Source: Schizochytrium sp. TIO01 (Eukaryota; Sar; Bigyra; Thraustochytrida; Thraustochytriidae). Taken from it: a stretch of DNA of 64,000 nucleotides. Below the pieces are notes generated by a model. The model worked only from the letters and a program-made list of their open reading frames with translations. It was not told the origin of the DNA and ran no database searches. This document shows, piece after piece, positions 1 through 64,000 of this stretch; within the stretch, counting starts at the first letter, position 1, and each line of letters opens with the position of its first letter. The translations under genes were made by a program, and so were the position numbers. Where the stretch lies: NCBI GenBank assembly GCA_004764695.1, contig SMSO01000005.1, positions 1,507,501 through 1,571,500 on the forward strand, in the 5' to 3' direction.

Positions 1-1
1 T

Positions 2-36
<35 letters not shown>
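1..36. repeat. (TTTC)n microsatellite
   Basis: The window opens inside a pure tetranucleotide tract of TTTC units. It probably continues beyond the left edge. Confidence 0.95.
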
Positions 37-129
37 CGCAGTTTTTCCCACCAAAAAGGAAAATGGAGCCCCTCTCTTGGTATCTCTTGAGCTGTCGATA
101 TCTCTCGATACCTTTGTTTGTTTCTGAGG

Positions 130-1165
130 CGCTGCTGCAGCTCAGCTCAGGCTGCCGCAACAGCGATGGCAAACAAGTTGCACGCAACGAAGAGGTGCAA
201 AACCGAGGACCGCCTCAACGCCACGCGAGCTTGTGCAAGAGGGCGACTTGGAGAAGGTACGAGTTCTCCATCTTTCATTTCTTGAAGATATTCAAGTCTG
301 AAGTTCTCACCTCACCTCTCTTGAAAGAGGCAATGTAAGAAGCATTTCGTGGTGATCGCAGAACTTGGACAAAGCTATCTATATCTATCGACTTGAGGAC
401 GTGGCGGCGAAGAAGATAGATCCGTACCCGGCTGCGCCAAAGCCGTCGCCGTCGTCACCGCCCGCATGCATGTCGCGGAAGCCGAGTCGGCCAGGCAGGT
501 CGTCTCCACCGGGAACTAACTCCTTGTGCAATGTCGTTCGAGTTTGGAGGTCCGCAGAGCTCGCCAGCTGCTCAGTACTTGCCCGCTTCAAGACGCTTGG
601 CCAGAGTTCTGGGGCTGCGCGGCGAGCGAGATGAAGAACGTGTACCGTTCGGGTCTCGGCGCAGAAGCTGCAAGAGAAAGAAGAAGAATAAAGAAGAAGA
701 AGAAGAAGAAGAAGAAGAAGAAGATGATGATGACGAAAGTACACGAATTGACAAATTCACACCAAGCATAGGAAAGAGAACGAGAGCACAGCAAGGAGCG
801 AATGGACGCTACAGAGCAGGCACATGGAATGAAGCATGGACGATGCAGAGCTAGGCTGTCTGCGAGGAGCCCTGGACGTTCTGCAGACAAAGTCGCGTGC
901 TTGAGGAGCGATCCCGTTGGGGTCTGCTCGAGCTCGCGAGCTTTGGTACCTGAAATGACACCAATGGTTCTGGTCCTGGCCAGCGGGAAGTTTCTTCGAT
1001 TCGAGGTCAGAACTTGGAGTCTGCGAACTTGAAGAACACGGATGTTTACTCAGAAATGCAAATGCTGAAGGCCGAAACTGCGCTGCGACCCGCAAGCGGC
1101 TTGGATGCGGACGGCAAGAGCGCGTATTCTTTCTCTTGGAGAAACGACGCCAAAGAAGACAGCTA
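130..1165 (+). other. Possible spliced gene, fragments only
   Basis: I do not recognise this gene. A frame ending at 256 (ELVQEGDLEK) stops at a GTACGAG donor. A frame starting at 362, after ATCGCAG, reads NLDKAIYIYRLEDVAAKK, and both join in phase 0 across a 105-nt intron. A separate open stretch from about 955 to the TAG at 1163-1165 is hydrophilic and contains QNLESANLKNTDVYSEMQ. The middle exons are unclear, and a GAA tract lies between. The composition looks coding, but there is no start codon or domain I can defend. It could also be chance open frames in GC-richer DNA. Confidence 0.22.
679..733. repeat. (GAA)n/(GAT)n microsatellite
   Basis: A run of AGAAGA units passes into GATGATGATGA. 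It creates long spurious poly-Glu, poly-Lys and poly-Ser frames on both strands, which should not be read as genes. Confidence 0.9.
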
Positions 1166-1336
1166 GAGCTGGGTCCTCTTCTTCACTTCCTGCGCTTCGA
1201 GGAAGGGCACATTCACTCACATGCTTACAAATTAACACCTTCGGCGAGCGAGCCGGAGAAGGTCTTCAAGATCGTGTCGGTGTTGCAATGAAATAGCAAA
1301 CCATCAGCTGCCACCCATTCGATCACATCAACTAGA

Positions 1337-1359
1337 TAGCTAGCTAGCTAGCTAGCTAG
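1337..1359. repeat. (TAGC)n palindromic tetranucleotide repeat
   Basis: Tandem TAGC units. The unit is self-complementary, so the tract reads the same on both strands and can form a hairpin. Similar tracts occur near 52.9, 53.1 and 55.3 kb. Confidence 0.9.
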
Positions 1360-1972
1360 AGCTAGGTCTATAGCTGGCTGCTGCAACACATCTGGTTGTG
1401 CGGGGCTGTGCGGGGCTCGAGGTGAGTGTGGTGCTGGCGAGGACGCTTGCTCAGACGATCTGCACAATTTTGTGCAAGAATTTAGTCTCACAGAAAGCTG
1501 ACCAAAACATAATGATGGGAAGGAACAAGAGAAAGGCCCAGCTCGAGGCTCCGAGCATTTGTAAAATGCTGACAGGAAGAATAAGCGCGGCTGCTTGCCT
1601 ATCTATCTGTCTGCCTCAGTGATTCTCGTTTCATTTATTACGAAGTGAACAACAAGAGCACTCGGTGGACGGAGAGGGCCGAGGACCCATATAATGGGTG
1701 GTTGTCTTGGTCTGAGTTCTTACCCATGTCAAAGTCTTCGTAGGAGTTGCACAACTGCTGAGAATCAATGGTGCATACATTGACGGGACCAACTTTGCAA
1801 AGATGGAGGACAACTGAGAATAGGCCTCGAATAGCAAAGCTTGTGCGGCAAACAATTTGCTACAACGAGGATGACAATGTCCAAGTTGCCTCAGCAAAGA
1901 TGACAATGGCTAAGTTCAGGTGGAACTTGAGAAGTAAAAACTAGTGATCAAGATTACATGGGTGTGGAAAAA
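1360..1972. other. Intergenic, no gene seen
   Basis: Short open frames occur on both strands, but none has coding-like composition or a recognisable motif. This stretch is downstream of the TTL-like gene on the minus strand and probably includes its 3' UTR. Confidence 0.4.
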
Positions 1973-3745
1973 CTACTCTGGAGCTGACGAGAGGGCGGCT
2001 AGGGTTTCTCGCATGCTTTCTGATAGAAAGGAAACATTGTTCGGACTTGAGTATACCTGCGTGAATCCCCGAATGGTTGGGCTAGCATCAGAAACCGGGA
2101 AGGAAGAGAATTTTGCTGAAGTATTGCTATGCATTAATGAGCTCCCTGAATCTTTCTCTGCAACTAAGGGATTTTTGCACAACAAAGATGCTTCCAAGAC
2201 ACCACGGCCTGGAACAATGATGCCGTCAAGAACAAGATGTAACACATCACTCACAGTCCGATAGCAAATGGACTCATTAAAGGTGGCACCACATTTTGAC
2301 TGCATTAAACGGTGGCCTTCAAGGGCAGGGCCGTGGTTAACCTCCAAAATACGCAGGTTGAAATCAGCGTCATCTAGAACGATAAAATCGAAGCCAAACA
2401 CCTCGAATGCATTTGGCATTGGGAAAAACTCATGGCGCCCACCAACGTAATCTGCTGCGAGAAAAACAGCACGCACTGCATGGTGAATATTGTTTCTGAT
2501 GCGCTCTTCTGCAAAGGTCTGAAATTTACGATCCTTATTTAACCAGACTTCCAATGTGGATAGAGAAATTTGGTTCTTGCCAGGCTCATATGCATCATGT
2601 TGGCTTTGAATGACATGGTTCGTTATATGTATAAACGGATCTGACCATGCTCTGGCCTGGTATGGCTCGCTAGCAACATGGAGCACCATATCATGATGCA
2701 CGAAAACACGCAACCGGCCAAGTGCAAGCACATTTACTCGAATGTGAAACTTGCGATCCCTGTAGAGTAACGGGCAATCTACCATGGATTGCAAAAGCCA
2801 CTCCTGATGTACATTCTGCCATTGAGCTTTTTTATCCTTGTTCGCATGTTCGCTCTTGTCTTCTTGAAGATAGTTTCCGCTCTGGCTCTTGACCGAGACT
2901 TTCTAACAGCGTGATGGGCACCTGCCCTTGAAGAAAATGCACTTGCGTGGCGTTGTTTGTTTTGCTGGCTTTGAGTACCCAGGCTCGCTTTGGATCTTGG
3001 CATAGGATGCTCTCTAGTGATCCACCGGAGAACTTTAAGTTTGCGTCTAGAGTGTAGAATTCACATAGAATCTTCTGTGCAGTTAGTTTCGCCTTTCTTA
3101 TGTCCTCGTCAATATCTTTAGCTGTTCCCTGGTGCTTGTTTTTTGAAGACGATGAAGATGCAAAATCTGCAAGAATTTGCATGAGCCGAGTCTTATCTGA
3201 GATTCCGGAGTGGGCAAAGTAGCTAGAAACAATCAAGTTCCCTGCAACAGCACGCTTCCAGTTGATACGAGAGTACGGCGACCATTGAATGACGCAGTCA
3301 GCAGATCGAGCAAGCCTTGGCGCAAGACCCCACTCGTTTCTTAGCACCTGCAATATGGCAAGCCGCGTGTTCTCCACCGGATACGAGCAGAAAAATCCAA
3401 GTTGCTGGCGAGTATCTGTTTCATGCTCTAATGGAGAGGAGCTTTGGGGGAATCCCTCGAACTTTGAGTATCCATTCTCTTTGCATCACCAGTGTCGCCC
3501 TCATGGGCCTTGTCGACCGTTGAAGAATTTTCGTTGTTAAGGTTCTTTGCACTATCAAAGTTCGTCTGATCGAATACGTCCCTCCCGTCCTCGCCGCTTC
3601 TCTCAGACTGTGAATAGGCAATGTTTATAACCTCGTTTTCATCCCAAGGAGTTTGGTCGTCAGATGATACGCAACCGGTGACCTTCTGCACGTCTACTTC
3701 TTTATCTGTGCCTTCGCTCTTTGAAGAAGAAATGGCAAAATCCAT
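1973..3745 (-). CDS. Tubulin tyrosine ligase-like (TTL/TTLL) protein, frame-interrupted
   Basis: ATP-grasp enzyme of the TTL family, which adds amino acids to tubulin tails. The ATG at 3745 opens an acidic Ser/Asp-rich leader. The TTL fold starts with CSYPVENTRLAILQVLRNEW, followed by SRINWKRAVAGN and the nucleotide-binding WVLKASKTNNATQ. The C-terminal lobe has PLLYRDRKFHIRVNV (the family's PLL..GRKFDIR motif), the ITNHVIQ motif (LTNHCIQ in TTL), and FGFDFIVLDDADFNLRILEVN carrying the metal-binding E and N. It ends in TAG at 1973. The frame changes twice. At about 3431-3445 one base seems missing near a C5-A3 run. At about 2880-2905 one base seems extra. Small introns are possible, but the conserved motifs on both sides make a single gene near certain. 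It is either a decayed copy or affected by assembly indels. Confidence 0.8.
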
Positions 3746-3857
3746 CCTTCTCCAAGACGATACTTAACTCTACTCGTTTCCCGTTCCGATGCATATATCA
3801 CAGCTACAGCTGCTGCAGCTTCTAGTTCTTAAAAGGAATATCCAGTGAAGATCCTTT

Positions 3858-4811
3858 TTGATCAACAACCTTGCTTGGCTGTCTGTTGTCAAGGCAGCTC
3901 CAGAAAGCTTGCACAGTGGCCCGCCAACAAGCTTTGCCGTTGCCACTGTTAACGACGCGACGACTGATGATCTAAGGTCTATTTGCATGGCAGTCTCTCT
4001 CTCAACCTCTGCTGCGGAGAAAATTTATCTGGCGCAGGGGTACAAAATTTAGCTCCTCTTCTCAGCGTTCGCGACAAGCGAGCATAGATGAGATCTATCG
4101 AGGAGACTGCAACATCGATACTTGCCTGCATGCAGTTCCACCGTGCCGAAGTAGAATGGGTGCAAGCTAGTAAGCAAATCACAAACTCAGAGCGGGCGAC
4201 TAGGAATACACACAAGGGCGACAGACGGTATATGGCCTTCTCCACTTCACGGGGCCCTTGCCCGCGTCGAGGAGGCGAAAAGGACTGTGGAGGAAGCTGA
4301 TGACGAAATAAAAAAACAAAACGAAAAAATCGATAAATACGAGGGCCTACTTGATGAAAAGATCAGCGATGAACGAGCAAAGAAATATGGGGCCTCCCTG
4401 GAACATGCTACTACATCTTCAAAAATGGCTGCGGTAGCGTGAAAAGAAGCACAAGATCTAATCAATGATTAGCAGAAGTTTTATGATGTGATGTCACCGG
4501 TCTCCGATGTCCTGGATGAAATATATCAGCGAATAAGAGATAACCTGGGTTTGTTTGTCGATCCCGTACAAGTTTTCGAGCCTTCAAATACGTCCCAGGG
4601 GCTTTTCCAACCCAATGTCGGCGTTCCGCTTCATGTCGTATTCCGTAGCACAGTCCCTGATTTCCTTACCCACAATCTTTCGGGGCGTTTTCGTGACGAT
4701 ATCCAACTCTTTGGAGATATTGTTTCTGGTCGCCACAAATCATATTATTTGACCATTTACGATGGTGTTGAACATGGTAATCTCGCGCATGCTTTCTTTG
4801 GGCAACGATGA
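3858..4811 (+). other. Coding-like segments, unrecognised
   Basis: Three plus-strand open stretches have protein-like composition but lie in different frames. Residues from 3858 include SFAVATVNDATTDDLRSIC. About 4255-4440 is strongly charged coiled coil (VEEADDEIKKQNEKIDKYEG). 4488-4811 reads SPVSDVLDEIYQRIRDNLG and ends in TGA. I could not join them with convincing splice sites. They may be exons of a fast-evolving spliced gene or a decayed gene. No family is recognised. Confidence 0.3.
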
Positions 4812-4984
4812 TCTAATCTTATGTGCACAAACCGCGAAAGTTTTGCACGGAGGTTCTTAAAAAAAAAAGAAAGTCGAATTTGTTTTACATTTGATTTTAA
4901 GGGATGTGTTTTAGGGGCACGATCTTGGCATATTCCCCAACGTATATCGTTGTGACTAATATAATATTTTCTTTGCTTTAAACT

Positions 4985-5993
4985 TTAGTGTCGAAGTGGT
5001 AAGAACTTGATATGTTCGTTAGCCACTGCAACGTGTCTCTTTAAGGTCTTGGCGTGGCGATGCGTTTTAGATTCTAGAACGAACGCGCTGTCTTCAGCAG
5101 GGATTTCAATTGGTACTCTTTTCATGGGACCATCTTTAGGTGTGTGAGATAATTTCATATAACAGGTAACCCGCTTCGTGAAATCGCTCTTGGTCAACAC
5201 AAAATGTTTGTGGTCGCGGGCCGTATGTAGGCACATCAAGTTGAAATTATCCGACTCTCAAATCTCAGCGTAGTAAGATGTTTTTGTTTTCAGAAGACGA
5301 GGCATCGTCCTCGGGTCTTGGGACCATCTAATAAAAATTGGTATCGCGCTCAAAATTGAGTTCTTCAGTCATAAGACTAGACGGTACCTTTCTTGGGCAC
5401 GGCTTGGAATGTTAGACTAATGTTGAAGTGCTAACTCTTGTGATAATTTCCTCAATAAAATATAAACCTTGTTAGTGGGGGAGTAACAATACCCGACGCC
5501 ACACTTGCAGGACGACGAGACGAACTCCAACTCGTCAAGTAAGGCGGTGGTTGCTTTATCGATCGACTCTGAGAACGTGATCTTGTTGTCAAACTCGGCC
5601 TTGCGTTGATCTAAATAAGCTACCAGTTGGGCCCCGAGATCAGAGAATTGAGCGATGACATTGACGTTTTGGTCTACAAGGCAGGAAACGGATTTCCACA
5701 ATTATTCTTGTGCGATTTTTTGTGGGTATGGTTCTAAAAACTAGGTCTACTATGTATCCTCACATATCAAATCATCCGAAGATAGTCAATAAAAGATTTT
5801 ATATAGCCGAAAGCCATGTCCTTGCGGCGTTGAGTCGATCATCCAACACCTCCAGGTTGATATTCTCACGCGTGGCGATTGATGCTTGGGAGGCCACCTT
5901 GAAAAGTTTTCTAGCCTAAGGCGAAATAGCATCAAGAGAGAGCGCTCTATCTGTGGTGTTGCTCACTGGACTTTCTTCAGAATTGTAAGACAT
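4985..5993 (-). CDS. Putative spliced gene, unknown function
   Basis: The ATG at 5993 begins MSYNSEESP and meets a GTGAGC donor. The acceptor CGCCTTAG, about 51 nt later, restores phase 0 into ARKLFKVASQASIATRE and NINLEVLDDRLNAARTW. Further minus-strand stretches at 5417-5701 (NKITFSESIDKATTALLDEL, then a Cys cluster CKCGVGYC) and 4985-5239 are probably later exons, but their junctions are unresolved. An in-frame TAG before ARKLF is best read as the splice acceptor, since TAG is a real stop in other genes here. No family is recognised. The model converges on the coding-like region at 3.9-4.8 kb. Confidence 0.35.
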
Positions 5994-6324
5994 GTGTTGG
6001 TGTAGCGAGTTCTTAAAAATAATATTAATAATCATAGTTGGGTGGGGCAAACCCATGGTCTAAAGTACGGGTTTTCATTATCGATTTTCAGCATTTGTTC
6101 TGCCATGTTCACGGTAAAACAAGTTTAATATTGAAATGAGAAATCAAGAATGTTATTCTTTTGAATGCTACTGTGGCTGTGCATTGGGTTAAGAATAGCC
6201 TTCGCTCGTGTAAATGTTATGTTAGATTTTAGAGTGCCAAAATGTTGACCTTAACGAAGAACTATGTGAGCATTAATGTCTTTTCGTAATGAGCGTAGCC
6301 TGTAAGTAGAATACCTAATGTTTG

Positions 6325-6622
6325 AGAAGAAGAGTACGAAGAACAGTACGAAGAACAGTATGAAGAACAGTATGAAGAACAGTAAGTAAAACATAAAGTT
6401 TGAGAAGAACACTATCAATAAACACTCAATAAAGAACAGTATGAATAACATTAAGTAAATCAATAAGATAAGGTTAAGCATAGCAATTAGATAAGGTAAA
6501 GCATAAAGTTAAAGCAGAACAGTATCAATAACACTAAGTAAAGCATAAAGTTTGAGAAGAACAGTATCAAAATAATCAATAACACTAAGTAAAGCATAAA
6601 GTTTGAGAAGAACAGTATCAAT
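6325..6622. repeat. AT-rich degenerate tandem repeat
   Basis: The first part (about 6325-6380) is a short-period array of GAAGAACAGTAT units. From 6381 it becomes a longer unit built on AAGTAAAGCATAAAGTTTGA followed by GAAGAACAGTATCAATA. Copies lie near 6381-6420, 6493-6530, 6531-6570 and 6571-6622, the last two nearly identical. No coding frame fits it. Confidence 0.85.
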
Positions 6623-6627
6623 ACAGC

Positions 6628-6647
6628 GGTTTTTCTCCCTCAAAGAC
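6628..6647 (+). repeat. Dispersed direct repeat, copy 1
   Basis: The 20-mer GGTTTTTCTCCCTCAAAGAC is found here and again at 7263-7282. Weaker similarity continues for about 15 nt downstream (ag..gt.aagcgc). Copy 1 abuts the AT-rich tandem array. Confidence 0.85.
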
Positions 6648-7262
6648 TAGTGGTGAAGCGCCGTGGTAGGAAGTTTCTTTTGGCGCTTAAGTTTGATTCA
6701 ATATTTTGATTTTCACTCTAGCTACAAGTTCAATTGAACAAATGTCAATTGTTGTATATCCTATATTTCTTGTATTGATTAATTGTATAAACCATGGTAG
6801 TTTAAAGTGCTGTTATAAAGTATATTCGAAGCTTTGACAATTTTATACTGATCAAATACATTAAAATATTATCTCGTAAGCTAGTGCTGATATTTATAAT
6901 GCCAAGACAGTTCAATAATATTCTTTTCTTGAGCAGTTAAAGTTAAGAATAGAGCATGGTGGAACTTAATGAAGGAAAGGTTCTGGGTATCTATGTTTTC
7001 AATCCCCTTACAAGACTTTGTGAATGCCCTCCAAGTAAATATTGGATCATTACAGAACAAACAATAACTAGTGTAAGTTAAGATTCTATGTAACACTCAA
7101 CAGTATGATGAAGTATATTAAAGTTACAGAGTAGACCACCCTGTTCCTTTTATTCTTATATTAAATAGTATGTAGGTACTTTCTACGAGTTTAAACTAAA
7201 TTTAAAAAGGTGTATTACTTGAAGACGCCCCCTTCATATATTGTTAGATATTGTTTCGTAGA
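6648..7262. other. AT-rich intergenic with one weak minus-strand frame
   Basis: The minus-strand stretch 6881-7096 has protein-like composition (FTWRAFTKSCKGIENIDTQN) and could be an exon or a remnant. I see no start codon or splice sites that I trust. The rest is AT-rich with nothing recognisable. Confidence 0.25.
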
Positions 7263-7282
7263 GGTTTTTCTCCCTCAAAGAC
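7263..7282 (+). repeat. Dispersed direct repeat, copy 2
   Basis: Exact second copy of the 20-mer at 6628-6647, about 490 nt upstream of the PRP17 start codon. Confidence 0.85.
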
Positions 7283-7752
7283 CAGCAGTAAAGCGCTAAG
7301 TATGCGCACTTCAGATAAGAACACACATGGAACGAATGGAACGAGTGGAACGATGTAGCATAAGAAAGTGGTTCACGATCAGAGCGCCCAAGCACCTGCC
7401 TTTTCTTGTTTGCTCGCGCACTCTCTACGCGGGAGTCTGCGAATAGAGTGAGACCGAAGGGGAGATTACTTCGTGCTTGCACTAGCAGACCTAGATCTGC
7501 TGGTGCTGTGTTGACATAGAAAGCGTGTTTCTTGATCCAGAGATTGATTCTTCGCAGTGGCGAAGAGGCTAGAAGCTTGTGCCAGAGCCGAGGTTTGCAA
7601 ACGGAGGCATTCGTGCCTGGAAGCTGAACTGAGAAGGTACCCCGGGCTGCTAGAAAACTCAGCTCAAAGGTGGAAAGGAGCTCAATTTGTCTAAAGAATT
7701 TACACGGCGAAAAGATTGATCGTTAGATTGAAAGTCAAATTAGGACCATCCA

Positions 7753-9564
7753 ATGCTGGGCATCGGTTATACCTCTGACTCAGAATCTGGGTCTGATTCA
7801 GATTCTGCATCTCCGAAGGTTGTTTCTGGAGTCCTTGAGAATTCTAAGAGCTCTTCTACAAGTGTAGATACAAATCCCTCTGCAAAGGCTTTATCATCAA
7901 GTGCAACATCTTCAAATGCAAAGTCAAGCTCAAAAAGTTTGATTGCGTACGACTATGCCCCAAATGTGGGTGCAGTGGATTTAGATTTAAGTGAAGCCTC
8001 GCGAGCTATGGCAGCACCAGTGTCTAACAATACGAAGACCGTTTCCTACAACATGAAAGCCTCTTCGATGCTAGCCAGGCCGGAAGGTCCTGCAAACCCC
8101 TTCGCGCGCCACCAAGCGCAGGTAAGCGAGGCCGCTGTGGACGAAGCAGCTTTCGACGCAGACTGCTACGCCAAACCGAAAAAGAGTTCTAGTATTTGCC
8201 GATTTGAAGGACGCGAGGGTTCCAAGGGCCCTGGTGGGGAAAAGGGTCAGATGCAGAGTCCGATTCAGCGTCGCAAGAGGCGCAAATCAGACATTAATGC
8301 ACAGATGAGTAAGCTGCTGAAGCGTGTAATATCCTCAGATGGACCTTGGGTTAGTGGAGGCCCTGATGAAGATGGAGACTCTGGTGATGGAGGGGTAGAT
8401 AATGAAGAGATCTCAGAGACCCAGAGAAAGATTCTGAAGGCTCAGGAGGGCAGACGCAATGAAGCGGCCAAGAGGGCTCAGGAGAAGGGTACTGGTACAG
8501 CCTTCGAAGAACACGTTCTTGTCCAACGCGGAGAAGACATCAAATCCTCCACTAAATTCCACGGTACCCAGGAAGTTGACTACCAAGGCCGCAGCTGGAT
8601 TAGCGTGCCACCCACACTCCGTACGTCAGAGGGACACGATGCATATTTGCCGAAACGTTTGCTCTTTCAGTTCAATGGTCATGAGAAAGGTGTCTCTAAA
8701 ATTAGCTTCTTCCCCAAATACGGTCATATGTTGCTTTCCTCGAGTCTCGACGGCACACTCAAGATGTGGGCTGTCTATGAAAGTTGCCTAGGTGGCAGGG
8801 GGCTTATGCGCACCTACAGTGGTCACAAAGACGCTGTTTGTGACCACTGCTTCAACGCAACAGGAGATAAGTTTGCCTCTTCAAGTTATGACAAAACTAT
8901 ACGTGTCTGGGATGCTGAGTCGGGTCAGACTATAATTTCGCTCAGCAATGGATCCACAGCAAACTGTGTACGCTTTTCGGCCAACGATGACAACATTGTG
9001 CTTGCTGGCTGCACCAATAACCAGATTGTACAATGGGATCTGCGTGAAGGTAAGATTGTACAGCGCTACACCAACCATGACGCCCCCGTCAACACCATTA
9101 CCATTTTCGACGAAGGCCGTCGCTTTCTCTCAAGTTCTGATGACAAAACGCTTCTTGTTTGGGATTTGAACACGCCCGTGCCTATTAAGCATATTTCTGA
9201 TCCCTCGATGCAGAGTATGCCGTTCATCACGATTTCGCCTGACCAACGCTTCTTTGCCTGTCAAAGTATGGATAATCAAATCGTTACATATGAAATGCGG
9301 GAGCGCTTCCGAAACTGCTCAAAACGGTTTTCTGGTCATAACAGCGCAGGATATGCGCTTCCAATTGATTTTTCCCCAAATAGCAAGTACTTGATGTCCG
9401 GTGACTTAAACGGAAAGTTGTTCTTTTGGTCCTGGAATTCCTGTAAAAAGGTGCGTGAGCTCAAGGTCCACAATCAGGCAACCCAGGGCGCTGTTTGGCA
9501 TCCTGTCGAACCGAGTTGGGTTGCAACATGTTCGTGGGATGGATTCATTAAGGTTTGGGGGTAA
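7753..9564 (+). CDS. CDC40: Pre-mRNA-processing factor 17 (CDC40/PRP17), WD40 protein
   Basis: Spliceosome component needed for the second transesterification step of splicing. It is an intact intronless frame of 603 residues, close to the human protein's length. It starts MLGIGYTSDSES, followed by a Ser/Asp-rich leader. PRP17 landmarks then appear in order: GPANPFARHQ, the helical segment EEHVLVQRGEDIKSSTKFHG and RSWISVPPTLR. From about residue 303 come seven WD40 repeats (LLFQFNGHEKGVSKISFFP, GHKDAVCDHCFNATGDKFAS, ending IKVWG). The start is a good ATG with no competing upstream ATG in frame. It is the clearest orthologue in the window. The name is by family recognition, not a search. Confidence 0.93.
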   Translation: MLGIGYTSDSESGSDSDSASPKVVSGVLENSKSSSTSVDTNPSAKALSSSATSSNAKSSSKSLIAYDYAPNVGAVDLDLSEASRAMAAPVSNNTKTVSYNMKASSMLARPEGPANPFARHQAQVSEAAVDEAAFDADCYAKPKKSSSICRFEGREGSKGPGGEKGQMQSPIQRRKRRKSDINAQMSKLLKRVISSDGPWVSGGPDEDGDSGDGGVDNEEISETQRKILKAQEGRRNEAAKRAQEKGTGTAFEEHVLVQRGEDIKSSTKFHGTQEVDYQGRSWISVPPTLRTSEGHDAYLPKRLLFQFNGHEKGVSKISFFPKYGHMLLSSSLDGTLKMWAVYESCLGGRGLMRTYSGHKDAVCDHCFNATGDKFASSSYDKTIRVWDAESGQTIISLSNGSTANCVRFSANDDNIVLAGCTNNQIVQWDLREGKIVQRYTNHDAPVNTITIFDEGRRFLSSSDDKTLLVWDLNTPVPIKHISDPSMQSMPFITISPDQRFFACQSMDNQIVTYEMRERFRNCSKRFSGHNSAGYALPIDFSPNSKYLMSGDLNGKLFFWSWNSCKKVRELKVHNQATQGAVWHPVEPSWVATCSWDGFIKVWG

Positions 9565-11063
9565 AGAATTGAGACCTGATCATTACGGATCATTCAGTCA
9601 TGGTCATACAAACAACTTTGGAGCGGAATGAAGATTTCCAAAGGATCTCTTATTGTCCTGTTTCCCCGCACATTTTTTTCCATTTCATAGCGAATACTGC
9701 TTTACTAAGATTGCTGCAAATTTAATTTGCTGCTTAAGAATCTATCTCTTCTACCTTATGACTATATGCTATGCAAGTCGCTCATGAGAGACTAAAACTT
9801 TCAGGGTATACACAAAATCTTGTTCATGAGTTCCAGTGCGCGGACCTTGCTGTACAACATATCTTTTTAATCTTCTAGAACTTTTGTTTTAACTTTATAA
9901 AGACATTGATGAATTTTGTTCGTCGATATATTCTTTTGAGATCGCTAGGCATATGTTTTTCTTTGCTTTAACTCTTCTGGCGTCAGTACGTACCTTCTGG
10001 ACATAAAAATATGTGGTGACACTATCTGATTTAGCTCATCATTTTGTTAGTTGTTTAGTCCTAATAATAATAATAAATAATAATAAATTACTTATTATAG
10101 CAGCCAATTTAGACAATAACCTGATTAAAACGGGTGTCTGTGTGGCGCATATTAACCAACCATGAGCCGCTCTTTAGATTATTTTGGGGCACCAACTACC
10201 ATGAGTCAACCATGCAGCTGAAGTCGGCATGTAGATCATCTCGAAATACAACGAAATAGAAATAGAGCATCAGTATTGCAGGTTGTAGCATTTTGGACTT
10301 GTACCTGCTCGCTGTTTTCTGTTTACAAGATAAGGAGTTGCAATCTTCGCCATTGAGAAAAACATGCAAACTATCCCTCTCTTATAATGCCCACCACAAC
10401 TTTAATACGTGCGCTTCTAGTAGAGCACATTGTGTCTCACTATCCTAATTACATTTGATGAAGACTCCGTTAGTCTCCACGAAATAGATTGTTTATAACA
10501 TCAAATTGCCCAGCTTTTCTCAAAAATGCTACCACTAGTATTAAATCAGATACAACTTTCTATGCGACTATGCTCCTCTACATTGATTCGGAAACGTAAT
10601 ATAATATCAATCATGTGGCATCTACCTCAAACTGAAGCATGGTCGTAAACTTCAATCATATCGTGAATGTGCACAGTGCTGCTTCTGGCTGCTGCTGCTG
10701 CTGCTGCTGCTGGTGGTGGTAGCTCTTTAATGCTCGTCCATATAAGGTGTGTACTAACTGTGGATTTTTATTAATGCTTATGTTATTGTTGTATAAAATT
10801 CAAGTTTATATGAATGCTTGCGCTCAAACATCTTCCTCATATTAAGAATGTGGTTTGCAACAGTTTGCAAGCTATCAAAGACTAACACAAATCCGGAGCA
10901 CTTCATGGGTTTCAAGCAAACAGTGCATATCAGGAACTAACCCACCATTGCATGGTCAAGTCTTGTGAACGTCTCGTGCTGCAATTAAGACTATATATAG
11001 CCTTAGCATATGTCGCTCCAGCTTCCCCGTGCGTACTAAATAGAGTTTCCATTCACTCAACAG
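9565..11063. other. Intergenic, 1.5 kb, with a (CTG)n tract
   Basis: PRP17 3' flank, then AT-rich DNA. An imperfect (GCT)n/(CTG)n run occupies about 10689-10711. TATATATAG at about 10992-11000 could be a promoter element for the spliced gene that follows. I see no convincing coding stretch. Confidence 0.4.
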
Positions 11064-11450
11064 CAGCACTCCAAAGGTGGACAAAGTGTCTTCAACGTCG
11101 CATGCATGACCCCGAAAAGCTCAACAACTAGGAGACGACGGGAGAAACGGCAGTGGGTAGAGATACATTAAAACAATATACCCACTAATATAGATGTCCG
11201 ATACTTGTCTTTCGTCCAGGAGCTAATGCACTGAGGTGCATACTATCTGCACAACAATAATTAAGAATGAATCCGTCGTTGAATTGAAGTTCCTTAGTGC
11301 AAAGAAACCCTCAGCCACCAAGCTCATGATCCCGTGGAGCCTCCAAATGTTCACACCTTGAAGCAATTAAAAAAACAAGAGACCAACACTCGCAAGCCTA
11401 CTCCTCCCAATCCTGGCCCGGCTGCAGCTTATGTCATGAGTCGTGAATAA
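11064..11450 (+). CDS. Putative spliced gene, unknown (C-terminal exons)
   Basis: Two exons match in phase. 11064-11156 reads QQHSKGGQSVFNVACMTPKS and ends REKRQW before a GTAGAG donor. 11298-11450 follows a TTCCTTAG acceptor, reads CKETLSHQAHDPVEPPNVHT and ends in TAA. The intron is 141 nt. A TACTAAAT branch-like sequence sits upstream of the first exon's acceptor (CTCAACAG). The first exon or start codon lies further upstream and is not resolved. The protein is basic and proline-rich toward its C terminus. Its last codons overlap the 3' end of the minus-strand Cys-rich gene. Confidence 0.4.
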
Positions 11451-12652
11451 GTGCAGCTGTATAGATTTTTGCAAATAGCGCATGTAATCCCGCCTCCAAA
11501 GTCTAGGAGGAGGAAGAATTTCGACAATCTTGAAGACGGGTTCACCAACAGTAATTTCGTACTACCCGCTAAACGTGTTGGGTTATCCTCCTTGTGTACG
11601 ATTTCGCTAACCTTTCCTTGCCAGTAGCAAACAGGGTTTCCACAACAAACTCCACCATAATGAGCGAAGTTACATGAACTTGGATGTGTGTTGAACCCGC
11701 ATGGTCCTGAGCTTTCCATTTGCGCAAAGTTTGGAGAAGCACCCGTCTGTTTTCTATTCCATCTTGATGCCCTTTGGTTACCTGCGACTTGTGTACCCTG
11801 TTGCACGCGCTAAAACTTATTCCCATGAGTTAGGTGCCAAGCCTAATAGTTCTTAGGCTATTGTTGAAGAAAGAGTGGAAAAAAAGTTTTTTATACTAAA
11901 CTTATAAAGACAATGTTTTAGTTTCTAAGAGTATTTATTCATTTGGTAGCATAAGAGCACTTCTCACCTTCGCAGGCCCGTGCCATCCCTCTTTCGAGCT
12001 CATGCAGGGTATTGGAATTCCGCACGTCGTTGCCACAGGTGTGAGACATGCTCCTCACCAGCTCCAGATCCTCAGGAGGGCAGCTTCTAACAAGAAATAT
12101 GGATTGATGAACGTGAAGAATGACTGATGACTGATTGATTGGTATTTACGATAACTTGGTTACTTCCTTTAACTTGTTCTATTTATTCGGAGAATAGGTA
12201 AAACTATTAGGAGTTTTTTTATTTTATTTTAAATAAATTAATATAAGTGATATTATGAAATGATTCAACTTTTGCTTTTAAGCAGTCATGTTCATGTAAC
12301 AAGGAGTTTCCACCACAATACTTTTCATTTTTGCAGGCATAGCCCAGGAGATCCGTGCAGTGAAATGAAGACTTTACGACGTCGTATCCACTACCCTTGC
12401 CTTTAGACGAGCTTGCCCAATTGGGTAGGTTTCTGCCGAATAACACTATTTCTGAGGTGACCAGAATGAACTTTGATTTATGAGTTTTTATCCTTCTGAC
12501 AAAGAGCACCATGATTGCATTCTTTAAAATGAACTGAAAGAGATGTTTGATTTGATTAAGGCCAGCTTATTCTTGTAACGTGATTATCCAGCACCGGATG
12601 TAAAAGCCGAAGTGTTGAAGCGCCCAAAGAGTACTGCAATTGCAAAGTGCAT
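11429..12652 (-). CDS. Predicted secreted Cys-rich protein, four exons
   Basis: Unknown function. The exons are 12652-12595, 12451-12322, 12086-11968 and 11781-11429, with introns of 143, 235 and 186 nt. All are GT-AG and all phases close (1, 2, 1), giving about 219 residues. Exon 1 encodes a signal-peptide-like start, MHFAIAVLFGRFNTSAFTS. Later exons are rich in cysteine: FHCTDLLGYACKNEK, SCPPEDLELVRSMSHTCGND, ESSGPCGFNTHPSSCNFAHY and GGVCCGNPVCYWQGK. The last intron contains a CTAAC branch-like motif. The final exon may instead be spliced at GGAAAG|GTTAGC, so the C-terminus is uncertain. No family is recognised. The first donor (GTGCTG) and second donor (GTATTG) are weak. Confidence 0.5.
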
Positions 12653-13644
12653 GAGCTCGCCAGGAAGTTGAAAATATATAATATGCTATAAAACTAATAA
12701 AATATTGTGTTGTTAATTATTATTCATTAAAGTGAAGATTAAATAATCACAATAAATCATAGAAGTCGGATATGTGTTTTTTGTTTTTTAAGTTTATCTT
12801 TACTATAAGAAAATTATGAATCAGAAAAACACCTTTGTGCACGCAAACCCGAACGACCCGTGCAAAGACACGTCTCTCGATCAGGCAAGCAAACCCGTAT
12901 CGCTGCAGCGTGGAGATAGTGCAGCGGTGCTCATTTTTGGAAAAGAAGAGCTAGCTTGTTTGGCCTTTAGCACCCGCTTGCTCGTTTGCCTTGCTCTCAG
13001 GCCATTCACGCGCCAAACCCAGTAAACAGAATCGAGCTCGTTTTCCTTTTCTTTCTCAAGCGAGTCCTTGATTCCTTCTGCTTGCCGGCACGCGGAGAAA
13101 GAACCTAGACAAATTGAGACAAAACCTTATCGTCTAAACTCTGAAGCAACGGAGACTACATTTGAGGACGTACTCAACATCAACGCAATTGGCTTTAAGT
13201 AGTACAGAGGACGTTGCAAGAGATCCAGGAAACGAGCGAGCGTGGGAGTGTGGCGCACGCCCATAGAATAGCTAGCTAGATTGGGAAGTGATCATAGATA
13301 GTCATAATATAAACTCGCGAGATACTCCGTGGGATTGCTAATAACAACAAAAGTCGCAGTGGACAAGCGCCGTCGAGCGTGACGAAATCTTTTGACAAAC
13401 TGAGTTATACGTAAATTTGGAACAGCGTGCAGTATATAGATAAATCTCTGATTGTTATCGCTGTTGCTCGCTTTCTTCCTGTAGGAGCGCGTGTCAACTT
13501 TGGGCAAGCAGGTAAACCTACTGACTTACAGCAGACGAACTGGCAGCTCGACAGAACCGGATTGGCCGTGTTAAGGTTCTACTTGCAAGAGCTAGACGAG
13601 AGAAGCTTGGTGACTATTCGCTTTTATCAACAGAATCAGCCAAA
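12653..13644. other. Intergenic, divergent promoter region
   Basis: This stretch separates the minus-strand Cys-rich gene from the plus-strand LIM gene, so both promoters should lie here. It contains short open frames but no coding stretch I can support. GCTAGCTAG occurs near 13270. Confidence 0.4.
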
Positions 13645-15704
13645 ATGCTCAAAGACATGGCGCGACAAGCTCGCAACAGCCTAGGCCGAGTGCGAAGTGG
13701 CATGTTCAAGAACCAGGAGCCACCGGTCCTCAAGGCCAAAGTCAAGAACCTCATGGTGCCACCACCTTTGCCTAAAGATCTGGCAGACGATAACATGGAC
13801 GCCTCATTCTTCATCACCGCATGGGATCTTCAAGGTCGCGGAATGGATTATGTCGCCAAAGTGGACGATCTTTTGCCAGTGGGCTTTGATGTGTACGTCA
13901 TTGGGTTGCAGAACTGCAGTGATGTGCATGAGACCGTGGAGCGCTGCCAAGACTTTCTCAGCTCGCAAGATGACTATGAAGAATTTACCCACCTAATGAT
14001 TGCCAACGAAGCACGATCTGGCCTTGGTATGGTGGTCTTGTGCCGCCGTAGTCTGGTAGACCAAAGTGCGTTTAACATGACTCTTGTTGATACTGTACGT
14101 GATCGCCGTACTTCAACAATGCCTCTTCTATACAAACGCAACGCGTTGACTATGTCTCAAACTCCAGAAACAGCGCTGGCCCAGCTTCGTGCAGCTCCGT
14201 TGCAAGAAAATGGAGGTGCTGTTTACATGCGATTTGACTTTTTCGATTCTAATTTGTTGTTTGTTCATATGAAAGAGTCGTGCCTCGGAGAGCTGAACGA
14301 GATTCTCGCTCGCGTAAGCCCTGAACAGTATGCCCATGTGTTCCTTTTTGGTGATTTTGGCAGTGATGTTCTTGATAATGCCGATGAGCTAGCCCATCGT
14401 CTTTTTCTCGAAGACTTTGACAAAGTACCAATGCGCTTCCGTGACTCTCGCCATATGTTGTTGACTCGCTCCCAAGATGAGGAGCTGAGAAAGTTGGTTC
14501 ACCCTAATCTCCATGGCCACTACACCATTGCTCGTCCTAAAAGCACCTATTCAACCTTGCCTGTGGCATTTTTCTCCACGTATCGTATTCACGGTGGCTC
14601 CGGCATTGACCGAAGTACATTACCTCCTCCCCCTGCTGCTGCCGTGCGCAATGGTGGTCCCCAAGTTCGCTTCTCCGAGGCACCACCTCCATTTGACATG
14701 GATGACTTCACTTTTGATCAGGAAGATGACCACGAGGAAAGGGCAGAAATCGATAACCAATGGAAAAACCGGAACCCTAAACTCAAATCCAACAGATACT
14801 CACAAACACCGCCCCCGCCCCCGCCTCCTCCTCCTCCGGCAGGGGAGCCGAGCCGCACAAAGTATGGTCGCACTTTACCTCGTCGGCAACGACATTCCTC
14901 CAAAGCAGATAATGAAGTGCCCCCGCCACCACACTATGCCCCGCCACCAACGGGTAAAGACAAGGGCTTCATCACTGAAGGCGACCCACTTCTCCACAAA
15001 GCAATCAACTCACTTCGTGTCACCGTAGCAGATGCAGAAGATGAAGAGAAGCCAAAGCAAAGTTTTGGCACATGCAAAGTTTGCGATCATCCAATTGAAA
15101 ATCAGGGCGAGCTCTTCCGATGCATGGGCAATGCCTACCACCGCGACTGCGTATCCTGCGACGATTGCGGGGAGCCTATTAATTCTCAATTCTACATCGT
15201 CGATGGAAAGATTCTCTGTAAGAACTCGTACAAGAAGCTCTACCTCTCTGAAAAGTGCTTTGGATGTGGCCAGGTAGCCAACCCTCGGGATCAGCTTCTT
15301 CGCGTGAACAACAAAGTCTTTCATCTCGACTGCTTTCTTGCAACGTATGTGGCGTTCAGTTGTACAGCCTCGATGGGGATGGCAATCACTCTGGGGCTGA
15401 TGAATTTGTCATTGATGAAGAGGAAGGCTTACTCTGTGCAAAACATGGTGCAAAATACGACTGTGTTGCATGTGGTGAGCCCGTTCCTAACAGCGAGGCA
15501 GTGCAAACAAGCTTTGAGGACGGCAAAACTGCTGTCTTCCACTCCAAGTGCTTTCGCTGCGCCAAGTGCAAGAAGGCAATCGCCGACCTTGGTGGGTCGT
15601 ACGTCATGTATGGCGATTCAGTACTCTGCCAGGATGACTATACCGCCTTGCGTGAAGCCGCACAACAAGCCCTTTGCCGAGAGCGTCACGGTAGCAAAGA
15701 CTAA
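13645..15704 (+). CDS. LIM-domain protein with degenerate inositol-5-phosphatase-like (EEP) domain
   Basis: Residues about 50-330 resemble the IPPc fold: ITAWDLQGRG, DVYVIGLQN (82-90), FLFGDFGSDV (233-242) and a counterpart of the C-terminal WCDR segment. Key catalytic positions differ. The Glu of GLQE is Asn90, GDLN is GDFG, and the WCDR motif is gone, so this is probably a pseudoenzyme. A poly-Pro run follows near residue 388. Then come three LIM domains, with zinc ligands visible at CKVCDHP...YHRDCVSCDDC, CFGCGQV...FHLDCF.CNVC and CVACGEP...FHSKCFRCAKC. LIM2 is broken at about 15343: one base is missing between HLDCF and CNVC, and the frame then runs on to TAA at 15704. There is no room for an intron there. 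It is likely an actin-cytoskeleton or scaffold protein, by inference from the LIM and poly-Pro modules. Confidence 0.75.
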
Positions 15705-16790
15705 CTGGCATTTGCTGACTCGTCTTCTTGTCTTGCATAAAATTGCGCAGATGAGGGGTTCATTTGTTTGTTTACTTCTTGCGTTTCGCACGTTTATTAT
15801 TATTCTTCTCTGGTACCAACCACTTTCTTTCTTTCGTTCTGTTGAATATTAAAATTATAAAATACATCAACTTTTCTTCCACATACCTTTTACATATTCT
15901 TCTGCACCCCTGTAAACCTCAAGAAACCATCTTTACGAAGGCCAGGAACCAAATTCTACTGAAACGCAACAAACTACAATTACACGATCACCAAATGTCC
16001 CATACATAGCCTTATTATCACTTTGACCACTCCAGAGTCTTCCAGGGGTTTCTTCCTGGCAACCCCGTTCACTCCCTATCCCTCACCTCGGATTGCCTCG
16101 AACTGCATCAATTTGCGAGACCACCATCGTCATCATGTCCTCACCAACGAGCAACAAATGGCGCACCAAAAAGTCAGCCTTAAGATCGCACCTTACTGTA
16201 CTGCATAGCGAAGCCTCCTAGGGGCCGCGTTCCTCTTTATTATCTTCTCTTGTTCTTGTTCTTTTCCGCCCTTATTGTGTGTATGTATGCACGTACGTGT
16301 ATTCATACTTGTGTGTAGCAGCAAAGACCTAAAATTAACGTTTGTTCTCTGCTAGGCCGACGCCGTCTTCCTACGATTTCCTCTATGCAGGGGACAACTC
16401 AAAACAACTTGAATCATGTCTCAGCCTACGAACAAAGAGGAATGGATACCGATTACGATGAGAGAAAAGAGAGAAATAGACAAACCTGAAGATTAAGAAG
16501 GCCTACCCTACTTAGCAGCTACTGTTAATTGTAGTAGGCCCTATGGTTAGGCAGATAGCAAAGAAAAGAGGATGGAGTAGATTCTGAGGCGAATGAGGGA
16601 GGCGACAGTACTATGGGTTATAGAAAGTTTGTTGTACTTGTACTGGGTTTGTTTGACTTTGTGGAGCCGACTGTTTGACTTTAGGAAAGGCTTAATTACG
16701 CTGATGATGGCAATCTTTCATTTTCTTTTGATAGTTTGATTTGCTGTTGAAGTTGCAGATACGCTTCTGCGCTCGAGATTTGGTGGCGCG
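15705..16790. other. Intergenic, no gene seen
   Basis: 3' flank of the LIM gene and 5' flank of the CID gene. It has pyrimidine-rich stretches and short frames only. Confidence 0.4.
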
Positions 16791-18979
16791 ATGCAGGAGC
16801 TTAACGTGGCGCTGGCGAAGCTGGCGAGGCACCGCGAGCACTCCGCCTCTAGGGTAGGTTCAAGCTGCACGTCCCCGCAGATGCGGCGGCGTCCAGACGA
16901 AGATGCCAGGCTGCATCTGATGGTTTTCTATTGTCAAGCAGGTAACGAGCGACAGCAAAGCGAAAGCATTACACGACTATCGCCTCGCTCCCCAACAAGC
17001 TCTTCGGTACAGACCTGCAACAATGCCATCATTGGCCTTGGGCGGATTTGGTCTTCTTATTGCAGCAGCATCTCTTTCTTCGAAGTCTTTACGTCATTCA
17101 CCGTCTTATTTAAACGACTGAACATCGAAGAAACAAATTGAAAGAGTGAAATGGGGCCACTATAAATGCATGCTTCCCATGGCATGTTCAGGTGTAGTGC
17201 TGGATGTTTTGGCGCCTTTAGCTGGTTCGTAATGAGTTGAGGGTTGTAGATAACCTTGAAAATGGAGACTAACTGGCAATCTGCATAAATGGTAATGTGT
17301 GTCTGAATTGAATTTTGGGCTGGGCATTTGCAAATTCATAACTTGTTGAAATATAAATGCTCACGTTTGTCTAAAACGCATACACTGATTGAATGGTGAT
17401 AACGGTAAACAACACAGATAAATGCTGCAGCAGAACAAGCTCGCAAATGTTTTCGTCGCGATGCAGATGCAACGGTGAAGCGCTTAAATGATTTCTTCTG
17501 GGAGCATGGCGCTGAAGGACACCTCAAGGCTTTGTACGTGCTGAATGTGGCACTCGTGGAGGACAAGAAGAAATCGGAGAAAAAAACCCGATAGCAAAAA
17601 GGATTCCAAGAGCAGTAGTAGCGCTACCGCCAGCAAAACTTCGTACATGGCCGAAATGTTCAAGACAAGGCTCGCTCGCATGATCGAAGCCTTCCGCTCA
17701 TCCAAAGAAAACGAGAAGCGCCAGGTTTCCAAGGTTCTTGGGCGTTGGCTCAAGTACGAGCTTTTCTCTGCCGCCGAACTGAGACTATGGGCTGACCGTG
17801 CTGGGTGCACTCTCGGCGTTGATGCCAGCAAACCCGCCCCCAGTTCAAAGACACCTGAAGGGGGACGAAGTTCGCTCGGCGGTCCTGGCGGCCCTCCAAT
17901 CGAAGGAAGGTCTCAAGATCTGCCGCGTCAATTTGGAAACCTTCCTCCAGTTATGCCCCCGGGCCATCCAGGATACCATCCTGGACCAGGTGCAGTCCAA
18001 GGACAGTTTTCACAGGCTCCAGCGTCTTTTGAGGGTCGTGGAAATGGACCTGGAGCTCCTGTCCCGATCTTGCCTTACGGAGGAGGAGGAGCTCCGGCCT
18101 CTGCAGGGTTTCCTCCTGGAGGTCCGCGTGATCGTGACAGAAATTCGAGTGATCGAGGTCGAGACCTGGATAATGCACGTGGAGGTCGAGACCATCGAGA
18201 CCATCGTGGAGCCCCTCCTGGATCCGGTCGAGACCGTGATTGGGGCCGGGACCGCGATAGAGACCGTGATAGAGACCGCTATCGCGACCGTGATGATTAC
18301 TCTCGCGATCGTAACTATCGAGACAGAGACTATCGCGGCGCGGATCGTCCAGGTGGGGACCGGGACCGCTTCGACCAGCAACGCGACTATAATGGTGGAA
18401 GAAATGCTCCTCATCCGCATCAAGCCCCAGGATCTTATAATGGAAGCAGCAATGGTCGAGGATCAGGATCTACAGGAGGACCAGGAGGGCTTAATCTCGG
18501 GTCTGCACAATCGCTTCTGGCCAAGGTCAATGCCAGCAAAGCATCTTCGAGACGCCACGGCGAGGAAGTTAGTCTTGGAGGACCTCCGAGACCTCCTGCC
18601 CCCCCCGCAGAATCTCGACCTTCGATTCCACAAGCTCCACCGGGCTCAAATTCCCATGCCTCCGTCGATACCAGTGCCTCCAAGAGCCCCACAACCGCCA
18701 CCGCCACCGCCTTCATTGAATCAACCCACGCGTGGTGTCCCCAAAAGTCTTACGGGGGGAAACAATGGTAAAGGATCTCCGCGTGGCGACAGCAATGGCA
18801 ATGCTCCAGGTGCAGAACCATCTAGCTCTGCCAGTGGTGCTGGCTTTGGCGCTGCCAAGGGTGGATGGGGATCTATAACTACGTCAAACAATACTGCGAA
18901 TAACTCTGCTCCAGCAGCTCCTGCTGCAACAGGCAAGGCTGCTGGAGGTGGCGGAGGCGGCTGGGGCAAGTTCAAGTGA
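16791..18979 (+). CDS. CID-domain RNA polymerase II CTD-interacting, RD-rich protein
   Basis: Exon 1 (16791-16853) encodes MQELNVALAKLARHREHSAS. A 564-nt GT-AG intron (16854-17417) follows. Exon 2 completes an N-terminal CID: NDFFWEHGAEGHLKALYVLN (the CID LYL.ND helix) and, after an insertion, FKTRLARMIEAFRSS and VSKVLGRWLKYELF. The middle is Gly/Pro-rich with a long Arg-Asp dipeptide region. The C terminus is Gly-rich and ends WGKFK. The frame needs two corrections: one extra A in the A7 run at 17580-17586, and one extra base around 18640-18660. CID plus RS/RD-like tails are typical of SCAF/SR-related CTD-binding factors acting in 3' processing or termination. The family assignment is solid; the exact orthologue is not. 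Confidence 0.7.
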
Positions 18980-19475
18980 TCAAATTCTGCTCTGGAGAGT
19001 CAGGAGCACGTAGATCCTTATATGTCTTTCTTCCTCATCTCTTCCTACATGGTAAGAAAGCAAGCAAACAAGCACGCAAGCTGATCCCTCCGAAGGGGAT
19101 TCCCATCAGTCTTTTATCCTTTTAAATGAACAAACCCTTTGTGCTGAGGCCCCGCACATTTGGTAGCGATGGGCCGAAACTATAAAAAGAAAATTGTATG
19201 CGCTAGATCTATACGAAGAGAAAAGTCTCATCGAACATCATGCTCTTCTTCCCTTCTTCCCAGATTCTCATATATTTTGATTATGAAATTCATCAAAACC
19301 AACGTAATACGTACTACAACCTCAGTTGCGCATTGCTTCAAATATGTTTAATTACTGCCCTAAAAAAGCAAACAAGAATGAAGGAGAAAAAAAAAAATTA
19401 ATATCGGTCGTATCAGTCACTTCCGCAAAATAAAATACCATACAGAGTCTAGAACTGAGATATTGCTGTGCCTCT
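18980..19475. other. Convergent intergenic, no gene seen
   Basis: Lies between the 3' ends of the CID gene and the cyclotransferase gene. It has a GGGG/CCCC-flanked palindrome-like stretch near 19086-19105 and A-rich runs, otherwise nothing. Confidence 0.4.
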
Positions 19476-21232
19476 TCATCTTTTGCACCGATCTTCGTCC
19501 AGATTGTTACCGGGAGACTTGTAATATTTATAACCAAGTGGCCAGCGCGAGCGACATTTGAAGGTGATATCAACGCTATCCGGGTCAGAGTGCTCCACAA
19601 GCTCAATTTGGAATAGTTGTTTCCAATCCTTACCAGTAATCCATAATGACTCGTCAATGGCGCGATAAGCAATGCCCTACGAAAAGAATTCACAACCAAA
19701 ACGATTTATTGGCATGTGGAATATTATTATGAACAGCACGCCGTTGATAAGTTATAAAAGAGACCAAAACCAAACAAAAGTAAAAAAAGTGCCTCGCCAT
19801 TCATATTGCCAAGTTAGTCTACCACCCTTACTTTTTCTTTTTTTCGATATTCTCCCCCCACCCAATCCATGTCTAATACATCGCGTGAATAAGCACTTCC
19901 TTTCTCCTCCTTCTCTTTTTCTGTCTTCGAAACGGGTTGCCCATAAGTGTATTGCTTATCTGAATCGCCCAATGTGCAGTTTGTGATTTAGATATAAAAT
20001 AACCCTGCGATTACCAGAACCCGGAACCCCTGAAACCCCTATTTATGGATCCCCACATTGCTCATTTTAGCATTTGGCTTATTTCTTAAACCCAACCTTG
20101 TATTTGTTTAATGAAAACGATTTTCGAAGATTATTTCATCATACGATTCAAAGCTTTGAGGAATACAGACGTGAAAAAGTCTGCCCCCTTCAGAATTACA
20201 TTACCCTCATTTCTTCTGCATTTCTTCTGCAGGGTTTAGAAGGTCACTTACATTTGCTACTTTGTTCAGTTTGTCCCAGCCATCGTAAATGCCATCAAGC
20301 AAGAGCCACCCCTGGACGGCTCCAGAATTAGGATCTATCATTGCGACGCACATTGTGGAGATGATATTTCCCCATATTAGATCTGAAGAGGGCGCTACTT
20401 CTTTTGAGCCACGCGAAGTCTCGCTGGAGTTTGTGCTATTGGAAGCGCCTCTGTTACTATAGTTTTCATTCGTGCTCTCATCATTGTGAGTCCCATTAGT
20501 ATAAACATGTGGAGAACTTTGTGTGAATGCCCCTCGGAGACTCGCGTACATTGCAGAAGGGTGGTCAACACGCTGCCTAGTAATTTGTTCTGGGTGCGAA
20601 ATAAATCGTGGCACAAGCTCTAGCTCGTTGATGCCGAGAACTCTTGGCAATTTATTATAGCAATCGTGCACGGCTAGGTGGTCCGTGATTCGTAGATTGC
20701 GCTCAAGTACCTCAAGGCGATGAAGCATTTCAGATCCATCTCCAGTAATTAAGGCAGACCTATCTGGGGAAACAGTGAGTCCCCAGCCTTCATAGATACC
20801 CACGTCAAACGCAAATTCATCGATCGGCTCAAGTGTGTGTCTGTCAAATACGTGCATACGTTTGTTCTTCCATGTCAGCGAATATAGTTTTCCCGCAAAG
20901 AACTCGATACCTTCTCCAAAATGCCGGTCAGGCAGCATAACTTCTTTCTCTACATGAATTTCATCATCATGTATTGTGTACAATATGATCTTTGATCCAC
21001 CGCGCAGACCCGTGCTTTCCACAAGTTTGCCATCCCACTCCCTGAAGGCAAGACCTTCTGTAAATGCTGTTTCAGAGTGAGCAAGAGTTCGAACAACACG
21101 ATACGTAAATATTTTGGGCTTTGCGCTTAAGTTACTCTCTGCTGTCACAGGCACAGGCCCTACAAACAAATTTATTGCCAAAGTAGCTGCGAAGAGGAAA
21201 CTCGTGGAGCTTCGCCAGAATCGCCGGGCCAT
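19476..21232 (-). CDS. Glutaminyl-peptide cyclotransferase (glutamine cyclotransferase, beta-propeller type)
   Basis: Converts N-terminal Gln to pyroglutamate, usually in the secretory pathway. Exon 1 (21232-20252) begins MARRFWRSSTSFLFAATLAI, a signal peptide. The family motifs follow: AFTEGLAFREWDGKLVESTG, FGEGIEFFAGKLYSLTWK and YEGWGLTVSPDRSALITGDG, then GINELELV and GAVQGWLLLDGI. A strong GTAAGT donor follows KVAN. The last exon (19676-19476) lies across a 575-nt intron and supplies the conserved end GIAYRAIDESLWITGKDWKQ, in phase 0, giving 393 residues. Reading through the donor gives a truncated, wrong C terminus. An unusual Ser/Asn-rich insertion of about 90 residues splits NELELV from the IWGNI strand. 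This bacterial/plant QC class differs from the metazoan zinc QC. Confidence 0.85.
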
Positions 21233-21551
21233 GATGGGGTCAGGGCAAAGGCAGTTGCTCCGCGGCTGTACTCCAGATCTTGAGACCCTCAATCAGCTTT
21301 CGTTTTCCTTGTTTACAAAACCTTTGTTGTCAGTACTATCGGCTTTCCCAGTGTCGGCATTCTTGCTGTTGTCGGTATTGTCGTCGAGGTTGATTAATGA
21401 AGAGACCATAGGGGGGGATATTGGTACCTAACACCATCTTTTCGTTATTAACGCTAATTTCTCACAAAAATGATTTATTTATTTTTAATTAAAGTAAATA
21501 AAATGAAAACTGCTGGTAGGTTCTACCTACTTTTATCATTTGGAGAGACAA

Positions 21552-22907
21552 ATGAACGAGGAGCCAAAACTCATCTGCCGTGGTTTGGTTCGGTCAAATC
21601 GCAAACTGGAGCGAGCTGAGGCTTGTTTCGGATCTAGTGAGTCTGCGATGGACTACGAGGCTCGGAGGTTGGCGAACATCAGACGCAATGAAGAGGCACT
21701 GAAAGCTCTCGATCTCATACCTGGGAACGATGTTGGTAAACCAGTTGCAGAAAAGCCTCCCAAAGGCCATAAAAGAGCTCGCGAAGAAGGTCACAACGTG
21801 AACGAAATTGCCGAAGACGTTGCGGGCGATGTAAGGTCACAGTCTGTATCGAGGATGCGACAAACCCTTTCATCAACGTCAATGGTATTGAGAAGACGGA
21901 GTCCCAGGTTTCTGGCTCCAGAAGATCAAGAACTGTACAAAAAAATCGAAGACGAGGATGACGAGGATTTGGGAGGACCCAAGAAGAGACGCGGTCCTGA
22001 TCGAAGAGTGGACGTATTGGGAGACCATATTGTTTCTAAGAAGAGGGAATCTGCTAAGACAAAAAGGAATCATGGCGCATTGAGGCAGGGGAAACCCAAG
22101 AAACCGCTTCAGGATGGGCGCAATTCGCTTCGTGAGAACGTGACAAGCGCAGTTAATGAACTAAGTTTTGCACCCTTTGTGCGGAGTAAAGTAGACTTGG
22201 AGAGAAACCCAGATTACAATCCTTCCACCCGAGAACTTCATGCGATTGATGTGGCTATGAGTCCATTAGAAGGATCATCATGCCCAGAGGTTGATGCCCG
22301 CATTGGCCTCCTTGAAGATGACTGGCTTGGGAAACTTGTGCTCCCCAAAGATGGTCGCTCGCCACCTAAACAGACTATCATGCACGCTCTAGGTGCGAAA
22401 AGGCCTCGTTTTAGCAAGTATGCATCGGTGCAAAACTTTCGAAACTGCTTATTGCTCTTTATTAATGCTGGTCCTGTCCGTGACCACCATTATGCAAATG
22501 TTTTTAGAAGGGGGGCAGGCGCGGAGCTTGAACTGTTTTTTAGTTGGTTTAGTCAAGAGCGGCAGAGTATGGAGACGCCTATTATTCAGAAGCTTGCTGG
22601 TGGAGATTTACCAGTGTTTCTATTTGCGCGATTGCCAGCACGGCACTACGTTTGCTTGGGCAAGGTTTCTGTGGCTCAAGTAATTCCGCATCAACGACTA
22701 GGGGTACAATTTTGGTGGCGTCTTGAGCATGCGAAAGGGGTTTTGGAAAGCTCAGGTTTTAAGGAGATCGTGCAAGCCATGGACATTGATATTGACAGTC
22801 TAATTGCACCTGGACCTATTAAAGCAGAACCATTAGAGGCACCTAAGCCTCCTGTAGATGGAAGTGTTGAAAATTCGTTGTGCAAGATAGTGAAGTCTGA
22901 GTGTTGA
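21552..22907 (+). CDS. Unknown nuclear-type protein with WDR76/DDB2-like N-terminal motif
   Basis: The first ATG in frame is at 21552, giving 451 residues. Residues about 32-55 (AMDYEARRLANIRRNEEALK) match a short motif found at the start of several DNA- or chromatin-binding proteins (YE..R..NI..N...L..L). A Lys/Arg-rich, acidic, nuclear-looking middle follows, including KKRRGPDRRVD. The folded C-terminal part (about residues 290-425) includes LLLFINAGPVRDHHYANVF, VFLFARLPARHYVCLGKVSV and GVQFWWRLEHAKGVL. The last block loosely recalls PUA-like/EVE-type folds in restriction-linked proteins, but I am not sure. The gene is divergent from the cyclotransferase and the intergenic gap is about 320 nt. 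No function is assigned. Confidence 0.6.
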   Translation: MNEEPKLICRGLVRSNRKLERAEACFGSSESAMDYEARRLANIRRNEEALKALDLIPGNDVGKPVAEKPPKGHKRAREEGHNVNEIAEDVAGDVRSQSVSRMRQTLSSTSMVLRRRSPRFLAPEDQELYKKIEDEDDEDLGGPKKRRGPDRRVDVLGDHIVSKKRESAKTKRNHGALRQGKPKKPLQDGRNSLRENVTSAVNELSFAPFVRSKVDLERNPDYNPSTRELHAIDVAMSPLEGSSCPEVDARIGLLEDDWLGKLVLPKDGRSPPKQTIMHALGAKRPRFSKYASVQNFRNCLLLFINAGPVRDHHYANVFRRGAGAELELFFSWFSQERQSMETPIIQKLAGGDLPVFLFARLPARHYVCLGKVSVAQVIPHQRLGVQFWWRLEHAKGVLESSGFKEIVQAMDIDIDSLIAPGPIKAEPLEAPKPPVDGSVENSLCKIVKSEC

Positions 22908-23298
22908 TTTTGTTTGGTTAATTTTTAGCATTTAGGCTTTTCGTAAAGTATTAAATTCAGAAGGTGAAATTATTGTTTTTCTGAATACGGTTCTCTTCAT
23001 GATGTTGTTGTCTTGAAGCGCTGGCTGTCTTTGCGTACCATTCTATTCAAGCCACAAGATATTTCGAAAAGCCCAAACAACACAAACCCTGCCCCCCTCG
23101 TAACAAGTATTTTCTCTAACGAGTGTAACAGTTTTTCACAGTCGTCCATGCTATGCAGCCTATTCAATATTTGATTAAGATTGCATTGTTTTCTTCAAGA
23201 TCATCTAGGCGACGACCCAATTATGTCCTTCGCAATCATGCCAATTACAACATAAAGCCCTTTCTACATGCTTCTTTGCAAACACGTGCTATACCTCA
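22908..23298. other. Convergent intergenic, no gene seen
   Basis: 3' flanks of the neighbouring genes. AT-rich, with nothing recognisable. Confidence 0.4.
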
Positions 23299-24070
23299 TT
23301 AGTAGTACTTGTTAAGATACCACTCATGCGGGTATTCTCTATGACTTATTAGTTTACTACATCTTAGAGATACACGAGACTCTGTGACCCCATAGTACTC
23401 ATCTATTGTAAACAATAAGAGTAATCTCTGCAGGCAGTTTTCGGTATGTTCTGCTAAAACCAACACTATACCTACCGGTCCTAGAGATATCGTATGCATC
23501 AGCATAACAATCTGTAGGTTCTATTGGTTCTACTTGTTCTTTTTGTTCTACATGAACTAAAACATTTGAGAGCACAATGTAATTAAAGACAAGTCAGGGT
23601 AAACAAGGGCGATTCCTGAGGATAAACAACGAATTCCTTACTTTGCAATCCGCAAAGACGATGAATTTTTCACTATCCAGAAATAAGACACAACGTTGAG
23701 GCAATGGCAGGTAATAGGAGGTATTGGAAAGTGGGTAGTATGAAAAGGTAATCTTTGAGGTGGCATTTTCGTTCTCCATGTGCATATGAAGATTCTGATC
23801 TTGGAGACCTCGCTCTATGACTTCGACTTCTTGATCCTTCAGCAGTAATCATAAGAAAAACTCCGAGTGTTTAACACCAAAACATCGACGTTTACCTCGA
23901 CATTTCAAGAAGCGAGTGCATCTCGCACAGATTCTTGCAGGCATAAATAGCATTCCTTCGTCACCGATTGCCTCTGCGAAATGAACAAATGCCGTGATCA
24001 CGACTCGTTCGCGCAGATCATCCCTCCGAGCTCTTGTTGATCGTTTAATTGGCACGTCAGGAATCTTCAA
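23299..24070 (-). CDS. Putative spliced gene, unknown function
   Basis: Three coding-like blocks read toward lower coordinates. Block 1 (about 24070-23895) contains RERVVITAFVHFAEAIGDEG and ICARCTRFLKC, ending at a GTAAACG donor. Block 2 (about 23827-23640) contains VIERGLQDQNLHMHMENEN and RCVLFLDSEKFIVFADCK, ending at a good GTAAGG donor. Block 3 (about 23540-23299) reads EQVEPIEPTDCYADAYDISR then LISHREYPHEWYLNKYY, ending in TAA. The block 1-2 join works in phase. The block 2-3 join does not close in phase, and block 3 itself changes frame near 23430. No start codon is certain, and no family is recognised. Confidence 0.4.
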
Positions 24071-24130
24071 TCCATTTCATGATCTTTGCATTCACTGCCT
24101 CATATCTATCTCCCTAATACGACAGTGTGC

Positions 24131-24201
24131 TACTAGTAGTGCCTACCAAGCCTTTAGGTAGGTAGGCATAGGTAGGTAGGTAGGTACTACTGCCTAGTAG
24201 T
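24131..24201. repeat. TAGG repeat flanked by imperfect inverted repeat
   Basis: A (TAGG)n-type tract at about 24155-24187 is bracketed by CTACTAGTAGTGCCTACC on the left and GGTAGGTACTACTGCCTAGTAG on the right, which are imperfect reverse complements. The whole could fold into a hairpin. Confidence 0.7.
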
Positions 24202-24686
24202 CTTTTACTTATTTATTTAGGCCTTTTCATTTATCAATCATACCTCGTCATCATGACGCAATGGCCCACTGTATCTTCTCAGAATAACCTACTTAAAGAT
24301 TCTATACTGTATTGATATTTGCTTGGTATACACAAGAGAATAAAGGAACTTACAATAGACTTTAAGCGAAGAGCGACTGCCGCAGCGACGTCAACAAACA
24401 AAAGGAAGCAAACCAAACTCTTGTTTGCTCAACGCGGACACGTTCGTAGGTAGGTTACATGGTCGGCTTGCGCGGCGCTCTTGCGATGAGCTCTTCACCC
24501 TGTAGACTCCCCACCGGCACCGGGTCCACCGTTCCTCCCTGTTGCGACGACGTGGCGCTGCTCTGGATAGATTTTGCGGCAAGGATAATATGGATTTATG
24601 AATTGATGACTAACTTTTCGATGCACATAAGCGCGCTTCGCGACGTTTGAGGGCTCATAGACAGGAAGGAAACCCGTACAGATATC
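24202..24686. other. Upstream region of the MIC13-like gene, possible 5'-UTR intron
   Basis: A GTAGGT donor-like site at about 24450 is followed by GACTAACTTTT (branch-like) near 24606 and a CTCATAG acceptor-like site about 30 nt before the start codon. This suggests a leader intron. No coding frame is supported. Confidence 0.3.
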
Positions 24687-25088
24687 ATGGGCCGTGTTCG
24701 TTCTCTCGTGGTAGGCTCCCTCGTGGGCGGAAGCGCATACCTGGCGATGGATGCCTACGTTATGTCGCACTTGAGCCAGATGGATGTGGGTCTGAGGAGT
24801 CTCCGCCACGACCTCAACCCCGATGGAGCTCCCCCTGCGCGTCCGGTTCGCCCCAACGGTGAGGACTCACTTTTTAGCTCCTACGTTGATCAGGCCGCCG
24901 CCAAGTTCCGCCGTGAGTGGAACTCAGCTTTGAGGAGCGGCTACGACAAGTTTGTGGAGACCCTTCGCAACCCATACCTCCACACTGCCGCAACTACGCC
25001 CGCAGTGCCTCAGGAGGGCGTCAACGAGATGGCCAAGCCCACCCTCGGAAACCCCGCAGAGGCTGTCGCTCCTGTGCCCCAGGCCTAA
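24687..25088 (+). CDS. MICOS subunit MIC13/QIL1-like small membrane protein
   Basis: A 133-residue protein. The N terminus has a glycine-rich hydrophobic segment, SLVVGSLVGGSAYLAMDAYV. This resembles the single N-terminal membrane helix of QIL1/MIC13, whose pattern is KGS.AGGAVYL..D. Downstream, an amphipathic stretch FRREWNSALRSGYDKFVETL corresponds in position to the WN...A.KA..Y...GW.Y region of that family. The length (about 118-130 residues) fits. MIC13 bridges MICOS subcomplexes at crista junctions in the mitochondrial inner membrane. The similarity is short and partly structural, so this is a proposal; a generic small tail protein is the alternative. Confidence 0.45.
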   Translation: MGRVRSLVVGSLVGGSAYLAMDAYVMSHLSQMDVGLRSLRHDLNPDGAPPARPVRPNGEDSLFSSYVDQAAAKFRREWNSALRSGYDKFVETLRNPYLHTAATTPAVPQEGVNEMAKPTLGNPAEAVAPVPQA

Positions 25089-25282
25089 GCATCTCCAAAA
25101 AGTCGCGTGGATCTCGGCGATACTTACTTTGCGATTCTGGTGAAAATCAATATCTTTCTTTGACGTCTTTTCCTTTTGAAGCCTTCCTTTGAAGAGACCA
25201 AGATGTCAAAATTATCCTTTCTCAATGTGGGTCTGACTTTGAGGAGTTTGGGCTAGGAGAAGATTGGATATATCATCTTGAT

Positions 25283-25804
25283 TTATCTTGATGGACCATT
25301 GGTTTCGGGGGGGAAAAATTGAAAAGGATACTCTCTTTGACGATCTGCACGAGTTTTTGTTCTCGGGTGAGACCGACTGTGAGATTTAAAGCTGGATTGT
25401 GGCGAGTTTGAGATGAGGTAAAACACGGCGATGGAGGCCATCCTAAGGCTGGTAATGTTTAGTTTTACATAAGGCTGGCGAGCAAGAGTCGCAGACGGGG
25501 TAATGGTCAAAAGATACAAAGTCTGTCTGGGACTTGAGCGACTGAATACGAAGAACGCGGAAGTGACATTGATGGGAACGTCAACAACACTGACGACGAT
25601 AACAATAACAATAGCAACAACTATAACGACTACGAATGTGGAAAGCGGGGCATCGCGTTGATCTTGCTCGTGATACTCGTAACAACTCCAACAACAACAC
25701 CATAACAAAATTTTAATTTGCCTGCTTTCTGCGGCTTTTGCCTTTCCAATGTTGAGGATTCTACCTTCCCTCTCCTCCTTGACATTGACTCCTCCCGAGT
25801 TCAT
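25283..25804 (-). CDS. Hypothetical single-span membrane protein (doubtful)
   Basis: An open frame of 173 codons with an ATG at 25804. It has one very hydrophobic Val/Ile-rich segment (STFVVVIVVAIVIVIVV) near residue 60. That segment is the complement of a low-complexity Asn/Asp-coding AAC/GAC tract, so it may be an artefact of base composition. No family similarity is seen. It lies 3' to 3' with the MIC13-like gene. Confidence 0.2.
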   Translation of the reverse strand: MNSGGVNVKEEREGRILNIGKAKAAESRQIKILLWCCCWSCYEYHEQDQRDAPLSTFVVVIVVAIVIVIVVSVVDVPINVTSAFFVFSRSSPRQTLYLLTITPSATLARQPYVKLNITSLRMASIAVFYLISNSPQSSFKSHSRSHPRTKTRADRQREYPFQFFPPETNGPSR

Positions 25805-26552
25805 TTGATTATGAAATTTTACCCTCCCCTCTTGACAAACAAAGAAAACTATAAATTCGGGGTATGCGCGAAAATGTGCATTTAGGCCAACAACATATAT
25901 TTACTGTGTGAAAACTTGAATGTATGGAAATTGGAATTTCTCTTTGAGTCGTGCCAATGACTTCATTTGAATAAAAAATGATATTACTTCAAGAATAGCT
26001 TCTAAGATCAAGTACATTAAAAATAAGGAGGTTTGATTGATCGAACCTAAAGTCATCATTTCATTTGATGAATTGAGCTGTCTATTATTTCCTTCCAAAG
26101 AGCGACGTCTTAATCAGCGTATGTTCATGGTTTGTTCGACACCAGTTTCGAACTCTAAGACAACGTTCTATTTGTTGTTAAATCCAATAATTTTCTCCAG
26201 TACTGCAAAAGATCATACCAGCAGAAGTTTCACTTCTCGTCAATTTTCATGACTCGTAAGATCAAACGATAGTTCCTCTACCGAATCATTTCTCATTATC
26301 CAAATCAGATCGTACCTTCATTCCCGATGTGCCATCTGTCGTTTCGTATAACTTTATTAAAAGCTGCATCCAATTCGTCTCCTCACCATCTCATATGTCT
26401 ATGATTTTAAAAAAAGATGAAAAAATTCTGATTGTTTTCAAGGTGGAAAAAGAAGCGTCCTAGGATATATAGTTTTTATAATTAATTAAAAATGCAAAGT
26501 GATTGGTCTGACGCAGTTGAGTCCTCCAAAACCGACCCAAGGTCTCACAACG
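25805..26552. other. Intergenic, upstream of the JmjC gene
   Basis: AT-rich stretch of about 750 nt. No coding frame or RNA gene is seen. It should contain the KDM8-like promoter. Confidence 0.4.
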
Positions 26553-28043
26553 ATGGACCTCTTTGCAGACAGTGATGATGAGGGTGGCGTCGCGACGCTC
26601 GCCCAGACATCTACAAACTTAAGCTCTTCGACGCCCAACATCGCCCCGGTGAAACGCTCTGCCCAAGATGATGTCGCTGTAGAAGGCGAGGGTGACAGCG
26701 AAGGCAGCGTGAAAAAGGCACGTGTAGACTCTGACAATGAAAAATCACCTGCAACTAAGGCTAAACTCAAAGCAGCAGGAAATGCAGTTCTTACTCGGTG
26801 CAAAATTTTCATAAAACAGCTTGCTGGAGAAACTGCAATCGAGCTCCGGAGCGAGGTTAAACGCGAAGATCTGGCCCAGAAACTGGAAGACGCTCGAGAT
26901 GCGCTGCTTAAAGGAGACATTGACGAATGTCTTGAGAAGGCAGACCAAGTACAACAAGCCTCGTGGAATGCAATGGTTTCAGATAGATCTGTAGCTCACA
27001 GATGTTGGAAAGAGGCGTACGTCTTAGCACGTACTATGATGTCAGCTGCTTATTTAGTTAATGGTGATGAAAAGCGTTCAGTAGAAAATGCGGACCTGGC
27101 CTTCATCCTTGGTGCACCAAAGCAAGAAGTCAACCTTATTTTTCGACTCGTCGCCCCGCTGGCTCCAGAGGTGGATACAACGGAAGTTAAGGGTATCATG
27201 CTGCCGAACCGGACAGCTGTTGAAGCGATGGGCTTTGACATCAAGGAACTTTGTGAGCGACTATCTCCCGGAGCAAAGATCGAACCACTCCAAGGCGATG
27301 CCGAGATTCTTGAAAACCCAAGTCTTGAGACACTTTCAAAAGCATGTCTTCCTGGTGACAACGGCCGGGGAGTCCATATTAAAGGTATGGTTGATAGCTG
27401 GCCTGCACTCGAGGAGTGGTGTAAGCTCGAGTTCTTCATGGCTAAATACGGAAACCGTCAAGTACCTGTAGAGTTTGGCTCGCGTCTGGAGACAATGAAA
27501 GAAAAGGTAGTTTCCATGTCTGAATTTCTCACAAAGTCTATCGCTCCACGTTGTAAGCCTGATGCCGGAGAGTGCGAAAATGTGGCGTATCTCGCTCAGC
27601 ACAAGCTCTTGGAGCAATTCCCTGATCTCCTCCGCATGGCACCCATGCCAAACTTTTGCACGTACCAGGGTGCCGATTGTGAAGCCTCTTCTGTCTGGTT
27701 TGGTACCGACCAGACCGTGACCCTCCTGCACTATGATTCGTACGATAACTTTCTCATCCAAGTAACTGGAGCAAAGTACGTGGTTCTTTTCAATGGAGAT
27801 CAATTTGAAGAAATCTACGTAACGAAGGGCGGGAAAGGTGGCGATGCCTTCCTCTCGCAAGGCAACACAAGTGCTGTAGATGTTGGTAATCCGGACCTTG
27901 AGAAGTTTCCCAAGTATGCTAACGCCGTAGGCAAGTGCGTTTTACTTATGCCTGGTGATAGCTTATACATTCCGCAAGGAATGTGGCATTACGTTCGCTC
28001 TCTTACACCCTCCCTCAGTGTCAACTTCTGGTTCTCAAGATAA
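26553..28043 (+). CDS. KDM8: JmjC oxygenase of the JMJD5/KDM8 type
   Basis: Fe(II)/2-oxoglutarate oxygenase. The animal homologue is an arginyl hydroxylase reported to act on chromatin and ribosomal-assembly proteins. I take the ATG at 26553 (MDLFADSDDEGGV, acidic leader), giving 496 residues. A helical N-terminal domain of about 230 residues precedes the JmjC. The cupin core shows AYLAQHKLLEQFPDLLRM, FCTYQGADCEASSVWFGT, the metal-binding H393-Y-D395 (LLHYDSYDNFL) and distal H479 (GMWHYVRSL). The JMJD5-diagnostic VDVGNPDLEKFPKYA is present. The C-terminal SVNFWFSR fits the family. The frame is intact and without introns. TYW5 and other small JmjC proteins are the alternatives, but the NPDLEKFPK segment favours JMJD5. 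Confidence 0.88.
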   Translation: MDLFADSDDEGGVATLAQTSTNLSSSTPNIAPVKRSAQDDVAVEGEGDSEGSVKKARVDSDNEKSPATKAKLKAAGNAVLTRCKIFIKQLAGETAIELRSEVKREDLAQKLEDARDALLKGDIDECLEKADQVQQASWNAMVSDRSVAHRCWKEAYVLARTMMSAAYLVNGDEKRSVENADLAFILGAPKQEVNLIFRLVAPLAPEVDTTEVKGIMLPNRTAVEAMGFDIKELCERLSPGAKIEPLQGDAEILENPSLETLSKACLPGDNGRGVHIKGMVDSWPALEEWCKLEFFMAKYGNRQVPVEFGSRLETMKEKVVSMSEFLTKSIAPRCKPDAGECENVAYLAQHKLLEQFPDLLRMAPMPNFCTYQGADCEASSVWFGTDQTVTLLHYDSYDNFLIQVTGAKYVVLFNGDQFEEIYVTKGGKGGDAFLSQGNTSAVDVGNPDLEKFPKYANAVGKCVLLMPGDSLYIPQGMWHYVRSLTPSLSVNFWFSR

Positions 28044-28278
28044 AAATGGAGCCCGCCCCTCTCCACATACATGCGGGATATACATAAGAGAGGGAAACGG
28101 AAGCTAGGAAATTGTTTTTTGAAATCAGTTTTTGCTTACTGTTTGCTTCTGCAGTTCTCCCATGTCTGAAACGCACAATGCTAGATTAGTTTAATGTTTA
28201 ATTTATAAGGGAACCAAATTACCAGCATCAGTCTCCGAGAGATGCATCCTTGTACTTTCGCTTTCGTATGCTATAAGG

Positions 28279-29517
28279 CTAATGGGATGGAGGAACAGGC
28301 GGCAGGAACGAAGAACTAGACGAAGAGGTATCAATGTGCACATTATCAAATAGATTCCGGTAGAAATTGAGGCCCTTAACTGTTTCGTCGCGACAAAGAT
28401 ATCCTAGTTTTTCGGCATTGCGGAGTTGTTCCAGTGCCAGTTGAAGAGAGAGCGAAAAGTGGGCAGCCACCGAAAGAGCATTGATGTGTGCTTTGAATGG
28501 ATCACCTTGAGCGTCCAGCATCTCAACAAATTCTTTAGCCATACTTTCCTCGTTGAGACTGACTGACTGCAAAACAGCCACACCACTCTCAAACTTTTTC
28601 AGAACATAATTGAGACCCAGAGGCTTCATCAGTGTACATGCTTGATACAAATCATTTGGAGAGATAAGTTCTGTACCTCGGGCACGGTTTACTAGGCAGT
28701 ACAAATCTGTGAGGGCGATGACGCCAGTCTTGCTGTGCCGTTTGAGATGCTTTGCAAGGAAATCGGCAAGCTCACGAGCAAGCTCCTCGTGATACCTACT
28801 TCCACAAGCACGTTTAGTTGCAGGATTGGCAATACCCATGTCATTCAGTAATGCGAAGAAGTCATCTTCTTCTTTCTTCTCGCCCGCGCCTTCTGCTTGC
28901 TTTGCCTGGTTTTGGCTAATTGCCTTCGAGAAACGATCTGCTAGAGAAACGATCTCCGAGGCAGATTGGAGCAGCTGCGTTAAATCAGAAAAGGCCTCAG
29001 ATGTGAGACTCTCAGTTTGCTCACGCTCCTGCTGCTGCCGGCGCATAACACCTCCAACACCGGCGTATTGTGTGCTAAACCCAGCCTCGCGCTGGACAAC
29101 CTTCTTCGCGGTTTCCCAACTTCGTCTCTCCAGGGCGGTTTGCAGACGCTCGAAAACCTCAGAGCATTTATTGTCTTTAAAGATAAGTCTCAACAGCGGC
29201 ACCGATGGGTCACTCACAAAGTACATTTCAATTCGCGGCTCGCGCCTAAACAAGCTGGAATGGGCCTCTGCCTTGAGGATTCTCACGAGTGGCAACTTCA
29301 CAGCAAATGTTGATGCAGGATCAGAGCCTGGCGACGGTGGAACCCACCACCATAGATTGTGCGTCGTCACGGCAACCATGCCATCTCTGCGGCCCTCAAT
29401 TTGACGCTTGTTCTTGTCTTGCAAAGATACTTTTGTTGCCGTGGCCACCTGAGTCTCCTCATCTTCGAGTGCAGGCCTCCCTGCCGAAGTTAAAGTTGCA
29501 CGCAAAAAGTTCTCCAT
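28279..29517 (-). CDS. VPS36: ESCRT-II subunit VPS36
   Basis: A 412-residue protein from the ATG at 29517 (MENFLRATLTSAGRP). It sorts ubiquitinated cargo at endosomes with VPS22 and VPS25. An N-terminal GLUE/PH-type domain shows GMVAVTTHNLWWW, EPRIEMYFVSDP and PLLRLIFKD. A linker with coiled coil carries FSDLTQLLQSASEIVSLADR. The EAP30 winged-helix domains show FALLNDMGIANPATK, YHEELARELADFLAKHL, GVIALTDLYCLVNRARGTEL and ISPNDLYQACTLMKPLGL. It ends in TAG. The short extra in-frame sequence before 29517 lacks an ATG. It is divergent from TBCB. Confidence 0.9.
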   Translation of the reverse strand: MENFLRATLTSAGRPALEDEETQVATATKVSLQDKNKRQIEGRRDGMVAVTTHNLWWWVPPSPGSDPASTFAVKLPLVRILKAEAHSSLFRREPRIEMYFVSDPSVPLLRLIFKDNKCSEVFERLQTALERRSWETAKKVVQREAGFSTQYAGVGGVMRRQQQEREQTESLTSEAFSDLTQLLQSASEIVSLADRFSKAISQNQAKQAEGAGEKKEEDDFFALLNDMGIANPATKRACGSRYHEELARELADFLAKHLKRHSKTGVIALTDLYCLVNRARGTELISPNDLYQACTLMKPLGLNYVLKKFESGVAVLQSVSLNEESMAKEFVEMLDAQGDPFKAHINALSVAAHFSLSLQLALEQLRNAEKLGYLCRDETVKGLNFYRNLFDNVHIDTSSSSSSFLPPVPPSH

Positions 29518-30363
29518 GACGGGCCAGGTTCTTAGCCCACGCCAACGCGGGTTCGAAACCAAGGCCGAGGTCCGCTCTAGCGAGGCTTGGCCAGCGAAGG
29601 TCTCTCCAAGTCGTAAATGATTCTGCTATTGCTGACAATTGTTGAAGCAATCCGGGGTCCTACCACTACGATACTGCTGCTATCATGCTGCTAGTATATC
29701 TATTAGGAAAATAGTAAGGGTGACGAAGAAAGTTTCTGACCTTTTGAATCCCGAGCGCTGTACGTCAGAGCGATCTCAATCTTGAAAGCTGCAGAAACTC
29801 CATTCGATGCTTGCCACGAATAAGCCTTTTAGTGTACAATAGCCTGCAGCATCGAAAAGCAAACTTTTGTTTTCCTCAATTGATTTTTTTTTCTCAGTGA
29901 GATGCCTTTATCATGCTTGTTACTTCACAAATTGTTCGTGAAGAGGCATTGTGACCATTCTGCAAATTCCAAAGGGCTGCAAGTTGGAACTAATTGATTT
30001 GAGTAATCAGGGAAATACATCCTTCTAACATCACATATTATGCAATGCGGCAAATCTCTGGTAGCTTCAAAGTGCATGCATCTGAGACCACTCTGTTGGT
30101 GCAAGTAAACATTTCATCAAAGCTGCATTTACATTCGCGTTCTCAGAACGGTCCGACCGTAACCTTGCTTAGGAATGAAACGGCTTGTTTATGATTTTTA
30201 TTTTTAGGTAAGAACCGTGAAGATTGCTACTACAAGAGCGAGTTATTTCAGTATAGCTCGAAGCATGTAAAACGCGAACAGTCCATCGACCCGGGGCAAT
30301 CCATTGCGTGTACTGATCAAGGCTGCGTGAAGAAACGCCCGACGCTACGTATAGTTGTGTAGG
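29518..30363. other. Divergent intergenic between VPS36 and TBCB
   Basis: About 850 nt that must hold both promoters. I see no open frame with coding character. GGTTCGAAACC near 29552 looks like a tRNA T-loop, but the flanks do not pair. Confidence 0.4.
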
Positions 30364-31181
30364 ATGGCGTCACTCCGGCTTGATGTGTATCATACCGGTT
30401 TGCAAATGAACATGCCAGAACTCGTGTTTACGAGAGACAAAACAGTGCAGGAGGTGAAGGAAAACCTCTATAGACGCACCGGAACCAAGCCGGAGAGCAT
30501 GGAGCTTTGGCTTGTTGACACGTTAGACAGACGTCGTGAACTCCTAAAGCAAAACAGCCTCACGCTGGAGGCGGTGTTCCCACCTGAAGCTGAAGGCAGC
30601 GGCTGGAAATTGCATGTTATTGACACAGACGCCTCTAGCCTTAGTGCGAATTCGGATCTTTTGCAAGGCGATGTACCTAAGTATGAGGCACCGCACGGGC
30701 GCAAGGACTTTGCAGAATTTCGTCGTGCGAAACGCAACGAGCAGCAGGCAGGGTCCCCCGCACCGACATCAAAGACTGGCATGAAAGAAGCTGCGGATTA
30801 TGAGGAGGATGAAAGGGTTGTCATGTTGAAGGATGGCCTGAAAGGGACCATTCGATACATTGGGAAATGCTCAACAGCAGCTCCCGGCTTTTTTGTCGGT
30901 GTTGAGCTGGATGATGCTAAGGTAAGTTTCTGAAAAGAAGCCATTGTTACTTGTGAATAAAATGTTTGCTGTGTAGATAGAAATAAGATTAGGTAAACTC
31001 ACAATGTCTCATAACCGGCGGCTCTGGAATCTTGATTGGATTTATCCAGGGTAAGCACGATGGAACAGTAAATGGCAAAAAATTATTTGAATGTGCTCCA
31101 AACCACGGCGTTCTGGTCCGTCCATTTGCAATTCGACACATGAAACATGCTGACATGGATGACTCTCGTGAAGAACTCTGA
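30364..31181 (+). CDS. TBCB: Tubulin-folding cofactor B (UBL + CAP-Gly)
   Basis: Helps fold and dissociate alpha-tubulin together with cofactor E. Two exons, 30364-30921 and 31050-31181, are joined in phase 0 across a 128-nt GTAAGT...TCCAG intron, giving 229 residues. An N-terminal ubiquitin-like domain is visible (TRDKTVQEVKENLYRRTGTK). A linker contains YEAPHGRKDFAEFRRAKR. The CAP-Gly domain follows: VVMLKDGLKGTIRYIGKC, GFFVGVELDDAK, then GKHDGTVNGKKLFECAPNHG and VLVRPFAIR. The intron falls exactly before the invariant GKHDG motif. Reading past the donor would lose the functional half of CAP-Gly. The protein ends EEL rather than the DEI/EEM of animal homologues. Confidence 0.92.
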
Positions 31182-32593
31182 GCATTTTCCTGAAGTTAAA
31201 AACCTCTTCAGTCAAGAAAATTTCGTCTTTATTTTGTTGTAAAAGAAGCACGCCAAGGTTTGGCAAAGGTACTAGAGATTATAGAAATTAATATTGCTTA
31301 GGTTTAAAAGGCACCAGATATGTCGAATCTGGGTAACATTCTCCCCTTTTTAGTTTTTCCTTTCCGTCATCTTCATTTTCGTTTCAGCTTGACTATGTCA
31401 TTAGTTAAAACAAAACCAAAAACAAAAGAAACATCTACCATGGTGTCATTGCAGGTTTACGCTAGTTTAGATCTCCCTGTGATTAAAAAATAAATAAAAA
31501 TCTATTTAAAAATTTAAAAAAGAAAAGAAAAAAAGTTGAGATGAGATGAGATGAAAAATAAAGATATGGCAAATGCAAATGCACTGTGTCTTATTCTTCA
31601 TTCATTTAAATCGTTAATACGAACTTAAAATTTCATTATATATCTATGTGCAAAAATTTTAAGAGTTATTAGACCTTTCCTTCTATTCATTGGAACATAG
31701 TACAGAGCGAAGTAAGCAAGAAGTACTTGTTCAGAGAGTATGATCATGATTTCAAATACGGGTCTCGGCAAATGGTCACTTTGAATGTAATAAACATGAA
31801 TTTAAAGAGGTATCTTATACCATAAAGGTTCTAAGTAAACATGGCTTCCAGCTTCTCTACTATACAAAGATCAACATGAGATTTTATTCATTCATTCATT
31901 TTTAATTAAACAAGATTACAAAACGACTAACTGTACCGCTGCTTCACAGAGAAGCGGTAATGTGAGCATTACTTTGACAGGATGAACCAGAACTAGAAAA
32001 TAAGCAACGATCGTGCCAAGGTTTCTTTCAGAGCCGTTATTGCGTTCAATATACAGGTGCCGAGTGAGAAAACTAATATTGCCCTGGTTCCATTTTTAAT
32101 TTAAAAAAGAAATTGCATGATATGGATATGTATAAAAATACTTTTTTAAATCAAAAGCTTTTCACATCAAAATCAAGTAACAAAAAAGTACCTCAACGGC
32201 TATTTCGAGCACACGCTGAAATGTTCGAGGCTATACGCATAGTCAACCGAGAATGTTTTTTGTACGTTCTCAAAATACTGAATAAAATGTTGTGTTTTCC
32301 CATTCATGTTCAGGAATGGACCAGGCGATAAACTTGTGACTTGGCAACAGTGCAACGAAAAATAAAGTGAATGGTAGGAACCACAAGGGGCGGTCTCAAG
32401 CGAAGCAAAGTTGTGTACATAGAGCATTAAAGCAGCTTGGAGCTGCATCGTACGCTGGGTATCACTCTTCACTTTGCTACATGGATTAGTCCTGAGAGGC
32501 ACTGTTCACCAAAACGTGGTACCAATCAGCGTGTGTTGGCTGTTTGGCCTTTCGAAACATTGCTGGCAGGTTACAGACGGCAAAAAAAAAAAA
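31182..32593. other. Intergenic, 1.4 kb, AT-rich
   Basis: TBCB 3' flank and the upstream region of the membrane protein gene. An ATTCATTC repeat lies near 31890-31902. A short plus-strand stretch around 31705-31820 (KYLFREYDHDFKYGSRQMV) has protein-like composition but no start or splice sites I can defend. Confidence 0.35.
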
Positions 32594-34168
32594 ATGCCAC
32601 GCCGCAGGCGACGAAATGGTGGTTTTCAACGAGAATGGCTTCTCATTTCTACAATCATATATCACTTGGTTCAAACATGCTCTGCGACTGATGGGTGGTC
32701 AAGCGTGCTTTCTCCAATGAATATTCGGAACCTTAATCTCACAGGCGCGTGCTATCGGCGAAGTCATTTTATTGGTGAGCAAAACTCTGGAGAAGCAAAT
32801 TTTACATACAAACGACAACTTGTTGATTCCGACTTTGAAAGAGACCTCAGCGGCTATGCAATTCCGCTTTCTGCTATTTCAGAGCTTAATGTAGACTTAG
32901 ACCAGGTATTCGCATCAAATGTCACAGCTATTCTTGCTGAAAGTTACTTTACTGATATCGATGATCCGTCGCATTATAGCATACGCCTGAAATATGCTGG
33001 GTACTCTTTCATGACGTACTCCATGGCTCCTAATAATATATACTACGATTTTTTCAAAGATGGGAAGTATAAGTATTCAGACGAAGAGAATACTCAAATT
33101 TCGACGTTGTTCGTTGCGTGCGTCTTTCCTCCCTCTTGGACGCAAGTTGATAGCAATGGAGCTCAAGATCTTATAGATGGTATTGAAATAAATATGCTTA
33201 TTGAAGAAACAGATTATGAGCGGCGTGCGTGGACTTCATTAGCTTACACAATATCGTTTCGGTACCTCTCAGCTATAAGCTGTCTATCTCCATGCGGAAT
33301 GGCACTGCATGGCCTTTGGAAATACCATCAATTTTGCTCGTGGCATGATATTCGCTACATGTATTCGATGCCAATCCTATGCCTCATTGCAACATGCCTA
33401 ACTTCAGGAAGCATGGCTTTTGTATTTCTTCTGGATGGTTGGGGAAGTACAGGCTTCCTGACTGAAGAAACCCAAAGTGTGTTTTTCACATGCACAATGT
33501 CAAGTGTTTTGAGTACTGTCTTTGCTATGTCATACCATTGGCTTAAATTGCGTGGAATGATTGCATCAGCACGTCGTGCTGGCAGATTGAAAGATAGCAA
33601 CAAATCCAAAACTAACGAAACGGAGGTAGAAAATCAAGTGTTGAAAAGAAGCTGGAGTGTTTTTCGGGCAAAAAGGGAACACAAACTAGGGTTTGTTATG
33701 AAGATTCTAGCAATAATATGTGCATGGGTTGACTGTACTTCATTTGTGTATGCAAAGTTACTTCGTCGATCTGTTGATGAGATTCGTAATCCACTTTTAT
33801 ACACAATCGCCGTGCTCGCATTATTTGCAGGCAGCTCGTTCATGTGGCAAGCATCTGGCTTTGCTCGTGATATTGCCAGCCTGATGAGTGCAAACAACCT
33901 CAACAATCAGGAAAATTTGCAATATTTACAAAAGATGGCTTTTCACATGGAGTCGTGCAGTTTCTTTCTCATTTTAGCTGTCGTTGCGGCTGTTTTCCTT
34001 GCCGCCGCCGGTGCTCCAATGAAGACTAATGTGGGAGCTTGGATTTGGCTTTGGCAATGTTGGTTCATGGTCCGATGGGGGATTTCGACAAATATTGTTC
34101 GACTCTCTTTTTTAAATGTTGCGAACAGATCAAAAAGTACCACGAGGATCTCGCCCTCGAAAACATAA
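32594..34168 (+). CDS. Polytopic membrane protein, about seven spans, unknown
   Basis: The ATG at 32594 follows an A-run and gives 524 residues. A basic start (MPRRRRRNGG) and hydrophobic segment (LLISTIIYHLVQTC) look like a signal peptide or anchor. About 190 residues of predicted lumenal or extracellular domain with NVT and NFT sequons follow. A block of roughly seven hydrophobic helices comes next, from about residue 220 to 510 (SMPILCLIATCLTSGSMAFVF, ILAIICAWVDCTSFVYAKL, FFLILAVVAAVFLAAAGA). A charged loop, ARRAGRLKDSNKSKTNE, lies between helices. The layout, an ectodomain plus a seven-helix block, resembles a GPCR-like receptor, but no diagnostic motif is seen. I give no function. Confidence 0.65.
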   Translation: MPRRRRRNGGFQREWLLISTIIYHLVQTCSATDGWSSVLSPMNIRNLNLTGACYRRSHFIGEQNSGEANFTYKRQLVDSDFERDLSGYAIPLSAISELNVDLDQVFASNVTAILAESYFTDIDDPSHYSIRLKYAGYSFMTYSMAPNNIYYDFFKDGKYKYSDEENTQISTLFVACVFPPSWTQVDSNGAQDLIDGIEINMLIEETDYERRAWTSLAYTISFRYLSAISCLSPCGMALHGLWKYHQFCSWHDIRYMYSMPILCLIATCLTSGSMAFVFLLDGWGSTGFLTEETQSVFFTCTMSSVLSTVFAMSYHWLKLRGMIASARRAGRLKDSNKSKTNETEVENQVLKRSWSVFRAKREHKLGFVMKILAIICAWVDCTSFVYAKLLRRSVDEIRNPLLYTIAVLALFAGSSFMWQASGFARDIASLMSANNLNNQENLQYLQKMAFHMESCSFFLILAVVAAVFLAAAGAPMKTNVGAWIWLWQCWFMVRWGISTNIVRLSFLNVANRSKSTTRISPSKT

Positions 34169-34844
34169 CAATTTGGTGTAGTGAACATGTGTTTGTGCTC
34201 TGTGGATCTTTGAAAACCGCGAATATCTGTTTTTGCTTTTGTCTTTTGTTTGTTTGTTTGTTTGTTTGTTTGTTTGTTTATGTTCTTTAGATTAATGCAA
34301 TTGATCTTTCTTATTGCTTAGAAGTAAAGGAAAATCATGTTTATATGCATATGCACCACCCAGAGAACCCCTTCAAGAGGAAGTCTCTTCAATCTTAAAA
34401 TTTAAAGAGATAAGACTGTTAATTATTTTGTTTTGGCTCCTGCAGATCTGTATATTAGTGTCATAGAAAATCCCCCAATAAAAAAGGGGGCAAGTGCAAA
34501 GTTTGGGATTTTGTTTATTGGATATCATCAAGAAGATGTCGACTGTTATTTTATCAAGCACACTGAACTATGAAAGAAAGAAAAACATTAAAATAAGAGT
34601 GAATTGTGGAAGCTAGTATTAGGAAAAAGACTTCACTAGAAAGGAGTGGAGTTCATACGCTAGTGTTTCAGGCATTTCATATTGCAAAGCGGACGAACAA
34701 AAAGAAGCTCGAAGCAGCGACTGACTCTTTCTTTTGGGTGCAAACAAACATACTTCCTGAACCCTATCTTGTGCATCTCTGTTGTAGAGATGTGTGTGAA
34801 GAACTGATATATTAGATGTGGGTAAGCCCACCGATTATTTGGGT
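34169..34844. other. Convergent intergenic with (GTTT)n tract
   Basis: Contains a (TTTG)n microsatellite at about 34247-34279 and an A/C-rich inverted stretch near 34470-34492 (CCCCCAATAAAAAAGGGGG), which could form a short hairpin. No gene is seen. Confidence 0.5.
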
Positions 34845-36107
34845 CTACTTCAGGCGCTCAATGAGAACTGCCGAGGCTCCGCCACCACCGTTACAAATAG
34901 CAGCCATTCCCAAGGTTCCATCACGTTGCTCCAAAGCAGTGATTAAGGACATGATGATGCGGCAGCCAGAGGCACCAATAGGGTGGCCAAGAGCTACAGC
35001 ACCACCAAAAGTGTTAATACGGTCACGGTCAATGTTCAGGAGTTCCATACTAGCCAACGCAACAGCAGAGAAGGCCTCGTTAATCTCGAAGTAGTCAATG
35101 TCATTAACTTGCATTTCGAGGCCCTGCATAAGCTTGTTGATGGCCTTGACTGGTGCTACACCAAACTGATACGGCTCAACTTCCGTATCCTCGTAGCCGA
35201 CAATGCGAGCAAGTGGTTTCAGGCCGAGTGCTTTGGCCTGCTCTTCCTCCATCATCACAACCGCTGCAGCACCATCATTAATCTTAGATGCGTTAGCAGC
35301 AGTGATGGTGCCGTTCTTCATAAAGGCACTATTGAGCTTGCTAAACTTATCTGGCATAAAGCGCTTGCACTCCTCGTCCTCTGAGAACGTGGTGGTCTTG
35401 CCCTTCCGGTCCTTAATTTCCACCGGGGTGATCTCGTTGGCAGTGATACCATCCGACTGAGCCTGAATTGCGCGTTCATAAGAGGTGATGGCATAGGCAT
35501 CCTGGTCCTCGCGGGTGATTCCCATCTCCTCAATGAGGTACTCCGTGCACCTGCCCATAAGCTCCTGATCGTAAGCGTCAGTGAGACCATCTTGCTGAAT
35601 GGCGTCGAGGACCTTGCTATTTCCATAAGGCGTAGCATTCCGAAGGTACATGTAGTGCGGTGCATTGCTCATAGACTCCATGCCTCCTGCTACGCAGGTA
35701 TCGCGCAATCCGAGCGAAATGGCTTGAGCGGAGAGCATCACAGACTTCATGCCAGAGGCACATACCTTGTTAATGGTTGTGCACGGAGTTCCGAAGGTAA
35801 TTCCACTACCTTTGGCAACCTGACGAGCAGGGTTTTGACCAACTCCAGCTTGAAGTACATTCCCAAAGTAAACTTCATCGATTTGGTCAGGTTGAAGATC
35901 GATGGCATTCAGGGCACCAAGCACGGCGGTCTTACCCAGTTCCGGAGCACGAAGGCTCGCAAACGAGCCGTTAAAGCATGCGATCGGGGTACGTTTAGCG
36001 CTCACAATGACAACGTTGCGACCAAATGACTTGAAGGTGCTCTTGCGGCCGAGCTTGGCAACACGGTCGGCCTCTACGACCTTGCGGATCTTGTTCATGT
36101 TAGACAT
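34845..36107 (-). CDS. Acetyl-CoA acetyltransferase (thiolase II)
   Basis: Condenses two acetyl-CoA to acetoacetyl-CoA, or the reverse, feeding mevalonate, ketone or beta-oxidation pathways. 420 residues from the ATG at 36107, ending in TAG. Thiolase motifs are complete: the nucleophile C116 in NKVCASGMKSVM, the substrate-loop INEAFSAVALA, GGAVALGHPIGASG with H375, and the second catalytic C405 in CNGGGGASAV. The extension before NVVIVSAKRTPI is about 30 basic residues (RKVVEADRVAKLGRKSTFKS), suggesting a mitochondrial presequence. No peroxisomal C-terminal SKL is present. A biosynthetic or degradative role cannot be separated from sequence alone. Confidence 0.93.
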   Translation of the reverse strand: MSNMNKIRKVVEADRVAKLGRKSTFKSFGRNVVIVSAKRTPIACFNGSFASLRAPELGKTAVLGALNAIDLQPDQIDEVYFGNVLQAGVGQNPARQVAKGSGITFGTPCTTINKVCASGMKSVMLSAQAISLGLRDTCVAGGMESMSNAPHYMYLRNATPYGNSKVLDAIQQDGLTDAYDQELMGRCTEYLIEEMGITREDQDAYAITSYERAIQAQSDGITANEITPVEIKDRKGKTTTFSEDEECKRFMPDKFSKLNSAFMKNGTITAANASKINDGAAAVVMMEEEQAKALGLKPLARIVGYEDTEVEPYQFGVAPVKAINKLMQGLEMQVNDIDYFEINEAFSAVALASMELLNIDRDRINTFGGAVALGHPIGASGCRIIMSLITALEQRDGTLGMAAICNGGGGASAVLIERLK

Positions 36108-38442
36108 GGTCAAGCAGACGGATCTCCGTTAAAATATATCAACACGAAACTCACACTCGCCCAAGCTTGTCTGCTGATGATTCAGTTCGTTTAGTCTGTC
36201 TCGGCTCCTCAGCTCTTGATCGCAAACGAGCAACTGCTCCAGGGAGGTCGAAATGCAGGTCTGTCCGTAGCTTGGAGAAAAGGCGATCCTTAGTTCTATG
36301 AACTCTTAGTTGAACGTAACTAAGTCATTCCCCTCTCGGCTACAATTGTGACCTCCTCAGTATTAGTGTTAGTGCTTATCAATCTGTGCGATACGCAGAT
36401 AATAAGTAGATTTCTATTCCACTCTCTCTCTCCTTTTGACGCGGTTTTCACCTACCTTTAGGTAATACTACTTCTGCGTAGTTTAGGTACTTACAGAAAT
36501 TAATAAAATCCTGCTCACAATCATAAATCGTGTGTTTACCTATAAAAGAATTTGGTTTTGTTTTCAAGGGGGTATTACATCACGTTCATTACATTCATTA
36601 CATTTATTACACTACATTGCATGCCGCATCTTTGTGATCCCAGAAAAAGAAAATAGTCTCTCTTACAGCAGCCACTGCTATTGTTTTTGTTATACTCGCA
36701 CTACTGTTCACTTTTTTTCAATGCCGGGTATTACCATATACTACCTTTCTTATAGGTTGCACAAAAAAGATTCCCCTATTTTTTTGTCTCTTTTGTTGAT
36801 CTTTCTTTTTTCTTTTCTTTTTTATAGTCTAATTATTTGTAACAGACTTTCAACTATCTTAGGACCAAGCAAATCAGATTGAGATCTATGCCCACAAGCA
36901 TGGCCAGGCGTTGAGCACATCGACGCAGCAAAGGAATGAACGAACTCGGCGGGAGAAAGCTGCCAAGGGCTACCTTCAACGGATTCCTAATTTGGCCAGA
37001 AAATGTGCCTGCAGTTTTTGTTTCAGGTAGTAGCTATTTTTTGGGGCCTCCAGGGCACAACTTTTAGAAAAGCGGACATCACGATTCGCCCAAATGAACG
37101 TTTCGTGGGTATTTGCAAATTAGTCCCAAAAAAGCAGAAGCAACAACGTCGCTGCACAGCCTGCTATGGACGGGTGTTAAGCAATATATAGACGCTGGGA
37201 AACAAGCAGTACTACCGACGCAGAGCTGACACAAGCTTTCAACATCTGAGATGAGCGTGCCGTCTGGGACAATGATGCCAAAAGAAATTATAGTGGAAAT
37301 AACACCACAATAAAAGAAGCACACGAACCAGTTTGCAACTGCGAGGTTGAAGACACCAAGCGCTTACACCGCTGCCAAGCAGTAGAGAAAACATAGCGAG
37401 ATATGTAGATCACGGCGCTTATAAGAAGAATACTTGTTTAAAGTAAAACAGAAGAGTACCAAGCATTTCTATTTGTTTAGAAATGGGGTTTTGTGAGCTA
37501 GGCGTCCTTCAGCGCACAAATTTGAGGTGCTGCTTCACGAACTATTATCTATGGAGTTTGCGCTCTACACTTTTAAATATTTGATTTATGCAAAATAACG
37601 ACAAACACTATTATTGGGACTGTACATCCCCTTGCGGGTGCACAGAACCGCCGCCCTGGTTTTGTCAAAATTGGAATAGCGTTAGATGGAATACTACGTT
37701 CATAGCTCAATCTCAAAAATTTTCTTGAGTTTGCAGTCGTATATGAAGTTATTGCTCTTTTACGTTTGGCAGCACTCTTTTTATCTTATCACAATGATCA
37801 CTGTATCCAGCTATATGAGTGAGCGCTTACAGCTCGTCATCCATATTAACACCAACAGGAGTAAATAAATTCATCACACTATATCTTAGTAAAATCAATG
37901 TCCGTAGTGTTGGATATGCTGTCTCTTACAAAAAGGCTCGTAAGGCAGTTTAGGTTCACTACTTCACTATCGATGAGACCTAGCACTGATAAACTTCTCG
38001 TAAAGAGGATAAGAGTCCCATGTGATTTGTCGCAGTTGGAACGCTGCTTTGGCATAAACTGATGTACGTACATGTATGATGTATGAAATTTCGTTCTGAA
38101 TTTCTGTTGATTGTCTCCAAGAACTGAGGCGACGAATCGGCTCGTCTTTAAGACGGGTGAAGAGTGTTAATGTGAGGTTTTTCTCAATTGAAAGCATCAG
38201 GCTGCCATCAACACACGCGCATTAAGAAAGGCATAACCAACAATGGAGGCACGTTCTGAATTCCTCTAGGCTACCTCCGAGATCTGGTTTCAAAGTAAAT
38301 GATCTCAACTGCTTGTCTAAGGGTTTGCGACGCTCATCTTGACTGAAGCAAAAAGAGTAACTGCGTCGTTTGGCGCGACTTTCTCTCTATCAAGCGATGA
38401 ATAAACGAGTATGAGTACTTCATATGTTTGAATTGACAAACT
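36108..38442. other. Intergenic, 2.3 kb, with coding-like fragments at 36.9-37.3 kb
   Basis: The thiolase promoter side is AT-rich with CA/CT runs. From about 36936 to 37071 a plus-strand frame starts MNELGGRKLPRATFNGFLIW. Another at 37003-37191 ends RRCTACYGRVLSNI. A third near 37230-37312 reads HKLSTSEMSVPSGTMM. They are in different frames and may be exons of a small spliced gene or remnants. I cannot join them confidently. Elsewhere I see nothing. Confidence 0.3.
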
Positions 38443-39315
38443 ATGTCAAAGCTATTATTGCTAAGAATTAGCGTATCGAAACTTATAATAGTAGTTGGCT
38501 TTTTATCCGCATTACACCGAAACGGCATACGATTGAGACGTTGTGCTTCAATCTCAATCGACTTGGGTTGGTGAGTTGATATCTTATAAGCCTACTATAG
38601 ATGTTCGAAATTTTAACTCTTGATTTTGACAGCTTCATAAATAGACTATTGTGGACGGGCGCTTCCAGGCTTTACTCAAAGCAGTACGAGTATAGAAATT
38701 GTAGATCTTTGGAGAGAGGAGGGCGGGACGGAAAGAACTCAAAGAGATTATACCAATATAGCCGATCTACTCGAAGACACTGCCAATGTTCTAACTAGCT
38801 TAACAGCTTGCGTTCTTCACAATTGGATGTGGGTGAGAGGCATTGTCCAACCTTGATCAGTGCAAAACAACTAATTTACAAGCTGGACGCATCCTGTCTG
38901 CTCAATGCTGATGAACGCTGTGAGCGTTTCTTGAAGGCCAAACCCTGTTGACGAATCTTATATTTTGTGTCATGCTGTACCTGTGAGTTGTAAGCAATCT
39001 TCTTCTACATCCGAAGAATTCTAAAACCAAGCAACTTTACTCAACAGCTTCAGAACATGCTGTTAACCTGTGAAAGAAGCCCCCTATCTCTGTAGCAGCA
39101 AACTTATCGCCAAACAGTCCAACGCTGTCTTGAGACAGGAAAGGATGTCAGTCGCGGGAATCTTCCTTTCGTCTTCCGTCAGCGTCATGCAAGAGGGACA
39201 GCTCCCTTTGGTCCTGTACACAATAATGATCTATATAGTGAATACTCTTACTGTAGTGTCACCTGCGAACGATCCGTTACAACAAAAGAACTAAAAGATG
39301 GATTGAAAAAGGTGT
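38443..39315 (+). CDS. Predicted secreted Cys-rich protein, spliced
   Basis: The ATG at 38443 gives a signal-peptide-like start, MSKLLLLRISVSKLIIVVGF. Exon 1 (38443-38570) ends at GTGAGT in phase 2. The acceptor AAAGCAG at 38684 restores the frame (TSIEIVDLWREEGGTERTQR, then YTNIADLLEDTANVLTSL). Two downstream models are phase-consistent. Model A splices 38832 to 38883 and ends at TGA 38951, giving 114 residues with six cysteines (LDASCLLNADERCERFLKA). Model B uses a donor two codons earlier and 38937 as acceptor, then 39105 as the next exon (RQTVQRCLETGKDVSRGNL), ending TGA at about 39315. The overlap suggests alternative splicing, or that one model is wrong. No family is recognised. It resembles the four-exon Cys-rich gene at 11.4-12.7 kb in style only. 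Confidence 0.5.
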
Positions 39316-40498
39316 GAAACTTTGCAAAATGGATTTTCTCGTTGGCACAGCTTTTAGAAAATGAGTACTTATATTAACGTAGAAGCGATATGACGTATCC
39401 ATGATTCTGAGGGCCGAATCGACTTGTAAGAATCAGCGACTCAGTTTGTGCTCATGTAGTTGTGGTTGTGATGGTAGTGGTGAGGTAGGGAATAGAGAAG
39501 TTGTCAACATTGCAATGAATAATAAGCAAGCCCGGGGCTCAATTCCAACCAAGCCGAGCCAAGCCGAGCTAAGCCGAGCCGAGCCGAGCCGAGCCGAAAG
39601 CCGAGCAGCACATGGCGTACAATTGAAACTGGGACATAGTCTAGCCCCTAGCGCTGACTTGCTCACCGATGATGGCGAAATATGCATTTTACAATCAGTG
39701 AGTGGATTAATTGCAATTGTTTGCTCACTGTATTTCCACAGCTCAGAGGTGGCATGTTGTATGGTTGCTATGACAGAAACTAACCTATCGCTTGTTAAAC
39801 TTTGTTAGTGGAAGTTAATGGACACACACACTGGGTCTCTCTAGCGCATTTATTAGGAAGAGAACGCGATTTGGAGATATGGGAATCTGCACCGCGCAGA
39901 GAGGAAAGAGTTTCCTGGCTTGCATAAAAGTTTGGGTCACGTAGGTTATACGCTTTGGCTAAGAGAGAAACAAAAAGCAACCCGGGAGAACTCGCACCTC
40001 CCATCCAGTGGCGTGGAAAGAAGTAAGAACCCTGATAAAAGACATAGTTCGAGTCCAGGAGTACGCGTGACCGTGCGCCAGTGCTTCAAGTTTGAGTTAG
40101 GCCGACATAAGAAGAAGCTGTGGCCAGTCAATTGAACGTGGCACACGCCCGACGGGTCTTTCAGTCCACAGGGAATCAACAAGCTGCTGCCTGTCAGTGT
40201 AGGTAGTAGTAAGGTAGTCGGGCTGTCAGAGGAATATTGAATATTTAGACAATCAAGTAAAGCAAATCGCAAAACTCACAGGGGACAGTAGTAGTAACAC
40301 GAGCAAAGCGGAACAAAGGCAACCACGGTGCCTTTTCAGATTGGTTTATTCCTTCTTCGCTAGATTCACAATCAAAGATAAACCAGTAGGGAGAGAGAGC
40401 AAAACCCTAAAGAGCACCAAACATATCCCTTGAGAGCATCTTCGATTCCACGTGCAAGGACGTCAGCCCCTGAAAGGTTCAGGGGCTAGATCTCTTGT
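39316..40498. other. Intergenic upstream of the NACHT gene, with (GAGCC)n repeat
   Basis: A pentanucleotide array of AAGCC/GAGCC units spans about 39549-39600. The remainder has short frames only. AGTTCGAGTCC near 40044 looked tRNA-like but does not pair. Confidence 0.45.
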
Positions 40499-43400
40499 AT
40501 GGTAGACGGGAAGGACGACATGGAAAGCATCGATGACAACTTACGAAGAAGGCAGGAACAATATGAGCAACAGGACCAACAACAAGAACGTCATGAGTTT
40601 GAGAGAGAGCAGCTACCGGATTTACACTCGCGCCGTCATCGCTATCCTCTCCATCTTCGGGTGGAGTCACCACCGGAAAGCCCCAGATTCGCTGTCGTAG
40701 GTGATGAAGCTGGCGATGATGGCGACCTTAGCAACAACAAAGACGAAATTTATCGAGCTATTAACGAAGCGGGTTTCGACAGCCTACGGGGAAGTTATGA
40801 AGTACCTGGGTCAACACAAGATGTTGGATTCCAGAGAGGGTCAGGAAGCCTCGTTTATATTGGTGAAGTTGTTGCCTCGAGCATCTATCAGGGCATCGGT
40901 CTATCAACGAGCAGAAATCGTCAGGTACATGATCGCACAAAACTCTCAGTGCACCAAGGTAGTAACAAAAAACCTTTTACATTGCTTCAACTGAAAATCA
41001 TTTCCAGTGTTCCAAGTGAAGCTTTACTCGTTCACCTTTATGAGGTAGACGAAGAATGCAACTTTACCCTAAGGATGCGCTCTTCGACTTCGATTGAAAT
41101 GTACCCAGATCAAAAATGGGAAGACATTGCAGAAACCATGATTAAAACTCGCTTTCCTCGTCTTGCAAGGTTTCCAGTCAAGTTTATTAACTCAAAGACT
41201 CGTAGAGAGTCTGCCGGAAGTGTAACTAAGTTTTTTGATAGCAGTAAAAGCTTGGCAGATATAGAGGAAACCAAAGACGAAGAAGAGGACTGTCTGTCTC
41301 AATCTGCAGAAAGCGAGAGTAAAACAACAAAAATAGGTGCAATGACATCCAACTCAAGGTCTTCTGCAGCAAGTAGTGTATCAGTTGGCGTATCGGAACC
41401 GGAGGGTCTACCAAGCCCAAGACAAAGTATTCTTATCTATTCTCCCAGAGGAGCTTCCAATGAAATCATAGTTGATCTCTGCCCAGAAGCAGTTGAAGCT
41501 CTATCAGGTCCAGGGGATGTGATCAAATCTACTTTTTATTGCCCCCGCATGGAGCGTGAGCGACATTTTGTTTGGCAGTGGACAAAAGACGGTCTTGTAC
41601 GATCTCCTCTGACACATAACATCGGCGGCATACAGATGAGTAGCATACCTACCCCGATATTCCACACAAGTGAGGATAGCCTCGCTTTAATCCCCCCCCC
41701 AATGGCTGCTCTACCAGGGAGGGCACCGCCTTTGTCTTCAACATTCATTTTTGATCTCGATGCATCTACAACAAACGGCCTTATTCCTATTAATGTTCTC
41801 CGTAATGCATTATTGAACCGCTGGAAGTTTGACGCAAGGCTCGTGGAGAATGAGATTCTTTATGACGTACAAGCTTCACCAGACAGCGAAAGCGACGGTG
41901 TTGGCCCAAGCTTGATCACTAAAATCAACACTCGCTTGAGAAATCACATTCTGGAAGGAGATACAGAAAATATTGATGAAGGTACCCGGGAAGTCATTCT
42001 AGCATTGTTTCCGTTTGCGTGTAGAGTAAGCCTTGAGTCACTGAGCGGGGGTTTTAGTGGAGCAAAAGTTTACAGATGCGTCAACACAAACTGGGACGGC
42101 CTACAAGAGATCCCATCTGTTGTCAAGGTTGACGATGGCAATTCTTTGGATGATGAATATAATCGCATGGTTGAAATTACACCGTTACTAGGAGAAAATG
42201 CACCGCGTATTCTCGCAAGGTCTTCCCATGGTCCTCTGAGCGCCCTTCGAATTGAGCTTTGTGGCGCTACATGGTGTCTCCCAGGTGCAGGAGCGTATAA
42301 TACACAAATTGCAACGTTTCGAAAACTATTTACGTCAGAAATGTTGAGACTGGTTCACACAAACTCTCGTGTTAAATCATACGTGGCGCACCGCCGGGGA
42401 AGGCCGTTCCATGCATCTACTACAGAATTACCATATTACCATGGAAATGGCAGCAAGGAACTCCCAGTGGTTTCCCCCCCTCGTAGGATGATTGCACGTG
42501 CAACAAGCGATTCGGTCACCCCAAAGGATTTTGACATTACAGTTCCAGCGTTAACAGGAGGAGAACGGCGTAAGGTTATGAGACAACGTTCTTTTACATC
42601 CGAGCTCCAAGCTGGCCCAACCTCGAGCGTTTTAAAGCATCGCATCCTTCAACGTTCATCAACCATTTCAAGTGGTTCAAACGGACAATCTGCATTCGAT
42701 GATTACAGTATACTTTTTGGTGAAATTGAGACGGTTATTGGCGAGGTATTTGGAACAATCTTACATCAAGGAGCCACAGATAAGGCTCGAATCGAAGAAA
42801 AAAGCCTATTCAGTGATGACGGTTATCCTATCGCTGCTGCTATACGACAAAATATTATTGACCGTGAGAATGATCCAGTTGCTGATCTATTCATCGGCAG
42901 GGATGCTCGTGCAATGGTTAAAATATGGACAGGTGTCGACCGCATGGATGTGAAAGAGTACTTTGAGCAATTCGCCACCATCCTTCAACGCTATGAACTT
43001 GATCAATCAACGAAACATCGTCTTATGGGGCATGTTCATGGTGATTTAAATGGAGCGAACATTCTCATTGACGGTGAAAGTATCGTGTGGCTAATCGACT
43101 TTGCTTTTTCAGGGTATCGTCCAGTTCTTACTGACTTGATGAAGCTTGAGAACACTATTTTGTTCGAGTACACTCCACTCCAAACATCTAAGGATCGTGG
43201 TATTGCAATCGATGATTTCATCAAGGTCATCCGTGCTCTGATTCACACGGATTTGGTTGAGCTTCCTCCTTTGACGTCGTTACTTTCAGACAGCAAGTCA
43301 ACTGAACACCTTGCCATTGACCAGCTTTGGAGTGTACTTCAGCGCCTTCGACAGCACGTGGTGAGCTTTTGTGCAAAGGATCCCAGACCAGAATACTTAC

Positions 43401-46400
43401 ACGCCGGGCGTCTGTTTTATGCGCTGAAAACGCTGGCCTTTCGCGATGTTTCTATTGAGCAGAAGAAACTAGCCCTTGGAAGCGCGTTGGGCCATGCAAG
43501 CCGACTTGCCAGCATTCTGGCGCCCGGTTCGCTTGGGCCCGTGCGACATCTTCAAGTATTTACCTCATTTACTGAACATAACCCTATCGATGCTCGGGTG
43601 CATGCATATCAGATGAGCTTAGAGCGCGAACAGGTGAAGCATTTCACAATCGTAGGTTCCAAAGATTCAGCATTTGTAGACCCGGTTTCCCAGAATCGGT
43701 TGTCCGTCCTCAAAGAATGTGTACGCTTAGATATATGCGAACATTCTCTTGGTGTCAATGAAGAACCTCCAACAACACGCCACAAGTTGTCAGTACGCGA
43801 AATGATGGAATATTTGTGGGCAGTTCGCGAGGTTTGCGAAAACACCACTGATTGTCAACCTTTCAAGAACGAAATATGTCCTTCCGACATCCCCGCTCTA
43901 TGCGCGAATCAGCGATTACGTGAGGACTACGAGCAGCTAGGAGCAACGTCAAGCCTGCAAGAGGTACTTGAATTAACTCTCAAACCTTTGGTATCTCTTG
44001 CAGTTAATATGCAATATGTGCCTGTAGCAGAGTTTTTTCGTCGCTTTATGTTTACGCTAGTCTATCTGGAAGGAATAAACAACCCTGCTGGAGCTTCATC
44101 ACCAAATACACAGTTACTTCGACGAGCTTCTCTAGCCGTGGCATCTGAGCTGGATTCACAATTGTATGATGTTTTGGCTGAGGTTTCCAAGCTATTTCCG
44201 TCTGATGTGCGATTGACTGATGTACGACACCTCGTAATTTTAGGTGGACCTGCCAGTGGCAAGAGTGTTCTTTTACGTCAGATCCTTGTACGACTATCTA
44301 TAGCCCAGAATCATCGCTCTCCTATTGCTCTAGTTCCACTCCGTATTCGCCTTATTGACATGGCTCGCCTCATTGAAGAACACAAACTCACCGAGAACGA
44401 CGACCTCATCATGTGCTACCTTGCAAATGCGTATGGCGCAATGTCAATGAAATTATCCTACTTTCGGTCTATTTTATTCTCAGGTAGAGTTCTTTTGCTA
44501 TTTGATGGTTTTGACGAAGCTGGATCATCTCGATCCATCATTGCAGCTTTTCTGAAACGATTTTTACAGCAGTACATGGATGTACGCACAATTGTAACAT
44601 CCCGTGAAATAGGCTTTACCGAATTCCAGAGCGACTTCTTTGAGGCTGGGTTTCGAGGTTTATTCATTTCCGCCCTGACTCATGAACGCGTTCAGGCCAT
44701 TGTGAGCTTGCGTGTACCTACACTCAAAGATGCCGAAAATAAAGGCGGCGTGTCTCCATCAGACCATTTATTCAAAGAAATATTGTCTAAAGAGTACGAC
44801 CATCTCACCCAAACGCCTCTCATGGTAAGCTTTCTCATACATACGTTGCTCTCCAGTAGGCAAACATCAACACGGCGACTGTCTGGAGCTCAAGCTCTAA
44901 TGATGCCAAAACGAGTACTTGAGAGGGCCACCGGTGGTGAAACAATGCTTAAATCTCAGCTGTTCTCTCTGGCTGTCGACCAGATGCTGCACCAGGGTGA
45001 ATTTAAATACAAACGCAATCGAGGGCGGGAAGAGAAAGAAATTGGACGGGATTTAAGTCTTTTGCAGGATCCCCTTGCACGGAGCATCATACGCAATGTT
45101 GCTTTGCTTGCACACAGTGTTGATACCGATGATGTGGAGCTAGAGCATTTTGGAGCAGTTTTAGTTGCTCTTGTGTCACAAAATCAAAGCACTGAGGAGT
45201 CTGAGAAAGCAAGATTTTCGCAAAGGCTGATCAAAGTAAATAATGCTCTCCAGAGAAGCATTGATCGAGGTTTAGTGCCACTCTTCGAAGTCTCAATTGC
45301 CGAGACTAGAAACACTGCGCGAAGTCAGGAATATACTTTCTCAAGGACTGTGTCGTTTGTTCATCGTGCGCTCAAAGAGCATCTCGCGGCAGAGTGCATA
45401 ACTGAGCGTCTCGTTTTGTGTTATGCGCAAAAGAATGAAAAGGAGTTTGCCCGAATTTGTGGCTTGTATTTTGGAGTTCACAACTTTGTTCTAAAGAACA
45501 CATTTTGGCAGGATGTATTTCTTAGTACAATGGAGCTTCTTAGTGTTGCGAATAAAGTAGAAGCAGAGAAGCTCATTCAAGTTCTTTTTGTCATGATGCC
45601 AGAGACAAGGCATGTGCAAGTGACTTTTGAAGGCTTGAGAGAGATTTGGAGTGCTATCGCAGCACAAGGTAACATTCCAGCTCTCGTAGCGATGTTGGAA
45701 TGGCGCTCCGAAATCAATGAGTCATATGTAGATGTGGAATCTGATACAGAGCATTTCGACTTAATTTTTCTTAACGATAAAGCTGGAAATAATTGCCTTC
45801 ATCTTGCTGCAGAGAAAAATCAGCTGCAGTTTGTTGAGGTAATCCTTTCGAGAATTTCCAAGGAAGATTCGAAAGAACTGCGCGCTTCGAAGGGAGTTCA
45901 AGATTGGAGTCCAGCAATCGTAGCTCTGCGAAATAACAACCTTGAGTGCTATCGTAAACTCTATTCCACTTTTGGTGATATGGACATTATAGATGAAGAT
46001 GAAAGCAATCTTCCCGAAATAATCAAGATGGTGAAACTTGGTAACGTTGCTGAGGTGAAGCAGTGCTTACAAAGAAATCCTGACGCTATAAATGACAGAG
46101 GGTCAACAGGCATGAATTCAGCGATGTGGGCGTGCGCTTTAAATGAAAACGCAGTTTTAGAGCTGTTGTTGAAGTATGGCCATCCTGAATCTTACAGCAG
46201 CAACACGTCTAAAAAGGGTAATACTTGTCTCACATTTGCTGTAGAAAATAACTCAATTGAATGCGTCAAGACATTACTCAAGAATGGCGTCAAACCGACT
46301 CAGAGAATTTATAATGGCGACTCAATGCTTCTACTAGCAACTTCCTATGGTAATGATGAGATTGTTCAACTTCTGATTGGGGCCGGTGCCCAACCGGGTG

Positions 46401-46939
46401 AGGCTATTATGGTTTCAGCTGTACAGGGTCGCGATGAATTTGTTCGTCGACTCATTCAACTCTCTGCGCTCGCATGGCCTGATGCTGTTAATGCTGTAGT
46501 GCCTGGCACTGGCGGGCATCCGGATGATCCTGAGTCTGGAGGAAATCCTTTAGCAGCAGCTTGTGTTGCTGGTCATAAAACTGTCGTTACACGATTACTG
46601 GAACTTGGAGCTGATCCAAATCATCCAATCCTTGTGCAAGGAGGGACTTGCGCATTGCATGTTGCAGTAAAAAAAGGGTACTATGATTGCGTTGCGCGGC
46701 TGCTTGAATATGGTGCAAACGCAAACACGATAAGGCCAGCAAGAGAAGCCGGGGAGCAACACGTAACAGCTCTTGATTTAGCTGAAATGGGAGTTCTGGA
46801 TCTAGAAGATTCTTCCGTGGACTTTCAGAAGTGTGCTGATATATTGCGCCACTATGGTGGAAAGAAATGGGAAGATATGTTCCCTGATGAACGTGAAGTA
46901 AACATGAAAATTCGAAGCAGCAAACCTTCTAGTTCTTAG
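40499..46939 (+). CDS. Kinase-like / NACHT NTPase / ankyrin-repeat protein (NLR-like STAND protein)
   Basis: A single intronless frame of 2146 residues. Residues 1-500 are unassigned. Residues about 505-900 form an APH/protein-kinase-like domain: a glycine loop SLSGGFSGAKVYRC (511-524), candidate Lys543, the catalytic loop H847-G-D849-LNGAN854 and the metal site D867 in WLIDFAFSG. These residues look intact. Residues about 1240-1560 carry a NACHT/STAND NTPase with Walker A GGPASGKS (1249-1256), Walker B VLLLFDGFDEAG (1331-1342) and sensor-like TSRE (1367-1370), then helical regions. From about residue 1760 there are roughly nine ankyrin repeats (NCLHLAAEKNQLQFVEVIL; CALHVAVKKGYYDCVARLL). STAND NTPases with C-terminal repeats usually act as oligomerising immune or stress sensors, and the kinase-like domain may be the effector. 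From memory the kinase part recalls the TCAD9 class tied to bacterial conflict NTPases; that link needs a profile search. Confidence 0.8.
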   Translation: MVDGKDDMESIDDNLRRRQEQYEQQDQQQERHEFEREQLPDLHSRRHRYPLHLRVESPPESPRFAVVGDEAGDDGDLSNNKDEIYRAINEAGFDSLRGSYEVPGSTQDVGFQRGSGSLVYIGEVVASSIYQGIGLSTSRNRQVHDRTKLSVHQGSNKKPFTLLQLKIISSVPSEALLVHLYEVDEECNFTLRMRSSTSIEMYPDQKWEDIAETMIKTRFPRLARFPVKFINSKTRRESAGSVTKFFDSSKSLADIEETKDEEEDCLSQSAESESKTTKIGAMTSNSRSSAASSVSVGVSEPEGLPSPRQSILIYSPRGASNEIIVDLCPEAVEALSGPGDVIKSTFYCPRMERERHFVWQWTKDGLVRSPLTHNIGGIQMSSIPTPIFHTSEDSLALIPPPMAALPGRAPPLSSTFIFDLDASTTNGLIPINVLRNALLNRWKFDARLVENEILYDVQASPDSESDGVGPSLITKINTRLRNHILEGDTENIDEGTREVILALFPFACRVSLESLSGGFSGAKVYRCVNTNWDGLQEIPSVVKVDDGNSLDDEYNRMVEITPLLGENAPRILARSSHGPLSALRIELCGATWCLPGAGAYNTQIATFRKLFTSEMLRLVHTNSRVKSYVAHRRGRPFHASTTELPYYHGNGSKELPVVSPPRRMIARATSDSVTPKDFDITVPALTGGERRKVMRQRSFTSELQAGPTSSVLKHRILQRSSTISSGSNGQSAFDDYSILFGEIETVIGEVFGTILHQGATDKARIEEKSLFSDDGYPIAAAIRQNIIDRENDPVADLFIGRDARAMVKIWTGVDRMDVKEYFEQFATILQRYELDQSTKHRLMGHVHGDLNGANILIDGESIVWLIDFAFSGYRPVLTDLMKLENTILFEYTPLQTSKDRGIAIDDFIKVIRALIHTDLVELPPLTSLLSDSKSTEHLAIDQLWSVLQRLRQHVVSFCAKDPRPEYLHAGRLFYALKTLAFRDVSIEQKKLALGSALGHASRLASILAPGSLGPVRHLQVFTSFTEHNPIDARVHAYQMSLEREQVKHFTIVGSKDSAFVDPVSQNRLSVLKECVRLDICEHSLGVNEEPPTTRHKLSVREMMEYLWAVREVCENTTDCQPFKNEICPSDIPALCANQRLREDYEQLGATSSLQEVLELTLKPLVSLAVNMQYVPVAEFFRRFMFTLVYLEGINNPAGASSPNTQLLRRASLAVASELDSQLYDVLAEVSKLFPSDVRLTDVRHLVILGGPASGKSVLLRQILVRLSIAQNHRSPIALVPLRIRLIDMARLIEEHKLTENDDLIMCYLANAYGAMSMKLSYFRSILFSGRVLLLFDGFDEAGSSRSIIAAFLKRFLQQYMDVRTIVTSREIGFTEFQSDFFEAGFRGLFISALTHERVQAIVSLRVPTLKDAENKGGVSPSDHLFKEILSKEYDHLTQTPLMVSFLIHTLLSSRQTSTRRLSGAQALMMPKRVLERATGGETMLKSQLFSLAVDQMLHQGEFKYKRNRGREEKEIGRDLSLLQDPLARSIIRNVALLAHSVDTDDVELEHFGAVLVALVSQNQSTEESEKARFSQRLIKVNNALQRSIDRGLVPLFEVSIAETRNTARSQEYTFSRTVSFVHRALKEHLAAECITERLVLCYAQKNEKEFARICGLYFGVHNFVLKNTFWQDVFLSTMELLSVANKVEAEKLIQVLFVMMPETRHVQVTFEGLREIWSAIAAQGNIPALVAMLEWRSEINESYVDVESDTEHFDLIFLNDKAGNNCLHLAAEKNQLQFVEVILSRISKEDSKELRASKGVQDWSPAIVALRNNNLECYRKLYSTFGDMDIIDEDESNLPEIIKMVKLGNVAEVKQCLQRNPDAINDRGSTGMNSAMWACALNENAVLELLLKYGHPESYSSNTSKKGNTCLTFAVENNSIECVKTLLKNGVKPTQRIYNGDSMLLLATSYGNDEIVQLLIGAGAQPGEAIMVSAVQGRDEFVRRLIQLSALAWPDAVNAVVPGTGGHPDDPESGGNPLAAACVAGHKTVVTRLLELGADPNHPILVQGGTCALHVAVKKGYYDCVARLLEYGANANTIRPAREAGEQHVTALDLAEMGVLDLEDSSVDFQKCADILRHYGGKKWEDMFPDEREVNMKIRSSKPSSS

Positions 46940-47322
46940 AGCGAGGCGGTGACCTGTACATGTGTAACACTGAATTGATTATATAATAGTAACTACTGAT
47001 TCTTTTTTTTAAAGATTATAGATTGTTTCAACCAGATGTAGGCCAGGTCAATCAAATTCCTGTTGAACGAATAGGCGCGAAACAATTAGTGAACAAGTAT
47101 TCTAGATTAAATGTCTTATATACCTTTGTCAGATGTATGGAACATTTTTACTAGCAAGGAAGAAAGTTAATCATAACAAAATTTTATGATGCATATTATG
47201 AATTATTCATTAAGTTGACAATACATTAATCTGTCGTCTTCGGAACCTATTGATCAAAGGCCGGAGAATCCCATACACTTCACACTTGTTTGATTTCTGC
47301 TTTTGATAATGGGATATCAAAT
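46940..47322. other. Convergent intergenic, no gene seen
   Basis: AT-rich 3' flanks of the NACHT gene and the TDO-kynureninase gene. No frame or repeat of note. Confidence 0.5.
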
Positions 47323-50127
47323 TTACTGAGAGAGTTTTGCATTGACAGCGAGGACAGCCTTAGTGAGGCGCTCAACGCTACGCGGGGTATGATACGGTCC
47401 AAATCCAACACGCACGAACTCCTTACGCAAGTCAACATCAATGCCGTGCTCCTCGTGAAGGATATCGACAACAGCCTTGGCCTTGGCGGCGTCAGACTGC
47501 TTAAAAACGAGGGTGTGGCTCTGGGTTGCCGGGTTCTTGGAGCCGTCAAGCAGGTTTGCTCGCGAAAATGGAACAGCACTGTTCTCGCCAGCAACAGCAT
47601 CCTCCAGGAAGATCTGCTGTGCCTTAAGCACGGTCTCGTGCATAAAATCAACGTTTACATCCTGTTCGCACCACATGCGCATAACATGCACGAAGACAAC
47701 GAGGCACGGCATGAAAGACGGAGTTCCTCCCATCAATGAGACGCCTTGAGCAAAGTTTGCCGGCGATCCCATGCAAATTCCCTTACTACCGTTTGCGAGC
47801 ACACTCGGATCGGCGAGCCAACCGGTGAAGAGTGGGCGAGGCACGGCACGCTGAGGAGGCAGCGCCACGAAGCAAGCATTCGCTGCCGATCCGACGTGCT
47901 TGAGCATGCCAGCAACATAGTGGAATCGCTTGTCATCAGCAGAACTGAGATCTGTGGGAATGGCACCAAATCCGTGGTAGCCGTCCACAATGACTAAAGA
48001 GTCCTTGTTCTTCTCGCTCTTGTCTAGGGCATCTGCTGCACGCTTGGAGAAGGCAGCAACGTCATGGATCAGGGTCTGTTGCTGAAGGTAAGTACACTGC
48101 GATACATAGACCATATCAATCACAGGGGTATTCTCAATGGCCTCGATGATGCGGTCCTCAAAGGTCTCACGCGGCTCAATGGGCACAACAACAACCTGGA
48201 AATAGTCGTCACCAAGCTCACGAAGACGGTTGACCTGGCGAGTCATGGAGTAAAATTCAGTATCAGACGTAATAACAACCTCGGGGCGCTTCTCCTTGAG
48301 AGCGATTTCGAGACGCTGCGAAAGAAGACGCGACACTACTTCGTGCGAATTATGGCCAAATTCAATGGGGTGATCGGAAGAAAGCTTAAGGATATTGCGG
48401 ATGAATTTACTGGCCTCAGGCATGATCTTGGCAAAGAGCGTGTCCCAACTGTGGTTACCTTCAACGTGAAACAGGCGGTAAAGCTCCTGAAGGGCGCTGT
48501 ACAAAGCACGCGGGGGGATTTCACCCCAAGCGTGGTCGAGAAAGGCAAGGTTGCGCTCAGCACCGCCACCAAAGTTGCGCGGCACACCAGTAGAGCTATA
48601 CAAAGTTCCAAGACGGTCGTCCACGATATCAGAAGCGCGGGACTCGTTGTCACTTGCTGGGTTACTGGTCTCCTCGCCGTTCTCGCGCTCCTTGAGGCGG
48701 TCCTGCTCGATTTTGTCCATAATGCGACCTTTGAGGTGAGCAAGACGCTCGTCAGTACGGCGGCCAAGTTCAGTACGTGCGTAGTCGAGAACAGGGAACA
48801 CAGGCTTCTCAAAGCCCTTCTTAAGGGCCTGAACGCTCATCTTCATGGTTCCCTTGGCACCGCTTCCAATCACATTGGTCGCGAGGATAAAGTGCTTCTG
48901 AAAGAAGCCTCCAATGAGAGCGGACTCTACAATCTCCAGAGACTTGATGTACTCATAAATGGCAGGCTGGTGCTCAGGGTGTGCGTAAAGCTCGAGAAGG
49001 GCCTCTTGCACCTCCTCTGATTCGTGGTCCTCGGTTTTTTCTTTGAGAAGACGGTCGAGAACAGGGTCGATGAGCTCAAGAACCCGTTGACGAAACTGCT
49101 TCACTTGAGTGCTGCCAGCGCCAGATGTACCCTCAATTTCTACCTTGAGCTCGAGGTAGTCACGGAGGACCATACTAGTGAGCATCATGACGTGGGCACC
49201 GAGATACTCAAAGGTTGATGCAGCTACGCGGACAGCGGCGGCAGCATTACGGAAGTGACCATTGCGTTTAATGTGCTCCTGGGCGGAGTTAATGCGGTCA
49301 AGAAGAACAAAAGCCCAGCACTCCGTACCCAAGTGGACTGCACGGAAGAAGAAATCTTCTTTGTGGTTGTACTCCTGCTCGGTGAGCAGACTAGCCATCA
49401 GAGAAGAGCGGACCATGGCCTCATAGGCAAGGTATTTCCGGCCGAAAGGCATGGTGTACGGGGAGAGGCCAACAAGCTCACGAAGGTTGGAGAGCTGCTC
49501 TTCGATACCGACGCCAACGGTCCAGTCGCCAAAGCTTGTCATGAAGGCACCAGTGATGTTGCGAATGACCTTACGGAGGGACTGAAGTTCGTGAGTGGCC
49601 ATGCCATCTTGCAATGCCTTCTCCACAGACTCGATAACGAGCTTGAGGGCAGATGACTGCCGTGTACGGTCAATGTCACGTTCAGAAGCAGTCGGGGGGC
49701 CATCTTCGATGGGGAAGTTTTGCAAAAGAGATCCAATGGGCAGGGGAGGGGCCTCGGTTTCAAGGCGCTCCTCCTCAAGCTCACCATCAATGACCTCTGC
49801 CAGGAGAGCAAATTGGCTCTCGATATCTGCGGCAATCATTTCAATTCGGGGCCGCTTGACGACGTAAGGGCGGTTGTCACTAATAAAGTGGGACAGAAGC
49901 ACCAATGCGAGCTCGACACCCTGCATACCGGCCGTGAAGCAAGGCTCAAGGCGTGGGTTGTTGGTGACCGGCTCGTACCATGTTGCGCGAACTTTGCGGA
50001 GAAATACGTAATCTTCATACAGGTCGCGAATGCGTGCCTCGCGAGCAGCCTTGGTGGCGGCTACCTTGGCCTTGACTTCCTCGCGGGTTTTCACCTCACC
50101 GGCATCTTCAGGTTCGTGGCTCATCAT
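47323..50127 (-). CDS. Tryptophan 2,3-dioxygenase-like / kynureninase-like fusion
   Basis: An intact intronless frame of 934 residues. Residues about 40-460 read like an all-helical TDO: EDFFFRAVHLGTECWAFVLL (TDO pattern EHLFI..HQ.YELWF, H265), then RVAASTFEYLGAHVMMLTSM, STQVKQFRQRVLELID, and QKHFILATNVIGSGAKGT (TDO haem-ligand region, H412). The canonical HQ and GTGG.SG signatures are altered. Residues about 520-934 are a fold-type I PLP enzyme closest to kynureninase: LAFLDHAWGEIPP at its start, VIVDGYHGFGAIP (D715), HYVAGMLKHVGSAANACF with candidate Schiff-base K743, and VDLRKEFVRVGFGPYHTPRS near the end. TDO and kynureninase catalyse steps one and three of tryptophan degradation; the formamidase step is absent. 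Activity of the TDO half is uncertain. Confidence 0.75.
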   Translation of the reverse strand: MMSHEPEDAGEVKTREEVKAKVAATKAAREARIRDLYEDYVFLRKVRATWYEPVTNNPRLEPCFTAGMQGVELALVLLSHFISDNRPYVVKRPRIEMIAADIESQFALLAEVIDGELEEERLETEAPPLPIGSLLQNFPIEDGPPTASERDIDRTRQSSALKLVIESVEKALQDGMATHELQSLRKVIRNITGAFMTSFGDWTVGVGIEEQLSNLRELVGLSPYTMPFGRKYLAYEAMVRSSLMASLLTEQEYNHKEDFFFRAVHLGTECWAFVLLDRINSAQEHIKRNGHFRNAAAAVRVAASTFEYLGAHVMMLTSMVLRDYLELKVEIEGTSGAGSTQVKQFRQRVLELIDPVLDRLLKEKTEDHESEEVQEALLELYAHPEHQPAIYEYIKSLEIVESALIGGFFQKHFILATNVIGSGAKGTMKMSVQALKKGFEKPVFPVLDYARTELGRRTDERLAHLKGRIMDKIEQDRLKERENGEETSNPASDNESRASDIVDDRLGTLYSSTGVPRNFGGGAERNLAFLDHAWGEIPPRALYSALQELYRLFHVEGNHSWDTLFAKIMPEASKFIRNILKLSSDHPIEFGHNSHEVVSRLLSQRLEIALKEKRPEVVITSDTEFYSMTRQVNRLRELGDDYFQVVVVPIEPRETFEDRIIEAIENTPVIDMVYVSQCTYLQQQTLIHDVAAFSKRAADALDKSEKNKDSLVIVDGYHGFGAIPTDLSSADDKRFHYVAGMLKHVGSAANACFVALPPQRAVPRPLFTGWLADPSVLANGSKGICMGSPANFAQGVSLMGGTPSFMPCLVVFVHVMRMWCEQDVNVDFMHETVLKAQQIFLEDAVAGENSAVPFSRANLLDGSKNPATQSHTLVFKQSDAAKAKAVVDILHEEHGIDVDLRKEFVRVGFGPYHTPRSVERLTKAVLAVNAKLSQ

Positions 50128-50691
50128 CGTCTTGATTTAGTGTAAATATGTCTTACAGAGTAAAAGGTAGTGGGTAAGCACAGCAATCTTACTATTCTTG
50201 CTGCTGCTGATGCTGCTGCTGCTACAGTTGTACTTGGCTTCGTTCGCCACGGAGTTCTGAGTTTGCTGCTTCGAGCTTTCTTTGCACCTGAGTTTGGGAT
50301 CTGCTGATGTCTGGAATTCTCCAAGCTCGCCCAAACAACTTCCTTTCCATTCCCTTCATTCTCCACAAAGACTATTGCAGCCTGTCCCTAAGACTTCCCT
50401 TAGAGTGTTAGCGTTTCGGGTAGCAGATGTCTGCTTTCCCACTTCTCTCACTGAGCAGGAATTGACTGACTGCCCAACGGCACCTCCTCTGCATGCGCAG
50501 AGACCCGCGCAGAGACGTCCTTGGCGCCGTGAGGACGTCTCTGGCGAGGCTGCAGCCACTCCCTCACTCTCTGCACAGTCTCCGGCCGGGTGTGCTTGCC
50601 TGCGAGAGACTCGCTACGGAGAAGAAGGGGGAAGAGGAGGAGGAGAAGAAGAAAGCTGACAAGAGCGGAGAATTACAAAACGAGATAAAAC

Positions 50692-50695
<4 letters not shown>

Positions 50696-50733
<38 letters not shown>
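50696..50733. repeat. Poly(A) tract, 38 nt
   Basis: An uninterrupted run of 38 A on the plus strand, preceded by a purine-rich GAGGAGAAG stretch. It could be a mononucleotide microsatellite or the relic tail of a retrocopy. No target-site duplication was recognised. Confidence 0.9.
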
Positions 50734-50736
<3 letters not shown>

Positions 50737-51682
50737 TTCAACTTTACAATCTTTTTTGCTTCCTTCTTTCAAGCGAACCACGAATCGCTATGTACGCAAA
50801 CTAATATGCATAGAGCCTTTGTTCTCTGTGTTCAAGAAAGAAGAAGGCGTACCTTCAACCTTACGGCCTAAACTCTGTCTAAACCCACCCCTCATTTGTA
50901 ATTTTCCAACCCTGTGTAACATTACTTTTAAATGAAAATATAAACATAGAAATGACTTGAAAGAAGATTAAAAGTTACATTTCTTAAAAAAATATATAAT
51001 GATAAAATACTTATTTTTTTAAAAAATATATATATGTATGTATTTGACGAGGGCCGACCCATCAATTATGGTAACCAAAAGCTCAGACCACGTCGCAAAG
51101 AGCGGCTTTCTGCCACATTTACCCGAGTGCGCCGTAGGCACTCAGGCATACGCCCCTCTCCCGTTGCTTCACGCGCATCATCGCTCACCCATTCAATTTC
51201 AAGAGTGCGCGCTTAGAATCAGCCAGAGTTAGTCAGTTGCCCTTCTTGGTAGTAGCTCCATCATTCCAACACTCACTGCGGCACAAATCGCCAGGAATGA
51301 GATTTGCGCGCACACTTGGAAGGTCCTCGGGGACCCCACGCGAGCAGGCCCCGCTCCTGCTGGCCCTATATCCGGCTGCCCTGCAGGTGGGACCGTGGGG
51401 TGCGCACAAAAGAACACACCGGGTCCCCGAGGGGCACAAATGCGCGCTGTGATTCTCATTGTTGGGGAGGTGTCACAAGACCACTGGACCGAAATCTCAT
51501 AGTTGGCCGGAGTGCCAAAACGAGGTCGCGCGGAATCAGCCGCTGCCGCAGCTGAGGGCTACGAAACCACCGCTGAGACCGCCCTGCGGCGCTTTCGTCC
51601 TGGACGCTGCAAGCTCTCACCGTTGCCCTTGCCTGCGCAATTTTGGCCTCCCGACCGGCACAAACCTCGAAGGCTTTCAAGA

Positions 51683-51712
51683 CAAAGCAAAGCAAAGCAA
51701 AGCAAAGCAAAC
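51683..51712. repeat. (CAAAG)n microsatellite
   Basis: About six CAAAG units, ending in ACCACAAAG. Confidence 0.85.
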
Positions 51713-52901
51713 CACAAAGAACCCACAGCTCCGGAGGTCTTATGGTTATGGGTAGGTTGTTGCTACGAGGCAGGCACTCAGATGCTCAGGTACACACCTG
51801 GTGAGCTGCGAAACGATTCCAGGCGATGGGGCGCGAGAACTTCGCGGTCGGCGGCGTGGCCTGGCGCTGCCTGCGTGCCTGCGTGCTCTCGAGGGCCGGG
51901 GCTGCGATAGCAATTCTGAAAGGTTGTGGCTGCATGAGCGCCACCGGTTCTTCTTCAGTTTCCTGAGTTCATCTTCAGAGGTTTGCTGCGTTCTTTTGCT
52001 TTCTTTTCGTTGATTGTTTTACAAAATTGTAAGAAACTACCTGTTTTTTCCTTTTCCTTTTTTTCTTTTCCTTTTTTTCAGCAGTCTATCGATCAACTCA
52101 ACTCAGAGACTCCCTCAAGAAGTGACGCAAATAATTCTGAAAGGCGCACTCAATCCGTTGCTGCCGCGTATTCAGAGCTGCAGAATATACACCAGCAAAA
52201 CATCTCATAAGCGAGCGAGAGCAGCGAACAAGTTGAGCGATGAGGCCACTGGTTTACTGATCGCAGGCCGTGTAACTAACTACATATGTTTTCCAACGGT
52301 GGACCTCGACACAAAAGAAGACTTTAAAATATATTTTTTATTAATGTTTTTTATTTTATTTTAAAAAATTAAAACATAACAAAAGCAACAAATTACTAAA
52401 AATCGACGACAGAAATCACCGATTGAACACTCAACTACGATTGCGCCAATGTCTTGCTGCCTAAAGGGCGTAGCCCCTCTGCACTTGATCCAAGCCTGGC
52501 CGCTGCGTCTGCTTCGGCACCTCTGCTCTTGCAGAGGCGCTCGTTTCCTGTAAACCCAGTGCGCTGGTGCCACTCAGAACTGCCTGACTGATGGAGGTGC
52601 TCATCGTCGTCGCGACGCCAGGCGCTCTCGTGCCGAGTCCCCATAGACACAGCCGCCGCTACGAGCAGCAGAGCAGGATCACGGCAGCGTTTGCGAGCCA
52701 CCGGGGTCCTGGAAGACAGACAAGCTAGCTTGTGCGTCAAAAATGAGCCGTGAGAATCCGGCGCCTCTTTTGTGAGATGGCCGCTGTTCGGGCACAAGTC
52801 CTCCAAGTGCTGCTCGCTCAGGCCCTTCAAGCCGCGCCAGCGGTCGCGGATTTGGTCTGCGAGAGACCGCAAAGGGGAGACAGCTCCTGCTCGGCGGCCC
52901 A

Positions 52902-52926
52902 TAACTAGCTAGCTAGCTAGCTAGCT
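52902..52926. repeat. (TAGC)n palindromic repeat
   Basis: Tandem TAGC/CTAG units, the same motif as at 1337-1359. A second cluster lies at about 53108-53133. Confidence 0.85.
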
Positions 52927-53146
52927 GCGTGCGGCGCTTGGAGACCAAGTCTTGATCAAGCCAGGCAGCCCAGGCTGGCCTTGTGAACTACTTACTAACT
53001 TGCACGCGAGGCTCGTTGTGCACAATTTCAGGCGAGAAGATCTCATGGGTCGCCGCCGATTGTGAAGCCACGAGAGCTCGGACGTCCGGATCGCACAGAC
53101 GCTTAGCCAGCTAGCTAGCGAGCGGGCTAGCTACCCGCTGGCTGCG

Positions 53147-53217
53147 TGGCTGCGTGCTGCGTGGCTGCGTGCTGCGTGGCTGCGTGCTGCGTGGCTGCGT
53201 GCTGCGTGGCTGCGTGG
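53147..53217. repeat. 15-bp tandem repeat
   Basis: About four and a half copies of GTGGCTGCGTGCTGC. The period is a multiple of three, so one frame reads a repeated Leu-Arg-Gly-Cys-Val pentapeptide. No longer coding frame contains it. Confidence 0.9.
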
Positions 53218-53586
53218 CGTGGCAACTCTTGCTCGCGAAGGCGACCCATGAGAATCAGCTCGAGCAATCTTTTAGAAGTTGGCACTGGACGCATGGGTGT
53301 TCCCAAACCTGCTCACTAATTCCAAGTGGGCAACTCGAACGGAGGTAATTGACGTATGAGAATGTTTGCAGGAGAAGACTTTGAAGGTGGGTTGGTGCGG
53401 GTGACAATAGTTAAGTCGTAGACTATATTTACTGAATAAAAGAAACCCCTTTCGTTGAGGGAAACGCGAGTACAGTGCTGATACAGTGCTGGCAGCGTGA
53501 AGTAGTCTGCAAGCGCAATTCCTTTCATGTGAGAACTGTGACCGCACTGGACCACGTGCAATATCGTGGGGCGCTTGCATATTCCA

Positions 53587-54267
53587 TCAAAAGTATAGCG
53601 GAGGTGTGGAAGTCCGTTTATCATCAAGTGACCCATGAGAATCAAAGTTGAGTGAGCCTTTGATGTTGTTTGTTATAGAAGAAGTGCATACCTTCTCTGA
53701 CTAGTTGTCCAGGGTGTACTCCAGGTTGGGAACACAAATCACGATGATAGATTTTCGTGACTAGCAGAAGTAAGATTTACAAGGCACTCCTACGTTGCAC
53801 ATGAGACTGTTATTTACGTAATTCCAAAAGCTCTTCCAGTAGAGACTTTGTGCACATGCGTCCGCGAGCATATGACCTATGGGAATACCATATTTTAGAG
53901 CGCCACCCACTAGATTACTTCAAACAATTAACCTGGAGGGATCTTTTCACTTTTAATATTAGCCATACTTTGAGCATTTGATCAATCAATAGAAGACTTG
54001 TCGAGGGACCTATTCTTGCACTTTCTTTAGACGAAAGAGCCTTCTCATACTGGAATTGTCAGACCTAAGTTAATAAAGTGAGTTGATGTCCAACTGAAAA
54101 TTCACATGAATAAGACTGTTGTACCGAAGAAAAGATACCGAAGTTTTGGTACTCTTCCTTTCACACCCTGTTTTCAACTATTGAATATTTCGTGCAAGTA
54201 CCTCTAGCTAGGGGCAGTACTCTAAAACAATCCCAGACCGCTTGCAGCTGTAGTCCCATTCTGCCAT
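53587..54267 (-). CDS. Putative spliced gene, unknown function
   Basis: The ATG at 54267 begins MAEWDYSCKRSG. Well-phased downstream exons are 53909-53818 (SHRSYARGRMCTKSLLEELL), 53760-53692 (TKIYHRDLCSQPGVHPGQLV) and 53657-53587 (SLNFDSHGSLDDKRTSTPPL, TGA). They are separated by GT-AG introns of 57 and 34 nt. Phases 1 and 1 close exactly. Between 54.2 and 53.9 kb further coding-like pieces (MRRLFRLKKVQE) probably form middle exons, not resolved. The 34-nt intron is unusually short and weakens the last junction. No family is recognised. Confidence 0.4.
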
Positions 54268-55552
54268 CTTATCTATTGCTCGCCTCTTAGTAATCTCAAA
54301 TGAAGCTTACAGTCACTACCCCGAAAGCCAACATGGTTGGCTGTTACGCTGAGGATCGTTAATTTGCATGAGTTTGGTCCTGTCTCCGTACTCCTGAAAC
54401 ATTCCTCATGCATATGTTGCATAAAACGTTTCCATTAATTCTTACTTGTGCACTCACTCCAGTCCTGCTGTAATCGCAGTGCTGACGACCATAACACCTT
54501 TGTGATAGGGGTGTTCAATTTTCCATCCTTTGCTTCTTTTCCAGTATCACAACGTCTTCTTCATTTTACAACCCCACCCTGCTAGCACAATCCTCCAACG
54601 TCAACTCCTCAAGCTCTACTTCGCGCCTCGACAACCCCTCCACTGCATTTACTCCTCTCTAAGGTTCTCGCAAGAAACAGGAACGGCGCTCCAAATGTCC
54701 CAAGTTCTGCCTTCGCGTAACCGCACTATTATAGCGTGAATAGGAGTAGGAGACCATCATGCCTACATCAGCTCCGTTCTCAACTCCTTCGTCATTTCAT
54801 TAGAGCGACGACATTGAGGTCCAAACCATTGGGCTAGAGCTTGGCCAAGGGTGCTAAATTAAGTAACTAACAACAACCTTCTCTAGCGTTGGTTGAGCTA
54901 GAAGAACCTCCGTTGGAGTTCTCAAGCTTAAGACTTTTGTTCATTTCTGTCCTAATATAGTTCGCCTGGAATAATAAGAAGGCTCATAATACATATACTA
55001 GCAGAGAACGAAAAGAACAGAACAAGTTTGGTCGTTTAACTTCGTGTGATGAAGCAATATGAAGCAGACCACTTTTACTTTTTTCCCAAGGCCGCGTACG
55101 AAGCCTCCGCGCTATCGCAAGAACCAGAAGGGCCGTGCTTCCTGGGCCGCGTCAGCCACGCCACAGCTGCCCCCTTTACCTCAAACCTGCCCTCTCGAAG
55201 ACGCTTCGAGCCTGCAACCACAGGCATCTCCACGCATCGGGCAACTCTCACCAGCACTGCTCTCAAAGACAAGCTAGCTAGCTAGCTAGCTAGCCCGCTA
55301 GCTGCGTAACCTCTTAGAACGAAGTGACTCGAAGCAGACGTGAACAGATAAGCATAGGTCCTATGCATTGACGTGAAGAACGTCTATATTTGGGATTTTA
55401 AAGATCTGATTACAGTTGCCAAAACAAGCGGATTTTGAGAGTGAATTCTTTTAGGTCGGGGAAAGAAACTCGTCTTGCACATTACTTCCTTGATCGAGAC
55501 TGGCAAGAAGCTCTGAAAACAACGTGTGATTGGCCGCACGGTATAAGTCAGA
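54268..55552. other. Intergenic with weak coding-like stretches
   Basis: After a pyrimidine-rich TTCTTTTCCAG acceptor-like site at about 54542, a plus-strand frame reads SSFYNPTLLAQSSNVNSSSS. The frame at 55059-55277 (MKQTTFTFFPRPRTKPPRYR) is proline-rich and stops in a (TAGC)n tract at about 55271-55296. Neither is assignable. Confidence 0.3.
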
Positions 55553-56509
55553 ATGGATAATTCCAAGCACATTAGCTCTTCGAGCTCTACCTCAGAATCT
55601 GCAAAAGAAGAAGTAGCCACGAAGTCCCCTGAAATTGAGGATCATGGTCAAAAAGAAGAAACACAGCTGGTATACGCGAGCGAAGAACTCGGAAGGTGTG
55701 CTCGAGAGCTTGTGAAAGCATTAGATGAGATGAAGGGCCGTGTGGAGATCGAGAAACTTGCAACTCAGGAGGGCCTGAGCGCAGACACCACAACGCTTGC
55801 TGCCCGCTATCTTGAGAAACTTGGTCTCGTCAACGTCACCTGGGACTCTGACCTGGACTCTGCTGTTGCAGAGCTTAGCGAAACCTTTTTGAGCGATGCT
55901 GAGTCAGGCCCAAGCCCAAGCCACGCACAATCAAGTCTACAATTTCTCGCCGCAAGGGTCGGCATCGAAGACGCAAAAGTTGAACTTCAGATGCTTACGG
56001 AGGTAGTAGAGGTTCTTAAACAAGTCGTTCTTGCCTCGGTCGAATCTGCTGGTGTAAATAATTTGTACGTCACACCAGAAGACTTAGCAGATGCTGCACG
56101 CCCGGAGAGCCCAAACGACCAAGTTATTGTGGTTCGTGGGCCCAAAAGCGCCAAGCTTAGTGTGGAAAAGCTTGATGACAACAAGACAATGCAATTAAAC
56201 TTTAAGAGCCCTGATAGTGAAAGTACTCCCATGTCTGCTTACCTCCTGCAAAAAACTGGTCTTCTAGCAATTGGGGAATCATTAACTGACAGCCCTGAGT
56301 CGTTGCAGCAGAACTATCCGGATAACCATAAAAGAGAATATGCGCCGAGTCTTGCTGCTCAATCTACAGATGAGCAGGAAGAGACAAAGTGTGATGTCGA
56401 CGATGAGTCTCTCGCAGATATCAAATGCTCTAAGCGCCCACCTCTTCGTGCAATCACAGAGGGGGTCTCCCCTTCTAGGAAAAAAAGCAAAACGCTCCTG
56501 CAAGCATAA
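55553..56509 (+). CDS. Unknown acidic protein with winged-helix-like N-terminal segment
   Basis: An intact frame of 318 residues from the ATG at 55553. After a Ser/Glu-rich leader, residues about 50-95 (EELGRCARELVKALDEMKGR, then EIEKLATQEGLSADTTTLAA and YLEKLGLVNV) follow the helix-turn-helix and wing spacing of small winged-helix domains. The centre has amphipathic helices (DAKVELQMLTEVVEVLKQVV). The C terminus is Ser/Lys-rich and nuclear-looking (SPSRKKSKTLLQA). I do not recognise the family. It converges with the Sfi1-like gene, and the two are separated by about 420 nt of AT-rich DNA that includes an (AT)n run near 56782. Confidence 0.6.
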   Translation: MDNSKHISSSSSTSESAKEEVATKSPEIEDHGQKEETQLVYASEELGRCARELVKALDEMKGRVEIEKLATQEGLSADTTTLAARYLEKLGLVNVTWDSDLDSAVAELSETFLSDAESGPSPSHAQSSLQFLAARVGIEDAKVELQMLTEVVEVLKQVVLASVESAGVNNLYVTPEDLADAARPESPNDQVIVVRGPKSAKLSVEKLDDNKTMQLNFKSPDSESTPMSAYLLQKTGLLAIGESLTDSPESLQQNYPDNHKREYAPSLAAQSTDEQEETKCDVDDESLADIKCSKRPPLRAITEGVSPSRKKSKTLLQA

Positions 56510-56928
56510 TCTATGCTACATCTCTTTCTAACTTTTGTATACAAGCTTTTACCAACGTGCCGAACTATACTGTTAGCCATTATCCATTGTAACATTTTAA
56601 GAAGTCAGTATTTGTGCGTCTATATATATTAGCTCCTCTTTTACAATGACAAATTCTGTATCTGTTGTCATGAACTTATTAAGAATCAAACATATAGACT
56701 CGGAGAGACTCGTTCTTTCCTCAGAGAGCTGCATACTGCACCTATGGTTAGTTGGACCTCTTCATTCTCTACCTCGAAGAAATATATATATATATATTAT
56801 TTATTAAGGTGCAAAGAGCGTTGTATTTACTTAACTGTTAGGAAGTATGCTGGTTGATGTTTTCTTAGTTGAGCGCATGAAACAATGAGCTCGGCCGGTG
56901 TGAACTCACTCAAACAATTGTTTTTTTT

Positions 56929-59856
56929 TTAATTCAAATAGCTTCCTGCACAGATTCGAGCCCATTCACGCAAACATCGCTGCAGAAGCTTAACAATGTA
57001 ATGCAATCTAGCGCCTCGATTTTGAAGCGCTATAGCTCGGATCTCAGCGCATACGCGTCGTTTTTGACGCCGAACGATTCTGAGCATTATCTTCAATCGT
57101 TGTTGCTCATCATGAATATCAACAGAGGAGCATTCGCCTATATATTTTACCCGGCGAGCCAGATTGGAAAACTCAAGGTAGTGAGAAGGCGCTGTTTGAC
57201 CTGGAAATGTCTCACATCTGGTTTTGCGCTTGTTAGCTCGTTGCAATGAAGCTGCATGCTGCCAGGCTTTGAAAATCTCACGTTTGTGTTGAAGTGCTGC
57301 TGCTGTTTGTCGCTCGAATTGAAGTTCGAGAGTAGCTAAACGCCACCGACAAAGATACTTGTGCTTGCATGCACGATTGAGCTGTTGACCACGAACAATT
57401 CTTTGCCATTGTTTGAACAACCCTTTTAGTTGGAAAGCTTTTACTTGGTAACCCTGTCTTCGAATTTTGTCCCTCACAAGTAACTGCCAGTGCTCAAACT
57501 TTTTCGACAACTCAATTCTCTCTTTTGCTCGCTGGGCGACATAGCCATGCCACATGTGCAAGTAGTACTTTTGTTCAATTTGACGTCGGATAGACTGCGC
57601 AAATTCAAGCATTGTCCGAGCCAACAACGAACTTTGCAAGGCACAAGCGATTCTATGCCATCGGCAAGTATACTTTTTCACATTTGCAGCAAGGTTCCTC
57701 CACACCGAGAAAGAAGTCTTCTTAAGCAGTCTTTCCCCCATACTCACATGAGATGCTTTGCGCCAGATCTTGAATATTTGACGACATAATTTCTTCGCTC
57801 GTTTTTTCTTCCGGTTCATTTTAGCAGCGTTTCGTGAAAATGCTCTCAGAACTCTCTTCAGTTTTGCCTGACGGAAAGCATTGGCCATGCACTGGCAAAG
57901 ACTTTCAAAGCTTTCTCTCTTTTCTTTTTGAGCTATGCAAAATCCTCTGAATTCTAGGAAAAGTTCACGTATATGTCTAGCTTGAGCTCTTGAAGTAAGT
58001 TTTCTGTAGTTATTGTACAAAGAAGCAAATGAAGTTGTTTGTTTCCGGCCACAGAAGCAACGCCATCGATTGAACGCATCGAATTTATAGGTATCAATCA
58101 CGTGGGTTGTCCATTTTATAATGCTCCAACGCAATAATAGTCGCTCTTGCATTTGACCAAGACACTCAGCCTGCATACATCTCAGGTATACTCGATCGCT
58201 TGCATACTCTCCCAGTGCTTCGAATGAAGCAAGTAAAACTCTAGTTTTCCGTTTCTGGACAATTTTTTGCAGATTTGTCCACCTGTGACTCCACTCTCTA
58301 AACTGAAGTCTAGCAGTACGCTTTTGCCAGATTCGGAAAGCTTGCGACATTTGTGCACTATTTCTTATAAGCTGATGCCAAGCAGTAAACGAATTCCTTC
58401 GATAGACACTTTGAGACGCCTTTCGTAGAGCAAACAAAAGATCTTCAGCTTTTTTCTGGTTTGTGACTAGTTTGAGCCATACTTCAAAGACATATCGATA
58501 TACACGCCTCTGAGAGCAAACTATAATAGAGTTTAGAGTGTGCTTTAAGGTCTGAATATGAGAACCGTATAATCTAATTTTTTCAAAAGCGTATCTGAGG
58601 TATAGCCTCTGGTGAAGTTCAACTATACGCTTTATGCGTTTCTGTAAAAGCTTTGAAACAGATCTCCATATGTAGAAACTTCTCTGGATTGCACTCTTCT
58701 GCATCAAAGAGACTTCAATGGTTACAAATGCTTGTTTGATGCGATGCTGATGTCGAGTATATATATGCCACGAAGTTATAATACGACGTAATAAAAGTCT
58801 TTGCTTTATACATCGTTTTAATCCCTGGAAAGAGAGGCTTTTACATGATCGTTGCCACATGACTTGCCCCTTCCATGCTGTCAAAATTGTGTACTTCAAT
58901 TGTAATAATTGAGCAGATCTGCGACGAGCAGCATGAACTGCATGATCCGATATCCGTGCCTTCAAAAAAACGCGCTGCCAAAGCTGCCAGAAAAAGAGTC
59001 GTTGCTGAGTCACTTCTTGTGTATACTCTTTCCAAGATAGTAAGGTCAGTCGAGCTTGCTTAATCTGATTTCTCTTCTTCATGGTCTCATATCGAGTTAT
59101 TAAGCGCCACACACAATAAAAGTGGCGCTGAATGGACCGCTGCTCTTTCCAGTCCAAGAGGGCCCGGAACGCTTTGTCTTTGACTTTCCACTCATGAACA
59201 TGTCGCGCCAAGAGGGCCTGGGGAGAACTCGAACTACTTACTTCAGCAGATAGAGCAACCGATAGCAGAGCTGGCACGTTACGGCGATTCTCCATGGCGG
59301 TCTCAATTATACCCTTGCGACGGGGAGGCGTAGTAGCAGTTAAACCCTTCAAGAAGAATTTTACCTGGTGCAACTCCTGCTGTCGCTGCTGTTGTGAAAT
59401 ATTTGGGTGTTTTGGTTGATGGAGTTTTTGTGAATGATACCTACTGCAGAAGTCGCTTTCAAGATAATTTTCCTCATGATGTTCGAGCTTTGCTAATAAA
59501 TTCAAGGTTTTTCCCTGTTTAGGATTCAAGCTTTCTTCAGGTTTCCTGCTTTGCAACGCCAATGTTGGTGCACGCCTTCTCAGATGACTAACGTTCGAAG
59601 CGTTGCTGTTGTTTTCAGATCCTGAACTTCTACCGTTAGTGCTCCCGCTATTTTCTTTGCCAAGTGAGCTCGCCTGGCTAGAGGCTGTGCGCTCGAGAGC
59701 CTTCTTCGCTTTGATCTTTTTTTGCACGATCTTGATTTGTTGCCTTCGTGCCACCTCTTTTCGTAAGGCCTTCGATTTACTAGATCCCACTTGAGCTCCA
59801 GTGCTTTGGCCTGTCATTGAAGCAGTCAACGCATCCATGTCTCGGAAGTTCATCAT
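56929..59856 (-). CDS. Sfi1-like centrin-binding repeat protein
   Basis: The first ATG in frame is at 59856, giving 975 residues. After a basic, Ser-rich leader of about 200 residues, the protein is almost entirely helical repeats of about 30-35 residues with a conserved aromatic W and basic flanks. Examples are FRALLDWKEQRSIQRHFYCV, ARLTLLSWKEYTQEVTQQR, YAFEKIRLYGSHIQTLKHTL, AFRIWQKRTARLQFREWSHR and LKGLFKQWQRIVRG. This is the pattern of Sfi1 repeats, each binding one centrin at the half-bridge, centriole or basal-body root. I count well over fifteen candidate repeats. The length is close to yeast Sfi1. The frame is intact without introns. It shares a divergent promoter of about 760 nt with RMI1. 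Confidence 0.78.
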   Translation of the reverse strand: MMNFRDMDALTASMTGQSTGAQVGSSKSKALRKEVARRQQIKIVQKKIKAKKALERTASSQASSLGKENSGSTNGRSSGSENNSNASNVSHLRRRAPTLALQSRKPEESLNPKQGKTLNLLAKLEHHEENYLESDFCSRYHSQKLHQPKHPNISQQQRQQELHQVKFFLKGLTATTPPRRKGIIETAMENRRNVPALLSVALSAEVSSSSSPQALLARHVHEWKVKDKAFRALLDWKEQRSIQRHFYCVWRLITRYETMKKRNQIKQARLTLLSWKEYTQEVTQQRLFFWQLWQRVFLKARISDHAVHAARRRSAQLLQLKYTILTAWKGQVMWQRSCKSLSFQGLKRCIKQRLLLRRIITSWHIYTRHQHRIKQAFVTIEVSLMQKSAIQRSFYIWRSVSKLLQKRIKRIVELHQRLYLRYAFEKIRLYGSHIQTLKHTLNSIIVCSQRRVYRYVFEVWLKLVTNQKKAEDLLFALRKASQSVYRRNSFTAWHQLIRNSAQMSQAFRIWQKRTARLQFREWSHRWTNLQKIVQKRKTRVLLASFEALGEYASDRVYLRCMQAECLGQMQERLLLRWSIIKWTTHVIDTYKFDAFNRWRCFCGRKQTTSFASLYNNYRKLTSRAQARHIRELFLEFRGFCIAQKEKRESFESLCQCMANAFRQAKLKRVLRAFSRNAAKMNRKKKRAKKLCRQIFKIWRKASHVSMGERLLKKTSFSVWRNLAANVKKYTCRWHRIACALQSSLLARTMLEFAQSIRRQIEQKYYLHMWHGYVAQRAKERIELSKKFEHWQLLVRDKIRRQGYQVKAFQLKGLFKQWQRIVRGQQLNRACKHKYLCRWRLATLELQFERQTAAALQHKREIFKAWQHAASLQRANKRKTRCETFPGQTAPSHYLEFSNLARRVKYIGECSSVDIHDEQQRLKIMLRIVRRQKRRVCAEIRAIALQNRGARLHYIVKLLQRCLREWARICAGSYLN

Positions 59857-60618
59857 CACAACACGATTCTCCACTGAATTAACTTCATGCAACACTACGA
59901 TGCCTTATAGCCACCACTTTGGCTACACCAATGACGTTCTGATGGGCATGAATTGCTGTACTCATCTCTTGTAGTGCTCTTCACCAATCTAGACCCAGTA
60001 ATAGTAGGGTACGACATAGATAAGTACCTATTAATAGATAGGAAAATTACCGGACAAACTTAACTTGCACTTCTGGGCTCCTGAAGCTTTATAAACTAGT
60101 AGGATTTTGCGTATCACCTCGCTTAAGCTAGCAACTCGATTTCGTAGACGGCACATTGACCAAGCGAGAAACGAGGAGGGTTTTGCGGGATCGTATTCTT
60201 GCAATTCACTCTCGCGCACGATTTATTTTTGGCACCTTCGTCGAAAAATAAAAGAAGAAAGAAAGAAAGGAAGAGAGCGAGAGAAAAAAGAAATAAAAAG
60301 AAATAAAAAGAACGAGTGAATGGACGAGTAAATGCACGAACGATGAGAGCATACCAAGATCACGGTACGCGTCGCCCGTAGAGTCGCGCGAGGAACTCCA
60401 TTGAGGTGCTTAATTTGCTTTCCCTTTGCAAACTATTTTCAACTCTTCCACGAGCCAGGAAAGCTACCGACGTCAAGGTTAGTAGGTTAACGTAAGGCTT
60501 GCTCGCGAGATCAAACCACCACGGAACGCGAACCTTGTTGGACGACCTTGTTGGGGGTGGAAGGGGCTTCAAACCAAACTTGTTGTACACTGCGGTAGTC
60601 TGATCTGAGGCTGTGCAA
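59857..60618. other. Divergent promoter region between the Sfi1-like gene and RMI1
   Basis: Contains an A/G-rich tract at about 60247-60310 (AAGAAAGAAAGG type). No coding frame is supported. Confidence 0.5.
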
Positions 60619-62004
60619 ATGGTTGAAGTTGTGACTCTCGATGCCGACGACAGCCCCGAAGAAAACGTTCCAGAGGTTGAAAAGTTGCAGTGTGGACTTC
60701 TTCTGAGAGAACGCTGGCTTAAAGCCTCAAGTTTCACAGGTGAAGATGCTATACTTGAGAGGCTTTTGGACGCAGATTTGAGGGCAGCAAGTAGCGGATC
60801 TACGTTGCCTGCTGATATGGTAGGACTACACAACGTTACTCTTTCAGGCAATGTTCTTCTTCAGGTTGTATCCGCTTCAGATGTTGCGGCATCGAAACGA
60901 TCCTTGGAAAAGTCACGAATAGCACTTGAAGAAGAAGAAGATGGTGAAAATGGTGATGGGAATCCGGGTCAACAGAAAAAGAACGGACAGCCAGCGATGC
61001 CGACCCCTAAACGGCTTTTAAAGATTGACTTTACGGACGGCAAAAATAGATTTATTGGCATTGAACACAGGCGTATCGAAGCGCTTCAAGGTTATCCTGG
61101 AGAGAAAGTGTTGCTCAAAGAGATTCCCATACGCAGAGGTATCATGTTGTTAAGCCCGGATAACCTTGTTGTGTTGGGCGGCAAAGATTTTCGCGAGCGC
61201 AAAGCCTCCTCGTCATCGTCTTTGGCTGCAGCAATGCAACCACAACAAAAAATTAACCCTCAAATTCAGCCAGCATCGAAGCACCCACAACAACAGGGAA
61301 ATAACACGATTGGGTGCGTTCAGTCAGGAAATCAGGCTATGCATTCAAGCACGCTCAAGTCAAGGACGCCGAGTCCAGTTCCACCTGCAACACGAACTCC
61401 ATCGCCACTTCCACCAAAACCTGCAGAAACAAAACCAGCTCCAAATGCTTCCCTTGCTCGGTCAAGCTCGTCACAGAGTCAATCTTCGACTTCTACTAAC
61501 TCGACACAAGGAAACCGACCTTCCCCTGCTCAGCATGCACCACGATTTGTAGCAAGGCCAATTCAAAGCGCGCCGGCGACGAAGATGTTCGCGTACCTTG
61601 AAGACATCAGTATTGGAGACAGCGCAGTTGTGAAAGGTTTTGTCTCTGGTATTAGCAAATTCACCATCAGTACTGACGAATGCTCATTACTCCTCGAAAT
61701 CGGTGATGGAAAATCCGTCAGAGAGGTTTCTGTATCTCACACTCCTTTGGAACATCTTTTGCAGTTACCCATAGCAGAAATTCAGGTAATGAAGCGGACG
61801 CAGCGACAGAGCTATAAAGCACACATGGCTAAAGCAAGCGAGCGAATTCGTGCTTTTGAAGGTCTGTTCAGAATTGAATGTAATTCCTCCGGTGATGGAG
61901 GGTCCAGATATGCCCTTCTTGGCGTTGAAAACGAAAGAGCTTCTGAGTATACGCAATATCTTTTAAGTTCGATGCAACAAAAGTATGGCACTCGCTCAAC
62001 TTGA
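60619..62004 (+). CDS. RMI1: RecQ-mediated genome instability protein 1 (RMI1)
   Basis: Partner of topoisomerase III and a RecQ helicase in dissolving double Holliday junctions. 461 residues from the ATG at 60619 (MVEVVTLDADD). The N-terminal domain shows LLRERWLKASSFTGEDAILE (helical DUF1767-like start), NVLLQVVSASDVAASKRSLE, and OB-fold strands KIDFTDGKNRFIGIEHRRI and GEKVLLKEIPIRRGIMLLSP. A low-complexity Ser/Pro/Gln linker runs from about residue 205 to 315. The C-terminal OB-like domain begins MFAYLEDISIGDSAVVKGFV and includes VSGISKFTISTDECSLLLEI. Keeping the C-terminal domain, missing from yeast RMI1, matches plant and animal proteins. It ends in TGA and converges with DPM2. Confidence 0.87.
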   Translation: MVEVVTLDADDSPEENVPEVEKLQCGLLLRERWLKASSFTGEDAILERLLDADLRAASSGSTLPADMVGLHNVTLSGNVLLQVVSASDVAASKRSLEKSRIALEEEEDGENGDGNPGQQKKNGQPAMPTPKRLLKIDFTDGKNRFIGIEHRRIEALQGYPGEKVLLKEIPIRRGIMLLSPDNLVVLGGKDFRERKASSSSSLAAAMQPQQKINPQIQPASKHPQQQGNNTIGCVQSGNQAMHSSTLKSRTPSPVPPATRTPSPLPPKPAETKPAPNASLARSSSSQSQSSTSTNSTQGNRPSPAQHAPRFVARPIQSAPATKMFAYLEDISIGDSAVVKGFVSGISKFTISTDECSLLLEIGDGKSVREVSVSHTPLEHLLQLPIAEIQVMKRTQRQSYKAHMAKASERIRAFEGLFRIECNSSGDGGSRYALLGVENERASEYTQYLLSSMQQKYGTRST

Positions 62005-62136
62005 AGGAAAACCTACCTAGTTTTTTTGTATTATCTTCACTGGAAGTCATGGCATTTAGATGCTTTGCATGGCACAACAGTGTATGACTGTAATTTATAA
62101 TGAATGAGCGTGTGTTTACTTTTGTGACGGTGCATG

Positions 62137-62587
62137 TCAATCACTTTTACTTCTCCCATGGCCCTTGCGCAGAAAGTGAAGGCCTGCAAGAATTGCTGCA
62201 CTGGAAAATGCCACCGTTAGTGCAAGCGACGGGAGCATAATCGCATAAATGTGAGGTGGGAAAAGTCTATGGATGGGATGATCTTTTCCAGCAAGAGGCT
62301 ACTTGTTCATCAAAAGAGTTAGTTTGCCAGTTAATTTGCTCTTGTCTTGACCTAATGCTTGATTTAGTCTTGATATCCATTTGAGCATCTATGACACTTG
62401 CTTCCTCTCGCTAGCTTGACAACTCTGAAAGAGAAAAGTCGAGGAGTGGGCCACCGTCACGGTCAACTTATCCAAAGGATCGTGCTCGGACAGAACTTAC
62501 CACAACTAAAGCCCATGTTGCATAGAAGGCAAAGAAAGCTGCAACAGTGAAACCAAGAGCTCGAAACGGCGATGTATGTGCTTCCAT
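62137..62587 (-). CDS. DPM2: Dolichol-phosphate mannosyltransferase subunit 2 (DPM2)
   Basis: Small ER membrane subunit that stabilises dolichol-phosphate mannose synthase and is shared with GPI-anchor enzymes. Exon 1 (62587-62501) encodes MEAHTSPFRALGFTVAAFFA and ends ATWALVV at a GTAAGT donor. Exon 2 (62298-62137) continues in phase 0 with PLAGKDHPIHRLFPPHIYA and a second hydrophobic helix (LPSLALTVAFSSAAILAGL), then HFLRKGHGRSKSD and TGA. The intron is 202 nt. The 82 residues and the two-helix layout match DPM2 (about 84 residues). The junction region aligns without gaps to the family's W.ILLPF....H.IHKYFLPR.YA block. Both exons are too short to stand out alone. Confidence 0.85.
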
Positions 62588-64000
62588 CTCTTTTATCCTG
62601 CTGCCAAGAGGGGAGCCCAAGATTAGCGATTGTCTCAAGAAAATCTTTCTACCTACGTTGGTTTCTCCTGAAAAGAGAAAAAAAAAAGAACAAAAACAAA
62701 GAACACTGAAAAATTAGATAGATAGAACGACTATAAAAATTAGCTAGGAACCTGAGCAAAGCCCGGAAAACATTTCCCTCGAATTTGGGTTGACGGCCCT
62801 GTATTTCATGTACTCGAGTGAATAACCTTCATGCCATTTCAAGTCACCATTTGCTTCGGTATACTGTACTATGCATCATGAGCTTTTCTTGACGAAGAAA
62901 TAAATAAGAAGGGGAAAGAAAAATAAAAAAGTAAAAAAGGCCCGTTGAGAAGGTAGAGTAGTAGGTAGGTAACAAGTATAGGGACACCATAATTTACGAT
63001 CCGTTAGACTGGAGGAGCTGGGAGATGAGGGTGGTGGTGATCTCTGCGTTCGCAGTTGGTGAGTATAGATTCTTGAAGGCACACTCAAGCTCATATACCC
63101 AATTAAAGGAAGCTAATAGGGCGGTCGTAGAGCAGGCACACAACTCCTCTATAGGAGGTATGATATTCGAGCTCCATAGTTTTAAAGGTATTGAGCTCTT
63201 CTTTCAACATTAGTTGATTCGTTCCAAAATCATTCTAAAAGAGGCTGGCCTTTGACGTTTTCACTACTACGCTTTCGCACATCATCCGTATCATAGATAA
63301 GCGATAAATGGTAAAATAGGTTACCCATCGGCAAAGTAAAGTGCGTGGCGTTTGTTCACTTTAACTGTATCACGGATCATCATCTACTTACCAGTCGTGA
63401 TTTTGCGTGTGTCTATTGCCTAGTCGCTGTTATTAGTGTTAGGTTAACTTTGCTGTTGGAGTTTCTAGTCCTTGTTGGGGTTGTTGTTATTGCTACTCCT
63501 GTTACGATTGGCACCTGTTAAGTATTGTTGAGAAAGAATAACGAGTAAGCACTGTCTGGTATGATCGCTGGCTAGGCCTTGCAGTCGGCGAGTTGCAAAG
63601 CGAAGCAGGTGAGGGTGACGCGACGCGTACGTGCTTACGTGCGCGCCTCCGTACGTGCCTGCTTGCTGCTTGCACGTTTTGAATGACCACGTGGGCGAGC
63701 CAAGTTTTGCGAGTATAAGAGAGGGTTGAGTAGAATTTCGCAACGAGCGAGCTGGCGTGGGCACAGCTCGCTCTACACAGCGGTCAAAGTACAGGCAGAA
63801 TCTGGCTATTCCTAGCCGTGGTAGTTAATAAAGAGGAGCGATAGCGATACTTACAAACTGCGCATTGCATAGAAAAAAGCGAGCGAGTTTTACTTGCACG
63901 TCTTGTTTTGTTTGGACTTTGAAGTCACGGATTGCTTCTTCTATTATCGTCTGATCTGTAGGATCATTTTGTTTGAAGGTTTGGCACTTATTTACTCATC
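62588..64000. other. Right-edge region, no confirmed gene
   Basis: Upstream of DPM2 and to the window edge. At 63025-63055 a plus-strand ATG opens MRVVVISAFAVG, followed directly by a GTGAGT donor, which could be the first exon of a gene running rightwards; later exons were not found. TAGG-type repeats occur near 62950-62970. Confidence 0.3.

Follow-up and report, generated by a model that had tools for sequence, protein, structure and literature searches.

Architecture of the P0001 frame

We analyzed a 64,000-nucleotide window of the Schizochytrium sp. TIO01 genome. On its forward strand lies a single open frame of 2146 codons encoding protein P0001, in which a TCAD9 kinase is followed by a NACHT NTPase and then by some ten ankyrin repeats (Table 1). 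From base composition alone, the chance expectation for a frame this long in the window has a log10 of about −47. The uninterrupted frame reported by the initial annotation was confirmed, where "intronless" describes the open frame in the sequence and no more. P0001 is probably one gene rather than several, because its homologue P0002 from the thraustochytrid Hondaea, a single record of 2132 aa, is colinear with it. Identity to P0002 was 80% in the kinase N-lobe, 67% in the C-lobe, 57% in the NACHT domain and 48% in the ankyrin part; judged by these alignments, the kinase is the best-kept part. Residues 1–495 matched zero Pfam families at E 0.05. The sequences show the domain order, the cross-species conservation and, in kinase and NTPase, intact motifs; the fold matches come from predicted models. 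Together they bear out the layout of a STAND sensor, with a kinase, a NACHT-winged-helix module of NLR fold and repeats. Seven further large frames in the window carry WD40, LIM, thiolase, Hs1pro-1_N and RMI1 domains or, in two cases, are unmatched.

Table 1. Features of the P0001 frame, with coordinates in the window.
Feature	Residues	Coordinates	Strand	Basis
Whole frame, kinase-NACHT-ankyrin protein P0001, 2146 aa		40499..46939	+	ORF, ATG start; colinear homologues
N-terminal extension, poorly conserved	1–310	40499..41428	+	30% identity to Hondaea homologue
Conserved pre-kinase region	311–494	41429..41980	+	61% to Hondaea; without Pfam match
TCAD9 kinase N-lobe	495–620	41981..42358	+	Gly-rich GGFSGA 517–522, K543, E553; Pfam; 80% to Hondaea
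Inter-lobe insert, predicted disordered	626–731	42374..42691	+	pLDDT <50 at model residues 142–247
TCAD9/APH kinase C-lobe	736–1010	42704..43528	+	Pfam, alignment, structure model
HGDLNGAN catalytic loop	847–854	43037..43060	+	HxDLN in 38/39 A6 rows
D867-F868-A869, metal-binding Asp, DFG-like position	867–869	43097..43105	+	Asp in 38/39 A6 rows
Kinase-to-NACHT linker, conserved DP(I/V)S...L	1061–1082	43679..43744	+	D1061, P1062, L1077 invariant 7/7
NACHT NTPase core	1226–1400	44174..44698	+	Pfam (under cut-off), structure model, Foldseek
Walker A GGPASGKS	1249–1256	44243..44266	+	Read in sequence; absent from deposited Hondaea P0002
Walker B VLLLFDGFDEAG	1331–1342	44489..44524	+	D1336, G1337, D1339, E1340 invariant 7/7
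TSR, sensor-1 type Arg	1367–1369	44597..44605	+	R1369 invariant 7/7; R190 of A7, 11/11
Helical HD/winged-helix region	1401–1700	44699..45598	+	P1440, H1622 invariant 7/7; model
About ten ankyrin repeats	1757–2090	45767..46768	+	Ank_2; ankyrin structures match; count by eye

Ankyrin repeats and paralogues

The C-terminal, superstructure-forming repeats of P0001 matched Ank_2 with 119.6 bits (E 9e-35), and our count by eye is close to the nine or so initially proposed. PADLOC matches were driven by these repeats, save two: mad8, matched weakly at the P-loop (5.2e-5), and PD-T4-6, matched in P0007 (0.062). The repeats also caused NCBIfam matches to Dot/Icm ankyrin effectors, an identity we reject because the scores lie far under the cut-offs (46 versus 600 bits).

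The 64-Mb Schizochytrium genome holds at least four kinase-NACHT copies, P0001 included, and a fifth copy without the kinase (contig C30, 6.70 Mb); these counts are lower bounds. On a constant core the tails vary, i.e., ankyrin in the copies on C4, C30 and C24, HEAT in that on C13 and LRR in P0006, a homologue from another organism. A weak PF19974 match on C5 belongs to a different protein, by eye a kinase plus a nuclease-like region, and was left uncounted. Two of the four kinase copies, those on C4 and C30, have one close Hondaea counterpart each. The deposited P0002 lacks the stretch holding Walker A, through either a faulty gene model or true loss. Three protein searches scored about 7,980 candidates each, and the eukaryotic spread of the family is therefore a lower bound; the second of these returned 13 proteins, three known members and ten others that, by their listed domains, matched through ankyrin or NACHT or were unclear, and zero new members. 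The Schizochytrium genome also encodes a TIR-NPHP3_N-WD40 protein.

Identities of ankyrin versus NACHT parts were 48 versus 57%, 46 versus 40%, 31 versus 40% (against P0004), 40 versus 42% and, in the C30 pair, 64 versus 60%. The ankyrin value hence stays within about 10 points of the NACHT value in all five comparisons, and we discard the idea of hypervariable sensor repeats. Within the C30 pair, kinase identity (62%) did not exceed ankyrin identity.

These data bear on whether P0001 is a classical immune receptor, with ankyrin repeats sensing changing viral or bacterial molecules and a kinase triggering cell suicide or alarm. Its architecture and NLR fold would suit such a role, as would the TIR-NPHP3_N-WD40 protein, the lower conservation of ankyrin than NACHT against P0004, and the occurrence of bacterial TCAD9 with EAD7, NACHT and FGE-sulfatase domains; in the available text of PMC7159879, EADs and FGS domains are parts of conflict systems. 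However, between-species identity and copy count do not show the rapidly diversifying or expanded repertoire that is typical of NLR receptors, if not strictly part of their definition. An arms-race immune role is unsupported because the copies are few, two of them have single Hondaea counterparts, and the repeats are about as conserved as the NTPase. We consider the classical receptor unlikely; of the immune sensor first proposed, the layout is supported and the immune role so far is not.

The NACHT and winged-helix module

The assignment of a NACHT-type NTPase held for fold and motifs and failed at the Pfam cut-off (21.8 versus 26.7 bits). The paralogues on C24 and C30 (6.70 Mb) and the homologues P0002 and P0006 also scored below this cut-off, and P0003, P0004, P0005, P0007 and the paralogues on C13 and C30 (3.26 Mb) above it. 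In Foldseek, the NACHT model matched NLRC4 at E 1.9e-8, with NLRC4, NLRP and NOD2 structures best. The first match of a non-NLR kind, ORC, came at rank 24; 15 of the 23 before it are named NLRs (NLRC4, NLRP2, NLRP7, NLRP14, NOD2, NLRP3 and NLRP9), and the remaining eight come from unnamed chains in oocyte SCMC or lattice complexes, assemblies that include NLRPs. An NLR-like fold of the NTPase module is thus supported by the model. A profile from the NACHT alignment (A7) gave 574 matches to solved structures; the best 60 were all of ankyrin type, since this alignment included whole homologues with their repeats.

P0001 has the full set of Walker A, DGxDE Walker B, sensor Arg, HD1 Pro and winged-helix His. 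Both Walker motifs were thus intact, as initially described, and residues 1620–1632 within the HD/winged-helix region read as the NLR-type motif FVHRALKEHLAAE. Of the 11 A7 rows, no fewer than 90% retain the Walker A Gly and Lys positions, and 11 of 11 have R1369 and P1440. Among the relatives, the C30 group (P0018–P0021) has its winged-helix His displaced or lacking, Walker B of P0020 reads DGLND, and the C24 paralogue combines a degenerate Walker B (DGISQAA) with HNDLN in the kinase loop and a split frame.

A scaffold, in which the kinase, NACHT and ankyrin parts are fixed modules for interaction and no NTP switch operates, is rather improbable. The deposited Hondaea sequence without P-loop, the degenerate C24 Walker B and the repeat similarity of the ankyrin part to ankyrins and Kidins220 would agree with a scaffold, but the conservation of Walker A, R1369 and P1440 in A7 and of Walker B in seven of seven sequences argues against it.

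The kinase domain and its bacterial relatives

P0001 matched TCAD9 (PF19974) in two stretches with 90.5 bits (curated cut-off 40; E 1.7e-25), well beyond chance, and Pfam APH at residues 833–883 with 27.0 bits, above the cut-off of 23.2. The proposed APH/kinase-like domain with its HGDLNGAN and DFA motifs is thereby borne out. In a kinase alignment of 39 rows from bacteria to thraustochytrids (A6), the β3 Lys and αC Glu occur in 38, the exception, P0005, beginning downstream of both; HxDLN and the Asp after it are missing from P0022 alone, which ends upstream of them. The structure model ranked APH kinases first in Foldseek (probability 1.00, best E 1.4e-3), with zero matches at E ≤0.001. By its sequence, the TCAD9/APH kinase looks catalytically competent, and with the catalytic motifs kept we reject a pseudokinase reading.

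The kinase fold might still be a non-enzymatic sensor that binds a nucleotide or ligand and feeds the NACHT switch. According to Kaur et al. 2020 (PMC7159879), catalytic residues are disrupted in most kinase domains of bacterial ternary conflict systems, but a few active APH-type kinases are also noted; moreover, P0001 and the covering rows keep these residues, save the HNDLN of C24. We regard a non-enzymatic role as very unlikely.

In the kinase tree, eukaryotic TCAD9 kinases form one clade. Bacterial kin of the kinase had been anticipated; in the sampled set the nearest are mostly isochorismatase/TCAD9/DSP phosphatase proteins, in which we looked for an NTPase motif and found none. TCAD9 had been taken for a class of conflict NTPases, which is incorrect since it is a kinase-fold domain. 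A bacterial link to NTPases does exist outside this nearest kin, i.e., TCAD9-NACHT-FGE proteins with an FGE-sulfatase end at two loci of a Myxococcota sample (L095, L096) and TCAD9 joined to AAA_35 in one Chloroflexota genome (L078). The TCAD9-NTPase pairing is therefore not unique to eukaryotes. Other partners in picked frames were AAA_21 (one), EAD7 (L077), REC (L079, L080) and a Ser/Thr kinase (L076). In the best tree, bacterial TCAD9-NACHT kinases fall outside the eukaryote-plus-isochorismatase branch; a clade of eukaryotes with them, a grouping picked after tree inspection, was not rejected in the AU test (p-AU 0.071). Search patterns from eukaryotic proteins may have helped to place the isochorismatase set beside the eukaryotes.

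The bacterial sample comprised 58 loci (L069 and L070 weak and short), 41 of them in alignment A4 and 25 in the trees. The trees omit the partial P0005 and P0022, the last tree also L083, the only one of L083–L087 in which the pattern yielded a frame; the weak match L082 was read, unscored. Of eight frames >1000 aa, G437, G714, G555 and G710 were annotated and G744 (L097), G605, G565 and G696 omitted. In viral contigs, 48 TCAD9 pattern matches contained 0 relatives.

The bacterial kin of the kinase might suggest bacterial contamination or an assembly joining several genes, but the frame is part of a 64-Mb assembly whose other multi-Mb contigs carry paralogues, and a Hondaea record is colinear along its entire length; both contradict this, and we dismiss it as extremely improbable.

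Proposed working and comparison with known systems

With slightly better than even confidence, we propose that P0001 is an NLR-architecture (STAND) switch gating a TCAD9-family APH-fold kinase as its output domain. At rest, the NACHT-HD-winged-helix module would hold nucleotide in a closed form and mask the kinase by autoinhibition. A ligand on the ankyrin repeats would open this form, and nucleotide exchange would let NACHT modules assemble. Kinase domains thus brought together would phosphorylate a substrate, for which a lipid or small molecule is likelier than a protein. We expect the ankyrin ligand to be conserved, either endogenous or a microbial product that does not vary, and not fast-changing. 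Against the STAND switch stand the sub-threshold NACHT scores of P0001 and four relatives, the missing Walker A of P0002, the degenerate C24, the kinase-less C30 copy (6.70 Mb), the altered His of the C30 group, the DGLND of P0020, the weak E-values of the kinase model and the C30 pair, in which the kinase is no better kept than the ankyrin part. A more specific version, which we offer as a doubtful possibility, has the kinase of the switch descend from a bacterial signalling kinase and make a phosphorylated small-molecule signal, with Myxococcota arriving at the same design in parallel (TCAD9-NACHT-FGE). If true, an NTP-gated second-messenger kinase sensor would be common to bacteria and protists.

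A marine protist thus has a family of giant proteins, few in number and conserved, with the build of animal and plant immune sensors and a bacterial-type kinase as the probable signalling part. Since the enzyme proposed as output can be assayed in an obvious way, the question of what a STAND switch turns on becomes directly testable, and with it a kinase switch under NTP control of a kind not yet explored. Bacteria (TCAD9-NACHT, TCAD9-AAA_35) and protists (TCAD9-NACHT) offer comparable systems from two domains of life.

Research on NLR-type sensors covers animals, plants, fungi and bacteria. Titles and abstracts of the papers listed for thraustochytrids (NACHT, NLR) and labyrinthulomycetes (ankyrin) described no such sensor in this group, and among the matches listed none described a P0001-type family by title or abstract. 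A literature search for aminoglycoside phosphotransferase with NACHT found nothing relevant, and the available text of PMC7159879 contains no term beginning with TCAD.

P0001 shares with animal NLRs (NLRC4, NOD2, NLRPs) the NACHT-HD-winged-helix fold and motif set. In contrast to these, it has a kinase output, with CARD or PYD not found by Pfam, and ankyrin repeats in place of the LRR, which occurs in the homologue P0006. Fungal NLR-like proteins resemble it more in layout, joining NACHT and ankyrin to an N-terminal enzyme; the accessible part of Dyrka et al. 2014 (PMC4986451) lists PKinase among these enzymes, so that an N-terminal kinase is less unusual than initially thought. The fungal kinase is, however, Pkinase (PF00069) and that of P0001 TCAD9/APH, and the same text describes highly alike repeats within one fungal gene. 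With APH-type small-molecule kinases P0001 shares fold and HGD/D motifs, but its kinase sits in a STAND protein and has a long disordered inter-lobe insert. Bacterial TCAD9 proteins have the same kinase-fold domain with both lobes and catalytic motifs, and some are likewise fused to NTPases (NACHT in L095/L096, AAA_35 in L078). In contrast to P0001, FGE-sulfatase takes the place of ankyrin at the end of bacterial TCAD9-NACHT proteins, and the nearest bacterial set differs from P0001 by its mostly isochorismatase/TCAD9/DSP phosphatase build.

A single gene with kinase, NACHT and ankyrin parts

The uninterrupted 2146-codon frame proposed in the initial annotation was recovered at 40499-46939 on the plus strand, open from its first ATG; by base composition alone, about 10^-47 such open frames are expected in the window. 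A homologous protein from Hondaea fermentalgiana (P0002) is colinear with its product from end to end (51% identity overall in the alignment, 57% across the searched region), which argues for a single, conserved gene. The segment read as kinase-like matched Pfam TCAD9 (90.5 bits, cut-off 40), as anticipated, and APH (27.0 bits, cut-off 23.2), and ankyrin repeats matched Ank_2 (119.6 bits). A Pfam NACHT match is present but stays under the cut-off (21.8 versus 26.7 bits). No Pfam family matched residues 1-495. The adjoining frame on the minus strand matches Hs1pro-1_N (31.2 bits, cut-off 25); this family takes its name from a plant nematode-resistance gene.

In an alignment of 39 kinase sequences, the β3 lysine (K543) and αC glutamate (E553) are found in 38 rows, P0005 starting beyond both. 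HxDLN and the following aspartate are likewise found in 38 rows, P0022 ending short of both; the paralogue on contig C24 has HNDLN in place of HGDLN. The AlphaFold2 model of residues 485-1070 (mean pLDDT 77.2, pTM 0.76; pLDDT ≥90 at 323 of 586 residues) contains a disordered insert (626-731). APH kinases occupied the top Foldseek ranks, with APH(4)-Ia at E 1.4e-3 and probability 1.00. None of the 1870 matches reached E ≤0.001, and the fold assignment hence leans on the Pfam and motif evidence too.

Walker B, R1369, P1440 and H1622 of the NTPase part are invariant in 7/7 aligned rows, R1369 and P1440 also in a wider alignment (11/11). The model of residues 1180-1760 (pLDDT 75.4, pTM 0.67, 11 input sequences) matched NLRC4 (E 1.9e-8), NLRP2, NLRP7, NLRP14, NOD2, NLRP3 and NLRP9, with 108 structure matches at E ≤0.001. 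Ranked above the first ORC entry were 23 matches: 15 named NLRs and eight unnamed chains of oocyte complexes, which contain NLRPs. Three observations count against the NTPase reading: Walker A residues are missing in frame from P0002 as deposited, possibly owing to a mis-called intron; the winged-helix histidine is shifted or missing in the C30 group; and Walker B of P0020 reads DGLND.

Identity with the Hondaea homologue was 30% in the N-extension, 61% before the kinase, 80%, 38% and 67% in kinase N-lobe, insert and C-lobe, 57% in NACHT (82% of columns aligned, the P-loop stretch missing), 52% in the HD/winged helix and 48% in the ankyrin part. Ankyrin versus NACHT identities were 46 vs 40% for P0003, 31 vs 40% for P0004 and 40 vs 42% for P0005; the C30 pair showed 64% (ankyrin), 60% (NACHT) and 62% (kinase). 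Between species, the repeats therefore do not appear to evolve clearly faster than the NTPase.

Relatives in eukaryotes and bacteria

Protein search with residues 480-1060 retrieved six proteins. TCAD9, NACHT and ankyrin parts occur together in P0003, P0004 and P0005, the last beginning within the kinase. P0006 combines TCAD9 with LRR and scores for NACHT under the cut-off, and the domains of P0007 are thioredoxin, TCAD9, NACHT, Clp_N and WWE. With the paralogues as queries, we added P0018 (identical, across the query, to the C30 copy), P0019 (Hondaea), P0020, P0021 and P0022 (EF-hand, PTS_2-RNA, partial TCAD9). As each search scored the best ~8,000 candidates, the family is at least this widespread among eukaryotes.

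In the organism's own assembly (64.06 Mb, 37 contigs; member counts are lower bounds), TCAD9 occurs together with NACHT, or with a part resembling it, in at least four places, the present gene included. The C13 frame is interrupted within NACHT and resumes in another frame; an intron, a sequencing error or a real break may be the cause. Weak DUF4062 and AAA_22 matches, under cut-off, lie downstream. The degenerate C24 copy has DGISQAA as Walker B, and a second, overlapping frame carries its ankyrin repeats. For the fifth member, a kinase was absent from the frame and from the 10 kb searched. The TIR_2 frame on C30 (TIR_2 49.2 bits, cut-off 28; NPHP3_N 56.2 bits, cut-off 24.8) is a second NLR-like architecture within this protist's genome.

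Paralogues, related frames and bacterial proteins
Feature	Location	Strand	Remarks
TCAD9-NACHT paralogue	C30:3.26 Mb		2237-aa frame, ankyrin
TCAD9-NACHT paralogue, giant	C13:1.65 Mb (L009:2204-10000, L071:1-4689)		HEAT repeats in continuation
TCAD9 + NACHT-like paralogue, degenerate	C24:94 kb (L010:2390-7211)	minus	NACHT 13.3 bits
Fifth family member, kinase-less	C30:6.70 Mb (L073:4502-8698)		ankyrin; NACHT 25.3 bits, below cut-off
Copia-like RNase H frame (by eye)	L073:328-1383		upstream of fifth member
TIR_2 + NPHP3_N NTPase + WD40 repeats	C30:8.39 Mb (L074:3615-7277)		1220-aa frame
STAND-type frame	L072:3688-8850 (own genome)		DUF4062, NACHT, HTH_NWD1, WD40-type repeats
STAND-type frame	L075:1376-6556 (own genome)	minus	resembles L072 by eye
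Frame outside the kinase-NACHT family	C5 (L012:5203-7452)	minus	749 aa; C-terminal kinase with HGDLN loop; nuclease-like region by eye
Adjoining frame	window 47323-50127	minus	934 aa
TCAD9-NACHT-FGE-sulfatase protein	L095:73-3912	minus	Myxococcota sample
TCAD9-NACHT-FGE-sulfatase protein	L096:3767-8524	plus	Myxococcota sample
Frame, TCAD9 C-terminal to caspase-like region (by eye)	L098:3180-6590		Pfam: TCAD9 and weak APH, nothing else reported

Scanning 84,980 species (one genome each) with a kinase alignment gave 58 bacterial loci, including two short, weak matches. P-loop and DGxDE patterns occurred in 0/58 frames, some of which are cut short. Of 41 of the proteins scanned with Pfam, all matched TCAD9, 32 matched Isochorismatase, 30 CDKN3 and DSPc phosphatase, and 28 APH; this widespread protein (L013-L070) mostly joins an isochorismatase-like domain, a TCAD9 kinase and a DSP phosphatase. 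The position of the cysteine among the isochorismatase enzyme residues is by eye an invariant lysine (TEAK), so that this part may be a ligand binder. In two Flavobacteriaceae loci (L048, L053), ion-channel-like frames (by eye) stand beside the TCAD9 gene, with STAS-like proteins nearby.

PF19974 exceeded its cut-off in 6/201, 8/292, 24/282 and 11/294 genomes of phylum samples centred, respectively, on an Anaerolineales genome, a genome titled Cyanobacteria, Enhygromyxa and a Planctomycetota genome, each count including the centre genome, selected for having PF19974. Fusion partners of TCAD9 in hand-picked bacterial frames were Ser/Thr kinase, EAD7, AAA_35, REC, AAA_21 ATPase and TPR; two further hand-picked frames combine TCAD9, NACHT (31.5 and 31.8 bits, over cut-off) and FGE-sulfatase.

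Origin of the kinase-NACHT fusion

Eukaryotic kinases formed one group in 3/3 trees, with support of 100/100 in the first (12 eukaryotic versus 25 bacterial rows) and 100/97 and 100/98 after addition of six and nine further bacterial rows. Together with the isochorismatase-type set they split from the remaining bacterial TCAD9 kinases (99/96 and 96/97). Kinases from the TCAD9-NACHT proteins in the Myxococcota sample fell outside this grouping, which favours two separate kinase-NACHT fusions. A common origin is also possible, since a tree joining these kinases with the eukaryotic ones was not rejected in the AU test (p-AU 0.071) and long branches are present.

Proposed working and comparison with known systems

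Domain order, motifs, folds and conservation are the observed part of the proposed working. From sequence and models, the protein is most likely a STAND switch under whose control an APH-fold kinase stands. The ankyrin repeats would bind a ligand as input, the STAND module would pass from autoinhibition through nucleotide exchange to assembly, and the kinase thus gated would transfer phosphate to a substrate. Small molecules are the usual substrates of APH-fold enzymes, and by analogy we predict, with slight preference, a small molecule or lipid rather than a protein. Small-molecule action is likewise suggested for APH-type effectors by Kaur et al. (PMC7159879).

The individual parts of the protein are already known, and for fungi, kinases are listed among the N-terminal domains that NLR-like proteins carry (PMC4986451). 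In the open-access literature searched, we found no description of a eukaryotic NLR-like protein that carries a TCAD9 kinase of the APH type.
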